Assembly: GCF_003390915.1 (NCBI RefSeq)
Contig: NZ_QMEM01000002.1
Location: 1-64,000, forward strand
From: Lewinella sp. IMCC34183
Lineage (GTDB): Bacteria > Bacteroidota > Bacteroidia > Chitinophagales > Saprospiraceae
DNA length: 64,000 nucleotides
Direction: 5' to 3'
Below, one piece after another: positions 1 through 64,000 of the stretch (position 1 is its first letter; each line of letters begins with the position of its first letter). A program made the position numbers and the translations under genes. The notes under the pieces are model-generated. The model worked only from the letters and a program-made list of their open reading frames with translations, had not been told where the DNA came from and did no database searches.

Positions 1-466
1 TGAAATCCTCCGTGGAGCGAGGCCTCCGTGATGGAGCTGGCGGCCGCTTCGCGGCCTTCTTTGTTTCACACAGATTCGCACGGATTAGCCACAGATTCTC
101 GCAGATTTTCCCGCAGCACTCCGGATTTCTCAGATTGGGGATGCGCTGCGCGCCTCCGCGTACCTTGGCGTACCTTCTTTTCTCTGCGTTTGGCCTCCCT
201 CTCCTCGGCTTACCTCTCTCTGTGGCACCGCTGTGAAATCCTCCGTGGAGCGAGGCCTCCGTGATGGAGCTGGCGGCCGCTTCGCGGCCTTCTTTGTTTC
301 ACACAGATTCGCACGGATTAGCCACAGATTCTCGCAGATTTTCCCGCAGCACTCCGGATTACTCGGATTAGGGATGCGCTGCGCGCCTCTGCGTACCTTG
401 GCGTACCTCCTTTCCTCTGCGTTGAGCCTCCCCTCCTCTGCCTACCTTCTTCTCTCCCTAATTAAT
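1..466. repeat. Tandem duplication of a 233-bp non-coding unit
   Basis: Two copies of the same unit lie head to tail, 1-233 and 234-466. They are nearly identical over the first 150 bases and diverge towards the end. The unit contains a run of short phrases built on CACAGATT and GGATTAG with CGCAGATT. Open frames exist across it, but they are short, shifted between copies and resemble no protein, so I call it non-coding. The first copy may continue to the left of the window, so the true copy number is unknown. It lies downstream of the minus-strand gene ending at 481. Confidence 0.85.
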
Positions 467-480
467 GCGACCCGATAACC

Positions 481-969
481 TCAAAAATCCAGGTCCACGA
501 TCCGTAATCGCTTGTACTTCCCCGGTCGGAATTTTCGCTTCCCGAGAAGCTTAACGAGCAGAAAACCGGTGCCCACCGAGGCGGCGGTGATCAGGGCATC
601 GTCTGTACTATAGCTCGTGTCGTCGTAGCCGTCGGTGGCGTAGCCCAGGGCGGCGAAGAAGGACCAGCCGGCACCGAAGGTCATCAGTGCGTAGCCGATG
701 CGGGAGGCGGCGGTATGCCCCCGGTAGACGGCGTCAATCTCCTCCAGCAGAATGTAGCGGTCGTTGATGACCAGGGCCTGGATGTCGGGCCGCATCTCGC
801 GGATATAGCCTTCCTGCCAGAAGTCGTCGCCCTTCATCCGGAAGCGGAGCGACTCTCCCTCGTACACCCGTTCGCTGTGGGAACTGGTCAGCTTTTCGAA
901 AAGCAGCACGCGTTGGGCGCGCACGCAGGTGCAAAAAAGTACCGCGAAGAGGAGTAATGTCAGGCGCAT
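481..969 (-). CDS. Small secreted/membrane protein of unknown function
   Basis: The 162-residue product starts with a clear signal peptide (residues 1-18, hydrophobic core LLLFAVLFCTC, then AQ). A roughly 60-residue polar part follows that looks beta-rich, and then two hydrophobic stretches at about residues 85-105 and 125-140. It ends in a basic tail. I do not recognise the family; it resembles the many short Bacteroidota envelope proteins of unknown role. It lies 42 bases downstream of the M28 peptidase gene on the same strand and may be co-transcribed with it. The start is a normal ATG. Confidence 0.7.
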   Translation of the reverse strand: MRLTLLLFAVLFCTCVRAQRVLLFEKLTSSHSERVYEGESLRFRMKGDDFWQEGYIREMRPDIQALVINDRYILLEEIDAVYRGHTAASRIGYALMTFGAGWSFFAALGYATDGYDDTSYSTDDALITAASVGTGFLLVKLLGKRKFRPGKYKRLRIVDLDF

Positions 970-1011
970 ACCGGGTTGCGGTAAAGAGTCGGGGATGATG
1001 GGGCGGGTTGG

Positions 1012-3222
1012 TTACTTGGTCGCCGCCAGTCCAATTATTTGCTGCATCTGGTCGGCGTAGGCGGTAAGTACCTCACCAAGCTTATCGATCTGCTCCTGTG
1101 CCTCCGTGAAGTTGCGTTGCTCGATCGCTTCGCGGACCCCCGGCAGGGTCTTCACGCCGTAGCCGGTATAGAAGCCGGGTGCGTAGACGTGGTGGACGAA
1201 CCAGGGCCGGCGGGGTAATCCTTCGGGCCGAGTGAGCTTGCGCTCCAGCCCCATGAACAGTTGGTTGAGCCGTTCGCGATCGGCGGCGGGCAGTTGGCTG
1301 GCCTGCCCCGGCTTGTAGGTATCGGCCAGTTCACTGATGCGACCAAGCGCGTTTTGCAGAGGGGCGAAGTTGAGGTAGGGTACTTCGGCCTTTTCCTTGG
1401 GCGCGGTGTACGGCTCGGTGGGATCGGCGGCCAACTCGTAGGCACCCTCCCCGATCAGGCGGTTACGGCGGGCGGTTTCCTTGCGGGTGCTCTCGGCGAG
1501 GTCCATCACTTCCTTGCCGTACTCCTGCAGGGTCCGGGCCATACGCGTAAACTCGAAGGGGAGCACGTCGGCGTTGGCGAGTCGCAGGGTGATTCGGCCG
1601 GCTACCTTTGCCAGGGCGCCCCCGTAGGCAAAGTCGGGATCCTTGAACCGCTTGTAGTGGTCGTAGCTGTCGTACATGGTGTGGTACTCCCCGCCGCTGC
1701 TCTCTCCCCCGAATCCGAGGTTGAAGGCGGCGATACCGAGGTGCTGAAAGAAGGGGGAGTAGTCCGAGCCGGAGCCCAGTGCCGACAGCTCGAAGGAGTG
1801 TAGGTCCTGCCCCTGATTCACCGCCGCGGCGGCCTTCCGGCGCTCGAATACGGTGACGCCGGTCTGGGGGTCCTCCACGTCGTCGGCGATCTGGCCGAAG
1901 AATTTTTCAAGGGTGTGCGAGCCGCCGGCCCCGAGGAAGCCCCGGCCGCTGGCGTCGGTGTTGATGTAGGCCACGGCCTTTTCGACCAGCTCGTCGGCGT
2001 GGGTTTCCACCCACTCGGTGGAGCCCAGCAGTCCGGGTTCCTCGGCACCCCAGGCGGCGTACTTGATGGTCCGCTTAGGCCGCCAGCCGGTCTTTGCCAG
2101 TTCCGCTACGGCGCGGGCCTCCTCCATGACGGCGACCATGCCGCTGATCGGATCGTTGGCGCCGTGCACCCAGGCATCGTGATGGTTGCCGCGGATGACC
2201 CATTCGTCGGGATACGCGCTGCCTTCCAGGGTGGCGATCACGTCGTAGGCGGGGGCTTGCTCCCAGTTGAACTCCAGCTGGAGATGGACTTCCGCCGGAC
2301 CGGGACCGATGTGGTAGGTGATGGGCAGGGCTCCGCGCCAGGAAGCGGGGGCCACGGGGCCGCCCAGCGCCCGGAGCAGGGGAAGGGCATCGTGGTAGGA
2401 AATGGGCAGCACGGGAATCTCGGTCAGCCCCTCCGCTTCATCGAGGCTGAGGCGTTCCGCGTCGGCGGTGGCGCCGTAGCCGGGGGTGAGGGGATCTCCG
2501 GGGGCCCGGGGCAGGTCCATCACGGCACCGCGCTGTACCCCGTACTCGTTCTTGTAGGCCCCGTCGGGGTAGGTTTCTCCTTGGTAGTAGCCGTCGTCTT
2601 CGGGATCCGAGTAGAGAATGCAGCCGATGGCGCCCTTCTCGGCGGCTACCTTGGGCTTGATGCCGCGCCAGGAGCCCTGGTACTTGGCGATAACGATCTT
2701 CCCTTCGACGCTGATGCCACGCTTCTCCAGTTCCTCGTAGTCCGCGGGGACCCCGTAATTCACGAATACCAGTTCCGCCGTTACGTCGCCGTCGATGGAA
2801 AAGGCATTGTAGGGAGGCAGGGCTTCTTCGGTCTGGTCGGTAGCGGCATCGCCGGTCACGGGCGGCTCCTCCAGCATGGCCGTGTAGGTAGTGGGACCCA
2901 GCAGTTCCAGTTTACGCACCTTCGGCGTCGGGAAGAGCACGTCGAAGCGCTCGACGTCTACGTCGTACCCCCAGGAGCGAAATTTCTCGGCCATATAGTC
3001 GACTACCTTCTTGTCGTACGGTGACCCGACGTGGTGGGGGCGGGCGGTCATGTACTTCATCCACTCGTCCAGGTTGGCCGGGGTGATCTGGTCGTCGTAC
3101 GCGCGCTCCAGCTGCCGTTGCTGCTCAGCGGAGGATTCGGTGAAGCCCATTAGTTGTTGGGATTGGGCAGAAAGGGAAATACCGGGAAGCAGGCAGGCGA
3201 GCAGGAAGTATAGACGGTTCAT
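1012..3222 (-). CDS. M28 family zinc peptidase, glutamate carboxypeptidase II-like
   Basis: Exported aminopeptidase/carboxypeptidase of the PSMA-like branch of M28, 736 residues from the ATG at 3222. That start opens a signal peptide (MNRLYFLLACLLPG then SLSAQ). An open frame runs 68 codons further upstream, but it only translates the repeat array at 3280-3336. Domain order: N-terminal part, PA domain (VEGKIVIAKY region), M28 catalytic core, C-terminal helical dimerisation-like domain. Zinc and catalytic motifs are visible: NHHDAW, NDPISG, GAEEPG, NTDAS and EYHTMYDS. It probably cleaves peptides in the periplasm or outside the cell. Its family is known for two-zinc exopeptidases, often with C-terminal acidic substrates; the exact substrate here cannot be read from sequence. 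Confidence 0.93.
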   Translation of the reverse strand: MNRLYFLLACLLPGISLSAQSQQLMGFTESSAEQQRQLERAYDDQITPANLDEWMKYMTARPHHVGSPYDKKVVDYMAEKFRSWGYDVDVERFDVLFPTPKVRKLELLGPTTYTAMLEEPPVTGDAATDQTEEALPPYNAFSIDGDVTAELVFVNYGVPADYEELEKRGISVEGKIVIAKYQGSWRGIKPKVAAEKGAIGCILYSDPEDDGYYQGETYPDGAYKNEYGVQRGAVMDLPRAPGDPLTPGYGATADAERLSLDEAEGLTEIPVLPISYHDALPLLRALGGPVAPASWRGALPITYHIGPGPAEVHLQLEFNWEQAPAYDVIATLEGSAYPDEWVIRGNHHDAWVHGANDPISGMVAVMEEARAVAELAKTGWRPKRTIKYAAWGAEEPGLLGSTEWVETHADELVEKAVAYINTDASGRGFLGAGGSHTLEKFFGQIADDVEDPQTGVTVFERRKAAAAVNQGQDLHSFELSALGSGSDYSPFFQHLGIAAFNLGFGGESSGGEYHTMYDSYDHYKRFKDPDFAYGGALAKVAGRITLRLANADVLPFEFTRMARTLQEYGKEVMDLAESTRKETARRNRLIGEGAYELAADPTEPYTAPKEKAEVPYLNFAPLQNALGRISELADTYKPGQASQLPAADRERLNQLFMGLERKLTRPEGLPRRPWFVHHVYAPGFYTGYGVKTLPGVREAIEQRNFTEAQEQIDKLGEVLTAYADQMQQIIGLAATK

Positions 3223-3279
3223 AGCGGATCGGGCGGTTTGGGAATGGAAATGTATGAAATCTAGTGCTGCGTGGGGAGC

Positions 3280-3336
3280 GGCCGGTCGACTAGTGGCCGG
3301 TCCGCTAGTGGCCGGTCGACTAGTCGACCGGCCACT
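3280..3336. repeat. 15-bp minisatellite (3 units) ending in a 30-bp perfect palindrome
   Basis: Three 15-bp units of the form GGCCGGTCGACTAGT (3280-3294, 3295-3309, 3310-3324; the middle one differs by two bases) run into an inverted end. As a result 3307-3336 is a perfect 30-bp palindrome centred on CTAG. The array sits upstream of the M28 gene start. The flank at about 3341-3390 contains a TTAAC...CAGTT.ACAC motif. The same array and the same flank recur at 26000-26110 beside dedA, so this is a dispersed element. The rest of 3223-3624 shows no gene. Confidence 0.85.
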
Positions 3337-3624
3337 TAGCCATCGGACCAGTTTCGAAAAATTAACATTCAGTTTACACTCGTCGCGGTGTAGCCGCTCC
3401 AGGAACCGATAAGGAATGATGACCATAACCTCGCACTACCGGTACCACCCAATTTGCCAACCCCGCCTAGACGCTCCAATCCCCTAATGCTTTCCAGTGC
3501 GCTCAACCTACCCGACAGGTACCGGCCGGACCGCCCTATAGCTTACGGCTGTTTTGCACTAAATTTACCCACCGCCCTGCCGGAGTCGATCGATCTCACT
3601 AACCCAATCCAACGTAATCAACCC

Positions 3625-4875
3625 ATGCTCCGCATTCTGCTCGCCCTTTCTGTTTTCTCGCTCCTTGTCGCCTGCGGCGATTCCGGGGCTAATGCCCCCG
3701 AGGGCATGTCAGACGTAGAACTCCGCGCTCACGCCGACAGCCTTGCCCACTCGACCATCATTATCGACGGGCACGTGGATCTTCCGTACCGGCTCAAGAT
3801 CAAGAACTTCCGCCTGGAGCGCGAGATGCTGGGCATTCCCGTCGAGACCGACGAAGGCGATTTCGACTACGTCCGCGCCGTAGAGGGTGGACTCGATGCC
3901 CCCTTCATGTCCATTTATATCCCGAGCAACCTCCAGGAAACCACCGGCGAATCTCCCGCGCTGGCCGACAGCCTCGTACAGATGGTAAAGGGAATCGTCG
4001 AGGCGCACCCCGACAAGTTCGCCCTCGCCCTTAGCCCCGATGACGTAGAGCGCAACTTCGCCAACGGCATCATGAGCCTGCCCATGGGCATGGAGAACGG
4101 CTCCCCCATTGAGGACAAACTGGAGCGCGTGGAAGAATACTACAACCAGGGTATCCGCTACATCACCCTCACCCACGCCAAGGATAACCTGATCTCGGAC
4201 TCCAGCTACGATACCGTAGGCACCAACGGTGGACTAAGCCCCTTTGGCGAGGAAGTCGTACGCGAGATGAACCGCGTAGGCATCATGGTCGACGTGAGCC
4301 ACATCAGCGATTCGGCCTTCTGGGACGTGATGGAACTCACCGAAGTACCGGTGATCGCCAGCCACTCTTCCGTGCGCTACTTCACGCCTGACTTCGAGCG
4401 TAATATGGATGACGACATGATCAAGCGGCTCGGAGAGAACGGGGGCGTGATCCAGATTAACTTCGGCTCTACCTTCCTCGACGGCGCCTTACGCACCCGG
4501 CAGGACAGTCTCCGCGAAGCCTTTATGGCCCGCCTCAGCGAGCGGGGAATTGAGAACCGCTCCGACGAGGCCGAGGCACTGGCCGACAGCTTCCAGCTCG
4601 AAAATCCTACCCTGTACTCTGACGTAGAAATGGTAGCCGATCACATCGACCGTGTAGTGGAACTGGCGGGGATCGACCACGTAGGCCTGGGTTCCGACTT
4701 CGACGGCGTAGGCGACAGCCTCCCTACCGGCCTGAAGGACGTTGCGGACTACCCCAACCTCGTTTACACCCTGCTCAAGCGGGGCTACACCGACGAGGAC
4801 ATCAAGAAAATACTGTCCGGCAACGTCCTGCGCGTATGGCGAGCCGTGGAAGCGGCCTCCTCCTCCCGCGGATAG
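3625..4875 (+). CDS. M19 membrane dipeptidase, lipoprotein
   Basis: Renal-dipeptidase-family zinc enzyme, 416 residues from the ATG at 3625. That start gives a lipoprotein signal (MLRILLALSVFSLLVAC, lipobox LVAC); the open frame extends 57 codons further upstream but without signal-peptide character. Family motifs are in order: IIDGHVDLPYR (HxD zinc ligands), LTHAKDN, VDVSHISD, VIASHSS and GLGSDFDG. The family hydrolyses dipeptides, including some with D- or dehydro-residues at the C-terminal position. As a lipoprotein it should act in the periplasm or at the outer membrane. A strong terminator follows directly. Confidence 0.93.
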   Translation: MLRILLALSVFSLLVACGDSGANAPEGMSDVELRAHADSLAHSTIIIDGHVDLPYRLKIKNFRLEREMLGIPVETDEGDFDYVRAVEGGLDAPFMSIYIPSNLQETTGESPALADSLVQMVKGIVEAHPDKFALALSPDDVERNFANGIMSLPMGMENGSPIEDKLERVEEYYNQGIRYITLTHAKDNLISDSSYDTVGTNGGLSPFGEEVVREMNRVGIMVDVSHISDSAFWDVMELTEVPVIASHSSVRYFTPDFERNMDDDMIKRLGENGGVIQINFGSTFLDGALRTRQDSLREAFMARLSERGIENRSDEAEALADSFQLENPTLYSDVEMVADHIDRVVELAGIDHVGLGSDFDGVGDSLPTGLKDVADYPNLVYTLLKRGYTDEDIKKILSGNVLRVWRAVEAASSSRG

Positions 4876-4877
4876 AA

Positions 4878-4910
4878 GAAAAACCGGTTGCGATTCGTAA
4901 CCGGTTTTTC
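4878..4910 (+). terminator. Rho-independent terminator after the M19 gene
   Basis: Perfect 12-bp stem (4878-4889 with 4899-4910, core AAAAACCGGTT) around a 9-base loop. The stem ends in a T run on either strand, so it could work in both directions. It starts two bases after the dipeptidase stop codon and separates that gene from the MarR-GNAT promoter. Confidence 0.88.
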
Positions 4911-4928
4911 TACACCTCTAGGAAATAT

Positions 4929-4962
4929 GTACCTTGTTACCTATAGTTGCGTAACAAGGTAC
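4929..4962 (+). promoter_or_regulatory. Perfect inverted-repeat operator at the MarR-GNAT start
   Basis: Twelve-base arms GTACCTTGTTAC (4929-4940) and GTAACAAGGTAC (4951-4962) are exact complements with a 10-bp spacer that contains a TATAG -10-like element. The right arm ends four bases before the ATG at 4967. MarR-family dimers usually bind such palindromes and autoregulate. The position over the expected promoter and start makes autorepression the simplest reading (inference). Confidence 0.85.
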
Positions 4963-4966
4963 TAGT

Positions 4967-5950
4967 ATGGCACTTCCCGATTTCTTCGACCACCTCGGCA
5001 TCACCGCCGTGGCTTCCCGCACCCGCCTGTTGAGTGAGCGGCTGTTTGCGGATTCCCGGCAATTGAATTTCACCTACGGCACGGAATTGAAGTCGCAGTG
5101 GCTTCCGCTGTTGTACCTGCTCCGGCTGAATGGCCCGACGCCGGTATCCGATCTGGCAGCCAGCATTCGCCAGAACCATCCGGGGGTGGTGCGGATGATC
5201 AACGACCTGCAAAAGCACGATCTGGTCACCCGCACCCGCGACGCGACCGACGGGCGCAAGACTATGGTAGCACTGACCCCCGCCGGAGCGGCGGCCGCTA
5301 CTACCCTGGCCGAGCGTACGGTACCCGATGTGGCGGCCGCCCTGCACGAAATAGCCGGGGAGTGCCAACATGACCTCTGGGTAGCCCTGGCCGAGTGGGA
5401 AGCGGCCCTGGAGCGTAAGAGCCTACCGGAACGCACCCGTGACGTGCGGCGGCGGCGTCTCGACGGCGAGCTCCGTATCGTGCCCTTCGAAGGCCGGCAC
5501 GCCCAGGCATGGCACGACCTCAACGAGGCGTGGATCAGTAAATTCTTTACGATGGAGCCCGCTGATTATGAAGCCCTGCTGCATCCCCGCGAGCACATTC
5601 TCAACCCCGGCGGGGCCATCCTCATCGCCGAACTGCGCGGCCGCCCCGTGGGTACCTGCGCTCTGATCCCTATGCAGCATCCCTACTACGACGTGGAACT
5701 CGCCAAAATGGCGGTGGACCCGGAAGTGCAGGGGCTCGGCGTCGGCTACCGGATCGCACAGGCTACCCTGGAACTGGCCCGACAGCGCGGCGACCTACGG
5801 ATACACCTGGCCAGCAATCAGCGCCTGAAGGCCGCCGTCCACCTCTACCGTAAGCTTGGTTTTAAAGATGTAACCGACAAGCACGGAGCGTACCAGCGCG
5901 CCGACGTCCAGATGGCCCTTACTCTTGCTCCGGGCTCCCCAACCGGCTGA
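4967..5950 (+). CDS. MarR-family regulator fused to a GNAT acetyltransferase
   Basis: The 327-residue protein has two parts. Residues 1-150 form a MarR-type winged helix: the stretch from PTPVSDLAASI through HPGVVRMINDLQKHDLV and TRDATDGRKTMVALT is the recognition helix and wing. Residues about 160-327 form a GNAT domain with the acetyl-CoA signature VDPEVQGLGVGYRIAQ and the C-terminal element HLYRKLGFKDV. This fusion is a known bacterial arrangement in which a GNAT module rides on a MarR DNA-binding domain; target and ligand are not known here. A 12-bp-arm palindrome covers the promoter and suggests autoregulation. Its 3' end overlaps rnpA on the opposite strand by 32 bases. Confidence 0.92.
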   Translation: MALPDFFDHLGITAVASRTRLLSERLFADSRQLNFTYGTELKSQWLPLLYLLRLNGPTPVSDLAASIRQNHPGVVRMINDLQKHDLVTRTRDATDGRKTMVALTPAGAAAATTLAERTVPDVAAALHEIAGECQHDLWVALAEWEAALERKSLPERTRDVRRRRLDGELRIVPFEGRHAQAWHDLNEAWISKFFTMEPADYEALLHPREHILNPGGAILIAELRGRPVGTCALIPMQHPYYDVELAKMAVDPEVQGLGVGYRIAQATLELARQRGDLRIHLASNQRLKAAVHLYRKLGFKDVTDKHGAYQRADVQMALTLAPGSPTG

Positions 5951-6314
5951 GTAGGCGTCCCATCTTCTTCTCGATCACGGAAAACGGCATTTCCTCCCGG
6001 CCAGTGTACAGAAAGAGCAGCACCAGCTGCACCCCGACTTCCCCCGGCACCTGCGGCCGCGGCAGCAATTCCTTGTTGAGGCGGTAGGCCTCCCGCATCC
6101 GCCGCTTCAGCAGGTTGCGGTCTACCGCCCGCTTGAATTTGCGTTTCGGCACTACGAAGGTGACCCGGTAAGGATGAGGTCCCCGTACCTGCTCCGCCTC
6201 CCGGTAGATGAGCCGTACCGGATAGGAGGATACGGAAGCGGAGCCGCGCGCGAACAGCCGGCCTATCTCCCGGCTTGATTTCAGGCGCTCGGCGGTATAA
6301 AGGCGTTTTGACAT
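5919..6314 (-). CDS. rnpA: Ribonuclease P protein component
   Basis: RnpA binds the RNase P RNA and assists 5' maturation of tRNA precursors. The 131-residue length fits the family. The RNR signature is present as AVDRNLLKRRMREAYR at about residues 70-85, preceded by the VTFVVPKRKFKRA beta strand and basic loop. I place the start at the ATG at 6314 (MSKRLYTAERL), because the 30 codons upstream are not conserved in character. The rpmH gene often found upstream in other phyla is absent from the 93 bases before dps. Convergent overlap of 32 bases with the MarR-GNAT gene. Confidence 0.92.
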   Translation of the reverse strand: MSKRLYTAERLKSSREIGRLFARGSASVSSYPVRLIYREAEQVRGPHPYRVTFVVPKRKFKRAVDRNLLKRRMREAYRLNKELLPRPQVPGEVGVQLVLLFLYTGREEMPFSVIEKKMGRLLSRLGSPEQE

Positions 6315-6407
6315 GGTTTGCGCAGGTGCGGGGCGGATGAGTAGGGTTTCTACCGAACTTGGGCCGGGGGGTTCCCGTTGTAAAAGTGTAACTAAAAACA
6401 ACAAGAC

Positions 6408-6965
6408 ATGACCAAGTCACCAAGCAATAACATCAAAGAAAAGTTTCTCGATACCCCAACCGACCTTCCCCAGGAGGCCGTCAAGGACATTACCGAGGCC
6501 CTCAACCCGCTCGTAGCCGATCTGATCGCCCTGTGGGTTAAAGTAAAGAATTACCACTGGCATATGTCGGGCCGTCACTTCCGTGATTACCACCTGATGC
6601 TCGATGATCAGAGTGAAGAACTGATTTCCACCGTCGACCCCCTCGCCGAGCGCGTCCGCAAGCTGGGCGGCAAGACCATCACCAGCCTTGCCCAGATCGG
6701 CAAATTGACCAGCATAGCCGACAACGATCAGGCACAAATCGCCCCCCGCGACATGCTGCTCGACCTGATGCAGGAGAACAAGAAGATGGCCGCCAACCTG
6801 CGCAAGGCGCACGAGGTATGTGAGAAGCACGACGATACCGGCGGCGCCAGCCTGCTGGAGGACTACATCAACGCCACCGAGCGTCGTACTTGGTTCCTCT
6901 TCGAGGCTACCCGCGAGGTTGAAACCGGCAACGCGCCCAAGAGTAACGGCAAGTCCGGTAAATGA
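6408..6965 (+). CDS. dps: Dps/ferritin-like DNA-protection protein
   Basis: Dodecameric mini-ferritin that oxidises and stores iron with peroxide and protects DNA during stress. The 185-residue protein has the Dps core: VKNYHWHMSGRHF (ferroxidase His), then YHLMLDDQSEEL (Asp/Glu ligands), LAERVRKLGG, a four-helix bundle and a short charged tail (GNAPKSNGKSGK). The N-terminal 30 residues are polar and may be a DNA-binding tail. The last part of the coding region (about 6888-6925) is echoed at 7050-7089, see that entry. The start is ATG 6408. It is divergent from rnpA with 93 bases between. Confidence 0.94.
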   Translation: MTKSPSNNIKEKFLDTPTDLPQEAVKDITEALNPLVADLIALWVKVKNYHWHMSGRHFRDYHLMLDDQSEELISTVDPLAERVRKLGGKTITSLAQIGKLTSIADNDQAQIAPRDMLLDLMQENKKMAANLRKAHEVCEKHDDTGGASLLEDYINATERRTWFLFEATREVETGNAPKSNGKSGK

Positions 6966-7010
6966 GCACCTTTGTAACCAGCCTCGGACGGTTTAGAGCC
7001 GTTTTGCAGC

Positions 7011-7043
7011 AAGCGTCGGACGGTTTGAAACCGTCCGACGCTT
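7011..7043. repeat. Near-perfect hairpin, 16-bp arms
   Basis: AAGCGTCGGACGGTTT (7011-7026) is followed after one base by its exact complement (7028-7043). An extra half copy, CTCGGACGGTTT, lies just upstream at 6983-6994. It sits between the dps stop codon and a displaced copy of the dps 3' end, and looks like a small insertion or mobile palindromic element rather than a terminator, as there is no T run. Confidence 0.8.
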
Positions 7044-7049
7044 AACAGT

Positions 7050-7089
7050 ACCTGGGTTCCTCTTTGAGGCTACCCGCGAAGCAGAGTAA
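7050..7089 (+). pseudogene. Displaced duplicate of the dps 3' end
   Basis: The 40 bases 7050-7089 closely match the end of the dps coding sequence around 6888-6925. In the matching frame they read GFLFEATREAE and then a stop; the intact gene reads WFLFEATREVE and then runs 12 codons further. The simplest reading is that dps once ended here. Insertion of the hairpin element with a short target duplication would then have given dps a new C-terminal tail and left the old end behind (inference). Confidence 0.7.
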
Positions 7090-7106
7090 GGCACCCTACC
7101 CAGATT

Positions 7107-7141
7107 AATGGCCCGTCCCAACCGAATTGGGACGGGCCATT
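7107..7141. terminator. Bidirectional terminator between dps and the LamG gene
   Basis: Perfect 14-bp stem (7107-7120 with 7128-7141, AATGGCCCGTCCCA) and a 7-base loop. It is followed by a T run on the + strand and has an A-rich start that gives T residues on the other strand. It serves the two convergent genes dps and the one ending at 7178. Confidence 0.9.
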
Positions 7142-7177
7142 TTTTAGTATTCCGGTGGGGACCTTCACCCCATTGCC

Positions 7178-8983
7178 TTACTTCTTATAAAAGATCACCG
7201 AACGCGTGGGTACCGATAAGGTGTACGTTCCCCTAGGCAGGTTATCAAGATCCAGAATCACGCCCCCCTCCCTAACCTCGCTTAGCCCGACTAAATGTTG
7301 CACCTCCTGCCCCAGGGCGTTATGGATACGTAGCTCCGTTAGGGCGTCGAGCCCCGTCTCCACGTTGAGGCGATTGGTGGCGGGATTGGGATAGACGTGA
7401 AGTCGGTCTTTCCTACCCTCAGCTACGTAGACCCCCTTACTGGGTGACAGGCTGGATACACCATCATAGTCAGTCTGGCGAAGCCGGTACAGGGAAAACC
7501 CGGTCAGTGGTTCGGTGTCTTCGGCTACGTACTCGAGCTTACTGGCGGAGTTGTTACCACCGGCAACGGTCGTGAGGGTCATCCACTCCCGCCCGGTGGC
7601 GGAACGCTCTACGGCGAATGATTCGTTATTCTGTTCTGCGGCGGTTACCCAGTTTAGGCGCACGATTCCGTCACGTTCTACCGAGGCGGAGAAGGACAGC
7701 AAGTCTATCGGTAGGGCTTCCTCGGCGGTACCGACGGTGAACCTCGCGTTATTGGTGATTGCCGTCACATCCGAAAATTGAAAAATGCCACCTCCAAGGG
7801 AGGTAGCCGGTGTGGCCACGATAGCGTCGTCGGAAAAGCTGCCATTGTTATTGGCGTCGACCAGCAGGCGTAGGTCGGCAACGTCAGCCGGTGCCAGGCT
7901 ACCGGGCGTGAAGCGCATGTCAATGCTTCCGACATCAACCGGGGAACCGGAAATATTCACTTCACTAACCCGCCACTCACGGTTGAGCCGGGAAATCATC
8001 CCGGCAGGCATATCGGCGGAAGTAGTGGAAGTAAGCGAGGCTCCGTCATGGCCCCAGAACAGGTACTCGTTGCTATTCAGGTTACTGGCCCCCAATATCC
8101 TAACGATGTCGCCCTGTGCATCGGTGTGAGTGCTGCCGGAGCTGCTCCGTCCTATACACGCTACGTCAGCATCATAATTTCCGTTCGCCGGGTTGTCGTG
8201 AATATAGACATCGTTAGCGATCGAAAAATTCCCGTACTTGGCCTGCAGGTAATTATTAACAATTGTGATTTCTACGTCGCTGAGTCTCTCATTGTAGACC
8301 AGTATCTCATAATAGTGTCCGCTGGCTCTATTCGAGCTGGTCCCGGTCCTGCCGATCATCGAGTAGGGAATGCCGGGGGTAGTGGACCCCAAGTTCAAGG
8401 TTTGCTCTTGGTTATTGACCCCAATGGTCATACTTTGGGAATTCGAGCGTTTATGCCAGGTAAAAAGCGAGTGACTACCGTAGTTGGAGGATCAAGTAGT
8501 GGTATAGTCCGTAGTACCGACCACGGTGTATCCCACCCGGTTACTATTTTCCCACTGCTCGCTTCGCAGGGAATAATCGGAACCATTCAGGAACGGACTC
8601 GTGGAGGCTCCGTGATCGATAGCCTGGGCCACGAGAAAAACGCTGCCGCCCCCGTACGAACCCGTGGATGTTCCATTCATATGCTGAGACACGGCATTAT
8701 TGAAATTGAAGAGCACGGAGGGAGCGCCCACCGTACGGTATTCCGGCCGGGAGTCAAAACTGGACTGGCTGAAGTTGAAGCCGGTACTGACCTTGTTTAC
8801 CCAGTTGGATACCCGAGTACCGTTTGCGGGATTATCGTTGGTATTGCCATCTCCGTCTAGGTCATCCGCCGATAGCCAAATTCTTAGCGAGGAGCTTCCA
8901 CTTGTATTGCCGATACCTCCAGGCCCAAATTGAGCCATGCACATACACGGTAGGAATAGAAGCAGGGGTAAAAGGTTTTTCAT
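7178..8983 (-). pseudogene. T9SS-exported LamG-type surface protein, broken by one in-frame TGA
   Basis: One reading frame of 602 codons spans 7178-8983 but carries a single TGA at 8492-8494. It splits into an N-terminal piece (8492-8983, 163 residues, signal peptide MKNLLPLLLFLPCMCMAQ) and a C-terminal piece (7178-8491, first ATG at 8431). Across the stop the frame continues sensibly (YTTT, stop, SSNYGSHSLFTWHKR), so this is a point change and not a frameshift. The pieces together form a concanavalin/LamG-like domain, a DUF-type domain with Asp/Asn-rich loops (VDANNNGSFSDD) and a type A T9SS sorting domain (LHVYPNPATNRLNVE to the end). It may be a recent pseudogene, a sequencing error or a read-through. 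The end carries the bidirectional terminator at 7107. Confidence 0.8.
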
Positions 8984-9350
8984 TTCCTGAGAGACATAAA
9001 GATTATCTAAATATTATTCCTCGATACCCAATAGGATGAAAGAGTAGGGCAAAAACAATCCTATTAGGAAATTCAAAGCATCGTGAAATTCACCAGCTAC
9101 AACTTCTATAAAATTTGGAATCGTAAGGTCACCGAACCTCGGAGGTGCAGCCGCCCCCTCCCAGCGGCCACATGATTTATTTAACTAATGTTTGGGTCAA
9201 GAAGAATATTGTTCAGGCGGTCAAATCCGGAAAGTTTAGGTCATCGTGCCAGTGGCGCAGGCTCCCCTCAAACGTATTCGGTAATGCATCAAAAGAAAGC
9301 CCGTCCTGATTTGATCGGGACGGGCTTTCTTGGTTTATTCAGTTGTCAGC
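8984..9350. other. Intergenic region between gyrB and the LamG gene
   Basis: A 367-bp AT-rich gap holding the gyrB terminator (9294-9330) and, presumably, the promoter of the minus-strand gene starting at 8983. I see no gene: the open frames are short and lack any protein character. Confidence 0.6.
9294..9330 (-). terminator. gyrB terminator
   Basis: Perfect 13-bp stem AGAAAGCCCGTCC (9294-9306) with 9318-9330 and an 11-base loop. On the minus strand the stem is followed by a T-containing run (TTTTGATGC). It lies 20 bases after the gyrB stop. Confidence 0.88.
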
Positions 9351-11348
<1,998 letters not shown>

Positions 11349-11516
11349 CTAGTGTTTCCGGGTCGGAGAACGGGCATTCCGGCGGGTCCGCGGGTACCGG
11401 ACGAAGCGGGCAAAAAAGCGCGCACGCCGTAGTACTTTTTCACGCTCCCGACGGGCGGCTCGGCGTCGTATTGCGGCGGACCGGCCAGCTCAACCGCGTT
11501 GACGTGCGGGTCTGAA

Positions 11517-12215
11517 TTACCAGGGGTTGAGGCGCCGCCGGTATTCTTCCACCATCTCCGGTTGCGGGGCGCCCCGCTTGTACATCCGGAAGACCCGCAG
11601 GTTGGCCAGCTGCACGCGCAACCAGCCGTTGGCGCGGTACTTGCGGGCGGATACCGTTACCGCCCGCGGGATGACCCGAAAGGGAAAGCGCGCCCACGCC
11701 CGCTGGATGATGTCGTAGTCTTCCATGATCTGCATGTTCCCGTCGAAACCACCGAGCGCCTCCCAGGCGGCGCGCGTCAGGTACAGGGACTGGTCGCCGC
11801 CCCGGCACGCCAGACCGCGGAAGCGGGTACAGAACGCATTGATGGCCAGCAGGGGGTGGTCCGAGTCGAACCGGAAGCGGTAGCAGCCCACGGGGTAACC
11901 CGCTTCCGTACTGCGCAGGATATCGTCGTAAAAGCCCCGAGGCGGCCGGGTATCGGCGTGGAGGAAGTACACTACGTCGTAGTGCTCGACATGGCAGGCG
12001 GCCGCCTCGTTCATTTGCCGGGCCCGCCCGCGCCCGGCACAGGGCAGGTACCGCACCCGCGCCAGCCGCCGAACGACCTCCGCGGTACCGTCGGTGCTGC
12101 CGCCATCGGCGACCGTGATGGTACCCCGGCCGTTGAGCTCGCCGGCCAGGTAGGGCAACAGCTGGCGCAGGTTGTCCAGCTCGTTGACGACGGGGATGAT
12201 GAGGTGCAAACGCAT
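11517..12215 (-). CDS. Family 2 glycosyltransferase, rSAM/selenodomain-associated type
   Basis: The 232-residue protein has a GT-A fold. It opens with the nucleotide-sugar strand LHLIIPVVNELDNL and ITVADGGSTDGT, then AGRGRARQMNEAA and the DxD metal motif in YFLHADTRPP. The acceptor part follows with CRGGDQSLYL, GGFDGNMQIMEDYDI and a basic tail. The pattern GRxRQMNxGA ... HAD ... GDQ..F ... MEDxD is that of the TIGR04283 group of short soluble glycosyltransferases. The donor and acceptor are not known. The start is ATG 12215. The stop is 201 bases upstream of the gyrB start. Confidence 0.9.
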   Translation of the reverse strand: MRLHLIIPVVNELDNLRQLLPYLAGELNGRGTITVADGGSTDGTAEVVRRLARVRYLPCAGRGRARQMNEAAACHVEHYDVVYFLHADTRPPRGFYDDILRSTEAGYPVGCYRFRFDSDHPLLAINAFCTRFRGLACRGGDQSLYLTRAAWEALGGFDGNMQIMEDYDIIQRAWARFPFRVIPRAVTVSARKYRANGWLRVQLANLRVFRMYKRGAPQPEMVEEYRRRLNPW

Positions 12216-12271
12216 GGGAAAATAAACTCGACTTCCGGCAGGGACCTACGGTGCCGCGTACCGGGACGGAT

Positions 12272-13522
12272 TTACTCTAAACGATAATATCCGGCCTTCA
12301 GGTACGCGCCCTCCGGAAAACCGACGGGGTGGTCCACGTCGTGGTAGGTGCGTTCCAGCAGCGCGTACGGCCGGCCGCTGCGCTTCAGCACCTTCTCCAC
12401 GGTGGCGAAGAAATCCTCGGCGCTGACCCGGGCGGAGCACGAGGCCGCCAGGAGAATGCCGCCGGGCTTTACCAGCGGCACGGCAAGGGTGTTGATGCGG
12501 CGGTAGGCGTCCAGGGCCCCGCGCACTTCCTTCTCCCGCTTGGCGAAGCTGGGCGGATCCACCACCACGATCCCGAACTCCTCCTTGCGCTTCGCGATGC
12601 GCTCCAGCTCCTGAAAGGCATCGCCGATCACCACCTCGTGGCGCGGGTCGGGACCGAAATTGAGGGCGACGTTGCGCCGTGCCAGCTCCAGGGCGGGTTC
12701 GCTGATGTCGAGGCTCAGTACGCGGTAGGCCCCGCCCGCCAGGGCGTGGACGGTAAAGCCGCCGGCGTAGCTGAACACATCGAGTACGTCCTGCCCCTGG
12801 GACAGCTCCCCTACCCGCTTGCGGTTGTGGCGATGGTCGAGGAAGAAGCCCGTCTTGTGGCCGTCGGCCACGTGGGCCACGAACTGCAGGTTGTGCTCGC
12901 GAAAGACGACCTCCGGGTCGGTAAGCTCCCCGGCGAGGACGGCACCGTCGGTCCAGTCCCCCACCGGCGTCACCACGCGGGCGAGGCGCAGCACGACGGT
13001 ATCGGCCTTCGCCGCCCGCTGAATGAGCGGCAGCAGCTCGGCGAGCCAGGGGAACCAGACGGGGCTGTACAGCTTCACCACGGCCACCCCCGCGTATACG
13101 TCGACCACGAGGCCCGGCAGGCCGTCGTTCTCGCCGTGGACGAGCCGGTAACCGTTGGTATTCTTCTTCAGCAGGGGCAGGCGCAGCTTGCGGGCGGCCT
13201 GCAGTTTCTCGTTGAACCAGGCGCCGTCGATGCGGGCGGGGCTGCCCTGGTGCAGGACGCGGACGCGGATCGGGGAGGCGGGGTCGTAGAGGCCGACGCC
13301 CAGGAAGCGGTCCTTCTTGCGGTCGAAGACGATCGCCAGGTCGCCGGGGCGGCCCTCCCCCTTGACGGATTCCACGGCCCCGTCGAAGAGCCACGGGTGG
13401 CCCGCACGCAGGATGCGTTCGCCCTGGGGGGTGAGGCGGGTGGCCAGGCGGGCGGGCGGCGGGAAGGGATCGATGGGCGGGGCTTGGAAGGTGATGTCGG
13501 GGCGCCGATTGGCGGGCGGCAA
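12272..13522 (-). CDS. rlmI: RlmI-like 23S rRNA (cytosine-5) methyltransferase
   Basis: Class I SAM-dependent RNA methyltransferase, 416 residues. A PUA-like N-terminal domain begins at about residue 27 (RLTPQGERILRAGHPWLFDGAV). The linker strand domain contains VHGENDGLPGLVVDVYAG. The catalytic Rossmann domain has DVFSYAGGFTVHA (SAM loop), LSLDISE, IVVVDPPSFAK (motif IV) and AASCSARVSAE with the catalytic Cys. The E. coli relative methylates C1962 of 23S rRNA. The only start near the 5' end is TTG at 13522; there is no in-frame ATG before the PUA domain. It lies only 23 bases from the divergent patatin gene, so the two promoters must overlap. Confidence 0.92.
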   Translation of the reverse strand: MPPANRRPDITFQAPPIDPFPPPARLATRLTPQGERILRAGHPWLFDGAVESVKGEGRPGDLAIVFDRKKDRFLGVGLYDPASPIRVRVLHQGSPARIDGAWFNEKLQAARKLRLPLLKKNTNGYRLVHGENDGLPGLVVDVYAGVAVVKLYSPVWFPWLAELLPLIQRAAKADTVVLRLARVVTPVGDWTDGAVLAGELTDPEVVFREHNLQFVAHVADGHKTGFFLDHRHNRKRVGELSQGQDVLDVFSYAGGFTVHALAGGAYRVLSLDISEPALELARRNVALNFGPDPRHEVVIGDAFQELERIAKRKEEFGIVVVDPPSFAKREKEVRGALDAYRRINTLAVPLVKPGGILLAASCSARVSAEDFFATVEKVLKRSGRPYALLERTYHDVDHPVGFPEGAYLKAGYYRLE

Positions 13523-13545
13523 ATATAGCGGTAATTTGCTGCGGT

Positions 13546-15786
13546 ATGCGTAAGGTCCTGCACAATGTTTACCGCTCGTTCCCGGTGCAACTCCTGCTCC
13601 TGCACCTGCGCTCCCACTACCTGTTGCTGGCGTTGTGGACGCTGCTGCTGCTCATGATGACCGGCGTCCTGGGCCCCCGGCTGGGGATGCAGTACCTCTT
13701 TCTCGACCCCGAGTACCTGGGAAGGACGGGCTACCTGCCCTTCCTGATCGTGGGGCTCGCGTACGGTTTCTTCGTCATGACGTGGAACCTCAGCACCTAC
13801 CTCCTGCTCGGGGGCTACTTCAACTTCCTGGCCAGCCTGGCGCGGCCGTTCTTCAAGTTCTGCCTCAACAACGCGTTGCTGCCGCTGGCCTTCCTGCTGG
13901 TGTACTGTGGCCTGCTCATCCACTTCTACCGCCTGGCGGAGGGGGCGGGAACGCAGGTGCTGGAGGCCATCACTGGACTCGTCACGGGACTGGCGGCGAG
14001 CCTCTTTATGTACGCGATCTACTTCAACCTCACCAACCGAGACATACTCTACTACACCGGCTACCGCGACCTGCCCCCGAACCAGGGCCCGAGCAGTCCC
14101 GAAGACCGCAGCTACCGACCCTACCGCGGTACGCCGCTGGGCCCGGAGCTGGTCGACCGCTACGACAACCCCTTCCGGGTACGCTTCTACCTCAACGCCG
14201 ACGTACGGGTGCAGCGGGTGCGCTCGGTCTCCCACTACGATACGGCCCTGCTCCGCAACATCTTCCGGCAGAACCACTTCAACGCGCTGATCCTGCAGGC
14301 GGCGAGTATCGCTATCCTGGTCGTGCTGGGCCTGTTGGTCGACCGGCCGGCCTTTCAGCTGCCGGCGGGGGCCAGCTTCTTCATCCTGTTCAGTCTGTTC
14401 GTCTCCACCATCGGGGCGATCAGTTACTGGTTCAGTGCCTGGCGCTTGCCGCTGCTGACCCTGCTGCTGTTACTGGTGAACTGGCTCACGAGTACGTCGC
14501 TGTTCGATCACGGCAACGAAGCCTACGGGCTGAACTACACGCGGCGTGCCACTTACTCCCTAGACACCCTGCGCGCGCTCTACGCCCCGGATACCCTGCG
14601 GGCCGATATCGCCGCCACCACCGGCATCCTGGATCGCTGGCGGGCGAAGCAGGCCAGCCCCAAGCCCAAGCTGGTCATCCTCTGCGCCAGCGGGGGCGGG
14701 CTTACCGCGGCCCTCTGGGCCACCCACCTTACGCAGAGCATCGAGGCCTGCAGCGAGGGGCGCCTGCTCAACCAGACGGCCCTCATCACCGGCGCCAGCG
14801 GCGGCCTGCTGGGCCTGGCCTACCTGCGGGAAAGCTACCTCCACGATCCGGGCTTCTCCGGCAAGGACCTGGTGCGGCTGGAACGGGTGGCTACCGACCT
14901 GCTCAATCCGACGGCCTTCTCCATCGTCAGTAACGACATCTTCCTCCCCTTCCGCCGCGTGGAGGTGGGCGGGCGCAGTTACCGCCGCGACCGCGGCTAC
15001 GCCTTCGAGCGGGCTTACAACCGCGCGACCGACTACCTCCTCGACCGGCCGCTGGCCGCCTACCGGGAGCAGGAGCGTACGGCCCGGGTGCCCCTGCTGT
15101 TCGTGACGCCCAGCGTGGTGGAGGACGGCCGGCGCATGGTCATCTCGCCGCAGGGCGTGAGCTATATGATGGCCCCGCCGGTGCCCCAGCGCCGGGGGGT
15201 GCCGCTGCTTCCCGACATGGTGGACTTCGGCCGCTTCCTCCGCGCAGAGGATGCCGACAGCCTCCGGTTAAGTACCGCCCTGCGGGCCAACGCCAGCTAC
15301 CCCTACGTACTGCCGCAGGTGAACCTGCCGACCCGGCCGCAGGTCCGCCTGATGGATGCCGGCTACCGCGACAACTACGGCATCACCTCCGCCACCCGCT
15401 TCGTGCACGTGTTCGAGGACTGGATCGCGGAGAATACCTCCGGCGTGGTGCTGGTCCAGATCAGTGCCTTCCGGGAGCAGACGATCGCCGACGACGGTCG
15501 CCGGGGCGTGATCACCGGCCTGTTCAGCCCCCTGGGCGTGGCCGGCAACATCCTGGGGTTGCAGATCCTCGACCAGGAAGAGCTGCTGGCCGAGCTGTAC
15601 CGGACCCTGGGCCCAGACCGCTTCCACCTCTTCCGCTTTAACTACCAGCCCAAAGCCGGTGACCCCCTGCGTACTTCGGTGTCGCTGCATCTCACCGATT
15701 TCGAAAAGACGCAGGTGCTCCGTGCCATCGACGAGCCGTACCACCAGCGGCAGATCGACGAGTTGCTGCAACTTCTGTCCTACTAG
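13546..15786 (+). CDS. Integral membrane protein with patatin-like phospholipase domain
   Basis: The 746-residue protein has a large N-terminal membrane part and a patatin-type lipase domain. Hydrophobic helices lie at about residues 16-45, 60-85, 95-130, 142-165 and 245-320. The lipase domain, from about residue 375, shows an oxyanion loop CASGGG, the nucleophile elbow TGASGG (Ser about 418), and the second catalytic residue in MDAGYRDNYG (Asp about 604). The catalytic dyad is therefore intact. The family hydrolyses acyl esters of phospholipids; here the enzyme would be tethered to the inner membrane facing the cytoplasm (inference). It begins a + strand series with the next three genes at gaps of 35, 41 and 28 bases. 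Confidence 0.88.
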   Translation: MRKVLHNVYRSFPVQLLLLHLRSHYLLLALWTLLLLMMTGVLGPRLGMQYLFLDPEYLGRTGYLPFLIVGLAYGFFVMTWNLSTYLLLGGYFNFLASLARPFFKFCLNNALLPLAFLLVYCGLLIHFYRLAEGAGTQVLEAITGLVTGLAASLFMYAIYFNLTNRDILYYTGYRDLPPNQGPSSPEDRSYRPYRGTPLGPELVDRYDNPFRVRFYLNADVRVQRVRSVSHYDTALLRNIFRQNHFNALILQAASIAILVVLGLLVDRPAFQLPAGASFFILFSLFVSTIGAISYWFSAWRLPLLTLLLLLVNWLTSTSLFDHGNEAYGLNYTRRATYSLDTLRALYAPDTLRADIAATTGILDRWRAKQASPKPKLVILCASGGGLTAALWATHLTQSIEACSEGRLLNQTALITGASGGLLGLAYLRESYLHDPGFSGKDLVRLERVATDLLNPTAFSIVSNDIFLPFRRVEVGGRSYRRDRGYAFERAYNRATDYLLDRPLAAYREQERTARVPLLFVTPSVVEDGRRMVISPQGVSYMMAPPVPQRRGVPLLPDMVDFGRFLRAEDADSLRLSTALRANASYPYVLPQVNLPTRPQVRLMDAGYRDNYGITSATRFVHVFEDWIAENTSGVVLVQISAFREQTIADDGRRGVITGLFSPLGVAGNILGLQILDQEELLAELYRTLGPDRFHLFRFNYQPKAGDPLRTSVSLHLTDFEKTQVLRAIDEPYHQRQIDELLQLLSY

Positions 15787-15821
15787 CTTTTCCAGGCGCG
15801 CGGCGCGCGTATCTTTACCCT

Positions 15822-17069
15822 ATGTCGCAGCCCATCACCCGCGTTAACCGCCTCGAGCGCGAGCTCCACCTCCGCCAGCTGCAGGTGCGGAGGTTGCTGC
15901 AGATGACGCAGGCGATCAACAACAACGTGTCCGCCGAGGACCTCTTCCAGATGTACCAGGCCTTTCTCCGGCAGGAACTCGGGGTGAACGAAATGGCCCT
16001 GTTCGTACGGCACAGCGAGGACGACGAGGCCTGGCGGCTGGCCGCCTCCCTGGGGCTCGAAGACGTGGAACTGCCCGCGGGGCGCGACTACGGGACGGAA
16101 CTGCAGCACCTCAAGCGGATGGTCACCCTGCACGAGCCCGATCACCCGCTCTTCAGTCACTTCGAGCACGTGGTACCGGTGCTGCACAAGGAGCGGCCCA
16201 TCGCCTACGTGCTCATCGGGGGGTTCACCGACGAGGAGGACATGTACGAGCGCGTACAGATCATCACCACGATCAGCAATGTGATCGCCGTAGCCATCGA
16301 GAACAAGCGGCTCTTCCGTCGGCAGCTCGAGCAGGAACGGTTGGAGGCCGACCTCGACCTGGGGGCCAAGGTGCAGGGCATGCTCATCCCGAAGGACCTG
16401 CCGGCCAACGACTTCTACGAGCTCAGCGCCATCTACCGCCCGAAGCTGGGCGTCGGGGGCGACTACTTCGACTTCCGCGAGTTCGTCGACGGCAAGCTCG
16501 TCTTCTGCATCGGCGACTTCACCGGCAAGGGCGTCAGCGCCGCCCTGCTTATGGCCAACTTCCAGGCCAATTTCCATACCCTTATCCGCAAGCGGACCGA
16601 CCTGCGCGACTTCGTCGCGGAGATCAACGAGAGCGTCTACCGCATCACGGACGGGGAGCGCTTCGTCACCTTTTTCGTCGCCGAGTACGACCGCGCCGAG
16701 CACCAGCTGCGCTACATCAACGCCGGCCACCCGCCGGCCGTCCTCGTGAGCGATAACCGGTTCCAGCTGCTCGACAAGGGCACGACCGTGCTGGGCTCCA
16801 TCGACGTCTTGCCCGCGCTGGAAATGGGGGTCGTGGACCTGCCGCCCCAGGCTCTGATCATCACCTACACCGACGGGCTAACCGACCTGCAGAGTGCCGC
16901 CGGGGAGACGTTCGAGGAGGAAATCCTCTATGAGTTCGCCCGCCGACAGTTCTCGCGCTCAGCCAAGTCATTTAACGACAACCTGCAAGCGAAGCTTGAG
17001 GATTTCCGGCAGGACAACGCCTATCCCGACGACCTGACCATCCTGACCTGCCGCATTTTTGGGGAGTAG
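15822..17069 (+). CDS. GAF-type sensor with PP2C (SpoIIE/RsbU) phosphatase domain
   Basis: The 415-residue protein carries an N-terminal coiled region (residues 10-35), a GAF-like sensor domain (about 40-170), a linking helix (ENKRLFRRQLEQERLEADLD) and a C-terminal PP2C domain of the SpoIIE class (about 185-415). Metal-binding motifs are visible: GVGGDYFDF, CIGDFTGKGVSAAL, INAGHPPAV and TYTDGLTDL, ending in DDLTILTCR. Such enzymes dephosphorylate anti-anti-sigma factors in partner-switching stress cascades; no partner kinase or STAS protein is encoded next to it. A TATCTTTA -7-like box lies just before the ATG at 15822. Confidence 0.92.
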   Translation: MSQPITRVNRLERELHLRQLQVRRLLQMTQAINNNVSAEDLFQMYQAFLRQELGVNEMALFVRHSEDDEAWRLAASLGLEDVELPAGRDYGTELQHLKRMVTLHEPDHPLFSHFEHVVPVLHKERPIAYVLIGGFTDEEDMYERVQIITTISNVIAVAIENKRLFRRQLEQERLEADLDLGAKVQGMLIPKDLPANDFYELSAIYRPKLGVGGDYFDFREFVDGKLVFCIGDFTGKGVSAALLMANFQANFHTLIRKRTDLRDFVAEINESVYRITDGERFVTFFVAEYDRAEHQLRYINAGHPPAVLVSDNRFQLLDKGTTVLGSIDVLPALEMGVVDLPPQALIITYTDGLTDLQSAAGETFEEEILYEFARRQFSRSAKSFNDNLQAKLEDFRQDNAYPDDLTILTCRIFGE

Positions 17070-17110
17070 CCGAGAACGAAAACCACCGCTCGACCGTTCC
17101 CATAAGTGAG

Positions 17111-18034
17111 ATGAAGGAGAAGACGATCGCGGCGGTACTGGCGTTTTTCGGCGGTATCGTCGGCCTGCAGCGTTTTTACCTCGGACAGAAGGGACTGGGC
17201 ATGGCTCACCTCTTTTTTTTCATCCTTGCCCTGTTTGCCGGCCCTAACCCCTTCACCGTTCTTCTCATTTCGCTGGCCGCTATCTTCGGCGTTATTGACG
17301 CCATCACGCTGCTGTCCATGGACCAGCGTGAATTCGATCTCAAGTTTAACCAACCGGTCGCTCAGGCATCCGCATCCGTGGGGTCGTCCGCGCGGTCGTA
17401 CAATACCGGAACCATGACCGACAGAGAGCGCCGCTTCCAGGAACGGCAGCGGCAGCGGGCCGAACTCGAGCGCGAGCGCGAGCGCCGCGCCAAGGAGCGC
17501 AACCACCAGCGCACCGAGCCCGCCCCCCGGGCGTCGGGCGGACGCCGTGATCCCGGACGCGCCGACCGCGAACGCGGCGTACACTACTTCCGCGAATTCG
17601 AGTACCGCCGCGCCATCGAGGCCTTCCAGGAGGCCCTCGCCAAGAACAGCCGCGACGTAGCCAGCCACTTCAATATCGCCTGCGCCTATTCCGTAGAGGA
17701 GGAGGCCGACCGCGCCTTCTACCACCTCGACCGGGCGGTGGCCCTGGGCTTCGACGACTTCGAGCGCATCCGCACCCACGACAACCTGGCCTTTCTGCGC
17801 ATTCAGGCGGCCTTCCCCCCCTTCGCCGCCAACCAGTTCCGCCTGGCCACCGCCGCCGCCCGGCCCGCCGAGAATACCGCCGACCCCCTCGTAGCCGAGT
17901 CCGAACCCCGGCCCGCCGAGCCCGTCGTCCGCGACGAGTTACTCGAACAGCTCCAACGGCTGGCGGCCCTGCGCGAAAAGGGTCTGCTCACCGAGCTTGA
18001 ATTCGCTACCCAGAAGCGCCGCCTGCTCGGCTGA
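17111..18034 (+). CDS. TM2-domain protein with charged linker, TPR and SHOCT motif
   Basis: The 307-residue product opens with a TM2 domain: AAVLAFFGGIVGLQRFYLG and a second hydrophobic stretch to about residue 70. A very charged arginine/glutamate-rich helix follows (about 100-150, with RERRFQERQRQRAELER), then a TPR-like segment (EYRRAIEAFQEALAKN and FNIACAYSVEEEADRAFYHL). The last 30 residues match the SHOCT pattern (LQRLAALREKGLLTELEF). The parts are those of an inner-membrane scaffold with a cytoplasmic tail. Function is unknown. It sits between the PP2C phosphatase and the CBS protein on the same strand. Confidence 0.85.
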   Translation: MKEKTIAAVLAFFGGIVGLQRFYLGQKGLGMAHLFFFILALFAGPNPFTVLLISLAAIFGVIDAITLLSMDQREFDLKFNQPVAQASASVGSSARSYNTGTMTDRERRFQERQRQRAELERERERRAKERNHQRTEPAPRASGGRRDPGRADRERGVHYFREFEYRRAIEAFQEALAKNSRDVASHFNIACAYSVEEEADRAFYHLDRAVALGFDDFERIRTHDNLAFLRIQAAFPPFAANQFRLATAAARPAENTADPLVAESEPRPAEPVVRDELLEQLQRLAALREKGLLTELEFATQKRRLLG

Positions 18035-18062
18035 TTTTAATTCCCTACTTTGCCCCGACCCG

Positions 18063-18722
18063 ATGACAGCTGACTTTCTCCTCACCGACGTTCTCGTTCC
18101 CCTGCGCCCCTCCGATACCGGAGAGGAAGCCCTGGAGATCATGAACGAGTTCTACATCCGGCACCTGCCCGTCGTCGACGGCACGAAGCTCGTCTCGGTC
18201 ATCTCCGAAAGCGACGTCCTCGACGCCGATCCCGAGGAAGCCGTGTCCAACTACCGCGTAGCCCAGCTGCCGCCCTCGGTGTATCCCGATGATCACCTGT
18301 ACGACGTTATGCGCCAACTGGTCGACAACAACCTCACCGTGGTACCCGTCATCAACCGGGAAGGCGACTACGTGGGCATGGTCACGGGCGAAGACCTGCT
18401 CCGCTTCTTTGCCCAGTCGAGCACCTTCAGCGATCCCGGATCCATCGTGGTGCTGGAAATGGGCCGCCACGATTACAGCCTCGCCGAGATCGCCCGCATC
18501 GTGGAAAGCGACAACGCCATTGTGCTCAGCTCCTTCGTCCGCAGCGTCATCGACTCCAATCAGGTGGAGGTGACGCTCAAACTTAATAGCCAGAGCATCG
18601 CCGGCACCATCGCTACCTTCGAACGGTTCAACTACGTGGTCAAGGCCAGCTTCAACGAGAAGCAGCTCCAGGATACCCTGCGCGAGCGCTACGACAGTCT
18701 GATCAACTACCTCAACGTTTAG
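18063..18722 (+). CDS. AcuB-like protein with paired CBS domains
   Basis: The 219-residue protein begins at ATG 18063 (MTADFLLTDVLVPLRPSD). The open frame reaches 22 codons further upstream, but that part overlaps the previous gene. Residues 8-60 and 70-130 form two CBS motifs (IRHLPVVDGTKLVSVISESDV and VVPVINREGDYVGMVTGEDL), a Bateman module that usually binds adenosine nucleotides. The remaining 90 residues resemble an ACT-like domain (SIVVLEMGRHDYSLAEIARI), as in AcuB. The role is probably regulatory. The stop is 16 bases from the convergent gene's stop. Confidence 0.88.
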   Translation: MTADFLLTDVLVPLRPSDTGEEALEIMNEFYIRHLPVVDGTKLVSVISESDVLDADPEEAVSNYRVAQLPPSVYPDDHLYDVMRQLVDNNLTVVPVINREGDYVGMVTGEDLLRFFAQSSTFSDPGSIVVLEMGRHDYSLAEIARIVESDNAIVLSSFVRSVIDSNQVEVTLKLNSQSIAGTIATFERFNYVVKASFNEKQLQDTLRERYDSLINYLNV

Positions 18723-18738
18723 CGTAAGCGTCCGACAG

Positions 18739-21561
18739 CTAGAAGCTGCCCGTCAGCAACAGCCGTACCTGCACGTCCTGCGGGTCGGAAGAGAATACGT
18801 CTTGGTCCAGCCGGTAGGCAACCTCTATGCCTACTGGCAATAGTTGGGCGTTGAGCCACACATTATCGAAGAAGAGCTGCCCCCCCACGCTGCGTTGATT
18901 AAAGCTTAGTTCCCGCGGCTGGTCGAGAGTAAACCGGCTGTAGTCGAAGAAGCCGATGAAGCGGATCCGCTTGAAGTAGGTGATCCCGAGGATTCCCAGG
19001 TCCGGATAGACAACCGGCAGGTGATAGTTGACCCCGAACCGGAAGACCCGGTCGTTGAGGGAAGCGGCGTAGCCGCGGGCGTAGCGGAACAGATCGGGAT
19101 ACTGGTACAGGTTTTCGGCCTGCTCGGTCTGTGCGTCCAGATCCAGCCGGATCCCGTGGGTACGGAGTAAGCCCGGCAGGTAGATCGAACTGCGCAGCAG
19201 CAAGCGCTCACCCGCCCGGTCGCTGCTCAACGCCCGGTCGTACGCCACCGTCGCCAGTGCTCCCCACCGCGGCTGTACCTGCCGGTAGGCCTGTTGTTGC
19301 TGCACGCCGAAGGTCATCCCCAGCGAAAGATTGGTGAAGTTGCCGGGCAACACGCCTTCCTCGGCGTCGCGCAGGTGATAGTACTGCAGCCCCACCGATG
19401 GCTGCAGGTTGGTGTAGGTGTTGCCGGACACCCACTGGAGGGGAACGTTGACGACGGGGCCCAGCGACAACTGATCGAATTCCTGCGCCCGAAAGGCAAA
19501 GCTGTCTACCCCGGCTACTTGGGAGATGATATTGCGGGCGCGGTAGCGCCCCTCTAACTCCAGTACGGGGTAGAGCCCGCCGTAGGCCACCGACAGGCCG
19601 CCCGAGTACCGGGCTTCGTTGATATTATAGCGGCCGTCGAGGGTGACCGCGGCGGTGTTCAGCGCGTTGGCCGCCTCGATGGCCAGGCCGGGCGTCACGT
19701 AGCTTCCGTTGAAGGACCAGCTGTGCAGCTTGACGCCGCCGAGGGTATTCGAAAAGTTGCGGACCGGATAGTCACGCACGGTCAGCTCGGTAGGCAGGTC
19801 CGTGGCTTCCGCGGCGAAGGCGGCGGGGCGCTCGAAAAAGCTCGGCCCCGTAGGCAGGGTGATTTCCCGGCCCTCTCCGGTCGTGGGCAGGTCGAGGATC
19901 CGCAGCCGCTCCCCCCGGGGGGTGGGACTCGCGTAGTAAAGCCGGCCGTCGGTGACGGACGGGTAATAGGCGCCGATCGCTACGTCCGTGAGGGGTTGCG
20001 GCGAGCCGCCGTCGGGCGGTAGCCGGTATACGTTGTCCACGCCGCTGGCGCCGCCGGTGAAGAGCAGGTCCCCCGCGTCCGTCACGGTAAGCATATCGAT
20101 CGGGGCGGCCGAGCGCGGGTGTAGGGTGGTCACCGCGTCCGTAGCCGGCCGCCAGGCCTGTATGGCTATCCCCTCCGGGGTTTGCTCCAGAAAGAAGACC
20201 TGCTCCCCGTCGGCGGAGAAGCAGGGCCAAGCCACGTTGTTCGCCGCCACCGTCCGGCGGGCGATCACCTCTCCCGTCGCCGCATCGAGCAGGTGTAGCT
20301 GGGGACCGTCCTCCAGGGGGTCGAACCACACGGCCGCGATGCGGCGCTCGTCGGGACTGAAGCGGGCCGACAGGTAGTGCCCCCCCGCCGTCAGGGTGCG
20401 GCGGCGGCCACTGCTCAGCTCGTACACGACCAGGTCGGAGTAGCTCTGGTTGGTGTAGCGGGGGTCCTGGGCGTACTGGGTCCAGAGGACGAACCGGCGG
20501 GAGCCGGCGAGCCACGGTTCCCGCTGGATGCCGGTGCGGGTGATCACGCGATCGGGCGATCCGACCTCCACCAGGGCCGGCAGTTGTTCGTAGCTGCTGC
20601 GCAGGGCCAGCAGGTGCCCCTGCCCGTCGGTGAAGGCAAAGCGGTAGTCGCGCACGTCGCGGTCGGTACCGCCCAGCGGCTCGCCCTCCACGAGGGGCCG
20701 GCGGCGGGCCAGGGTGCTGTCCTGCTGCTGCTCCAGGTCGGCCATGGTGCGGTAATAGATGTCGCGGGTGGTGAGGCCGGTCTGCCGCTTGAGCGCCCGG
20801 CTGAAGGGATAGAAGAGTCCGCGGAAGGCGGCTCCCTCCTGGAGTACGGGCTTCCAGACGTCGTTGCCGAACCGCTCGCGCCCGTAGGTGATCATGGCGT
20901 AGCCGTAGCGATAGTGGTCAGGAACCAAATCCCGGAAGCTCCCGTTGCGCGCCTTCGCGTAGCGATAGACGATGTCGCGGCCGAGCAGGGCGCGCAGGTC
21001 CTTGCTGAAGGCCGGCGTGCGGCCGCGGCCGGCGGCGGTAAGGGCGGTCTCGGCGACCACGGCGTCGCCCTCCGAAAACCAGTTGGGCGTGGCAATCCCC
21101 GACAGGACCGCCCACCCCAGCTGCCCTTGCACGAGACTGGCCAGCCGGGTCAGGCCGCGGCGCTCGTTGCTGGTCTGTTGGACGTGGCGGAATTCGTGAA
21201 TCGTCAGTAGGTCTACCCAGTCGGTATTGCTGAGGCGGCTGAAGGTCTGCGGCGGGGTCACGTAGAACTCGGAGCGGAAAGGGCCCAACCCCACGTAGCC
21301 GTTCACGGTCATGTTGGGGGTCTGCAGGATCAGGTCGAAGTCGTACAGCCGCTCGCCCACGCTGCGGGTATGCTCTGCGGCCAGGCGGTCCACGAGGCTG
21401 GCTACCCGTTGGGCGCTCGCCGCGTAACCCTCGGGAAAGATGACCCGCACGTGGTCGGCCCGCAACTGCTGCCAGTTGACCTCCGGGGGGTGCAGGCCGA
21501 TACCCTGGCCGGCGGCCCAGCCGGAAAGGAAGAAACAACAGCTGAGCAGAAGCGATTTCAT
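18739..21561 (-). CDS. HExxH metallopeptidase / TolB propeller / outer-membrane barrel fusion
   Basis: The 940-residue exported protein has three parts. After the signal peptide (residues 1-18), residues 25-270 contain TIHEFRHVQQ (His122, Glu123, His126) and, 38 residues later, WFSEGDAVVAET, which has the order of a gluzincin zinc site. Residues about 290-590 form a TolB/WD40-like propeller with repeated strands such as SARFSPDERRIAAVW and FSADGEQVFFLEQ. Residues 600-940 read as alternating amphipathic strands and finish in LLLTGSF, with the terminal Phe typical of outer-membrane barrels. It would sit in the outer membrane with a periplasmic or surface protease-like head (inference). Its stop is 16 bases from the CBS gene stop. 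Confidence 0.85.
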   Translation of the reverse strand: MKSLLLSCCFFLSGWAAGQGIGLHPPEVNWQQLRADHVRVIFPEGYAASAQRVASLVDRLAAEHTRSVGERLYDFDLILQTPNMTVNGYVGLGPFRSEFYVTPPQTFSRLSNTDWVDLLTIHEFRHVQQTSNERRGLTRLASLVQGQLGWAVLSGIATPNWFSEGDAVVAETALTAAGRGRTPAFSKDLRALLGRDIVYRYAKARNGSFRDLVPDHYRYGYAMITYGRERFGNDVWKPVLQEGAAFRGLFYPFSRALKRQTGLTTRDIYYRTMADLEQQQDSTLARRRPLVEGEPLGGTDRDVRDYRFAFTDGQGHLLALRSSYEQLPALVEVGSPDRVITRTGIQREPWLAGSRRFVLWTQYAQDPRYTNQSYSDLVVYELSSGRRRTLTAGGHYLSARFSPDERRIAAVWFDPLEDGPQLHLLDAATGEVIARRTVAANNVAWPCFSADGEQVFFLEQTPEGIAIQAWRPATDAVTTLHPRSAAPIDMLTVTDAGDLLFTGGASGVDNVYRLPPDGGSPQPLTDVAIGAYYPSVTDGRLYYASPTPRGERLRILDLPTTGEGREITLPTGPSFFERPAAFAAEATDLPTELTVRDYPVRNFSNTLGGVKLHSWSFNGSYVTPGLAIEAANALNTAAVTLDGRYNINEARYSGGLSVAYGGLYPVLELEGRYRARNIISQVAGVDSFAFRAQEFDQLSLGPVVNVPLQWVSGNTYTNLQPSVGLQYYHLRDAEEGVLPGNFTNLSLGMTFGVQQQQAYRQVQPRWGALATVAYDRALSSDRAGERLLLRSSIYLPGLLRTHGIRLDLDAQTEQAENLYQYPDLFRYARGYAASLNDRVFRFGVNYHLPVVYPDLGILGITYFKRIRFIGFFDYSRFTLDQPRELSFNQRSVGGQLFFDNVWLNAQLLPVGIEVAYRLDQDVFSSDPQDVQVRLLLTGSF

Positions 21562-21697
21562 AATTCCCGGGGCTTGGATACAACCGCAATATGCTAAGAT
21601 TCTGCGCGGTCGGCTCCCGCCTGCTACCTACTTTCGCGGTCTTATCGACTTTTGCCCCGCACCTGCGTTCCCGCAACAAGAACCTTTTACCCCGCCC

Positions 21698-23137
21698 TTG
21701 ACCAATCCTACCCCACAAATCGTCCCTCCCGGCAGCTTCCGGGCCGAAGCCCACTGGTACCCGAAGGCGCTGAACGCCACCATCCACCCGATGGTGAGCT
21801 TCTTCCTGAATTTGGACCCCGAGCGCATCGTCACCCGGTACTGCCACCTCAACCCGCTCGTCGACCCCGACGGATTGCGCAGCATCCTCAGCTACTCCTG
21901 CAAGTATTTTCTGTGGGGCGGGGCGGACCTGATCAACGCCACCACCGCCCACGGGCGGCGACGCATGGTCATCATCGAGAACAACTCCTGCCCCTCCGGC
22001 CAGAAGTCGATGCCCCTGCTCGACGACCACCAGGAGGAGGGCGGCTACCGCCTGCTCGTGGAACGCACCTTCCGCCCCCTGGCCGAGAAGCGGCAGGCGA
22101 AGTCGGAGGGCCGCCTGGCCGTGATCTACGACAAGAACCCCATGGAGGCCAGCGGCTACGCCGCCGCCATCGCCGATGCCTTTCAGGAGGACGTGCTCTA
22201 CATCTGCGACTACTACAATGCGCCGGAGCGCCACCTGAAGATCGAGAACGACTGGCTCTACGCCCGCCACGAGGGCGAGTGGGTACGCCTGCGGGCCGCC
22301 TTCCGTTACCTGACCCAGCGGCCCTGGACCCGTCTGCCCCTCAATGCGAAGACCCGTATCCTCAACCCCATTGTCACCTGCCTGGCGGGGGGCCGCAACA
22401 AGATGGTCGCCGCCAAGGCCTACGACCTCTACAACGGTGAGATCCGCAAGTACGGTCTGCGCATCCACACCCCGGAAACCATCTGGGACGTGAGCCGGAA
22501 TGAAGTGCCCCTGTGGGTCGCCAAACTCGGCGGACAGGCGGTGGTCAAGGTGCCCTACAGCAACGCCGGACAGGGCGTCTACACCATCACCAACCCGGAA
22601 GAGCTGGCCGCCTTCATGGAGGAGCCCATCGACTACGAGCGCTTCATCGTGCAGAGCCTGATCGGCAATTACAAGTGGAGCTCCACGGGGGGCGATGGCA
22701 AGTTCTTCCACGTCGGCACCATTCCCGACAAAAAAGGACGTACCTACGTCAGCGACATCCGGCTCATGGTCAGCAGCACCCCCGACGGACTGCGCCCCCT
22801 GGCCTGCTACAGCCGCCGCGCCGAGCACCCCCTGGCCGACCAGCTGGCCGGGGCGCCCCCCTCCTGGTCGATGCTCGGCACCAACCTCTCCGCCAAGGTG
22901 GGCGACAACCAGTGGACCAGCGATACCGACCGCCTGCTGCTCATGGACCGCCGCGACTTCAACAAGCTGGGCATCGGCCTCGACGACCTGATCGAGGCGT
23001 ACATACAGACCGTGCTGAGCACCATCGCCATCGACCGGATGGCCAAGAACCTGTTCAACAGTAAGGGAAAGTTTAGCCTGCGGATGTTCTCCAGCCTGAA
23101 CGACGACCCCGTCCTCCTGTCCGAAATCCTGGTATGA
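21698..23137 (+). CDS. ATP-grasp domain protein, first gene of ligase operon
   Basis: The frame is open from 21440, but the upstream part overlaps the divergent gene. I place the start at TTG 21698, giving 479 residues; the first in-frame ATG after it ([12 protein letters not shown]) would remove conserved-looking sequence. ATP-grasp signatures: [16 protein letters not shown] (phosphate-binding loop), [11 protein letters not shown] (adenine loop), SDIRLMVSS and [11 protein letters not shown] (metal ligands). The N-terminal 200 residues, including [16 protein letters not shown] and [20 protein letters not shown], do not match a family I know. The stop overlaps the next start (ATGA), so the genes are translationally coupled. 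Likely forms an amide bond using ATP; substrate unknown. Confidence 0.78.
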
Positions 23138-24105
23138 AACACCTCTCTTTCCTGGTACTTACCGACCACAGCGGCCACTCCGATCAGAACTCGCTGTATT
23201 CCCTGGTGAATACACTGCGGCTCGATCCGCGTTGTGCCCACGTGGACGTGGCCAGTCGGGGCGACGCGCAGAACGCGGAGTTCTTCGCGGGCGGCGGCGC
23301 GCAGGTGCGGGGCTTCCGCGTCACCGGGCCGCTGAGTTACCGCTCCGACGGGGGCGCCTTCCGGACGGCGGACCGGCAACTGGACCCGAAGGACTACGAC
23401 GTGGTCTGGCTTCGCCTACCCCACCCCATCGCTCCCGCCTTCTTTACCTGGCTGGAGCAGGTGGCCGCGCCGGCGGCCGGCGGCAGCGGCCCGCTGGTGG
23501 TGAACCGGCCCCGGGGCACCCTGACCACGGGCGATAAGTCCTTCCTCCTCAATTTTCCCGACCTTACCCCGCCGGTACGCCTGGTGACGGACGAAGCCGA
23601 GGCCCGCGAATTTGCCGGTGAATTTCCGATCGTCCTGAAGCCCCTGCGGGCCTACGGCGGCCACGGGATCGTACGGATGGACCACCCTGACGCGTCGGTG
23701 CAGGCCGATTGGTCGGCCCCCTACCTGGCCATGAAGTTCCTGCGCAACGTGAGCCAGGGCGACAAACGCATCCTGATCGTGAACGGCCGCATTCTGGCGG
23801 CTTCGCTGCGTATTCCGCCGCCGGGGGAATGGTTGTGCAACGTAGCCCAGGGCGGCCGCTCGGTGGCCGCCGACGTGGAGCCGGAGGAGGAGGCGATGAT
23901 CGCCGAACTGGCCCCCGTTCTGCTGCACCACGGGATATGCTTCGCCGGTGTGGATACCCTGGTCAACGACGACGGCCGGCGGGTACTGTCGGAGATAAAT
24001 ACCCTGAGCATCGGCGGTTTTCCCCAGGCGCAGGTGCAGAGCGGCCGGCCGATCTTGCAACAGGCCATTGACGAACTATTTTCCTACTGCTATGAGCGCT
24101 GCTGA
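23134..24105 (+). CDS. Glutathione-synthetase-like ATP-grasp ligase
   Basis: The 323-residue protein follows the layout of GshB. An N-terminal domain ends in DYDVVWLRLPHP. VVNRPRGTLTTGDKSFLL corresponds to the NKP..LRD.NEK region, and IVLKPLRAYGGHGIVRMD is the ATP-grasp phosphate loop. KFLRNVSQGDKRILIVNG with GEWLCNVAQGGRS and the metal-binding VLSEINTLSIGGFPQ follow. Real glutathione synthetases need GshA-made gamma-glutamylcysteine, and no gshA is present here. It may instead add a residue to a peptide, protein or cofactor, as RimK does. It is coupled to the previous gene (ATGA) and overlaps the next by 14 bases. Confidence 0.85.
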   Translation: MKHLSFLVLTDHSGHSDQNSLYSLVNTLRLDPRCAHVDVASRGDAQNAEFFAGGGAQVRGFRVTGPLSYRSDGGAFRTADRQLDPKDYDVVWLRLPHPIAPAFFTWLEQVAAPAAGGSGPLVVNRPRGTLTTGDKSFLLNFPDLTPPVRLVTDEAEAREFAGEFPIVLKPLRAYGGHGIVRMDHPDASVQADWSAPYLAMKFLRNVSQGDKRILIVNGRILAASLRIPPPGEWLCNVAQGGRSVAADVEPEEEAMIAELAPVLLHHGICFAGVDTLVNDDGRRVLSEINTLSIGGFPQAQVQSGRPILQQAIDELFSYCYERC

Positions 24106-25060
24106 GACTACCATCCCTACTATCCTCAACCTCGAGGAGATCGACCAGCCGGCGGGTACGATCCGCAAGTACTGGCTGCGCATCATCAGCGACGGCCTGG
24201 GCGAGCCCGTACGGTTGCCCATCATCAGCGCCCGCGGGAGTGAGGATGGGCCCACACTGGGGGTGACGGCGGCCGTTCACGGCGACGAGCTCAACGGTAT
24301 CCGGGTAATTCAACGGCTGTTTGCTGACCTGGACGTGAGTACCCTGCGCGGCACCATCATCGGTGTCCTGGTGGTCAACGTACCGGCCTTCCTGCGGCAG
24401 ACGCGGGTGTACACCGACGGCTTCGACCTCAACCACGTCATGCCCGGTCGGGAGGACGGCCGCGCCAGCGAGGTATACGCCTTCCGCCTCGTGGACCGGG
24501 TGGTGCGCCACTTCGATTTTCTGCTGGACCTGCATACCGCGAGCCGCGGCCGGGTGAACAGCTACTACGTTCGCGCGGACATGTCGCAGGAAACCACCCG
24601 GCAACTGGCCATTCTGCAGAACCCGCAGCTGATCGTCCACAATCCGCCGAGTGACGGCACCCTCCGCGGGGCCGCCGACGCCCTGGACATCCCGGCCGTA
24701 ACGCTGGAGGTGGGCAACCCGGGCGTCTATCAGCGCCGCCTGATCCGCAGCGGTACCGAGGGTGTCCATAATGTGATGTCGTACCTCCAAATGACGGACG
24801 ACGATATCGTGGCCCCCTCGGCCCCGCCGATCCTGTGCAAGCGCAGCTACTGGATCTATACCCACACCGGTGGACTGCTCACGCTCGAGGTCGACCTGCT
24901 CCAGGAGGTAAAGGCCGGCGACCTCATCGCCACGCAGCGCGATGTATTCGGCAGCCTGAAGGAACAATACCTGGCGCCCGAGGACGGGGTGGTCATCGGC
25001 AAAAGCACCATGCCCGTGAACCGGAGCGGGGGGCGGATTTTGCACCTGGGCTTGGTGTAG
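24092..25060 (+). CDS. Succinylglutamate desuccinylase/aspartoacylase (AstE/AspA) family zinc hydrolase
   Basis: The 322-residue protein starts at ATG 24092, overlapping the preceding gene by 14 bases; an upstream TTG at 24068 is less likely. Zinc site: VHGDELNG (His63, Glu66) and LDLHTAS (His148), with the substrate-binding stretch GFDLNHVMPGRE between. After about residue 240 it has the beta-sandwich C-terminal domain of the family (HTGGLLTLEVDLLQEVKAGD). Members remove acyl or amino-acyl groups from amino acids or peptides; RimB-like relatives pair with RimK-type ATP-grasp ligases. With two ATP-grasp genes in front, a linked ligation/hydrolysis pathway is plausible (inference). Confidence 0.9.
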   Translation: MSAAETTIPTILNLEEIDQPAGTIRKYWLRIISDGLGEPVRLPIISARGSEDGPTLGVTAAVHGDELNGIRVIQRLFADLDVSTLRGTIIGVLVVNVPAFLRQTRVYTDGFDLNHVMPGREDGRASEVYAFRLVDRVVRHFDFLLDLHTASRGRVNSYYVRADMSQETTRQLAILQNPQLIVHNPPSDGTLRGAADALDIPAVTLEVGNPGVYQRRLIRSGTEGVHNVMSYLQMTDDDIVAPSAPPILCKRSYWIYTHTGGLLTLEVDLLQEVKAGDLIATQRDVFGSLKEQYLAPEDGVVIGKSTMPVNRSGGRILHLGLV

Positions 25061-25062
25061 CC

Positions 25063-25140
25063 AGTACAATGCTGCCTCCGGCAGCGACAGTACAATGCTG
25101 CCTCCGGCAGCGGAAGCACGATGCTGCCTCCGGCAGCGAT
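25063..25140. repeat. Three tandem 26-bp hairpin-forming repeats
   Basis: Units at 25063-25088, 25089-25114 and 25115-25140 share AGTACAATGCTGCCTCCGGC and continue AGCG; the third differs at two or three bases. Each contains the hairpin GCTGCC-TCC-GGCAGC. A single further copy is at 47285-47308. They start two bases after the deacylase stop. With no spacers between units this is not a CRISPR. The rest of 25061-25288 shows no gene. Confidence 0.88.
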
Positions 25141-25288
25141 GGAGTTAATTAACCCCAGAGCGGCTTGCGGCCTTCACCGAGGACGCGGAGGGCAGCATCC
25201 GATATGGCATAGTCTTAGTAGGAAACCCCGAATGACTGCAACGGGAACACAGTAACCCGGCCCTACCCAGCAAAACGAGTCGCCCCCC

Positions 25289-25930
25289 CTACCCTTTCAC
25301 CCCAGCCCCCCGTACAAGCTTCACCACCGTAGTGATCAGCAGGCCGGTAACGAAAATGGCGGCCAGCCCGATGACCAGCCAGCTGGTATGATCGCGGATA
25401 AAGGGAATATTGCCGAGGAAATAGCCGAGCGTCACCAGGGAGATCACCCAGAGCAGAGCGCTCAGGATGTTGTAGCGTACGAAGCGGGCCGGTTCCATGT
25501 GGGCCACGCCGGCGATGAAGGGTACCAGCGCCTTGACGATGGGCAGAAAACGGGAAGTGAACAGCGCGGTGGCGCCGAACTTCCGGTAGAAGGCGTGGGC
25601 GCGGAAGTAGTGTTTGCGGTCGATCCAGGTGAAGCGCTCGAAGAGGCGGGGGCCGATGGTGTGGCCGAGCCGGTAGCCCGTCCAGGCGCCGAGGGCGGCG
25701 GCAATGCTGAGCAGCAGGCAGATGACGAAGGGATTGAGCAGGGCACCGGCGCACAGCACTCCGACGGCAAACAGCAGTCCGTCACCCGGAAAAAAGGGGG
25801 CCAGCGGAAAGAAGGCGGTCTCGGTGTAGATGACCGCGAAGAGCAGTCCGTAGGTAGCTACCGGGTAGAGCAGGGTGGCCTGCCGCAGACTGTCGTCGAT
25901 ATGAAAAAAGAAATCCGCTAGCTCTCCCAT
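25289..25930 (-). CDS. DedA family inner-membrane protein
   Basis: The 213-residue DedA (SNARE-associated/VTT) protein has about five hydrophobic segments. Family motifs: ETAFFPLAPFFPGDGLLFAVG (acidic residue and PGD in the first re-entrant loop), GAWTGYRLGHTIG, and the arginine-containing helix ALFTSRFLPIVKALVPFIAG followed by MEPARFVRYN. DedA proteins act in lipid-carrier or phospholipid flipping and membrane potential maintenance, notably recycling of undecaprenyl phosphate in some members. The start is ATG 25930. The region upstream holds a palindrome-ended minisatellite shared with the M28 gene. Confidence 0.93.
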   Translation of the reverse strand: MGELADFFFHIDDSLRQATLLYPVATYGLLFAVIYTETAFFPLAPFFPGDGLLFAVGVLCAGALLNPFVICLLLSIAAALGAWTGYRLGHTIGPRLFERFTWIDRKHYFRAHAFYRKFGATALFTSRFLPIVKALVPFIAGVAHMEPARFVRYNILSALLWVISLVTLGYFLGNIPFIRDHTSWLVIGLAAIFVTGLLITTVVKLVRGAGVKG

Positions 25931-25999
25931 GTACAGGGTATAACCCTGCCGGGGCGGGAAAAGGTTGTGTGCGTGGCCGCGTGCGTCGCCGGTGGGCTA

Positions 26000-26071
26000 G
26001 TGGCCGGTGCACTGGTGGACCGGCGACTCGTGGACCGGCGGCTAGTGGCCGGTCGACTAGTCGACCGGCCA
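26000..26071. repeat. 15-bp minisatellite (4 units) ending in a 26-bp palindrome
   Basis: Four units of the form GTGGCCGGTCGACTA (26000-26014, 26015-26029, 26030-26044, 26045-26059, with one to four changes between units) end in an inverted copy. As a result 26046-26071 is a perfect palindrome. The right flank (26080-26120) has TTTAACCCACAGTTCACAC, which lines up with the flank of the array at 3280. Both arrays have the same orientation relative to a minus-strand gene start, here dedA. Confidence 0.85.
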
Positions 26072-26184
26072 GTTATCGTACGTACCAACTTCCAAGATTT
26101 AACCCACAGTTCACACAGGCAGCAAATTTCACTAAATGAACCTAGCCCTGCGACCGGTCGTTTGCTGCTCACTAATCGATCGAA

Positions 26185-27681
26185 ATGCAATACACTCCCT
26201 TTTCAACTCACCTGACGTTACTCCTGATGTTCCTACTCACCGCTACGGCCTGCCAGCCGCGCACGGAGGAGGATACGGACACGGTCGCCAGTGACTCCGC
26301 CGAAGTATCCGACCTGGCCGTCGAGCCCCGCATACCCGACTGGCAGAAAGACGCCGTCATCTACGAGGTGAACCTGCGGCACTACACCCCCGAAGGCACC
26401 TTTAACGCCTTCGCAGAACACATTCCGCGCCTCGCGGATATGGGCGTCGACCTGCTCTGGTTCATGCCGGTACACCCCGTCAGCGAAAAGAACCGGAAAG
26501 GCGAACTCGGCAGTCCCTACGCCGTCGCCGACTATACCGACGTCAACCCCGATTTCGGCACCCTCGCCGACTTCAAGTCCATGATCGACGCGGTACACGC
26601 CGCCGGCATGCACGCCATCATCGACTGGGTACCCAACCACTCCGGCTGGGACAATCACTGGATCACCGAGCACCCCGACTTCTACACCAAAAAGGACGGC
26701 GAGATCACCGACCCCATCAACCCCGCCACCGGCGAAAGCTGGGGCTGGACCGATGTGGCCGACCTCGACTACGACAACCCCGAACTCCGTGACAGCATGA
26801 TCGCGGCCATGGAATTCTGGGTGCGGAAGGCAGACATCGACGGCTTCCGCGTCGACGTGGCCCACGGCATCCCCGTCGACTTCATCGAGCAGGCGGCTGA
26901 CTCCCTCTACGCCATCAAGCCCCTCTTCATGCTGGCCGAGGCCGAAGTGCCGGAAATCGTCAACGACGGCGCCTTCGTCATGGACTACGGCTGGGAAATG
27001 CACCACGTGCTGAACGGCATCGCCCGCACCCAGGGCGCCAACCGCGAAGCCGAAACCGACCAGAGCAACATCGCCCGGGAAGCGGACGCAGAAGAAGAGC
27101 GCGTCACCGCCCGCGACATCGACCGCGTACTCAACCGCTACGCCGACGAGTACGACCGCGGCTACAAGATGATGTTCACCTCCAACCACGACGAGAATTC
27201 CTGGTCGGGTACCGAATTCCAGCGGATGGGTGACGGCCACAAGGCCTTCGCCGTACTCACGGCCACCTTCGCCGGTATGCCCCTGATCTATACCGGGCAG
27301 GAATCCGCCGATGACCAGCAGTACGAGTTCTTTACCAAGGACGAGGTCAACTGGGGCGACTACCAGTACACCGACTTTTACAAGACCCTGTTCGACCTCA
27401 AGGAACGCAACCGCGCCCTCTGGAACGGGGAGTTCGGCGGCGAGCTGGTTAAGATTCCGACGGGCAAGGATGAGGAAGTCTACGCCTTCACCCGCGAGCG
27501 CGACGGCGACCGGGTGGTCGTGGTCATCAACCTGTCTTCCTCCGAGCAGGAGATCATGCTCGCCGGAGACGGCTACGACGGTACCTACACCGAGGTCTTC
27601 TCGAAGGACCGCGTCGAGGTGATGCCCAATATGGAACTGGACCTGGGCCCGTGGGAGTACCGGGTGTACTCTAACAAGTAA
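26185..27681 (+). CDS. GH13 alpha-amylase family lipoprotein
   Basis: The 498-residue product begins with a lipoprotein signal (lipobox TATAC, Cys23). The GH13 barrel has all four conserved regions: IIDWVPNHSG (I), DGFRVDVAHG with nucleophile Asp224 (II), MLAEAEVPE with acid/base Glu252 (III) and FTSNHDENSW with His335-Asp336 (IV). A C-terminal beta domain (from about residue 420, GDRVVVVINLSSSEQEI) is present. It probably degrades alpha-glucans or related oligosaccharides at the cell surface or in the periplasm. It is not in a typical SusCD locus. The start ATG 26185 is preceded by the array described at 26000. Confidence 0.93.
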   Translation: MQYTPFSTHLTLLLMFLLTATACQPRTEEDTDTVASDSAEVSDLAVEPRIPDWQKDAVIYEVNLRHYTPEGTFNAFAEHIPRLADMGVDLLWFMPVHPVSEKNRKGELGSPYAVADYTDVNPDFGTLADFKSMIDAVHAAGMHAIIDWVPNHSGWDNHWITEHPDFYTKKDGEITDPINPATGESWGWTDVADLDYDNPELRDSMIAAMEFWVRKADIDGFRVDVAHGIPVDFIEQAADSLYAIKPLFMLAEAEVPEIVNDGAFVMDYGWEMHHVLNGIARTQGANREAETDQSNIAREADAEEERVTARDIDRVLNRYADEYDRGYKMMFTSNHDENSWSGTEFQRMGDGHKAFAVLTATFAGMPLIYTGQESADDQQYEFFTKDEVNWGDYQYTDFYKTLFDLKERNRALWNGEFGGELVKIPTGKDEEVYAFTRERDGDRVVVVINLSSSEQEIMLAGDGYDGTYTEVFSKDRVEVMPNMELDLGPWEYRVYSNK

Positions 27682-27730
27682 GCTCCGTCCCGTTTCCTGA
27701 ACCTAGCTTTTCCGCTCAGGTTACAGGGGC

Positions 27731-28519
27731 ATGGACCTGAAGATCAAAGACCGCAAAGCCCTCATCACCGGCGCCGCCGGTGGTATGGGCGAAGCTACCG
27801 CCCGCATCCTTCTCGACGAAGGCGTTACCGTCATCCTTACCGATATCGACGGCGACGGCCTGCAAGCCACCGTCGATCGCCTCGGGAAGGGCGTCAAGAC
27901 CGTCACGGCCGACCTGACCACCGATGCGGGTGCTCAGGCCGTAGCCGACGCGGCCGGGGATATCGATATCCTCGTACACACTTGTGGCGTCACCGGCGCG
28001 AAGGGCGACCCCCTCGACGACGTCAGCCTCGACGACTACCGCGACGCCTACGAAACCGACTTCCTCTCCGGGGTCCGCATGGCAAAGGCCTTCGTGCCCG
28101 GCATGCGCAAGCGCGGCTGGGGCCGGGCCGTATACGTCACCTCCGAGAACGTAGCCCAGCCCTACACCGAGGAAGCCGTCTACAACGCCGCAAAAGCCGC
28201 CGTTCTGACCTTCGTCAAGGGCATGGCCCAGGAGTACGCCATCGACGGCGTGCTCGTCAATTCCGTGGCGCCCGCCTTCATCGAGACCGGCATGACCGAC
28301 GGGATGATGGACAAGCGCGCTAAAAAACTGGACGCCAGCAAGGAGGAGGCCATCAGCACCTTCCTCAACGAGAAACGGCCCCACCTGGTCCTCCACCGCC
28401 GCGGTAAGGCCGAGGAGGTGGCCGCCGTGATCGCCTTCCTCTGCTCCGAGCTCGCCTCTTTCGTCGTGGGCGTCAACTACCGGGTCGACGGCGGCTCCGT
28501 CCAGTCCATCGAAGTCTGA
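27731..28519 (+). CDS. Short-chain dehydrogenase/reductase
   Basis: The 262-residue classical SDR has the cofactor loop TGAAGGMG at residues 14-21, an acidic residue at the end of the second strand (LTDIDGDG, favouring NAD) and catalytic VTSENV with YNAAK. The usual NNAG motif is replaced by HTCGV. The C-terminus has SVAPAFIETGM and the end of the family fold (YRVDGGS). Substrate unknown. It is 49 bases after the amylase gene on the same strand, but the two have no evident link. Confidence 0.92.
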   Translation: MDLKIKDRKALITGAAGGMGEATARILLDEGVTVILTDIDGDGLQATVDRLGKGVKTVTADLTTDAGAQAVADAAGDIDILVHTCGVTGAKGDPLDDVSLDDYRDAYETDFLSGVRMAKAFVPGMRKRGWGRAVYVTSENVAQPYTEEAVYNAAKAAVLTFVKGMAQEYAIDGVLVNSVAPAFIETGMTDGMMDKRAKKLDASKEEAISTFLNEKRPHLVLHRRGKAEEVAAVIAFLCSELASFVVGVNYRVDGGSVQSIEV

Positions 28520-28593
28520 TTGCGGCGCGGCCGCAGGTGCAAGGAACTCCCGTTCAATAAAGCTGTTCAGCATACACAGTTATCAAAACCACT

Positions 28594-29535
28594 ATGAAAG
28601 CCTATACCCTCCCCACTCCCTCCGGTCCCGAAGGACTCCTCCTGCGCGATATCGCCCGTCCGACCGTCACTCCCGGCAGCCTCATCATCCGGGTACATGC
28701 GATCAGCCTCAACCCCGTTGACGTAAAGACCTCCCACGGCAAGGCCATGTACGACAAGCTGCGCCACGACGATCCGCTGATCCTGGGCTGGGACGTGGCC
28801 GGTGAGGTCGTGGAAACGGGCAGCAACGTGGAAGGCTTCGCGGTCGGGGACCGGGTGTTCGGTATGATTGATTTTCCGGGTCACGGGCAGGCTTACGCCG
28901 AATATGTACGGGCGGACGGTCACCACCTGGCCCACATTCCGGAGAACATCGGGTACGAAGCGGCGGCAGCCACCACCCTGGCCGCCCTCACGGCCTGGCA
29001 GAACCTCATCCACCTGGCTAAGATCAAGGAGGGCCAACGGGTACTGATTCACGCCGCCGGCGGGGGCGTGGGCCACTTCGCCGTACAGCTTGCCAAGGAG
29101 CGGGGCGCCTACGTCATCGCGACATCCTCGGGCAGCAAACGGGATTTCGTGCTGGGCCTGGGCGCCGATGAGCACATCGACTACAACGAGCACAAATTTG
29201 AGGAGGCCATTGAGCCCGTCGACGTAGTGCTCGACTCCCTGGGTCCCGACCACCTGCTGCGGTCGCTCCGGGTAGTCAAATCGGGCGGTCACCTGTTCAC
29301 GATCGCCGCGGGTATCAGCGACAGCCTGAAGGCGCAGGCCAATGAGCGAAACGTATTGGTAACCCACCACCTCGTCCAGTCCAACGGAGAGGAAATGATC
29401 AGCCTGGCCGCGCGGCTGTCCGACGGACGCCTCAAAGCGCACGTTTCCCAAACCTACCCCTTCGACCAGTTGCCCCATGCGCTGACCGATCTGGAGGCCG
29501 GAGGTACCCAGGGAAAACGGATCGTGGTGGTGTAG
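28594..29535 (+). CDS. Zinc-free medium-chain (quinone oxidoreductase-like) NADP reductase
   Basis: The 313-residue MDR protein has an N-terminal GroES-like domain (SLNPVDVKTSHG, LGWDVAGEVVETG) and a Rossmann domain with VLIHAAGGGVGHFAVQLAK, and ends in the family tail (GGTQGKRIVVV). Structural and catalytic zinc cysteines are missing, which places it with the quinone oxidoreductase/enoyl reductase group. Likely reduces reactive enones or quinones with NADPH. Confidence 0.92.
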   Translation: MKAYTLPTPSGPEGLLLRDIARPTVTPGSLIIRVHAISLNPVDVKTSHGKAMYDKLRHDDPLILGWDVAGEVVETGSNVEGFAVGDRVFGMIDFPGHGQAYAEYVRADGHHLAHIPENIGYEAAAATTLAALTAWQNLIHLAKIKEGQRVLIHAAGGGVGHFAVQLAKERGAYVIATSSGSKRDFVLGLGADEHIDYNEHKFEEAIEPVDVVLDSLGPDHLLRSLRVVKSGGHLFTIAAGISDSLKAQANERNVLVTHHLVQSNGEEMISLAARLSDGRLKAHVSQTYPFDQLPHALTDLEAGGTQGKRIVVV

Positions 29536-30287
29536 GACTTCCCGTTGTAAACCCCTCGCACCTCCCGCGTAGCAGAAAGGCACGCGCGGATAAATTGCTG
29601 ACGTACCAGGCTGGCTGCCGGTCGCTCCTGGGGATCAATATCGCCATCCTTTCGATTGATTGGGAATTTTCCGCAAAGTGGTCCCTCTGTGCCGGCCACG
29701 GCTGTGAATTCTTCACATACGGTTATCGTCGTTCCATACTACCTGGGCTCCCGTTCATCCCGTTCGCTAGCCTATTGGGGGCCGCGGGCATGGTAGGAAT
29801 GGCGGCCGGGTAGAGGGAAAATTCACCCCAATTACCGAAGAAAATTGATACTGAGCGTCACATTTCCCCAATACATACAAAAGTATATATATAGAACATA
29901 TTATTATTCGCTGGCGGCTGAAGATGCTCCGGCCGAGTGTTTCCGGGCCCTGCAGCCCTTCAAAATTGGATTATTGTCCGATCAACTGATTATTTTTCCA
30001 CTTTTCGTCCCAGCATATCGACACTTCAGCACAAACCGGGAGGTCGGGGTGGATTTTGTCCATGACATTTTCGTACTTGGTGTTCTGACTCGCATACTGT
30101 TCTGCCCCTCGCGGTGGTGGCGCGGCCCGGATGTCGTCTTATCGTTCGTCTCTCATCATTCACACTGCGTTTCGCCTATAGGTTGCCAGGATATTGGTCC
30201 TGCAGCAATGCGAATTCGTCGTGCCATATCCGGATAAACTGACACTCCGCAATCGTCGCTTTCCCCGTCTCGTGCAGGCAGACACGT
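29536..30287. other. 752-bp intergenic region before the giant surface protein
   Basis: An AT-richer gap (for example TATATATAG at about 29884-29892). Two open frames (29595-29813 and 29845-30237) start at non-ATG or weakly placed codons and have no recognisable protein character, so I do not call them. It probably contains the promoter of the gene at 30288, but no clear box could be assigned. Confidence 0.5.
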
Positions 30288-33200
30288 ATGCATCTATTAA
30301 CTGTTTCAACTTTAGTAACTATGCATGTTAGTTTACACCATTTAGCCAGCCTCTACCGCGCGTCCGTGCTGACCGTGGTATTGCTGTTTGGCATCGGCTC
30401 GGCGGCGGGCGCTACGGGGGATCCTCCCCTCCTCGGCCAGTGGACCTTCGAACCCGGCGTCGAAACAAAAGACCTCAAAGGCAATTTTCCGGACCTCCAG
30501 CTGAAGGGTGCCACCATCGTGGATGGCTTCCTCAGCGTGGGTGAGAACAAATACGCGCACTCTACGGGCTACAGTGGCCCCTCGATGCACGAAAAGACGC
30601 TCGTGGCCTGGGTCAAACTCGACGACCTCAACGTACGCGGGGGATCGGTACTCACCATCGACAAGTTGCACAGCGACGTATTCGACGGTATCGTATACGG
30701 TGAGAAGAACCTGTACGAGTGGATGGCCGGCAGCGAAGGCTTCCACCGCTACGGCGGCACCTCCTACGACGAGCCGCGCGAGCACGAAACCGGTAAAATG
30801 GTGCAGATCGCGATCTGCTACCAGCTGGTGCTGGGTTTCCCGAAGGTAGAGATCTGGCGCAACGGCGATAAAGTCGACCGCTACTCGGTTTCCGGCTTTC
30901 CTACCTTCTCCGGCAGCGACCTCGAAATCCTCTTCGGACTACGTCATACCCTGGTCGCGGGCGGTCTGCCCAACTCCCCCTGGGTGAAGGCCCACATCGA
31001 GGAAGCCCGCATCTACGGCGGCATCATCGACGGGAATGACCTGCTCGACCTGCACCCCTACAAGGTGCTCGACAGCGACAAGGACGGTGTGCCCGACAGC
31101 AAGGACAACTGCCCCCACCACCCCAACCCCAATCAGAAGGACAGCGACTACGACGGCAAGGGCGACGCCTGCGACGACGACCGCGACGGCGACGGCGTGC
31201 ATAACGGCAGCGACAACTGCCCCGACACCAAGAACGCGGACCAGAAGGACAGCGACCACGACGGCATCGGCGACGCCTGCGACGACGACCGCGATAACGA
31301 CGGCGTAGCCGACGACCGCGATAACTGCCCCGACACCTTTAACCCGGACCAGAAGGACAGCGACGGCGATCACATCGGCGACGCCTGCGACACCGCCGCT
31401 CCCCAGGACCGCGATGAAGACGGCACCCCCGACGACCAGGACAACTGCCCCGATACCTACAACCCCGGTCAGCGCGACCTGGACGGTGACGGCATCGGCG
31501 ACGCCTGCGACAACGACAACGACAACGACGGCGTACCCGACGATAAGGACAACTGTCCCCACCGCCCCAACCCCGATCAGGCCGACCTGGACGGTGACGG
31601 TATCGGCGACACCTGCGATACCGACCGCGACGGCGATGGCGTCCGCAACAACGTGGACAACTGCCCCGACACCAAGAACGCCGACCAGAAGGACAGCGAC
31701 GGTGACGGTAAGGGCGATGCCTGTGACGACCCGGCTCCCCAGGACCGCGACGGCGACGGCATCCCCGACGCCCAGGACAACTGCCCCGATACCCCCAATG
31801 CCGACCAGAAAGACACCGACGGTGACGGTAAGGGCGACGCCTGCGACGACCCGGCTCCCCAGGACCGCGACGGTGACGGCATCCCCGACGCCCAGGACAA
31901 CTGCCCCGACACCAAGAACGCCGACCAGAAGGACAGCGACGGCGACGGCAAGGGCGACGCCTGCGACTACGACGCACCCACCGGCGACGGCTACACCCTC
32001 GAAGCCGAATGCGCCCAGCTCGGCACCAACTTCCTGGTCGTCGAGGACGGTGCCGTGAGCAACGGCAAGTACGTCCTGTACCGCGGACCACAGTCCACCA
32101 AGACCCCGCCCGCCGACCTGCCCGAGAACCGCATCCGCTTCACGGTCAGCAACGCCGCAGCCGGCAGCTACCACCTCTTCGCCCGCGCTAACGCCAACGA
32201 CCCCGGTACCGACTCGTACTGGGTGCGCGTCAACGGCGGCAGCTGGACGGCCTGGAACAACTGGCGCACCTACGGACAGTTCACCTGGTTCGAGGTCACC
32301 GGTAGCCCCGTCACCCTCAAGGACGGCACCAACATCATCGACTTCGCCTACCGCGAGGACCACACCCGCCTGGATAAGATCTACCTGAGCCTGAGCAGCG
32401 TGCTGCCTTCCGGACTGGGCGGATCCGATATTACCTGCGGCCAGACGCCTACCAATCAGGCCCCCACGGCCGTGGCCGATGCCACTCCCCGCAGCGGTGA
32501 CGCTCCCCTGAGCGTACAGCTCGACGGCAGCGCTTCCTCCGACGCCGACGGCAGCATCGTGACCTACCGCTGGACCTACACCGGCGGCGGAACCGCCAGC
32601 GGCGCCCAGCCGACAGTCACCCTGAGCACGCCCGGCACCTACGTCTTCACCCTCACGGTGACCGACGACGACGGCGCTACCGATACCGACCAGGTAACCG
32701 TTACGGTCAAGGCTCCGGTAGCCGACCGCGATGGCGACGGCGTAGCCGACGACAAGGACAACTGCCCCGATACCCCCAACGCCGACCAGAAGGACAGCGA
32801 CGGCGACGGTAAGGGCGATGCCTGCGACAATGACGCGCCCACCGGCGACGGCTACACCCTCGAAGCCGAATGCGCCCAGCTCGGCACCAACTTCCTGATC
32901 GTCGAGGACGCCGCCGTGAGCAACGGCAAGTACGTCCTGTATCGCGGACCACAGTCCACCAAGACCCCGCCCGCCGACCTGCCCGAGAACCGCATCCGCT
33001 TCACGGTCAGCAACGCCGCAGCCGGCAGCTACCACCTCTTCGCCCGCGCTAACGCCAACGACCCCGGTACCGACTCGTACTGGGTGCGCGTCAACGGCGG
33101 CAGCTGGACGGCCTGGAACAACTGGCGCACCTACGGACAGTTCACCTGGTTCGAGGTCACCGGTAGCCCCGTCACCCTCAAGGACGGCACCAACATCATC

Positions 33201-35594
33201 GACTTCGCGTACCGCGAGGACCACACCCGCCTGGATAAGATCTACCTGAGCCTGAGCAGCGTGCTGCCTTCCGGACTGGGCGGATCCGATATTACCTGCG
33301 GCCAGACGCCTACCAATCAGGCCCCCACGGCCGTGGCCGATGCCTCGCCCCGCAGCGGTGACGCTCCCTTGAGCGTGCAGCTCAACGGCAGCGCTTCCTT
33401 CGATGCCGACGGCAGCATCGTGACCTACCGCTGGACCTACACCGGCGGCGGAACCGCCAGCGGCGCCCAGCCGACGGTCACCCTGACCACGCCCGGTACC
33501 TACGTCTTCACCCTCACGGTGACCGACGACGACGGCGCTACCGACACCGACCAGGTGACCGTAACGGTCAAGGCTCCGGTCGGTGACCGCGACGGCGACG
33601 GCATCCCCGACGATAAGGACAACTGCCCCGATACCCCCAACGCCGACCAGAAAGACACGGACGGTGACGGTAAGGGCGACGCCTGTGACGTCGTGGCTCC
33701 GCAGGACCGTGATAAAGACGGCATCCCCGACGATAAGGACAACTGCCTCGACGTCTACAATCCTGGCCAGCGCGACCTGGACGGTGACGGCATCGGCGAC
33801 GCCTGCGACAACGACAACGACAACGACGGTGTACCCGACGACAAGGACAACTGTCCCCACCGCCCCAACGCCGACCAGGCCGACCTGGACGGTGACGGTA
33901 TCGGCGACACCTGCGATACCGACCGCGACGGCGACGGTGTCCGCAACAACATGGACAATTGCCCCGATACCCCCAACGCCGACCAGAAGGACAGCGACGG
34001 CGACGGCATCGGTGATGCCTGCGACAACGATACCGCCAACCTTCCTCCGGTAGCCGTAGCCGACGCCACTCCCCGGAGCGGTGACGCCCCCCTGAGCGTA
34101 CAGCTCAACGGCATCGCCTCTACCGACGCCGACGGCAGCATCGTGACCTACCGCTGGACCTACACCGGCGGCGGAACCGCCAGCGGCGCCCAACCGACGG
34201 TCACCCTGACCACGCCCGGCACCTACGTCTTCACCCTCACGGTGACCGACGACGACGGCGCTACCGACACCGACCAGGTAACCGTTACGGTCAAGGCCCC
34301 GGTCACCGACCGCGACGGCGACGGCGTACCCGACGACAAGGACAACTGTCCCGACACTCCCAACGCCGACCAGAAGGACACGGACGGTGACGGTAAGGGC
34401 GACGCCTGCGACACCGACGACGACAACGACGGCAGCCCCGACACCGAGGACTGTGCCCCGCTGAACCCCCACGTGTATCCCCACGCCAAGGAGATCTGCG
34501 ACGGCATCGACAACGACTGCGACGGACAGATAGACGAGAACGATGCACCCATCTTTACCAAGGTTAAGCTCTCGACCTCCTTCATCAAGGTGGGCGTCTC
34601 GGTACTGCTCGACGTATTCTACACCGACTACAACGACCAGGACGGCCACAAGGTGGAAGTCGACTGGGGCGACGGTACCAAGGAGTACTGCGACATCGAC
34701 CAGCTGAAGAACTACGCCTTCCGCTCGCACAAGTACGCCAAGGCCGGTCTCTACCGGATCGTGACCAAGATCGTTGACGTCTGTGGCACCGTAGTCATCG
34801 ACACCGGCGACCACCAGGTGATGTGTACCGACCCCACCGACAAATACGCGGACGGAAAAGGTACCTTCAAGTCACCCTCCGGTTCGTTGTTCTCGCTACT
34901 GAACCTGTTCGGCGATGCGCACTACGACTTCGCCGGCAAATACGCAGCCGACGGGTCCATTGCGGGCCACTTCAACCTGGACCTGAACTGGAGCGACTAC
35001 CACTTCCGCAGCACCAAGGTCGACTGGATGACCATCAGCGGCGACTACGGCAAGATGAAGGGTTCCGGCAAGGTGAACGGCGCAGGTAACTTTACCTTCG
35101 TGATCACCTTCGAGGACAACTTCAGCCTGCTGGGTCTCGGCTTCGATAAGATGCGCGTCCAGCTCTGGGACGAGGATCAGGACCACAAGCTGGTGTACGA
35201 CAACATCAAAGGTGGATACCTCTTCGGCTTCCTCTGCAACAACATCAGCTTCGGCCACGTCACCATCCATTCGCCCAGCACCGGCTGGTTCAAGACTGCG
35301 ACCGACCCCGTGGTAGCTCCGGCCGACCTGGGCGCTGCGGATGCGGCTACGCTGACCGTGTACCCCAACCCGGCCCGTCTCTCGACCAGCCTACAGGTGA
35401 CCGGACTCGCCTCCGACGCTACCGTACGGCTCCACGACCAGGCCGGTCGGGTGATCCTCACCCGGCAACTGCCGGCCGGTGAGCAGCTCATCCGCCTCGA
35501 CCTGTCCGATCGCAGCATCGCCCCCGGCGTATACCTGCTCTCGGTCACCGCCGGCGATCAGCAACTGACGCACCGACTCTCCGTAGTGCGGTAA
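30288..35594 (+). CDS. Giant T9SS surface protein: LamG, 14 TSP3 repeats, 2 CBM, PKD domains
   Basis: A 1,768-residue protein; the ATG at 30321 is an alternative start. Signal peptide to about residue 42, then a LamG/concanavalin-like domain (48-260). Eight thrombospondin type-3 calcium repeats follow (262-563, pattern DxDxDGxxDxxDNCP). Then CBM6/35-like domain 1 (565-714), PKD1 (723-809), one TSP3, CBM 2 (852-1002), PKD2 (1010-1097), four TSP3, PKD3 (1253-1340) and one TSP3. A MopE-like metal motif is at 1380-1421 ([12 protein letters not shown]), followed by a PKD-like domain, a post-COAP-1-like domain (1517-1665) and a type A T9SS sorting domain (1685-1768). Probably a calcium-stiffened adhesin or glycan-binding stalk. 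The two CBMs are almost identical in DNA sequence. A strong terminator follows. Confidence 0.93.
31983..33371 (+). repeat. Direct internal repeat of 861-bp period (CBM + PKD module)
   Basis: The stretch beginning GGCGACGGCTACACC occurs at 31983 and again at 32844, an in-frame offset of 861 bases. After a handful of changes in the first 120 bases, the next 380 bases appear to differ at a single position (CGCC versus CGCG before TACCGCGAGG). The PKD parts are repeated a third time near 34046-34305. Such identity at synonymous sites points to recent duplication or gene conversion. Confidence 0.88.
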
Positions 35595-35618
35595 ACTGCT
35601 CCGGCAGTACCGTGCGCC

Positions 35619-35648
35619 AGCGGGCCAACCCTCCGGGGTTGGCCCGCT
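35619..35648 (+). terminator. Rho-independent terminator after the giant surface protein gene
   Basis: Perfect 13-bp stem AGCGGGCCAACCC (35619-35631) with 35636-35648 and a four-base loop TCCG, followed by a run of T residues. It lies 25 bases after the stop codon. Confidence 0.92.
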
Positions 35649-35749
35649 TTTTTTGTGCCCGCCAGAGGGACGGTACGCCGCTCCCGAAATCGATTGTGTT
35701 GTACCTTGTCGATAGCCTGAGCTACGCCAACCGCTACAATTAACCGATC

Positions 35750-38446
35750 ATGCATCTCTTCTCCCTCCGCCGCCTCATCGCGGCAAGTGCCATGTTGCTA
35801 CTCTGTTCGCCGCTTCCCGCCCAGGTCCGGTTACCCCGCCTGATCAGTGACGGAATGGTGCTGCAACGGGACCAGGATTTGACGCTCTGGGGATGGGCCT
35901 CCCCCGGAGAACGGATCCAGATAGAGGTCGCGGAACAGCGGATTCGGACGCGGGCGGACGAGAACGGCCGCTGGTCAGCCGCCTTACCCGCCCAGCCGGC
36001 CGGCGGACCCTTCGAGATGCGGTTATCCGCCTCTAATGAATTGACGGTCAGCAACATCATGTTCGGTGACGTCTGGGTCTGCTCCGGGCAGTCGAATATG
36101 ACCGTTCCGCTGGAGCGGGTAAAGGAAGTGTACCCGGAGGATATCGCGGCGGCCGATTACCCGGCCATACGTGAGTTTTTCGTCCCCACCATGACCGAGC
36201 TGAGCGGTCCCCGCGAGGATTTTCCGGAAGGTAGCTGGCAAAGCGTCACTCCGGAAACCGTCATGCCGATGAGCGCTATCGGCTTCTTCTTCGCGCGCCG
36301 GCTCTACGAAACGTACGGCGTACCCATCGGCATCATCAATACCGCGGTGGGCGGCACGCCGATCGAGGCCTGGACGAGCGCCGAGGGGCTGCGGGAATTC
36401 CCGGAGCTGGAACGGACCATCGAACGGAACCGCGATACGGCCTTCATTCGCTCGGTAACCGGGGGTGGCCGCGCCCAGCGCCCTTCCGGTCCCCCGCCGG
36501 TCACCGACGAGGGCTTGCGTAATGAGTGGTATTCCCCCGATTACAGCCCCCAGGGGTGGCAAACCATCAACATCCCCGGGTACTGGGAAGATCAGGGCAT
36601 AAGCGACCTCAACGGATCGGTCTGGTACCGGCGGGAAGTGGACATCCCCGCCGCCTGGGCCGGGCAGGAACTCAAACTCTTCATGGGCCGCATCGTCGAT
36701 GCCGACGTGATGTACGTCAACGGCCAGGAAATTGGTAACATCACCTACCAGTACCCGCCGCGCCGCTACACCGTACCGGCGGGGCTGCTCAAGGCGGGCA
36801 AGAACCTGTTCGTCGTCCGCGTCATGAACTACGGCGGCAAGGGCGGCTTCGTGCCGGACAAACCGTATGTGCTCACCGACGGGCGGGACAGCCTGGACCT
36901 CAAAGGCACCTGGGAGTATAAGGTCGGGGAGGTCTTCGCTCCCCGCTCGTGGGGCGGTGGCGGTGGCGGCTTTGCCTTCTCGGCCCAGAACCAGCCTGCG
37001 GCACTCTATAATGCCATGATGGCCCCGATCACCTCCTTCGGCGTCCGGGGATTCACCTGGTACCAGGGCGAATCGAACGTCGGCCGCGCCCAGGACTACT
37101 ACGACTACCTCCCCGCCCTGATCACCGACTGGCGGGCGCAGTTCGGGCAGGGCGAGCTCCCGTTCCTGACCGTGCAACTCGCCAATTTCCAGGACGCTAC
37201 CTACCTCCCCGTCGAGAGCCAGTGGGCCGTCCTCCGCGATGCCCAGTTGCAGTCGCTGGCCCTGCCGAATACCGGCGTAGCGGTCACCACCGATATCGGG
37301 GAGTGGAACGACATCCACCCCCTCAACAAGCTGGACGTGGCGGAGCGGCTGGCCCTGGAGGCCCGGCACGTGGCCTACGGGGAAGACACGCTCACCTACT
37401 CCGGGCCGCGCTACCGGTCCGCTATCGTAGCGGGCGACTCCGTGCGGATCCGGTTCGACCAGACCGGTGCGGGGCTGACCACGACCGACGGCCTCGCGCC
37501 GCAGTACTTCGCCATCGCCGGCTACGACCGCCGCTACACCTGGGCAAAGGCCAGGATCGAGGGAGACGAAGTAGTGGTCTGGAGTGAGGAAGTTTCCGAT
37601 CCCCGCTTCGTCCGCTACGCCTGGGCCGACAACCCCGTCGGGGCCAACCTGACCAACGAGACGGGCATACCTGCCTCTCCCTTCCAGACCGACTCGACCG
37701 CCCTCCACCGCAATGATCTCTGGCGGGGGAAGGCGGCCGCCGTGGTATTGACCTACGACGACGCCATCGTACAGCACCTCGACAATGCCCTGCCGGTACT
37801 CGACAGCCTTAACCTCAAGGGCACCTTCTACCTGACCGCCGGATTCCCCGGGGCCCGGGAACACATCGATGCGTGGCGCCGCGCGGCCCGCAATGGCCAC
37901 GAGCTGGGTAACCATACCGTCTATCACCCCTGCGACGCCACCCCGCCGGGGCGGGAGTGGGTAGCTGCCGACCAGGACCTCAGCCAGTACACTACCGAAC
38001 AGTTACTTAGCGAGATCGACCTGACCAACGCCTTCCTGGAGGCCATTGACGGACAAACGGAACGCACCTTCGCGTACACCTGCGGCGACACCGCCACGGC
38101 CGACGGCAGCTTCAAGGAGGACCTTTACGACCGCTTTACCGCCGCCCGCGGTACCACGGCCGGCCTGGAGCACCCCGCCACGGCGGACCTTTACAACCTG
38201 AAGTCATACGTGGTCAGCGGACAACGCGCGGAAGAGCTTATCGCGTGGGTAGAGAACGCCCGCCGGGAGAACGCCCTGATCACTTTCCTCTTCCACGGCG
38301 TGGGGGGCGGCAATGGGCTCAACGTCGCGAACGAGGAGCACCGGAAGTTCCTGGAATACCTCTACCGCAACCAGGATGATCTTTGGGTAACCACCGCCCG
38401 GGAAGCGGCGAAACAACTACGGGAGCACGGCGGACCGGTCAAGTAA
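35750..38446 (+). CDS. Sialate O-acetylesterase fused to a NodB-type deacetylase
   Basis: The 898-residue exported protein (signal peptide residues 1-25) is a two-enzyme fusion. Residues 25-640 form a SASA/GDSL-type acetylesterase with VWVCSGQSNM (catalytic Ser in GQSNM) and WYQGESN, with a galactose-binding, GH2-like jelly roll inserted at about 260-360 (SVWYRREVDIP, FMGRIVDADVMYVNG). Residues 656-898 form a polysaccharide deacetylase (NodB) domain with AVVLTYDDA and ELGNHTVYH (the two metal His). The pairing suggests joint removal of O-acetyl and N-acetyl groups from one glycan (inference). The convergent neighbour ends 10 bases later. Confidence 0.9.
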   Translation: MHLFSLRRLIAASAMLLLCSPLPAQVRLPRLISDGMVLQRDQDLTLWGWASPGERIQIEVAEQRIRTRADENGRWSAALPAQPAGGPFEMRLSASNELTVSNIMFGDVWVCSGQSNMTVPLERVKEVYPEDIAAADYPAIREFFVPTMTELSGPREDFPEGSWQSVTPETVMPMSAIGFFFARRLYETYGVPIGIINTAVGGTPIEAWTSAEGLREFPELERTIERNRDTAFIRSVTGGGRAQRPSGPPPVTDEGLRNEWYSPDYSPQGWQTINIPGYWEDQGISDLNGSVWYRREVDIPAAWAGQELKLFMGRIVDADVMYVNGQEIGNITYQYPPRRYTVPAGLLKAGKNLFVVRVMNYGGKGGFVPDKPYVLTDGRDSLDLKGTWEYKVGEVFAPRSWGGGGGGFAFSAQNQPAALYNAMMAPITSFGVRGFTWYQGESNVGRAQDYYDYLPALITDWRAQFGQGELPFLTVQLANFQDATYLPVESQWAVLRDAQLQSLALPNTGVAVTTDIGEWNDIHPLNKLDVAERLALEARHVAYGEDTLTYSGPRYRSAIVAGDSVRIRFDQTGAGLTTTDGLAPQYFAIAGYDRRYTWAKARIEGDEVVVWSEEVSDPRFVRYAWADNPVGANLTNETGIPASPFQTDSTALHRNDLWRGKAAAVVLTYDDAIVQHLDNALPVLDSLNLKGTFYLTAGFPGAREHIDAWRRAARNGHELGNHTVYHPCDATPPGREWVAADQDLSQYTTEQLLSEIDLTNAFLEAIDGQTERTFAYTCGDTATADGSFKEDLYDRFTAARGTTAGLEHPATADLYNLKSYVVSGQRAEELIAWVENARRENALITFLFHGVGGGNGLNVANEEHRKFLEYLYRNQDDLWVTTAREAAKQLREHGGPVK

Positions 38447-38456
38447 CCGCCAAGGC

Positions 38457-41378
38457 CTACGCTCCTGCTTCGTAGCTGGACCACAGCACCTCGGCCGGAT
38501 GCCAGGCCCGCTCGTCTAGTCCGTCCTTCACCGTGTGCCGGCAACTCGTGCCGGCGGCCACGATGTCAACGCCCGGCCGGCGGTCGCGCACCTTGGAGAA
38601 GAGCGACTGCTCGGCGATCGTTCGGCTCAGCTCGTAGTGCTCCGCCTCGTAGCCGAAGCTGCCGGCCATGCCGCAGCAGCCGCTGTCGAGCAGGGTGACC
38701 GTAAAGTGCTGCGGCAGACTCAGGACGGCGGCGCACTTGTGGGCTTCCCCCAGGGCTTTCTCGTGGCAGTGGACGTGCACCACCAGTTCGCGGCGGGCAT
38801 CGCCGAAATCGGCGGCACCGATCCGGCCCAGGGCGTGCTCGCGGTAGAGCCACTCGTCGAAGGTAAAGCAATGAGTGCCCAGCGCGACGGCCGCTTCCTC
38901 CTCCTCGTCGCGCAGCAGCAGCGGGTATTCGTCGCGGAAGCCGAGGATCGCCGACGGCTCCAGTCCCACCAGGGGCGCCTCCTCCCCTACCCGGTCGCGG
39001 AAGGCGGCGACGTTTTGCCGGGCGAAGGCGCGGGCCTCGTTCAGCAACCCCTTACTCAAGTGGGCGCGGCCACTGCTACCGTGCTCGGGCCACTCGACAT
39101 CGTAGCCCAGCTTCCACCAGAGCCGGAGGGCCGCCTCGCCCACCGCGACGTCCTGGTAGTTGATGAATTCGTCGCCGAAGAAGTACAACTTGCCCCGCCG
39201 GCCCGCCGTGCGGGGCCGCTCGCGGCGGTAGAACGCCCGCAGCGACCGCCCGGGGAAGCGCGGCAGCGACCGCTCCTCGGCAATCCCCGCTACCCGTTTT
39301 ACGAGGGGGCCGGCCAGGTCCAGCAGGGCGTTGGCCACGCCGGGCACCTTGCCGCCGAGGCGGTAGAGGGTTTCGTTGGCAGCCACCAGGCGGGTGCGGA
39401 GGTCGGGCTTCTCGGCCTGTCGTTTCTGGTGGAGGTACTCCGCCCGCAGGTGGCTCATGTTGACGGTGCTCGGACACTCGCTGTGGCAGGCCTTGCAACT
39501 GATGCACAGCTCCATGGCCTCGGCCAGGGCCGGGTGGGCGAAGGGGTCCTCGTTCTGGTTGCGGGTCAGGACTTCGCGCAGCACGTTGGCGCGGCCGCGG
39601 GTACTGTCCTTCTCTTTCAGGGTAGCCCGGAAGCTCGGGCACATCGCCCCGCCCGTGAGCTTGCGGCAGTCGCCCGAGCCGTTGCACTTTTCGGCGGCCC
39701 GGAGGATGCCGCCCTCCGCCCCGAAGTCGAGGGTGGTAACGTACTGTGCCGTCGTTTGGTCGGCGGCGTAGCGCAGCTCCTCATTCATGGGGGGCGCCTC
39801 TACGATCTTGCCGGGATTGAGCAGGAATTCGGGATCCCAGGCGCGCTTGAGGTCCACGAGCAGCTGATAGACTTCCGGACCGAGCATGTCGGACAGGAAC
39901 TGCCCCCGGACCCGCCCGTCGCCGTGCTCGCCGCTGAGGCTGCCGCGGTATTTCTTGACGAGGCGGGCCACGTCGCGGGTGATGTCGTGGAAGCGCCGGC
40001 GGTCGTCCGACTGCTTGAGGTCGAGGATCGGCCGCAGGTGCAGCTCCCCTGCGCCGGCGTGGGCGTAGTAGACCGGGTTCTGGTGGTAGGTCTCCATCAG
40101 CTGGCTGAACTCGGCGATGTAGTCGGCCAGATCGGGCAGCGCCACGGCGGTATCCTCGATGCAGGCGACGGCCTTGGCGTCGCCGACCATGTTGCCAAGG
40201 ATCCCGAGGCCGGCCGAGCGCAGGGCCCACACCTTCTCCGTATTCTCCTGGGCGGCGAGCGCGGGTGCGGCGTAGGCGGGCTCGGGCAGCGATCCGGGCC
40301 GGGTAAGGCGGTCGCCGAGGGCATTGGCCAACTTCAGGGCCTCCCCGTCGGTGGCGGCGCGGTACTCGACCAGGAGGAGCCCGCGGGGGTTACCAGATAC
40401 GAAGGCGGCGTTCTTGCGCTGGTCGTGGTTGCGCAGGGCGAGGTTGAGGATGGTATCGTCCATCAGCTCGCACATGAAGGGCTCGGTCTCCATGGCCAGC
40501 TGGGTAGCCCGCAGGGCGGCGTCGATGGTGCGGAAGTGCAGGGCCACCACCGCCGAGCCGGCGGGCGGCAGGGGCAGGATGCGGACCTTGAGGCGGGTGG
40601 TCACGGCCAGGGTGCCTTCCGATCCGGCCAGCAGGGTACACAGGTTGGCGGGGGGGCCGTCGGGGGTGTAGGGAGCCTGTCGCGCCAGCAGGTCCAGGGC
40701 GTAACCGTTGTTGCGGCGGGTGACGGCCTCGGCGGGATAGGCCGCCGCGATGCGGGCACGGGTGTCGGGATCCCGAAGCGTTCGGTCCAGAAACCGCTGG
40801 ACTTCGCCGAGACGGGAATCCCCCGGCACCTGCGCGCCGCCGCCGATGTCGTGCACGCTGCCGTCGGCCAGGACTACACGGGCCTCGAGTACGTGATCGC
40901 GGGTACTGCCCACCGTAATGCTGGTGCTGCCGCAGCTGTTGTTGCCGAACATGCCGCCCAGCGTACACCGGTTGGCCGTGCTGGTATTGGGCCCGAACCA
41001 GCGGCCGAAGGGGCGCAGCAGGGCATTGAGCTGGTCGCGCACGACTCCCGGTTCCACGATGGCGTAGCCCGCCCGGGGGTCGATCTCGAGGATGCGGCGC
41101 AGGTGGCGGCTCACGTCGAGCACCAGCCCGTTGCCCACGGCCTGTCCGGCCAGGCTCGTGCCCCCGGCGCGTGGGGTCAGCGGGATACCGTGGGTCCGGC
41201 AGAAGTCGACGCAGGCTACGATGTCCTCCTCGGTGCGCGGGCAGGCGACGGCGCGCGGAAGCTCGCGGTATACGCTGGCGTCGGTGGCGTAGAGGATGCG
41301 GTGCAGGTCGTCGGTTTCCAGCTCGCCGGTAAGTCGGGCGGCGAGTTCGGACCAGGGCGGGGGGGTTGGGGCGGGCAT
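38457..41378 (-). CDS. FAD-linked oxidase fused to 4Fe-4S/CCG oxidoreductase (Dld/GlcD-GlpC type)
   Basis: The 973-residue protein begins at ATG 41378; a GTG six codons upstream is the frame limit. The N-terminal half is a PCMH/FAD-binding_4 domain (PRAGGTSLAGQAVGNGLVLDVS, FGNNSCGSTS) with the FAD oxidase C-terminal domain. The second half has two iron-sulfur motifs (CNGSGDCRK...MCPSF and CISCKACHSECP) and the CCG domain (HVHCHEKALG, DSGCCGMAGSFGYE). This is the layout of quinone-linked D-lactate or D-2-hydroxyacid dehydrogenases, which feed electrons into the respiratory chain. The exact hydroxyacid cannot be assigned. Confidence 0.93.
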   Translation of the reverse strand: MPAPTPPPWSELAARLTGELETDDLHRILYATDASVYRELPRAVACPRTEEDIVACVDFCRTHGIPLTPRAGGTSLAGQAVGNGLVLDVSRHLRRILEIDPRAGYAIVEPGVVRDQLNALLRPFGRWFGPNTSTANRCTLGGMFGNNSCGSTSITVGSTRDHVLEARVVLADGSVHDIGGGAQVPGDSRLGEVQRFLDRTLRDPDTRARIAAAYPAEAVTRRNNGYALDLLARQAPYTPDGPPANLCTLLAGSEGTLAVTTRLKVRILPLPPAGSAVVALHFRTIDAALRATQLAMETEPFMCELMDDTILNLALRNHDQRKNAAFVSGNPRGLLLVEYRAATDGEALKLANALGDRLTRPGSLPEPAYAAPALAAQENTEKVWALRSAGLGILGNMVGDAKAVACIEDTAVALPDLADYIAEFSQLMETYHQNPVYYAHAGAGELHLRPILDLKQSDDRRRFHDITRDVARLVKKYRGSLSGEHGDGRVRGQFLSDMLGPEVYQLLVDLKRAWDPEFLLNPGKIVEAPPMNEELRYAADQTTAQYVTTLDFGAEGGILRAAEKCNGSGDCRKLTGGAMCPSFRATLKEKDSTRGRANVLREVLTRNQNEDPFAHPALAEAMELCISCKACHSECPSTVNMSHLRAEYLHQKRQAEKPDLRTRLVAANETLYRLGGKVPGVANALLDLAGPLVKRVAGIAEERSLPRFPGRSLRAFYRRERPRTAGRRGKLYFFGDEFINYQDVAVGEAALRLWWKLGYDVEWPEHGSSGRAHLSKGLLNEARAFARQNVAAFRDRVGEEAPLVGLEPSAILGFRDEYPLLLRDEEEEAAVALGTHCFTFDEWLYREHALGRIGAADFGDARRELVVHVHCHEKALGEAHKCAAVLSLPQHFTVTLLDSGCCGMAGSFGYEAEHYELSRTIAEQSLFSKVRDRRPGVDIVAAGTSCRHTVKDGLDERAWHPAEVLWSSYEAGA

Positions 41379-41451
41379 GGGACGAATGTACGGCACCCGA
41401 CCGGCCGGTGAGGTCGGGGGGCTATCACAATAAGGATGGGTATAAAGGGGT

Positions 41452-41459
41452 TACTTTTG
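41452..41459 (+). promoter_or_regulatory. Bacteroidota -7 box of the PPIase triad
   Basis: TACTTTTG matches TAnnTTTG exactly and lies 40 bases before the ATG at 41500. The gap to the divergent gene starting at 41378 is the only plausible promoter region for the three isomerase genes. No clear -33 element is seen. Confidence 0.45.
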
Positions 41460-41499
41460 CGGCCCGACCGGGCCAGGAGTTAAACGCTGGAAGACACAA

Positions 41500-43446
41500 A
41501 TGCCAAGCATGACTAAGCTTATTCTCGGACTCGCCTGCGCGCTGTCCCTTTCTTTCCCGTTGGTTGCCCAGCAGGACGACGACGTGCTGTTTACGGTCGA
41601 CGGGGCCCCCGTAACGGTGGGCGAATTTCGGTACATCTATTCCAAGACCAACAGCGGGGAGGCGGATTTCAGCCGCGCCAGCGTCATGGAGTACCTGGAC
41701 CTCTACGAGCGCTTCAAACTCAAGGTGGCGCGGGCGAACGAGATGGGGCTGGACACCGTGACCGCCCTACAGAACGAGCTGGAGGGCTACCGCCGCCAGC
41801 TGGCCAACAACTACCTCGTCGACCGGGAAGTGACCGACAAGCTGGTCGAGGACCTCTACGCGCGGCAGCAACGCGATGTGGAGTTCAGCCACATCCTGCT
41901 TACGCTGCCGTCCGGCGACCCGGCCGATACGCTGGCCGTATACCGCCGCGCCCGGGAACTTCGGGACGAGGTGACCGCGGAGAACTTCGCCGAGCAGGCC
42001 CGCACGTACAGCGAGGATGCCTACAGCAAGGACCGCGGCGGGCGTATCGGCTACGTGAGCGCCCCCCTGCCGCGCGGCATGTACCGCCTGGAGGAGGCCC
42101 TCTACGGCGCCGAAGACGGTGCCGTGGTCGGCCCGGTGCGCACGCCCGCCGGCTACCACATTGCTCTCCGGCACGGCAGCCGGCCCGCCTACGGGGAGGT
42201 AGAGATCGCCCACATACTGATCCGTAAGGGCGACAACGTGGAAACCGCCGCGGCCCGCGCCCGGGCCGAGGCCGCCCGGCAGGCCCTGACCGACGGAGCC
42301 TCCTTCGAGGACGTGGCCGCGGAATACAGCGAGGACGACGAGACGCGGCAGCAGGGAGGCTACATCGGGTTCTTCGGGATCAACCGCTACAACAAGGACT
42401 TCGAGCGGGCGGCCTTCGCCCTGGAGCGCGACGGCGCCATCAGCGACGTGATCGAAAGCCCCGTCGGCTTTCACGTTCTCAAGCGCATTTCCCGGCGCGG
42501 CATGCAACCCCTGGAACAGCAGCGTCCTCTCTTGGAGGCGGCCGTGCGCAACGACGTCCGCTACGCCGACGCGCAGCGGGCGCTGCTGCAACGCCTGGCT
42601 AAGGAATACGGAACCAAAAAGATGCAAGCGAACTACGCCGACTTCGTGGCCGGACTCGACTCCACCTTCTTCCTCCTCGACACCGACCTGGCGCCGGCGG
42701 GGGACGACAAGGTGCTGTTGCAGGTCGGTGACCGGGAGCTCCGGGCATCCGACTTCGCGAACTACCTCACCCGCAACGCCCGCCTGCGCGCCAGCCTGGA
42801 GCGCCGCTACGAGGCCGACGGTGCCGCGGACCTCCTCTTCGAGAGCTGGACCGACGAACAGGTACAAGCCTACGCCGAGGCCCAGCTGGAGAAGCAGTTC
42901 CCGGAATTCCGGGCCCTGATGCGCGAGTACCGCGAAGGCATTCTGCTGTTCGAGGCAACCAAACTCGAGGTGTGGGACAAGGCCGGCGAGGACTCCACGG
43001 GCCTGCAGGCCTTCTTCGACGCCCACCGCGACGACTACCGATTCGGGCCCCAGGCCCACGTACTGACCTTCACCGTAACCGGCGACGGGCCCGCCCCCGC
43101 CGAGGTGCTCAGCTACGCCCGGACCCACGATCCCGAAGCGACCGCCGACCACTTCGCGGGCACCGGGGTAGCCGTGGGCGAAGAGCGCTACGAGGAAGAC
43201 CGGCTCCCCGACGGCCTCACCATGGAGGCCGGCAGCGCCACCGCGCCGACAGTGACCGCCGGCAGTACCACCTTCCAGTTGGTCGCCGACGTGGAACCGG
43301 CCCGCCGCAAGGAGCTCGCCGAAGCCCGCGGCTACGTGATCGCCGACTACCAGGACCAGCTCGAACGCGAGTGGGTAGAGGCACTGCGGCGCAAGTTCGC
43401 GGTGAAGCGCAATCAGAAAGTACTGGCCAAACTCATCGAATCTTGA
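41500..43446 (+). CDS. Periplasmic peptidyl-prolyl isomerase with two PpiC domains (SurA-like)
   Basis: The 648-residue protein has a signal peptide ending near PLVAQQ; ATG 41509 is an alternative start. A SurA_N-like helical region (residues 25-115) is followed by two parvulin domains starting at EFSHILLTLP (about 128) and EIAHILIRKG (about 235). Both show the rotamase pattern (YVSAPLPRGMYRLEEA...GYHIALRHG; FFGINRYNKDFERAAFA...GFHVLKRI). A long helical C-terminal part follows. It should assist outer-membrane protein folding in the periplasm. First of three related genes; its stop overlaps the next start. Confidence 0.93.
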   Translation: MPSMTKLILGLACALSLSFPLVAQQDDDVLFTVDGAPVTVGEFRYIYSKTNSGEADFSRASVMEYLDLYERFKLKVARANEMGLDTVTALQNELEGYRRQLANNYLVDREVTDKLVEDLYARQQRDVEFSHILLTLPSGDPADTLAVYRRARELRDEVTAENFAEQARTYSEDAYSKDRGGRIGYVSAPLPRGMYRLEEALYGAEDGAVVGPVRTPAGYHIALRHGSRPAYGEVEIAHILIRKGDNVETAAARARAEAARQALTDGASFEDVAAEYSEDDETRQQGGYIGFFGINRYNKDFERAAFALERDGAISDVIESPVGFHVLKRISRRGMQPLEQQRPLLEAAVRNDVRYADAQRALLQRLAKEYGTKKMQANYADFVAGLDSTFFLLDTDLAPAGDDKVLLQVGDRELRASDFANYLTRNARLRASLERRYEADGAADLLFESWTDEQVQAYAEAQLEKQFPEFRALMREYREGILLFEATKLEVWDKAGEDSTGLQAFFDAHRDDYRFGPQAHVLTFTVTGDGPAPAEVLSYARTHDPEATADHFAGTGVAVGEERYEEDRLPDGLTMEAGSATAPTVTAGSTTFQLVADVEPARRKELAEARGYVIADYQDQLEREWVEALRRKFAVKRNQKVLAKLIES

Positions 43447-44297
43447 AGCTATTCTGGTGTATAGCCGCCACCGCCCTGACCGGCGCCTTGGCCTGCGGAC
43501 AACCGGAGCCGGAAAACCCGGACGACCCAGTACTGGCCCGGGTGCACCAGCGCGAGCTGCGCCTGTCGGAAATGGAGGGTATGTTCCCGGAGAACGCGTC
43601 GCCCGCGGATAGCGCCGTCATCATCGAGGCCTTCGCCAACCGGTGGGCCCGCGACGCCATCCTGCTGTGGGAAAGCGAGCAGAACACGCCCAGCGACCTC
43701 AACCTCGACCGCCTCGTACGCGACTACCGCGCCAGCCTGGTCCGCAGCAGCTACGAGGAACAGCTGGTGAGTACCAAACTCGACAGCACGATCAGCCAGG
43801 CGGAATTACAGACCTTTTACGATGCCAACAAAAACCAGTACCAACTAGAGAAGCCGATCGTACGTTGTCTTTTCGTGCGGGTGCCCTACCCCACCCCGGC
43901 GGAGGAAGCGCTGCAGGCGCTCTGGAACAACGGCAAACCCCAGGACACCTCCGCCCTGCGGGTGTACGCGGGTAAGTACGCCGAGGTGGCCCTGCTCAAC
44001 GATTCGGCCTGGTACAGCCTCGACGAGATCGCCCAGCAGCTGCCCGAAGGCACCCTGACGGCCGACAATGTGAACTCCAAGCGGGAGTTCAGTCAGCTCG
44101 ACGGGACGCACCGGTATTACTTTCGCCTTTTCGAACTGAAGCCCCGCATGGAAATCGCTCCGCTTAGCTACGTCGAAAACCAGGCGCGCCGGGCCATTTT
44201 GCACGGCCGCAAGCGGGACGTGCTGGAGCGAACGCGGGAGGAGATCTTCGAGAAGGAACTCCGCCGCGACAACATTCAATTTTTTACCAACCGTTAA
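43443..44297 (+). CDS. SurA/PpiC-related lipoprotein lacking a rotamase domain
   Basis: I place the start at TTG 43443, overlapping the preceding stop by four bases, because it opens a lipoprotein signal (LKLFWCIAATALTGALAC). The product has 284 residues. Residues 30-130 look like a SurA N-terminal chaperone helix bundle (RVHQRELRLSEMEGMFP, RDAILLWESEQN, YEEQLVSTKLD), then FYDANKNQYQLEKPIVRC resembles the entry to a PpiC domain. The remaining sequence does not show the parvulin signature. Bacteroidota often have such a middle gene in the triad. It probably works as a holdase with its neighbours. The open frame upstream of 43443 is a shadow of the previous gene. Confidence 0.85.
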   Translation: MKLFWCIAATALTGALACGQPEPENPDDPVLARVHQRELRLSEMEGMFPENASPADSAVIIEAFANRWARDAILLWESEQNTPSDLNLDRLVRDYRASLVRSSYEEQLVSTKLDSTISQAELQTFYDANKNQYQLEKPIVRCLFVRVPYPTPAEEALQALWNNGKPQDTSALRVYAGKYAEVALLNDSAWYSLDEIAQQLPEGTLTADNVNSKREFSQLDGTHRYYFRLFELKPRMEIAPLSYVENQARRAILHGRKRDVLERTREEIFEKELRRDNIQFFTNR

Positions 44298-44306
44298 ACG
44301 GCAACC

Positions 44307-45704
44307 ATGAACAACATCCTCGCCCTACTGCTGTGCCTCTTCAGCGCCAGCGCTTTCGCCCAGCAGGGCGCCGTGATCGACGAGGTGATCGCCCGCGTGG
44401 GCAGCGAGTACATCCTGCTCTCCGACCTCGAAGAGCAGTACGCCCTCGCCGTATCCCAGAATAACGCCGCCCTCCCCCCCGAAGCCCGCTGCGCCATGCT
44501 CGACCAGGCGCTCGTCGGTAAGTTGCTGTACAACCAGTCCAAACTGGACAGTATAGAAGTGGGTGACGCGGAGGTAGAGCAGCAGCTCAACGCCCGGATC
44601 GACCGCATCCTCAGCTACATGGGCGGCGACATCAACCAGTTCGAAGACTACTACGGACAGAGCATCACGGCGACCAAGGAGCAATTCCGCGAGGACCTGC
44701 GCGAGCAACTCGCCGTGGACCGCATGCGCGCCTCGGTAGTCAGCGAGGTCAAGGTGACGCCCGCCGAGGTGAAAAACTTCTTCGCCGCCATCCCGCGCGA
44801 CAGCCTGCCGTATTTCAACTCCGAGGTGGAGGTCGGGGAGCTGGTGGTACACCCCACGGCAAACGACAGCACGAAATCCGCCGTCGTAGCCCGGCTGGAG
44901 GCCCTGCGGCAGCAGATCATTGACGGCACCATCACCTTCGAGGAGGCCGCCCGGCAGAACAGTACCGACGGCAGCGCCCGCGGCGGTGGCGACCTCGGCT
45001 GGACCAAGCGCGGCAAATTCGTGGCCGAGTTCGAAGCGGCCGCCTATAACCTCGACCCCGAGGAGATCAGCGGCGTGGTGGAGACCGAGTTCGGCTACCA
45101 CCTGATCAAGCTGGTAGGCCGGCGCGGTAACTCGATCCGCGTCAGCCACATCCTGCTGCAGCCCGAAATTACCGAGGCCGACATGGAAAAGTCGCGCAGC
45201 TTCCTCGATAGCATCGCGCACCTGATCCGGGTGGACACCTTCGACTTCAGCTACGCCGTCAAGCGCTTCGGTTACGACAAAGTGCAGAGTTACAACAACG
45301 ACGGCCGCATGTCGAACCCCGCCAGCGGCAACACCTTTTTCGAGATCGGCGACCTCGATCCCGATGTATATTTCGCCATCGACGAGCTGCCCGTCGACTC
45401 CATCAGCGAGGTCATGGAGTTCCGCAGCCCTACCCGCGAGCCCCTGCTTCGGGTGGTACAGCTACAGTCGCGCACCTCCCCCCACCGGGCTACGCTGAGC
45501 CAGGATTACGCCAAGATCCAGGACGCCACCCGCAATGCGAAACAGCAGGAATCTTTGAGCGACTGGATAGAGAGCAAGGTGGGCACTACCTTCATCAAGA
45601 TCGACGAACGCTATACGGCGTGCCCGCAGGTGCAAAGTTGGCTGGAGGACAGCCGCAAGATTACGGTAGGTAACCGTGAGGGAAAGATCGTTACCGGGAG
45701 GTAA
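44307..45704 (+). CDS. SurA-like periplasmic peptidyl-prolyl isomerase
   Basis: The 465-residue protein has a signal peptide (residues 1-18, ending SASAFAQ), a SurA_N domain (VIDEVIARVGSEYILLSDLE, typical of the family), one parvulin domain (VEVGELVVHPT...STDGSARGGGDLGWTKRGKFVAEFEAAAY...GYHLIKL, about 175-275) and a second, weaker PpiC-like domain starting at SHILLQPEI. It ends in a basic tail. It is separated by nine bases from the lipoprotein gene and completes the three-gene operon. Confidence 0.93.
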   Translation: MNNILALLLCLFSASAFAQQGAVIDEVIARVGSEYILLSDLEEQYALAVSQNNAALPPEARCAMLDQALVGKLLYNQSKLDSIEVGDAEVEQQLNARIDRILSYMGGDINQFEDYYGQSITATKEQFREDLREQLAVDRMRASVVSEVKVTPAEVKNFFAAIPRDSLPYFNSEVEVGELVVHPTANDSTKSAVVARLEALRQQIIDGTITFEEAARQNSTDGSARGGGDLGWTKRGKFVAEFEAAAYNLDPEEISGVVETEFGYHLIKLVGRRGNSIRVSHILLQPEITEADMEKSRSFLDSIAHLIRVDTFDFSYAVKRFGYDKVQSYNNDGRMSNPASGNTFFEIGDLDPDVYFAIDELPVDSISEVMEFRSPTREPLLRVVQLQSRTSPHRATLSQDYAKIQDATRNAKQQESLSDWIESKVGTTFIKIDERYTACPQVQSWLEDSRKITVGNREGKIVTGR

Positions 45705-45828
45705 GCGGTTTCCCCCCGACAGGTGAGTGTGGTACGGCGGTCCGGGACGCTTTTTTCAGGTATAATTAAGAAAATACCTTAACGCAACACCATGGGGACC
45801 CCATGGACCGTTATATCCCCAACAAGCG

Positions 45829-46263
45829 ATGAAGTACCTATTCTTCACCCTGAGTTTTCTGCTGCTTAGCCCGCTTTTCGCGCAGCTTGACAGCCCCGTC
45901 GGACGCTGGAAGACCATCGACGACGAGAGCGGGGAGACCCAGAGCGTAGTAGAGATATACGCCAAACGAGGCGGCTATTACGGTAAAATCGCGCAGATTC
46001 TTTCCGGCAACGTTACGGCCGTTTGCGAGTTATGCGAAGGCAACAAGAAAAATAAACCTATTCTGGGGCTCGAGATTATCGAAGGGCTCCGGGCCAACGA
46101 CAGTGACGACCACGCGTGGGAGGGGGGAACAATCCTCGATCCGCGCAAGGGTTCCTCTTACCGACTTGAAGTATGGTACGAGGACGGCAACCCCGACGTA
46201 CTCTACGTTCGGGGGAAACACTGGACAGGATTGTATAGGACACAGGAATGGATTAGGGAATAA
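45829..46263 (+). CDS. DUF2147 family secreted protein
   Basis: The 144-residue protein has a signal peptide (residues 1-18, ending PLFAQ) and the single DUF2147 domain: SPVGRWKTIDDESGE, YYGKIAQI, CELCEGNKKNKPI, WEGGTILDPRKG and KHWTGLYRTQEW. The CxxC pair is typical of the family. The fold is a small beta barrel. Biochemical role is unknown. The start is ATG 45829. Confidence 0.92.
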   Translation: MKYLFFTLSFLLLSPLFAQLDSPVGRWKTIDDESGETQSVVEIYAKRGGYYGKIAQILSGNVTAVCELCEGNKKNKPILGLEIIEGLRANDSDDHAWEGGTILDPRKGSSYRLEVWYEDGNPDVLYVRGKHWTGLYRTQEWIRE

Positions 46264-46352
46264 ATCCCTACTTTTAGACGTCCCCGGTACCACGTTCTGT
46301 GGCCGGCCGGCGTCTCGCTTTTACACTTTTGAATAACACAAACACTCTTTCC

Positions 46353-46592
46353 ATGAAGCAATCTTTTACACAAGAAGACTTAGTCGCTTACGTTTATGGT
46401 GAAGCGACCGGTGAGCAGGTGCGCGCCACCGAAGCCGCCCTGGCTGCGGATCCCGCACTCGTCACCGAACTCACCCGCCTGGTCGAAGCCCAGGCCAACC
46501 TGCCCAAGGTGCGGTTCAGCCCGCGTCGTCGGATCATCGAAAAGATCCTCAACTACGCCCGGACCGAGCCCGCACCGCAGCTCTGCTACTAA
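46353..46592 (+). CDS. Small anti-sigma-like protein of unknown function
   Basis: The 79-residue protein starts at ATG 46353 (MKQSFTQEDLVAYVYGEATG). It resembles the N-terminal part of anti-sigma factors (EDLVAYVYGEATGEQVRATEAALAADPAL), but lacks the zinc-binding HxxxCxxC and a membrane helix; the C-terminal part is basic (RFSPRRRIIEKIL). No sigma factor gene is next to it. It is followed by a terminator 15 bases after the stop. Confidence 0.75.
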   Translation: MKQSFTQEDLVAYVYGEATGEQVRATEAALAADPALVTELTRLVEAQANLPKVRFSPRRRIIEKILNYARTEPAPQLCY

Positions 46593-46606
46593 ACCAGACA
46601 CCAACG

Positions 46607-46635
46607 AGAAGCACTACCCCCCGGGTGGTGCTTCT
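46607..46635 (+). terminator. Rho-independent terminator after the small protein gene
   Basis: Stem 46607-46619 with 46623-46635 (AGAAGCAC pairs with GTGCTTCT; one G-T pair) with a short C-rich loop, followed by a run of T residues. Confidence 0.85.
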
Positions 46636-46666
46636 TTTTTTATGCCAATTTTTAAAATATCCTGAT

Positions 46667-47176
46667 ATGCTAGCCTCCATTATCGACGCCGTAAAGGGAG
46701 AACTCGTCTCCTCACTTTCCCAGCGCACCGGCCTGGACGCCGGGCAGGCCGAACAAACCGTACCCCTGGCGCGGGAATCCGTGACCGAGGGCGTCACCGA
46801 AGCCGCAGCCGGCGGTAATCTCGGCGGTATTCTGGACATGCTCCGTGGAGCCACGGGCGGTACCTCGTCGGGTAGCCTCGTAGAGAATACCGTATACCGG
46901 AGCATCGCCGGCAAGCTGATCGGCAAACTGACCGAACGGCTCAACCTTCCGGCCAGTGTAGCCGACAAGGTGGCCTCCGTAGCCCTCCCGATCATCCTCG
47001 GCAAACTGGCCGGAAAGACCCGCGAGGCGGGCGACACGGACGAGATCGACCAGGGCAGCCTGATTTCCACCCTCGGCCTCCACCCCAGCGAACTGCTCGG
47101 CGGACTGACCAAGGGCATGTTCGGCGGCGGAGAAGGCAAGAAGGGCGGCGGCAGCCTCGGCGACTTGTTCAAGTAG
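46667..47176 (+). CDS. DUF937-like protein
   Basis: The 169-residue protein starts at ATG 46667 (MLASIIDAVKGELVSSL). The open frame begins upstream within the preceding terminator, so that part is not coding. Residues 1-65 look like a DUF937 helical domain (GLDAGQAEQTVPLARESV), residues 75-125 form amphipathic helices (LIGKLTERLNLPASVADKV), and the tail is glycine-rich (MFGGGEGKKGGGS). Function unknown. Confidence 0.82.
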   Translation: MLASIIDAVKGELVSSLSQRTGLDAGQAEQTVPLARESVTEGVTEAAAGGNLGGILDMLRGATGGTSSGSLVENTVYRSIAGKLIGKLTERLNLPASVADKVASVALPIILGKLAGKTREAGDTDEIDQGSLISTLGLHPSELLGGLTKGMFGGGEGKKGGGSLGDLFK

Positions 47177-47284
47177 GTAGGGCAGCCCTACCGGCGCATA
47201 GCGCAGCAGCAACCCCCCAAGCGTTCATTCAGATCGGCAACCTGCCTCCGAGCGGGATGATGATCTGCTACCTCCACCACCGTA

Positions 47285-47308
47285 AGTACGATGCTGCCTC
47301 CGGCAGCG
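47285..47308. repeat. Solo copy of the 26-bp hairpin repeat
   Basis: AGTACGATGCTGCCTCCGGC followed by AGCG matches the tandem units at 25063-25140 with at most one or two changes. It lies in the gap between the DUF937-like gene and tRNA-Asp, which holds nothing else I can recognise. Confidence 0.8.
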
Positions 47309-47411
47309 CGGTTCGATGCGCTCTCCGAGCGCGCGCCATATAGAGAGAAGGCTCCCACCCCAACCTCGCCAATCAGCGACCAGGCCGGTCAACCAGCCTA
47401 CCCCAAACGCA

Positions 47412-47440
47412 AAAGGGCCTCCCAAACTGGGAGACCCTTT
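47412..47440 (-). terminator. tRNA-Asp terminator
   Basis: On the minus strand, AAAGGGTCTCCC and GGGAGGCCCTTT pair with one internal mismatch around a five-base loop and end in a short T run. It begins two bases downstream of the tRNA. Confidence 0.8.
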
Positions 47441-47441
47441 G

Positions 47442-47515
47442 CGGTCTGGACGGGACTCGAACCCGCGACCTCCGCCGTGACAGGGCGGCATTCTAACCAA
47501 CTGAACTACCAAACC
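47442..47515 (-). tRNA. tRNA-Asp (GTC)
   Basis: The minus strand folds as a complete tRNA of 74 bases including the discriminator G. The acceptor stem is GGTTTGG pairing with CCAGACC (one G-T), the D arm GTTCAGTTGGTTAGAAT, the anticodon arm CCGCC-CTGTCAC-GGCGG with anticodon GTC, and the T arm GCGGGTTCGAGTCCCG. The 3' CCA is not encoded. Confidence 0.95.
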
Positions 47516-47650
47516 TTGGTGCAGCTAAGCAGCTTCCTGCTCGATTGCGACGGCAAATATACAGTCATCCGCCGCGAAGCTGCAAGCTATCGGGACAAAA
47601 ATTTGCTTTTCTTCCCCCGTGCAACGGCTAGGCAGTTGGGAGTCAGAAGC

Positions 47651-48514
47651 TTAGTCCAGCTTAAACTTTACGGGTAAGTTGAAGATGACCCGCACCGGAC
47701 GCCCGGCCTGGAGACCGGGCGTGAACTTCCGCCCGGAGGCGTTGATTTCCCGGATCGCCCGCAGTGACGCCTCGGTACAGCCGGCGGGTACCTCCCGCAC
47801 GGCCTCGATACCGGAAACGGAACCGTCCTTTTCGACGATGAAGCGGATGACCACCGTGCCCTCGACCCGGTTCTCGCGGGCCAGGGCCGGGTACTTCACC
47901 CGCTGCTGCACGAAGCTCAGCAGCGCCCGGTCGGAGCACGCCTTGCGCTCGGCACCGGAGAGCTGGGGACAGTCTTCCCCGAAGACCGGCATGCGCTCTA
48001 CGAACGGCAGGGCATCGTCGATGACGGGGGGCGGGGGCGCGGGCGGTGGCGGCGGGGGCGCCGGCCGCTCGGAGCGCTGTAGAATCCGGGGCTCCTCGAA
48101 GTGGACCGGCTCCTCTTCGGTGACCGACCGGTCCTGCTGCTGCACGGCGGGGGCCTGGTCGTCGGGGACGGGCTCAATGACCGGCGGGGGTGGCGGCGGC
48201 GGTGGGGGCGGTGGGTCCCGGCGGGTGATCGGGATTTCCTGCATGATCTCGTCGAGTAAGACAGGCCCCGGCGCGTAGACCGTGGCGGCGCCGTACTCGG
48301 TCCAGTTGATGGTCAGAAAGGCCAGGAGGAGCGCCGCGCAGAGGGAATACCGGTGGATGGCTGGGGAATCACGAAGGACGTCCCGTGCCGCACCGGCGGT
48401 AGCCGGACGGGCGTGCAGGTGCCGCCGTAGGAGGAACACCGCGCAGGCCGTGAGCAGGCACAACCCACCGATGGCCAGCACCACCGTGGTGCCGCTGAAG
48501 GTAAAGGATAACAT
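47651..48514 (-). CDS. TonB-family energy transducer
   Basis: The 287-residue protein has an N-terminal membrane helix (residues 5-28, LAIGGLCLLTACAVFLL), a second hydrophobic segment (about 57-72), a long proline-rich linker with an 11-proline run (about 100-110) and a second proline block, and a C-terminal TonB domain (about 205-287: VKYPALARENRVEGTVVIRF, EAVREVPAGC, FTPGLQAGRPVRVIFNLPV). It carries proton-motive energy to outer-membrane transporters. No ExbB/ExbD is encoded here. The two N-terminal segments suggest a BlaR/MecR-like remnant, as in some Bacteroidota TonBs. Starts at ATG 48514. Confidence 0.92.
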   Translation of the reverse strand: MLSFTFSGTTVVLAIGGLCLLTACAVFLLRRHLHARPATAGAARDVLRDSPAIHRYSLCAALLLAFLTINWTEYGAATVYAPGPVLLDEIMQEIPITRRDPPPPPPPPPPPVIEPVPDDQAPAVQQQDRSVTEEEPVHFEEPRILQRSERPAPPPPPPAPPPPVIDDALPFVERMPVFGEDCPQLSGAERKACSDRALLSFVQQRVKYPALARENRVEGTVVIRFIVEKDGSVSGIEAVREVPAGCTEASLRAIREINASGRKFTPGLQAGRPVRVIFNLPVKFKLD

Positions 48515-48525
48515 GGGTAAAAATT

Positions 48526-48590
48526 GAAAGGGGTTGGAGCGTGCGCCGGCTACGCAGGATAGCCGACAGATGCACGCTCCAACCCCTTTC
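48526..48590. terminator. Long imperfect hairpin, probable terminator of the DJ-1 gene
   Basis: Arms of 19 bases (48526-48544 and 48572-48590, GGGGTTGGAGCGTGC core) are exact complements. The 27-base interior holds a second 6-bp hairpin CGGCTA/TAGCCG. On the minus strand the stem is followed by AATTTTTACC, and the element lies between the DJ-1/PfpI stop (48614) and the TonB start. Its size is unusual for a simple terminator. Confidence 0.7.
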
Positions 48591-48613
48591 GGTGGTCGGT
48601 GATCAAAAAATCC

Positions 48614-49165
48614 CTAGCTCATGGCTACGGCATTCTTGGCAAAGATCTCGATCATCTTCTTGTTGAAGGCGGGGATATCGTCGGGGTTCCGGCTCGAAAC
48701 GAGCTTACCGTCGACGACTACTTCCTCATCCTTCACGTTAGCTCCGGCGTTGGCCAGGTCGGGACGGACCGAGACGTAGCCCGTCATGGTACGGCCCTTC
48801 ACGAGGTCGGCGTTGATGAGGGTCTGTCCACCGTGGCAGATGACCGCTACCGGCTTGTCGGCCTTAAAGAATTCCTTTACGAAGGCCAGGGCCTTTTCAT
48901 TGATGCGCAGGTCGTCGGGGCTCAGTACACCACCCGGCAGGAGCAGGGCATCGTAGTCGGAGGCCTTCGCGCTGTCGAGCGTGATGTCCACCTTGTGCTC
49001 ATCACCCCAGTCGGTCATATCCCATGCCTTGATGGAGCCCGACTGCGGGCTTACGAGATGCACGGTGGCACCGGCATCTTCCAGGGCCTTACGGGGTTTG
49101 GTGTATTCCACCTCTTCGAATCCGGTGGTGGCTAGTGCGGCTACTTTTATATTGTCGAGTTGCAT
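48614..49165 (-). CDS. DJ-1/PfpI family protein (type 1 glutamine amidotransferase-like)
   Basis: The 183-residue protein has the family's nucleophile elbow VICHGGQ (Cys about 109) and the acidic partner in TTGFEEVEY. The pattern YDALLLPGGVLSPDDLR is that of the PfpI/YhbO subgroup, whose members have protease, deglycase or chaperone-like activity on damaged proteins. It is probably cytoplasmic. Starts at ATG 49165. Confidence 0.93.
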   Translation of the reverse strand: MQLDNIKVAALATTGFEEVEYTKPRKALEDAGATVHLVSPQSGSIKAWDMTDWGDEHKVDITLDSAKASDYDALLLPGGVLSPDDLRINEKALAFVKEFFKADKPVAVICHGGQTLINADLVKGRTMTGYVSVRPDLANAGANVKDEEVVVDGKLVSSRNPDDIPAFNKKMIEIFAKNAVAMS

Positions 49166-49266
49166 AATTAATGTGTTTTGTTTGTTAATCTGATACTCAT
49201 ATTACGAAACGCGGGGGCCGGATGTTCGGAATTCACCGAAGGTCACCCCGCTGAAATTACCCTGCC

Positions 49267-50730
49267 ATGACCCTCCGGGAACCCCGTATTTTGCAAGACC
49301 GTGCCTATGTCAACGGCGAGTGGATCGCGGCCGACGACGACGCCACCTTTCCCGTCCGCAACCCCTACACGGGCGCGGTGATCGCCTCGGTGCCCGACCT
49401 GGGCGCCGCGGCCGCCGAACGTGCCGTCGCCGCCGCGGCGGCGGCCTTTCCCGCGTGGCGGGACCGGACGGCCGGCGAGCGCGCCACCATTATGCGGAAG
49501 TGGTTCGACCTGCTGCTCGCCCACCAGGACGACCTGGCGGCCCTGATGACCGCCGAACAGGGTAAGCCGCTGACGGAATCCCGCGGTGAGGTTGCCTACG
49601 GAGCCTCCTTCATCGAGTGGTTCGCGGAGGAGGGGCGGCGCGCCTACGGCGACGTGATCCCCACCCACCGCAGCGGTACCCGCATCCTGGCCATCCGGCA
49701 ACCGGTGGGGGTGGTGGCCGCCATCACGCCCTGGAACTTCCCCATCGCCATGATCACCCGCAAGGTCGCCCCGGCGCTGGCCGTCGGGTGCACGGTGGTG
49801 GTCAAACCGGCGGAGGACACCCCGCTCTGTGCACTGGCACTCGCTTACCTGGCCCAGGAGGCCGGCATACCGCCGGGCGTCCTCAACGTCGTCACGACCA
49901 ACCGCCCCGCGGAAGTAGGCGGGGTGCTTACGCACGACCCGCGGATCCGCAAACTGAGCTTCACCGGCAGCACGCCCACGGGGAAGGAACTGATGAAGCA
50001 GGCGTCCGGAACGCTCAAGCGCCTGTCGCTCGAGCTGGGCGGCAACGCCCCCTTCATCGTCTTCGACGACGCGGAGGTGGAGGGCGCGGTCGCGGGTGCA
50101 ATGGCCAGCAAGTACCGCAACGGGGGGCAGACCTGCGTGTGTGCCAACCGCATCTTCGTGCAGGCGGGTATCTACGATAAATTCGTCGCGGCCTTCTCGC
50201 GGGCCATCGCGGAGCTGCGGGTGGGCGACGGCGCGGCGTCGGGTACCGATATCGGCCCCCTGATCAATACGGCAGCGCTCGAAAAGGTGGAGCGCATGGT
50301 GCAGGACGCCGTGGACAAGGGAGCCGAACTGGCCCTGGGCGGCCGGCGGTCGCCGGCGGGGGAGCTGATCTACGAACCGACCCTGCTGCTCGGCGCGGAC
50401 GCCTCCATGGACATCGCCCATGAAGAGGTATTCGGTCCGGTGGCCCCGGTCTTCCGCTTCACGACGGAGGAGGAAGTGATCGCCCAGGCCAACGACACCC
50501 CCTACGGACTGGCCGCCTACTTTTACGGGCGCGACCACGCCCGCATCTGGCGCGTGGCCGAGGCCCTGGAGTACGGCATGGTCGGCATCAATACCGGGAT
50601 GATCTCCACGGCCGTGGCCCCCTTCGGCGGGGTGAAGGAGAGCGGCTTCGGCCGGGAGGGCTCCCGCTACGGGATCGAGGACTTCCTGACCATCAAGTAC
50701 CTGTGCTGGGACGGTATCGGCGCGCCCTGA
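49267..50730 (+). CDS. gabD: NAD(P)-dependent succinate-semialdehyde dehydrogenase
   Basis: The 487-residue aldehyde dehydrogenase converts succinate semialdehyde to succinate in the GABA/4-hydroxybutyrate route. Motifs: ITPWNFPIAMITRK (cofactor binding), SFTGSTPTGKELM, LELGGNAPFIVFDDA (catalytic Glu), NGGQTCVCANRI (catalytic Cys) and the C-terminal PFGGVKESGFGREG. Length and motif choice (CVCANR, a Cys pair) match GabD. It is divergent from the DJ-1 gene. No transaminase neighbour is seen, so aldehyde specificity is a family assignment. Confidence 0.93.
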   Translation: MTLREPRILQDRAYVNGEWIAADDDATFPVRNPYTGAVIASVPDLGAAAAERAVAAAAAAFPAWRDRTAGERATIMRKWFDLLLAHQDDLAALMTAEQGKPLTESRGEVAYGASFIEWFAEEGRRAYGDVIPTHRSGTRILAIRQPVGVVAAITPWNFPIAMITRKVAPALAVGCTVVVKPAEDTPLCALALAYLAQEAGIPPGVLNVVTTNRPAEVGGVLTHDPRIRKLSFTGSTPTGKELMKQASGTLKRLSLELGGNAPFIVFDDAEVEGAVAGAMASKYRNGGQTCVCANRIFVQAGIYDKFVAAFSRAIAELRVGDGAASGTDIGPLINTAALEKVERMVQDAVDKGAELALGGRRSPAGELIYEPTLLLGADASMDIAHEEVFGPVAPVFRFTTEEEVIAQANDTPYGLAAYFYGRDHARIWRVAEALEYGMVGINTGMISTAVAPFGGVKESGFGREGSRYGIEDFLTIKYLCWDGIGAP

Positions 50731-50744
50731 CCCGCCGTAAACGA

Positions 50745-50780
50745 GCCGCGCCACGTCCTCAGGAGAGAACGTGGCGCGGC
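50745..50780. terminator. Hairpin between gabD and the convergent small Cys protein gene
   Basis: Twelve-base arms GCCGCGCCACGT (50745-50756) and 50769-50780 pair exactly around a 12-base loop. On the + strand it is followed by A residues (AGATAAAAAA), which form a T run on the opposite strand before the stem. It serves as a terminator between two convergent genes only if the T run is read in the other direction, so the mechanism is uncertain. Confidence 0.6.
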
Positions 50781-50802
50781 AGATAAAAAAGGGCGTGGGT
50801 TT

Positions 50803-51012
50803 CTAGGAACGTCCGGGCGCGAAGTGGTTACAGCCGAAGCTGGCTTCGGTCAGGAATTCAGCACCGGTCGGTGCGCTCTGGTTCTGCAGCACGGGCAGGA
50901 CGTACTTCATGCCGCTTTCGCTGAGCACTTCACACTCGCCGAAGTTCTCGCGGTTCTGAACGGCGGGGGCTTCATGTTCCCAGTGGTTACAGTTCTTGCA
51001 GGTGGCTTCCAT
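50803..51012 (-). CDS. Small cysteine-rich putative zinc-binding protein
   Basis: The 69-residue protein starts at ATG 51012 (MEATCKNCNHW); an upstream frame continues to 51096 but has no good start. It has a CxxC (CKNC) near the N-terminus, GECEV in the middle and GCNHF near the end, consistent with one small zinc site. It is probably cytoplasmic. I do not know the family. Confidence 0.75.
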   Translation of the reverse strand: MEATCKNCNHWEHEAPAVQNRENFGECEVLSESGMKYVLPVLQNQSAPTGAEFLTEASFGCNHFAPGRS

Positions 51013-51141
51013 ATCAGTTGTCTTTTTGGTTATGAGCAAATTACACTGATAAAAGCTAATCCAGCCAACAATTGTTCGGCTAAACCACTGATACACCGTT
51101 GTTTGTAAACAGACTAAATAAGCGCGCCCGGTCCCCCTGCC

Positions 51142-51777
51142 CTACTCAATATTCATGATCTTGTGGGTCTGCAGGCTGATCCGCCAGCGGGGGTTGCGCA
51201 TGCAGTAGGCCACGGTGGCCGGCGTGTGGTCCTGTCCCGCTTCGTCCTTCGGCTGCAGGAAGAAATGCTCGAAGGCCAGGTGGGTGAAGTTATCGGGCTG
51301 GGCTTCCGGCTCGGCCTGCGGGAAGACCAGCTTCAGCTCATCGCCGCCCGCAACCACGAGGGGAGCATTGGCCTTGGGGCTCACGCAGACCCAGTCGATT
51401 TGCTCCGGGACGGGCACGGTACCGTTGGTCTCCACCGCTACCTCGAATCCGGCGGCCTGCAGGCCTTCGATCAGGGGCCCGTCGAGCTGGAGCAGCGGCT
51501 CCCCACCGGTGCAGACCACGTAGGGCCGGCCACCCCCCGGCCAGAGCGACCGGACGAGTTCGACGCATTGCACCTGCGTATAGCGCCCCCCGTTCGTGCC
51601 GTCGGTGCCGATGAAGTCGGTATCGCAGAATTTGCAGACGGCGGCGTGGCGGTCCTCCTCGCGGCCGCTCCACAGGTTGCAGCCGGTGAAGCGCAGGAAT
51701 ACCGCCGCACGGCCCGCCTGCGCGCCCTCGCCCTGCAGGGTATAGAAACACTCCTTGATCTTATAGCTCCGTGGCAT
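51142..51777 (-). CDS. queE: 7-carboxy-7-deazaguanine synthase
   Basis: Radical SAM enzyme of queuosine/7-deazaguanine biosynthesis, turning 6-carboxy-tetrahydropterin into 7-carboxy-7-deazaguanine. The start is ATG 51777, giving 211 residues (MPRSYKIKECFYTLQGEG); the open frame reaches 34 codons further but without conserved character. The defining CX14CX2C cluster motif is exact: CNL...(14 residues)...VCKFC. TGGEPLLQ and VAVETNGTV follow the family pattern. No queC, queD or queF is encoded in this window, so other steps lie elsewhere. Confidence 0.95.
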   Translation of the reverse strand: MPRSYKIKECFYTLQGEGAQAGRAAVFLRFTGCNLWSGREEDRHAAVCKFCDTDFIGTDGTNGGRYTQVQCVELVRSLWPGGGRPYVVCTGGEPLLQLDGPLIEGLQAAGFEVAVETNGTVPVPEQIDWVCVSPKANAPLVVAGGDELKLVFPQAEPEAQPDNFTHLAFEHFFLQPKDEAGQDHTPATVAYCMRNPRWRISLQTHKIMNIE

Positions 51778-51981
51778 GGGGAGTAGACAAGCGGGGCGCG
51801 TGGGGGGTTGAAAGGCCGGCGGGAAACCACCGCTTACGTAGCACCGGGAGGAATATCCCTTCGTATGCGTAGATCGCACTCCGCTGGCGGGCGCACCGGC
51901 CGGTACGCCGAATGCCCCTTGGCAACGGAAAAGGCGAAAACCATTACCGCTCCTTTCGCTTTTCCTGAGAAACCTACGCCC

Positions 51982-52707
51982 GTGTCCCTCCGACTACTTC
52001 CCCTGCTGGTCTATCTGACCATATGTACCAGCTGCGCCGCCCAACCGGACCAATCGCCCGAAGCAGGAAGCGCCACCTATACCTTCAAGGCCCCTTCCCC
52101 GAACGGTACCGGCAAGTACTACCTGGGCCGGGAGATCAGCTACGTGATGGGGCACCTCGCCGCCGACTGGCTGGAGCGGCCGGAGCGGGAAGAGGAGGAA
52201 AACGTCAGTCAGGCCATCGAAAACATGGACATCCAAGCCGACGAGCGGATCGCCGACATCGGGGCCGGCTCCGGTTACTATACCTTCAGGATGGCGCGTA
52301 AGGTCCCGCGCGGAAAGGTCTTTGCCGTGGACATCCAACCCGAGATGCTGGACCTCATGCAGCAGCGAATCGAAGGGGAAGGCATCAAAAACGTGGAACT
52401 GATCCGGGGCAGCGAAACCAGTCCCAAGCTGGAGGCCAACTCCGTCGACCTCGTCACGATGGTCGACGTGTACCACGAGCTGTCCCACCCCCGGGAGACC
52501 ATGCAGAACATAGTGAGTGCCCTGCGGCCCGGTGGCCGCTTCGTCTTGCTGGAATACCGCATGGAAGACCCCACGGTGCCCATCAAACAATTGCACAAAA
52601 TGTCGGAGGAGCAGGCCGTGCGGGAGATGGAGTCCGTCGGCCTACGGCTGCGGGAGAATATTGGTAACCTTCCCTGGCAGCACTGTATGGTGTTTGTGAA
52701 GGAGTAG
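51982..52707 (+). CDS. SAM-dependent methyltransferase with lipoprotein signal
   Basis: I choose GTG 51982, because it opens a lipoprotein signal (LLPLLVYLTICTSCAAQ, Cys at the lipobox). The product has 241 residues. The open frame continues 58 codons upstream but lacks any signal. The class I methyltransferase fold is clear: RIADIGAGSGYYTFRMA (SAM loop), VFAVDIQPEML, DLVTMVDVYHEL and GGRFVLLEYRMEDP. Such Rossmann proteins normally act in the cytoplasm where SAM is present, so a secreted version is odd, though signal-bearing homologues occur in Bacteroidota. Its substrate is unknown. Confidence 0.82.
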   Translation: MSLRLLPLLVYLTICTSCAAQPDQSPEAGSATYTFKAPSPNGTGKYYLGREISYVMGHLAADWLERPEREEEENVSQAIENMDIQADERIADIGAGSGYYTFRMARKVPRGKVFAVDIQPEMLDLMQQRIEGEGIKNVELIRGSETSPKLEANSVDLVTMVDVYHELSHPRETMQNIVSALRPGGRFVLLEYRMEDPTVPIKQLHKMSEEQAVREMESVGLRLRENIGNLPWQHCMVFVKE

Positions 52708-53144
52708 ATGCGTTGCCCGGGGAGCATACCATACATGCCTACCGATGGCTGTAAGCAGGGCGGTCTTTCGGATCCAATTCGCGGGGAACCGGACACCCCT
52801 ATTTTGCCGGCCACCCACCAAGCACGTGGTCGGCGATAGCGTGCAGCTTCGCTGCCGAAGCGCCATCCCGCGCCAGGGTCGAAAACCTGTGCACCGTACA
52901 ACTGACGAGGGCCGCCAGCGCCCCCCGCTTCGGCGTACGTCGATCCAGGATTGGCGTATAAATGGCAGCCCCGGTGTCCGGCTCCTAAAAGAAGTAAAGC
53001 CGCGTTTGGCCGGCAACCGCTTGGCTGCGGGACCACGGACCGTGGTCGGGCTGGCAACCCAATGGTCGTAACCCCCGGTCGACCCCCCGGCGGGCAGCAG
53101 AGCAACCCCAGAGCGCTACAGCGGGACTGGACTTGCGTGCTCCC
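52708..53144. other. 437-bp intergenic region
   Basis: No gene can be supported. An open frame at 52745-53071 has an ATG but an arginine/proline-rich composition of the kind seen in shadow frames. A 17-bp hairpin, GACCACGG-A-CCGTGGTC, lies at 53031-53047. Confidence 0.5.
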
Positions 53145-53462
53145 CTACTGCTCAGTCGCTCCCCCCGTGTCTTCGGCGGTGAACAGCTCGCGGATCTCGG
53201 CCATGTACCTTTCGGTGGCGGGATTGCGCCAGACGTTGTTTTCGTCGAAACGCTCGCGTAGCGTGGGGGCGCACATGGATACCATCAGGCGCTGAAGGTG
53301 GCTTAACACGATCTGACGGTCGGACAACTCGCGGTCGTGTTGGTAGCGGCAATGAATAACTCGGTAAAGGTCCTCAAGCTCACGTGCGCAGTCGTGCAGC
53401 GGGTGATCCGCCGAGAGGCGGTGGGTTGGCAGGGTTGGGGGCTTATATTCTTCGGGGCGCAT
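53145..53462 (-). CDS. Hypothetical small protein
   Basis: The 105-residue frame starts at ATG 53462 and has plausible helical character (HDCARELEDLYRVIHCRYQ, RQIVLSHLQRLMVSMC). It has no signal peptide and no match I recognise. It sits beside degraded sequence at 53560-53860, so it may itself be a remnant. I rate it as possible. Confidence 0.5.
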   Translation of the reverse strand: MRPEEYKPPTLPTHRLSADHPLHDCARELEDLYRVIHCRYQHDRELSDRQIVLSHLQRLMVSMCAPTLRERFDENNVWRNPATERYMAEIRELFTAEDTGGATEQ

Positions 53463-53629
53463 GGGCTACCATTGGGACACGCGCAGGAGCATCCGCACGC
53501 GATCATTGACTGCCGGGATAAGCTACGGCATACGCACTTTGTTCACCACCCGTATTGAGGCCCCGCCTCCACTCGAGGTAGGTAGGTTACGGTTGTTGTA
53601 GCTGGCTTACCGCGGAGGTACAGCACCGC

Positions 53630-53851
53630 AACGCCGTGGGCCGCAGCAGCTACCGTCGTACCCACACCTTCCCCTACCCCTTCTGGACGGTCCACCACGA
53701 CGCTGTCGGATCGGAATTCGTGGATGGATTCCCCCGGTAAAAAGCGCGGGTGGAAGAGGGGCTGATTTGACGACTGCTAAGTCGCCTATTGGCTTCTTTT
53801 TTTCCCAGGCAGGTCAGGGGCGGCCTATAATTATACTTATGTTAAGTAGGG
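53630..53851 (+). repeat. Direct repeat copy 1: remnant of a protein C-terminus
   Basis: About 220 bases that match 58345-58550 in the same orientation. The first 130 bases encode a common peptide tail: FPYPFWTVHHDAVGSEFVDG here, followed by FPR and then a stop codon (TAA) where copy 2 reads WKARVEEGLI. Both copies end at a shared ATGTTAAGTAGGG. Read as a degraded gene end. The rest of 53463-54033 shows no gene. Confidence 0.75.
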
Positions 53852-54033
53852 AGTTTTGGGAATCCTCTGCCATCACCTGTGGCATGGGAATGCAGGCATA
53901 CAACTGCTAAAAAGCTCGGTAGTTTTGCGAGAAAGAAATTGCGCTAGTGCGAATAGTTGTCATTCCTGTGATTGGGAGTGCCAACACTACGAAGTGGGAT
54001 CGGGAGCGCTGGTGGGAACCTTATAGGATCCGA

Positions 54034-55164
54034 TCAGTAACGAAAAACCTGCTCCGTCCACGTAGGCCCGCTGATGTAAAACATCCCGTTTTCGTAGCGG
54101 ACCGGCTCGATGCCCAGCTGGGGAAAAAGCTCCCACGATTCGAGGGTTTGGCTGTAAGGGTAGGGACGTTTATCGTACATGAAGTAGTGACAGGAATTCC
54201 AGAGCTGCCCGTCGGGGCCTTCGAAGAGGGCGTTGTGCCCGGTTTCCTGGTAGGGGTCTTCGGTGTCCTGAAACTCCAGGTCGGCGTAGCCGCCGCCGGC
54301 GGCCATGTCGGCGCGGTAGCCCTTCTTCCGGGTGCCGAAGATCGGTTCGGGGGAGACCAGCTCCCAGGGGCCCAGCGGCGTGGCCGACTTCAGCAGGCCG
54401 ACTTCGTAGCCGCGCGTCCAGGTGGAAAAGAACATGAAGTAGGTACCGTCCCGCCTGATCACGAAGGGACCTTCGATGCCGCCGACCATCCAGTCGGGCC
54501 AGCCGGGCTCGTCCTTGTCCAGGAACTTCTCGATGGGCGTGGTGAGCTGACCGGTAGCGAGATCGATCTTAGCCTGGAAGAGGCCTCCACCGCTGCAGTA
54601 GAGGTAGGTCTGTCCGTCCTCGTCCTCAAACAGGGTCGCATCGTTGTTGTACTGTGGGGTGAGGGGGCCGTTCACCAGTTCGTAGGGTCCGGCGACGTCG
54701 GCGGAGGAGAACAGCCAGATGCTGTGGGTGCTCATTCCCTTGGGGTCTTCCTCCGTCACTTTGCCGCTGTTGACCGTCAGGTAGTAGGTGCTCTGGATGA
54801 GGTGGATTTCGGGTGCCCAGAACCGCCCGTTGTACGGACTGTCCGCCGGCAAGGTACTGGCGTCGATCAGCCAGGAGTGGTGTTCCCAGTTCACCAGGTC
54901 GTCGGACACCAGCAGCCGCACCCCGGGATTCGGGCCGGTCCAGATCGGGTTCGACGTGCCCGTGCAGTACCACTTGTCGCCCGCCTTGATGATGAAGTGA
55001 TCCCGCATAGAAATGGCGGAATCGCGGGTGATGGGATTGGTATAGCGGAACTCGTGTTCCAGCTTCTCCTGCTCCCTTGTGTCCTGCCACGGATTGATCT
55101 GGGCGTATCCGGTAGCGGAGAGGGTGCAGAAAACTAGAATTAGAAGCATCTTTTGGAGAGTCAT
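54034..55164 (-). CDS. GH43-family glycoside hydrolase
   Basis: The 376-residue exported enzyme has a signal peptide (MLLILVFCTLSATGYAQ) and starts at ATG 55164, chosen over the upstream GTG/TTG frame. Five-blade propeller motifs are present: FRYTNPITRDSAISMRDHF (catalytic Asp region), GRFWAPEIHLI, GGIEGPFVIRRDGTYFMFFS (catalytic Glu), and GHNALFEGPDGQLWNSCHY late in the domain. Family members are beta-xylosidases, arabinofuranosidases or arabinanases. With the GH115 next door, a role in arabinoxylan side-chain or main-chain breakdown is likely (inference). Confidence 0.92.
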   Translation of the reverse strand: MTLQKMLLILVFCTLSATGYAQINPWQDTREQEKLEHEFRYTNPITRDSAISMRDHFIIKAGDKWYCTGTSNPIWTGPNPGVRLLVSDDLVNWEHHSWLIDASTLPADSPYNGRFWAPEIHLIQSTYYLTVNSGKVTEEDPKGMSTHSIWLFSSADVAGPYELVNGPLTPQYNNDATLFEDEDGQTYLYCSGGGLFQAKIDLATGQLTTPIEKFLDKDEPGWPDWMVGGIEGPFVIRRDGTYFMFFSTWTRGYEVGLLKSATPLGPWELVSPEPIFGTRKKGYRADMAAGGGYADLEFQDTEDPYQETGHNALFEGPDGQLWNSCHYFMYDKRPYPYSQTLESWELFPQLGIEPVRYENGMFYISGPTWTEQVFRY

Positions 55165-55609
55165 ACGTTCGTTCGGTAAGCGTGGGAGGGCGGTAGCTAG
55201 GAAAGGCCATAAGGTAACGAACCGGGCGGAACCAGGCCTGCGTGAAGCCTGGGCACGAGCGGGTGCAAAGGTTTTTCGCGTAAAATCGGATTCTGGTAAA
55301 CAGCGGGTCTGGGTAGCTACTCCTGCGTTTCGCACCGCCCACCCCTGGCCACGGAAGACACCAATCGATCCGGAAGCTCTTTAATAGGAAGGGCTGGAGC
55401 TACGGCCATCTGCTTAAAGCCAACCCGTATACTGTTCACTACGGCCGGTTGTAAGGAGATAGTAGCGCAGGAATTATTGCAGTGGAAGACTTCGTAAATT
55501 TGTAACATTACGCGACCTACCGGCCCGTCAGCGCCCTCCCCGCTACGGAAATCATAAGACCGGTCCCATACCTTAACTCATAATTATACAAAGCGATCAA
55601 CGCACCCCT
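55165..55609. other. Divergent promoter region of the GH43/GH115 pair
   Basis: A 445-bp gap between two divergent genes, so promoters for both are expected here. I see no clear operator. The open frames in it are not supported. Confidence 0.5.
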
Positions 55610-58192
55610 ATGTTTTCCATTCCTTATACCGTCCGGCTCGTCATACTGCTATGGCTATGCTGCAGCGGGGCGGTACGGTCCCAGACGGAATATCCGGTTC
55701 CGAACGATATCGTACTGGATGCTCCGGCAGGCGCGGCCGACTTTCCGATTGTATCTAGTAGCGGAGAGGTCGCGGCGATTGCCTACGATACGGCCGATCA
55801 TGCAGGAGTCGTCCGGGCGATCCACGATCTGCAGGTAGATATCGACCGGGTTACCGGTAAACGCCCGGCACTCGCGGAGAATAGGGCTTTGCCCGGGGTT
55901 AAAATAATTATCGGCACCCTGGGCGATAGCCGCGTGATCGATATGCTGACCACCGCCGGGATACTCGATACTAGCACTATTGCGGGGAAATGGGAGAGCT
56001 ACCTCATAGCTACCCTGTCTGACCCACTGGATACTTCACAGCTGTGTCTCGTCGTAGCTGGGAGCGACCGCCGGGGCACCATTTATGGCATCTACGAACT
56101 ATCGAGGCAACTTGGGGTATCGCCTTGGTACTGGTGGGCGGACGTGCCCTTCAAGGCCAGAACTGCGGCTTATGTACGGGCGGGCACCTACGTTTCTGAG
56201 GAACCAAAAGTGAAGTATCGCGGCATCTTCATTAACGACGAGGCACCTTGCTTTACGGGGTGGGCGCAGGAGAAATTCGGGGGTCTGAACAGCGAGATGT
56301 ACGCCCACGTCTTCGAGTTGCTACTCCGGCTGCGGGCCAACTACCTCTGGCCGGCCATGTGGGGCAAGGCCTTCAACGAGGACGACCCGGAAAACCCCCG
56401 CCTGGCCGACGAGTACGGTATCGTGATGGGGACCTCCCACCACGAGCCCATGATGCGTGCCCAACGTGAATGGGGCAATCACCGCAACGAATACGGGAAC
56501 GGCGAATGGAACTACCGCACCAACGAGGAGGGCCTCAAGGCCTTCTGGAAAGACGGCATGGAGCGGAATAAGAACTACGAGCAAGTGGTCACCATGGCCA
56601 TGCGAGGCGACGGCGACCTGCCCATGACCGACGAAGGCAGCGTGGAGGAGAATTTCCGTCTGCTCGAACGGATCTTCGACGATCAGCGCGCCATCATCGA
56701 AGAGGTGAGTGGCCAGCCAGCCGAGAAAACCCCGCAGATCTGGGCCCTGTACAGCGAGGTGCTGGACTTCTACGACCAGGGGATCGAGTTGCCGGACGAT
56801 ATCACGATCCTCTTCTGCGACGACAACTGGGGCGACATCCGCCGGCTGCCCGAACTCGGCGCGGCAGACCACCCCGGAGGTTACGGCATCTACTATCACG
56901 TCGATCTCCACGGGGCGCCACGCGCCTACCAATGGCTCAATATGACTCAGATCCCCCACATGTGGGAGCAATTGCAACTGACCTACGACTACGGGGTGGA
57001 GGAAGTCTGGATCCTCAACGTCGGCGATCTAAAGCCCAACGAATACCCCATGGACTTCTTCCTGGAGATGGCCTGGGATCCTACGGCCTTCAATGCCGAT
57101 AATCTGGATGAATACGCCGTTGCCTTCTGCGCCGAGAAGTTTGGGGAAGCCGGGGCGGATGAGGCCGCGGAAATCCTCAGCCTGCAGGGAAAATACGCCA
57201 GCCGGGTCACTGCGGAGATGCTCGACTACCGCACCTATAATCTCGCAAGCGGCGAATGGCTGCAAGTGAAAGATGCCTATCTCGCGCTGGAAACCCGCGC
57301 CATGCGGCAGTACTACGAACTTCCGGATCGCTACCGCGACACCTATATGCAGCTCATCCTGCATCCGGTACGCGCCATGGCCAACCTGTACGATATGTAC
57401 TACGCCCAGGCCATGAATAAAAAACTGGCCGCCGAGCTGGATCCGGAAGCGAACTACTGGGCCGACCGCGTGGAAGCTTGCTTCAACCGGGATGCCACCT
57501 TCACCCGCGACTACCATGAAAACGTTTCCGGCGGCAAGTGGAACCACATGATGGACCAGACCCACATCGGCTATACCTCGTGGGACGAACCCAAGGAGGG
57601 TAACATTATGCCGGTAACCACCCGCGTCGACTCGGCGGAAGTACGCCAGAGCGGCAGCTATGTGTTCCAGGAGGACGAAGGCGTGGTGGTCATGGAAGCC
57701 GATCACTACTATGCGGCCGTTTCCAGCGATGCGACGACCTGGACCTTGATTCCCGACCTGGGCCGTACCGGCTCGGCCGTGGCGCTGATGCCCTACACCG
57801 AAGCGACGGAGGGTGCCGCTATTACCTACCGGATGGAACTGGACGCCCCTTCTGATAGCATCAAGGTCTGGTTCTTCTTCGATAGCACCCTACCCTTCAA
57901 GGACGGCGGGCACCGCGTGGCCGCATCCTTCGCCGGCGTTGCGGAAAAAACGTGGAACATCAATCAGGACCTCAACTGGGCCAACAACTACGCGAAGATG
58001 TACCCGGCCGGTGCCGCGCGTATCATCGAGACACCGACCACCCTGGCCCTTCCCGCTTCTAGCGATGGAACTTACGCGCTAACCCTGCGTCCGCTGGACC
58101 CCGGTGTCGTCCTCTACAAGATCGTAATTGACAACGGTGGCTATGAGCGGTCGCGACTGAAAATGGACGAAACCGGCTACCGGAGGGAATAG
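55610..58192 (+). CDS. GH115-family alpha-glucuronidase
   Basis: The 860-residue exported enzyme has a signal peptide (VILLWLCCSGAVRSQ). It shows the GH115 pattern: VKYRGIFINDEAPCFTGWA, LRANYLWPAMWGKAFNEDD, GIVMGTSHHEPMMRAQREW, VTMAMRGDGDLPM and ILFCDDNWGDIRRLP, followed by helical and beta-sandwich C-terminal domains. The family removes 4-O-methyl-glucuronic acid side chains from xylan. Divergently transcribed with the GH43, it forms a small glucuronoxylan unit. The start is ATG 55610. Confidence 0.94.
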   Translation: MFSIPYTVRLVILLWLCCSGAVRSQTEYPVPNDIVLDAPAGAADFPIVSSSGEVAAIAYDTADHAGVVRAIHDLQVDIDRVTGKRPALAENRALPGVKIIIGTLGDSRVIDMLTTAGILDTSTIAGKWESYLIATLSDPLDTSQLCLVVAGSDRRGTIYGIYELSRQLGVSPWYWWADVPFKARTAAYVRAGTYVSEEPKVKYRGIFINDEAPCFTGWAQEKFGGLNSEMYAHVFELLLRLRANYLWPAMWGKAFNEDDPENPRLADEYGIVMGTSHHEPMMRAQREWGNHRNEYGNGEWNYRTNEEGLKAFWKDGMERNKNYEQVVTMAMRGDGDLPMTDEGSVEENFRLLERIFDDQRAIIEEVSGQPAEKTPQIWALYSEVLDFYDQGIELPDDITILFCDDNWGDIRRLPELGAADHPGGYGIYYHVDLHGAPRAYQWLNMTQIPHMWEQLQLTYDYGVEEVWILNVGDLKPNEYPMDFFLEMAWDPTAFNADNLDEYAVAFCAEKFGEAGADEAAEILSLQGKYASRVTAEMLDYRTYNLASGEWLQVKDAYLALETRAMRQYYELPDRYRDTYMQLILHPVRAMANLYDMYYAQAMNKKLAAELDPEANYWADRVEACFNRDATFTRDYHENVSGGKWNHMMDQTHIGYTSWDEPKEGNIMPVTTRVDSAEVRQSGSYVFQEDEGVVVMEADHYYAAVSSDATTWTLIPDLGRTGSAVALMPYTEATEGAAITYRMELDAPSDSIKVWFFFDSTLPFKDGGHRVAASFAGVAEKTWNINQDLNWANNYAKMYPAGAARIIETPTTLALPASSDGTYALTLRPLDPGVVLYKIVIDNGGYERSRLKMDETGYRRE

Positions 58193-58302
58193 GATGGCTG
58201 GTTGGGTGAGCGTGGTGAAGCAGCATAAGGTCCTGCGGGAACCCACCGGAAAGACCTCGCAGGAGCACCTCCACGACAAGGTGCTCGAATGCTGGTTAGG
58301 AA

Positions 58303-58550
58303 AAAACAGAGAAAAGAAAGGAATTGGCATGCTACCAACAACTCAGTGCCGTGCACCCCAGCAGTTACCGCCGCACCCACAACTTCCCCTACCCCTTCTG
58401 GACGGTACGCCACGACTCCGTTGGATCGGAATTCGTGGACGGGTTCCCCCGGTGGAAGGCACGGGTAGAAGAAGGCTTGATTTGACAACGGCTCTTTCCT
58501 TTTCCAGGCTCAGTTGGCGGCGAACCATAGAGTTGATTATGTTAAGTAGG
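58303..58550 (+). pseudogene. Direct repeat copy 2: better preserved remnant of a protein C-terminus
   Basis: From 58303 an open frame without an ATG reads to a stop at 58483-58485 with FPYPFWTVRHDSVGSEFVDG, then FPRWKARVEEGLI. It matches 53630-53851 in DNA from about 58345 onward, including the tail ATGTTAAGTAGGG. Both ends of the GH43/GH115 region thus carry the same gene end, in the same direction. I do not recognise the protein. The rest of 58193-58628 has no gene. Confidence 0.7.
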
Positions 58551-58628
58551 GGGGGGGGTAAATCCTTCTGCTTGTGCGTTAGAGCAAAAGCCCAGTTTGT
58601 TAAAAGCGGAAATAGGCAATCTTTGAAT

Positions 58629-61600
58629 TTATGCTTTCAGTCTAGTGTGCACTATTAAATCCAGCCACCCAAAGTAAACCTCAGTTTGAGGGCCAGTAAG
58701 CTGGTTAGCCTCACGACTTACGTCCAGGATGATTTCAAAAACCGACGGATCAAACCGATCACTATTTATGTTAACGAGCCCTTCCAACCGTTGAAAAACT
58801 TGAAGAATGGCTCCTGCATTTTCCATAAAGTCTTCTGCGGGGAGATAGGAATAAGGGGGCTGCATCGCTTCCTCCACCCCAGCCATCATCGGCCCATGAA
58901 GTTCAAGAAACTCGTTGTAGTGCTCTCGAATGTCGAGATAAGTTTTTTTCAGTTCAAGCTCCGAAACCATCCTGCCGGTAGCGTCCTCCGTTACTAGTTC
59001 TGAGAACTGCCCAAGATACTCCAACATCATCCGGATAACCTGGAACAGTTCATTATATCGCTCTACCTGATCAAATTCCGGGTGGTCATCAGCCGCAAAG
59101 TCGAGGGAAAGCTCATCCGTAATCTCCGTAGTTACGGGTACGAAATTAACAATGGATGGTATACCTTCATCCCGGTCTATAATATCAAATAGTGAGAGCT
59201 TAATCGCCTGCCGACGAATTAGATAATCATCGTACAGTGGTAGTATCCACACGTTTTTGACTCGCTCATCCAGTATGATCCGTCTAAAACTATAAAATGG
59301 TGCAGAACCTAGACTCACCTTCAGCAGAGCATGAGCCTTCTTCCAACAGTTCAGCATCTGCTGGATACCATCAACATAGAATAGCAGATACCAGTCACCG
59401 CCAACATCTTCCGACGGAAAAACCTCGAAGTCTGTACACCCCTCATCGGCTAGGAAGCCATTGAGCTTATCGTTCAGTTTCTTTTCAAAAGTCCGTACGA
59501 TCTTATCGCCCCTTTTTTCTGTAATTCTGTCCAAATCCGCTAACTTCTGAACTGAATGATCAATAATATATGCCCAGGAAAACAACATTTTCTCTAGGAG
59601 AGCAGAAAAGTGATCTAAACCCTTCATTGCAGACTCAGACAATTGGTCACCGGCTAACTCCAGCAGCGCCTCTTTGTACGCCGGGAATTTTCCGTATGCT
59701 TCCGCGAGGCTCATCTTAGATGATCGCAGATTACCCCGTGCGTAACCCGCGTCCTTCAACTGCTCCTCTTTCTCTCGCCAATTATCTTCTGTCCATTCCT
59801 TACTTACCTCTTTCAACCATAAGCTGATACAGGCCCGCTCGAAGAACCACCACATTTCTTGATGAAAATCCTTGATCGCCTTGACTCTAGGAGACAGCGT
59901 AGGATCCAGCAACTGTAAAAGAGGAATTCCGTGAAAGATATCCTTTATCTTTTCCTCCGTGATCTCAGCGTAAAAGCCCCAAGAATCAACCGCCGGTCTA
60001 GGAAGAATAAAATGAGTGTCCGGGCGGAAGGCAGGAACCATTCGAAACCCATTAGTCAGATCTCCCTTCTTCATTTTCTTTTGTAAGCCATTCGACAAAC
60101 TCCGTAGAGAACCGGCCATTGACTTCTGATCTTCAAGCAAGTGTTGTAATAAGCTAGGCCAATCAGCGTGTCGCTTCTCATACTTTACCAAGTTGAAAAA
60201 TATTTGCTTAGCGTCCGTCAACCATGGCAAGGGCAGGTTTTCCGCTTTGATGTTCTTCAAGCTTTCGTCGTGCGGCAGTGGAATCGCGCTGAATCTATGT
60301 CCGTATCCCTGAGTACTATAGAGCTCTCGGAAGGGTACGGCTTTTCGAATTAACCGCAGCAATTGTATAGTCTTGCCGTGAAAGCCCGCCCCAAAGACTT
60401 CACTCTCGCCTTTGAGATCAAAGATGAAGTGTAGCTTAATCTGCTCTCCATCATCTTCGATATTGACAACTTTCCCGTATGCCTGAAACTCTCGCATAAA
60501 TCCTGGGAGTAGTACCTGAGCAGCCCCTTGCGCCTCAGTGGAACCGTACTGCAAACCCAGGAGCAAATCAGCGGTCGCCTCTCTATCGCTTTTCTCTGGC
60601 CGCATTTCCTTAAGTACTGCGAAGAGTTTGTCGGAAAACGACCGCTCTATACTTTGCTTACTATTCCAAAAGAGTACGTATCCAAATCCAGCAGTCTCTG
60701 CCGCCACCTGATGATCGATAGTTTCTGGAAATGAACAATTACAAAGCCATTCATCTGCGAAGCGGTAAAAACTGTCTATCGGAGTAAACCTCTCCAAAAT
60801 TTTCTCCAAGCGTGCGAACCGCTCCGGTTTCCATACCTTCACCACTACCGACAAATCAACGTTTGGCGCCATCAGTTTCATAAGAGCGAAATCCGTCCCC
60901 ATCGGAAACTCTTGCCGAAGACGGACAAGGTGCTCATCATTCTCCGTCAAGTATGCCCGGACCCCGCACCATACCAACGCTCGATGCATCTCCCTACAAG
61001 TTTTCCAGCGGCGCGGACGCAGGTGCAAAGTAGAAGGCATAACAGTCTCGTCCCACCCAAAATGATAGCCATACTGTAAAATGTAATTTCCCCAGTCCTC
61101 TTCCACAACCAGCAGCTGACAAAAAGCAAATGCTTCTTGCGCCGGTGCAACAACCGGATCACACAACAACTCCGCCATAATCCTGGCCCGTACGGGGTGA
61201 AGCGCCTCTAAATAAGCACCACCCTCCCCCTCTCGTAAAAGATACTCCTCTTGAAAGTAACGAAGCGCACGCTGCGGATTGCGTAAAGGGACAGCTTCAA
61301 GTAGTTGTCGCAAGTCCAGCCGACAATCATACGCCCCCGCAACAGCGACCAACCGTAATAACTTTACCTCATTATCATCTCCCTCGGTAACGACCCGCTC
61401 CTGAATACGTTGCAACTGATTGCTCAATCGCTCCCGTAGCTTCTCACCCTTTCGCAACAAAAACATAAACTCCAGCAGTGGCCCCGCTCCCCCAAACTGC
61501 GACCACGCATCTGTAAAATTTAGAAAGTGAAGAATTGGAGTTCGTGACTCTAGGGCCGCAAACAATTGAATCGCTTCGGTTTGGGTAAACGATAGACTAA

Positions 61601-62732
61601 CGTCCGCTGCAGAAAAATACTCTCCTACCCCACCTGCTCGGTTCAAGTCTTCCTCTCTGATCGTCACCAACACATGGCAATATTCCGTTTCATTCAGTTG
61701 CCGACATAAATTAACCCAGTGTGTAGTTCCCGGTGCTACATCAACTAGCATCAGAAAAGGAGTTGCAAACGGTCGACTTAATGCCTTCGCCGCCCGAGCA
61801 ATATCTAGGACACGATTAGCTCCCGCAGCACTAGAAATTTCAAAGGCATAGCCCTTAGGATACCTTTCATATGCATACCGATAAGCCAGAGTGCTCTTGC
61901 CCTGCCCCGATGCTCCGTGAACGATAACGATCTTGTCCTGATGAAAAGCTTCATCTAACTCTGCCACTTTCTCTGGTCGAACTACATCTAAGCCAGACTC
62001 AATATGACTATACTTCGCAGCTATACCAGACTGAAACTCATCTTTCTCTTTCTCACCAATCGTTACTGATGAATTCCCCAGGGGAAGGATGGATGCCCCA
62101 AACTCCTCCAAAAAGCTAACTCGCTCGTTGACAAACTGCCCAATACTCTCAACTTTACGTATCAAATCACCTTTTGTCGCCGATTTCTGGCGTTCCGCCA
62201 ATTGGTACATCCAGTACAAGAGCATATCTGTTGTTATAACAACATCCGCTCCTGCTATGCTTTCCGCGATAAAAATTTCAACCTGCTTGCGTAATTCTAT
62301 GGCTTGAACCTCAATGATCTCCAACTTACCTATGAACAAGTCCGCTTCGGAAGCGGCGAAAGCATAATCATTAATGAGTTTACCTCGTATGATCTTTGAC
62401 TCTTTACCCACTTTCAGGCCAAGTAACTCTTGCCCTAGCTCTCCCAGAACCACAAGCTTCAAGGAAATTTTTGGATCTTCCAGTAGCTGATCGATTGACC
62501 GGCGAACAAACCCCTTCCTTTTCCCTGGGGATAAATCAGATAATCGCAAAGGCTTTCCGTAATTCTTTACTTGAACTACTTCAGTAACCTTTTCCTCTAC
62601 CGAAACACTATAATCCTCAAACATTTCAGGATGTATTGCTTCATCATCTTCCGCCTGGAGAACCCGAAGTAAAGTGTACAGAAATTGAAGACGATAGCCA
62701 CGAAGGGCTGGAATCGGGCCGGAATTATTCAT
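58629..62732 (-). CDS. Avs-like STAND NTPase with N-terminal DUF4297/Cap4-like nuclease domain
   Basis: A 1,367-residue protein starting at ATG 62732 (MNNSGPIPALRGYRLQFLYT); a TTG nine codons upstream is the frame limit. Residues about 10-190 resemble the DUF4297/Cap4 type of PD-(D/E)xK nuclease: RGYRLQFLY, then FEDY (Asp40) and EVVQVKNYG (Gln54, Lys56). Residues about 255-420 form a STAND-type P-loop NTPase: Walker A VIVHGASGQGKSTLAYR (273-281), Walker B FLMLVD (326-331) and HVLVTIREEDLN. The rest, about 900 residues, is helical without a family I can name, as expected of an Avs sensor region. The layout nuclease, STAND, long C-terminus is that of Avs anti-phage proteins that recognise a phage protein. 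The base composition is clearly lower in G+C than the chromosome. It is downstream of the recombinase gene on the same strand. Confidence 0.8.
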   Translation of the reverse strand: MNNSGPIPALRGYRLQFLYTLLRVLQAEDDEAIHPEMFEDYSVSVEEKVTEVVQVKNYGKPLRLSDLSPGKRKGFVRRSIDQLLEDPKISLKLVVLGELGQELLGLKVGKESKIIRGKLINDYAFAASEADLFIGKLEIIEVQAIELRKQVEIFIAESIAGADVVITTDMLLYWMYQLAERQKSATKGDLIRKVESIGQFVNERVSFLEEFGASILPLGNSSVTIGEKEKDEFQSGIAAKYSHIESGLDVVRPEKVAELDEAFHQDKIVIVHGASGQGKSTLAYRYAYERYPKGYAFEISSAAGANRVLDIARAAKALSRPFATPFLMLVDVAPGTTHWVNLCRQLNETEYCHVLVTIREEDLNRAGGVGEYFSAADVSLSFTQTEAIQLFAALESRTPILHFLNFTDAWSQFGGAGPLLEFMFLLRKGEKLRERLSNQLQRIQERVVTEGDDNEVKLLRLVAVAGAYDCRLDLRQLLEAVPLRNPQRALRYFQEEYLLREGEGGAYLEALHPVRARIMAELLCDPVVAPAQEAFAFCQLLVVEEDWGNYILQYGYHFGWDETVMPSTLHLRPRRWKTCREMHRALVWCGVRAYLTENDEHLVRLRQEFPMGTDFALMKLMAPNVDLSVVVKVWKPERFARLEKILERFTPIDSFYRFADEWLCNCSFPETIDHQVAAETAGFGYVLFWNSKQSIERSFSDKLFAVLKEMRPEKSDREATADLLLGLQYGSTEAQGAAQVLLPGFMREFQAYGKVVNIEDDGEQIKLHFIFDLKGESEVFGAGFHGKTIQLLRLIRKAVPFRELYSTQGYGHRFSAIPLPHDESLKNIKAENLPLPWLTDAKQIFFNLVKYEKRHADWPSLLQHLLEDQKSMAGSLRSLSNGLQKKMKKGDLTNGFRMVPAFRPDTHFILPRPAVDSWGFYAEITEEKIKDIFHGIPLLQLLDPTLSPRVKAIKDFHQEMWWFFERACISLWLKEVSKEWTEDNWREKEEQLKDAGYARGNLRSSKMSLAEAYGKFPAYKEALLELAGDQLSESAMKGLDHFSALLEKMLFSWAYIIDHSVQKLADLDRITEKRGDKIVRTFEKKLNDKLNGFLADEGCTDFEVFPSEDVGGDWYLLFYVDGIQQMLNCWKKAHALLKVSLGSAPFYSFRRIILDERVKNVWILPLYDDYLIRRQAIKLSLFDIIDRDEGIPSIVNFVPVTTEITDELSLDFAADDHPEFDQVERYNELFQVIRMMLEYLGQFSELVTEDATGRMVSELELKKTYLDIREHYNEFLELHGPMMAGVEEAMQPPYSYLPAEDFMENAGAILQVFQRLEGLVNINSDRFDPSVFEIILDVSREANQLTGPQTEVYFGWLDLIVHTRLKA

Positions 62733-62946
62733 GCTGGCAATATCACAACTACAATCCAATCTATTGAAGACGGTCCCTATAATAAGGACTCCGTGCCCCC
62801 CTCATTATATAATACCTCGACAGATTTGGACCATGAAGCCGAGTTACTTGATCAAAGAAGGTAGTCATTTTAGCAGGGCACGCTGAGCTTCCTTTATTCT
62901 TAATCCACATAGTGGAACACTATTACTATTTCTGTCTCTTGGCGAT

Positions 62947-63540
62947 CTACAAGGATAAGTAAGCACTCGAAATCGTCTCCTGCGTCAGCCCAATGTACCG
63001 CCGCGTCACCCCAATATCCCGGTGCCCAAAGATGTGGGACAGCAGAATCAGTGCGTGCTCGCTCCGCCCGTTGTTCTCGTAGATGCGCCGCCCGAAAGTC
63101 TTACGTAGGGTGTGGGAGCTAGCGTTCTGCGAATCGATCCCGTAGGCGGCGAAGGCCTTCCGGATCCGCTTGTTGGCGGCCGTCACCGAAATCGCCTTCT
63201 CGCGATCGCCATCACTCCGCTGGTGAACGAAGACCAGGCCGGCGTGATCGGCGGAGATTTTCAACTGCCCCCCTACCCTCCTGGCCAGCTTCAGGAAGTT
63301 GCCGTGGACGTTGACCATTCTTTCTTTCCCGGTCTTACCTTCCTTGATGATGAACTGATCCGACTGGATCTGATCCCACCGGAGTTGGAGGATGTCCGAA
63401 ATCCGGAGGCCGAAGTAGATGCCGGCACCGATTAGCAGGGCGGTGTTGTAGCGGCGGTCGGCCATCAGGCCCTTGATGAGGGTATTGGCGTGCGTCCACC
63501 GGAGGGGGGCGGTGGCGCTCTTGCGTCGTGGTTTTGCCAT
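62947..63540 (-). CDS. Minimal tyrosine recombinase/integrase
   Basis: The 197-residue protein starts at ATG 63540 (MAKPRRKSAT); a TTG 31 codons upstream only extends through the repeat region. The catalytic set is visible: Arg46 (FGLRISD), Lys in EGKTGKE, His143 and Arg146 (SHTLRKTFG), His173 (FGHRDIG) and Tyr182 (RRYIGL). It lacks the core-binding N-terminal domain of full-length integrases (about 300-400 residues), leaving the catalytic domain with a short basic leader. Compact recombinases of this sort are found on mobile islands in Bacteroidota. It lies upstream of the STAND gene and is flanked by AGGTTACA inverted repeats. Confidence 0.9.
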   Translation of the reverse strand: MAKPRRKSATAPLRWTHANTLIKGLMADRRYNTALLIGAGIYFGLRISDILQLRWDQIQSDQFIIKEGKTGKERMVNVHGNFLKLARRVGGQLKISADHAGLVFVHQRSDGDREKAISVTAANKRIRKAFAAYGIDSQNASSHTLRKTFGRRIYENNGRSEHALILLSHIFGHRDIGVTRRYIGLTQETISSAYLSL

Positions 63541-63560
63541 GTTCTTAAGGTATGGCGGGG

Positions 63561-63697
63561 AGGTTACAAAAACCGCCCGTGACGCAGGTAAATGCAACCT
63601 AAAAACAAGACGACCGAACTTATTTTGGCTCAAATTCCTGAAAATCAGTTAAGTAAGCGATTTTTATAGGTTACACTTATACACAAAATGTAACCTA
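63561..63697. promoter_or_regulatory. Paired AGGTTACA inverted repeats upstream of the recombinase
   Basis: AGGTTACA occurs at 63561-63568 and 63668-63675. Inverted partners are TGCAACCT at 63593-63600 (one mismatch) and TGTAACCT at 63689-63696 (exact; with flanking bases a 9-bp arm pair TAGGTTACA/TGTAACCTA at 63667-63675 and 63689-63697, spacer 13). Two matching inverted pairs just before a recombinase gene suggest recombinase or regulator binding, or an attachment site. Confidence 0.65.
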
Positions 63698-63726
63698 CTG
63701 AAATTATCAACCTATCGTAGACGATG

Positions 63727-64000
63727 TTAATTATTTAACGTATTTGTGGTAGCTTGAGATAAGGGGCCGTATGTTATATGGGATTTCACATCAATTATGA
63801 ACCAGCAATCGCCGCACCATGTACCTTGGCTCCCTAGTTCGTATTCAAACAGCTCAACAGGCTTGTCGTACTGAGACACGAATGATTTGACCGAGTTTGT
63901 ATCTATCATTCCATTTGCTTTCGCGTATATGAAATCATCTATTCTATCTATTTCTTTGACGCCGGACAATAGGACTGAGTCAAGAACTACGCCTACGTCA
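63727..64000 (-). CDS. Unknown protein, truncated at the window edge
   Basis: The minus-strand frame is open from the right edge to a stop at 63727-63729 with no internal stop. The last 90 residues are visible: DDFIYAKANGMIDTNSVKSF, ELFEYELGSQGTWCGDCWFI and SHITYGPLSQATTN. The start lies beyond 64000, since the frame passes without interruption through the last base. It lacks a motif I know. It has the lower G+C of the recombinase/STAND region and may belong to the same island. Confidence 0.7.
   Translation of the reverse strand, partial: DVGVVLDSVLLSGVKEIDRIDDFIYAKANGMIDTNSVKSFVSQYDKPVELFEYELGSQGTWCGDCWFIIDVKSHITYGPLSQATTNTLNN

What the first reader, a model, noticed from the sequence alone, without database searches (positions are those of the whole stretch)
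58629..62732. Candidate Avs-type anti-phage sensor with a DUF4297/Cap4-like nuclease
The 1,367-residue protein has an N-terminal nuclease-like domain with D...QVK, a STAND P-loop (GASGQGKST), a Walker B strand, a sensor-like TIRE stretch and a very long helical C-terminus. That is the layout of Avs proteins, which bind a phage protein directly through the C-terminal part and fire the nuclease. The C-terminal 900 residues do not look like a family I know, so its target could be new. It stands alone, without cap or other defence genes nearby.
Basis: partly seen in the sequence, partly recalled or inferred. Interest (0 to 1): 0.82.

Follow-up and report, generated by a model that had tools for sequence, protein, structure and literature searches.

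The report
Avs-like phage sensor with Cap4 nuclease
This gene encodes a large one-protein bacterial alarm, probably against viruses, with a DNA-cutting head, an ATP-driven switch and a long tail unlike any solved protein found; some relatives keep the switch and tail but swap the head for other weapons, so it looks like an unnamed cousin of the known Avs defence proteins.

Summary
The 1,367-aa ORF at 58629-62732 (-) is real: a Cap4/DUF4297-type nuclease (D40...Q54-V-K56), a STAND ATPase with winged helix, and an ~830-residue C-terminus. The N-terminal model (pLDDT 89) matches SAMD9, Avs4, Avs5, LmuA and HerA-DUF4297 entries; the C-terminal model (pLDDT 86) has no PDB or viral-structure match at E <= 1e-3 and no Pfam family.

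Sixty loci from many bacterial phyla and one archaeal MAG encode relatives. Three lines of evidence point to defence. The effector is exchanged in some relatives: trypsin with an upstream metallo-beta-lactamase gene (3 of 3 loci), or a short motif shared with an upstream TIR or helical gene (2 loci). Neighbours include Gabija, AbiE and restriction-modification genes; the closest relative (41%) follows GajAB. The gene is in 1 of 298 genomes of its order, in a low-GC stretch with a tyrosine recombinase.

No Avs model or Avs PDB chain matched by sequence, so I call it an unnamed Avs-like family: a new variant of a known kind. Trigger, nuclease activity and protection are untested, and this copy departs at two near-invariant C-terminal residues.

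The parts
58629..62732 (-). Whole gene, 1367 aa plus stop: Cap4-type nuclease / STAND ATPase / C-terminal putative sensor
   Evidence: Open frame; 60 relatives in genome contigs, closest L052, 41% over residues 4-1362
62118..62732 (-). N-terminal nuclease-like domain, residues 1-205 (Cap4/DUF4297/LmuA group)
   Evidence: PADLOC LmuA 1.1e-11 over 2-192; Pfam Cap4_nuclease 0.033, below cut-off; family profile hits DUF4297 chain 9c1m_A at 5.3e-6
62613..62615 (-). Candidate catalytic D40
   Evidence: D in 52 of 52 aligned rows that carry the Cap4-type N-terminus
62565..62573 (-). Candidate catalytic Q54-V55-K56
   Evidence: Q54 and K56 in 52 of 52 such rows; on predicted strand 48-57
61113..62057 (-). 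STAND NTPase with winged-helix region, residues 226-540
   Evidence: nSTAND_NTPase5 1e-6 and nSTAND3 4e-4, both below the curated cut-off; 44 of 44 family members scanned match both at E <= 0.01
61893..61916 (-). P-loop GASGQGKS, residues 273-280
   Evidence: K279 in 61 of 61 rows
61737..61751 (-). Walker B-like strand MLVDV, residues 328-332
   Evidence: D at 331 in 58 of 61 rows; Asn in L042 and L046, alignment shifted in P0004
61647..61664 (-). TIREED 357-362, sensor-1/'TTR'-like arginine (motif name recalled)
   Evidence: R359 and D362 in 61 of 61 rows
61188..61199 (-). HPVR 512-515 in the winged-helix region, possible counterpart of the NLR 'MHD' histidine (recalled; inference)
   Evidence: H512 and R515 in 61 of 61 rows
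58632..61112 (-). C-terminal region, residues 541-1367, putative sensor
   Evidence: Model m88d5ade68587 (residues 470-1367) pLDDT 86.3, pTM 0.81; no PDB or BFVD match at E <= 1e-3; no Pfam match for this protein
59943..60470 (-). Conserved part of the C-terminus, residues 755-930, with a small alpha/beta element
   Evidence: P800, G811, K826, P911, D916, G919 in 47-52 of 53 rows; strands
62947..63633 (-). Tyrosine recombinase directly upstream, same strand
   Evidence: Phage_integrase 6.1e-20

Best explanation
A single-protein, Avs-like antiviral alarm of an unnamed family. At rest the STAND module holds the protein off in a nucleotide-bound, closed state. The ~830-residue C-terminus recognises an infection product, most likely a phage protein. 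That opens the STAND module, which binds ATP and oligomerises. The N-terminal Cap4-type nuclease domains are brought together and cut double-stranded DNA, stopping the phage and probably the cell. Shown here by computation: the parts, their conservation, the exchangeable effector, the defence neighbourhoods of relatives and the patchy distribution. Inferred: phage trigger, oligomerisation, DNA cleavage, protection.
For: Fold: residues 1-600 modelled at pLDDT 89.1; PDB matches include SAMD9 (1.0e-9), Avs4 bound to portal (1.7e-8), EfAvs5 (7.2e-8), a chain of the HerA-DUF assembly (2.6e-6) and LmuA nuclease (5.1e-6). D40, Q54 and K56 in 52 of 52 Cap4-type rows; K279, R359 and D362 in 61 of 61. 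Effector exchange on a kept STAND and C-terminus: L059, L061 and L066 have a trypsin-like N-terminus (PADLOC trypsin-type LmuA 9.7e-28 and 1.1e-29 for L061 and L066; Pfam Trypsin_2 only 0.0096, below cut-off) with a metallo-beta-lactamase gene directly upstream in 3 of 3 (Lactamase_B 2.4e-5, above cut-off; Avs1a model 4.4e-34). This pairing was shown to work by proteolytic activation of the nuclease in Hachiman and AVAST and also occurs in Lamassu and DRT systems (PMC12799240, passages). In L051 and L036 the N-terminus is a short motif shared with the end of an upstream TIR gene (15 of 20 positions) or helical gene (16 of 30), 0 of 20,000 shuffles as good. Each type is one clade in the STAND tree (100/100 and 100/97); the motif clade lies inside cyanobacterial Cap4 rows, the trypsin clade joins five Cap4 rows of Bacillota (100/100). 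Neighbours: in two sets of 112 and 118 flanking ORFs, 352 and 460 PADLOC models rang at 1e-10, against 2 for 55 control ORFs of the window's contig; GajA and GajB in 3 ORFs each, AbiEi and AbiEii in 3 each. Closest relative L052 follows GajA (2.6e-201) and GajB (4.5e-177).
Against: No activity, binding or protection was measured. For the window's own protein the Cap4 and nSTAND Pfam scores are below the curated cut-offs. TM-scores of the fold matches are low (0.20-0.39 on the query for the first five) and residues 1-205 were not searched alone. The PADLOC ratio is indicative only: the library is redundant and the control is one contig of one genome. The gene itself has no defence neighbour among the ORFs scanned. 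It departs from two near-invariant C-terminal residues: N842 to K (N in 49 of 53 rows) and R869 to Q (R in 50 of 53), so its sensor may be altered or decaying. Interrupted copies exist among relatives (L021, L029, L044, L051).
Confidence: 0.8

Rival explanations
1. STAND-regulated defence that senses DNA, plasmids or a disturbed host process rather than a phage protein (Lamassu senses DNA; recalled); the C-terminus would bind nucleic acid or a host factor.
For: The effector repertoire is one that PADLOC also files under Lamassu: one Cap4-type LmuA model in 27 of 44 members, trypsin-type LmuA 1.1e-29 and MBL-type LmuA 1.3e-80 in L066. Some C-terminal residues are very conserved (K826 52 of 53, R869 50 of 53), as a constant ligand would demand. 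Two relatives of similar length are on plasmids.
Against: The switch is a STAND ATPase, not the SMC ATPase of Lamassu (definition recalled). In 15 of 15 close pairs that I picked, both segments of residues 931-1367 are less alike than the STAND domain, by 10 points or more in 14, as expected for a sensor of a changing target. For P0001-L052: STAND 52%, C-terminal segments 45, 43, 35 and 27%; the nuclease domain, 38%, is also low.
Confidence: 0.12
2. A real but degenerate or silent cargo gene of a mobile island in this host.
For: GC 0.44-0.51 over the gene against 0.55-0.67 on both sides, a recombinase upstream and a recombinase fragment at contig 64383-64652, departure at two near-invariant C-terminal residues.
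Against: 4.1-kb open frame with the nuclease and ATPase motif residues kept; sister L052 shares 41% over nearly the full length.
Confidence: 0.06
3. A STAND transcription regulator such as MalT (an entry of the maltose-system regulation structure is the fifth PDB match; which chain it is was not checked).
For: 8bob_C at 1.9e-7.
Against: The N-terminus is nuclease-like and is exchanged for trypsin or a short motif in relatives; Pfam found no DNA-binding regulator domain in this protein.
Confidence: 0.02

Closest known systems
Avs3/Avs4 (AVAST types 3 and 4)
   Same: N-terminal nuclease, central STAND ATPase, long C-terminus in one protein; Avs4 is the second-best PDB match of residues 1-600. 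In Avs3, sensing drives nuclease dimerisation (PMC12198126, passages).
   Different: No Avs model in PADLOC and no Avs4 or Avs5 PDB chain matched by sequence at E <= 1; the C-terminal model has no PDB match at E <= 1e-3.
Avs5 (SIR2-STAND) and animal SAMD9
   Same: PaAvs5 is annotated nSTAND3 (PMC12931631, passages), a model that 44 of 44 members match here at E <= 0.01. SAMD9 and EfAvs5 are fold matches 1 and 3.
   Different: Nuclease instead of SIR2; C-terminus without a match to either.
Avs1 and the trypsin-MBL pair
   Same: Three relatives carry trypsin-STAND with the MBL gene upstream.
   Different: The window's gene has the Cap4-type nuclease in cis and no such partner gene.
LmuA of Lamassu; DUF4297 of HerA-DUF4297; Cap4 of CBASS
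   Same: Same nuclease group at the N-terminus.
   Different: A STAND module in the place of the SMC, HerA or SAVED partner (partners recalled, HerA).
Bacterial amyloid signalling (Bell-NLR pairs) and the effector-associated-domain principle
   Same: Short motif at the STAND N-terminus repeated at the end of the upstream gene, in L051 and L036; described for Bell/NLR neighbours (PMC8086366, passages) and EADs (PMC8195603, passages).
   Different: Seen only in cyanobacterial relatives, not in the window's gene. No BASS or EAD model was run, so the likeness is by eye.

Membership tests
Avs (AVAST types 1-5) | N-terminal effector, central STAND NTPase, C-terminal sensor-like region in one protein | tested here: met
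Avs (AVAST types 1-5) | Sequence match to a described Avs type | tested here: not met
   No Avs model among PADLOC hits at E <= 1 for the protein or among the 12 families hit by 44 members (residues 1-600) at 1e-3; no Avs4/Avs5 PDB chain at E <= 1. That PADLOC holds models of all five types is recalled; only Avs1a was seen in an answer. Not filed as a member of Avs1-5
Avs (AVAST types 1-5) | C-terminal TPR-like repeats | tested here: inconclusive
   Mostly helical model with two small alpha/beta elements; no TPR Pfam match, no Foldseek match at 1e-3
Avs (AVAST types 1-5) | Direct recognition of a phage protein, oligomerisation, protection | not testable with these tools
   Needs experiments
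Cap4/DUF4297 nuclease | D...QxK active site in the restriction-endonuclease-like fold | tested here: met
   D40, Q54, K56 in 52 of 52 rows; family profile aligns D and QxK to DUF4297 9c1m_A. Pfam Cap4_nuclease in 18 of 44 members at 0.01, but below cut-off for this protein
Lamassu | LmuA effector with an SMC ATPase LmuB (recalled) | tested here: not met
   LmuA-type nuclease yes; no LmuB hit among the 55 flanking ORFs scanned
nSTAND_NTPase5 / nSTAND3 (Pfam) | Score above curated cut-off | tested here: not met
   29.1 against 34 and 20.5 against 27.2 bits; E-values 1e-6 and 4e-4
CBASS Cap4 | SAVED sensor and a nucleotidyltransferase partner (recalled) | tested here: not met
   STAND where SAVED would be; no CBASS hit among the 55 flanking ORFs scanned

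The most novel reading that the evidence does not exclude
A separate, phylum-crossing lineage of antiviral STAND sensors whose C-terminus is a new fold that reads a phage feature not read by Avs1-5. Its effector slot has been switched at least twice: to a protease that would fire a separate nuclease, and, in cyanobacteria, from a fused nuclease to an amyloid-like adaptor that recruits a separate TIR or pore-type effector. The window's protein, which departs at two near-invariant C-terminal residues, would have shifted target.
Probability: 0.4. Interest if true: 0.75.

Novelty: new variant of a known kind. Interest (0 to 1): 0.58.

Why it matters
If right, the family gives a system in which one switch and one sensor drive a fused nuclease, a protease-nuclease pair or an adaptor-linked effector. 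That makes it possible to test by domain swap whether the STAND core alone decides when the effector fires. The C-terminus has no solved relative that was found, so its trigger could be a new entry in the list of phage features that bacteria read. The ATPase belongs to the broad group of Avs5 and resembles that of human SAMD9, so results may bear on that antiviral protein.

Tried and rejected
Single-protein scan of genome contigs found no relative; the four-row alignment A1 then found 60. Scans of viral contigs: none with A1, three with A8: L096, a full-length relative beside methyltransferase genes, and the distant L097 and L098. PDB sequence search with the single protein gave only P-loop proteins (UvrA). 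Fold search of the C-terminus gave nothing usable in PDB or BFVD. Flanking direct repeats that could be att sites: only 16-17-bp imperfect copies, taken as chance; no tRNA. MalT-like regulator and housekeeping gene considered and rejected (see rivals). The GH115 neighbour was searched in 25 relatives, but the region was not compared for an empty site, so insertion is inferred from GC, recombinase and distribution alone. Not done: fold search of residues 1-205 alone, BASS or EAD motif models, pdb_via (library absent).

Rows dropped before counts: the 53-row full-length alignment leaves out 12 of 65; the 61-row alignment and tree leave out L065, L067, L068, L070 and hold one identical pair; A4 and A5 leave out the plasmid and phage-record rows; flank ORFs were chosen in 62 of 64 loci (L019 and L033 left out as near-copies; L025 has none) and 230 of the 250 chosen were scanned.
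Full report
What is there. The frame 62732-58629 (-) is open for 1367 codons, about 1e-28 by chance at its composition. Residues 2-192 match a PADLOC LmuA model (1.1e-11) and residues 9-68 weakly Cap4_nuclease (0.033, below cut-off); residues 233-367 match nSTAND_NTPase5 (1e-6) and residues 258-310 nSTAND3 (4e-4), both below cut-off. The C-terminus of this protein matches no Pfam family at 0.01.

Structure. AlphaFold2 on 44 aligned rows gives residues 1-600 at pLDDT 89.1, pTM 0.77. Foldseek against PDB returns SAMD9 9zjs 1.0e-9, Avs4-portal 8dgf 1.7e-8, EfAvs5 9jap 7.2e-8, a maltose-system entry 8bob 1.9e-7, a HerA-DUF assembly chain 9c1m_G 2.6e-6 and LmuA 9hr5 5.1e-6; many AAA ATPases follow. 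TM-scores are low (0.20-0.39 on the query for the first five). A profile of the family aligns its E..D and QxK to DUF4297 9c1m_A at 5.3e-6. Residues 470-1367 are modelled at pLDDT 86.3, pTM 0.81 on 47 rows, mostly helical with two small alpha/beta elements. They have no match at E <= 1e-3 in 350,542 PDB chains or in BFVD. The second aligner, pdb_via, was absent.

Family. Relatives of similar length were found first on plasmids of Pseudanabaena and Deinococcus, and a shorter one (1110 aa) in a gut record labelled Bacteriophage sp.. Their alignment found 60 loci in the collection of one genome per GTDB species, from Bacteroidota, Bacillota, Cyanobacteriota, Pseudomonadota, Thermodesulfobacteriota, Planctomycetota, Chloroflexota and others, and one 4.4-kb contig of an archaeal MAG, where binning error is possible. 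Of 61 rows aligned over the STAND region, 52 carry the Cap4-type N-terminus and all 52 keep E36, D40, Q54 and K56; K279, R359, D362, H512 and R515 are in 61 of 61; D331 in 58 of 61. Of the other nine, L021, L029 and L044 carry the nuclease part in another frame or before an in-frame stop, L032 lies at a contig end, and five have another N-terminus.

Effector exchange. L059, L061 and L066 begin with a trypsin-like domain (PADLOC trypsin-type LmuA 9.7e-28 for L061 and 1.1e-29 for L066; Trypsin_2 0.0096 in L066, below cut-off). In 3 of 3 an MBL-fold gene lies directly upstream, which in L066 matches MBL-type LmuA 1.3e-80 and Avs1a 4.4e-34. Among all 489 flanking ORFs two further ones resemble this MBL protein by blastp, in L031 (1.8e-44, several kb away) and L053 (1.4e-7), both beside Cap4-type genes, so MBL genes are not confined to trypsin loci. 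Such protease-nuclease pairs work by proteolytic activation in Hachiman and AVAST (PMC12799240, passages). In cyanobacterial L051 and L036 the nuclease is replaced by a short motif that recurs at the end of the upstream gene: a TIR protein (TIR_2 2.2e-33) in L051, a 146-aa helical-looking protein without Pfam match in L036; identities 15 of 20 and 16 of 30, 0 of 20,000 shuffles as good. L051 is itself an interrupted copy. In the STAND tree the trypsin rows form one clade (100/100) joined to five Cap4 rows of Bacillota (100/100), and the two motif rows one clade (100/97) within cyanobacterial Cap4 rows; P0001 and L052 are sisters (100/99). The root is a midpoint, so the direction of change is inferred from Cap4 being commonest. 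The STAND-C-terminus unit is kept and the effector changes, as the Avs logic predicts.

Neighbourhood and distribution. In 62 loci 250 flanking ORFs were chosen and 230 scanned: 112 gave hits to 352 PADLOC models and 118 to 460 at 1e-10. The lists show only the 25 commonest models: GajA and GajB in 3 ORFs each, AbiEi and AbiEii in 3 each, one MBL-type LmuA model in 4, type I methyltransferase models in up to 4. At least two of those four MBL hits must be the partners of L059 and L061 themselves (inference). Blastp puts the Gabija pairs in L052, L046 and L053. The 55 control ORFs hit 2 models. L052 follows GajA and GajB; L007 follows a PtuAB-like pair (PDC-M62A/B). The gene is in 1 of 298 genomes of its order and 1 of 60 close relatives, its own in both; the family is in 4 of 386 genomes of the cyanobacterial phylum. 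In 395 genomes of its own phylum 3 match, itself and two only over the STAND part. Thirteen genomes with relatives hold one copy each.

Island. GC is 0.44-0.51 over the gene and stays low (0.42-0.54) to about 66 kb of the contig, against 0.55-0.67 outside. A tyrosine recombinase and a recombinase fragment (by eye) lie in it. I infer a mobile insertion; no tRNA and no convincing att repeats were found.

Sensor. In 15 of 15 close pairs that I picked, both segments of residues 931-1367 are less alike than the STAND domain, by 10 points or more in 14; for P0001-L052, 52% STAND against 45, 43, 35 and 27% along the C-terminus, with 38% in the nuclease domain. Yet 18 C-terminal positions are the same in at least 85% of 53 rows. 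P0001 differs from the consensus at four of these: I551 for L is conservative, N842 to K and R869 to Q are clear in the alignment, E1042 is poorly aligned. This may mean a shifted target or decay.

Mechanism and verdict. The best reading is an Avs-like sensor: C-terminal recognition, STAND opening and oligomerisation, nuclease firing. Parts, exchange and context are shown by computation; trigger, oligomer and cleavage are inferred from Avs3/4/5, HerA-DUF4297 and Lamassu. No Avs model or chain matched by sequence, so it is not filed there. Searches for a published name found none, in an open-licence library from which two main Avs papers are missing.

Noticed in passing
window 62947-63633 and L081 1884-2153 (contig 64383-64652): Tyrosine recombinase upstream of the gene and a recombinase-like fragment (by eye) further on, inside the same low-GC stretch.
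   Followed up: partly
L001 (own genome, contig C52 about 484629-485090): A second, separate Cap4_nuclease protein (67.5 bits, above cut-off) elsewhere in the genome, 383-codon frame.
   Followed up: no
P0001 residues 842 and 869 (window about 60126-60209): N to K and R to Q at positions that 49 and 50 of 53 rows keep; unexplained.
   Followed up: partly
L007 1882-4648: AAA ATPase plus partner gene (PDC-M62A/B, PtuAB-like) before the relative, in a record labelled Bacteriophage sp.; the contig may be a mobile defence island rather than a phage.
   Followed up: partly
L097 2117-6697: A 1526-aa protein (PDC-M54A hit; Mrr-like N-terminus and STAND-like part by eye) next to a distant Cap4-STAND relative: perhaps two alarms side by side.
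   Followed up: no
L003, L004, L008, L069, L101: A more distant Cap4-STAND group (QLK/QVK motif); not analysed further.
   Followed up: no
L053 3693-9733: GajA-like and GajB-like genes and a 735-aa ORF with an MBL-like start directly before the Cap4-type relative.
   Followed up: no
window 54034-58192: GH43 and GH115 hydrolase genes beside the island; two further GH115-like loci in the same genome.
   Followed up: no
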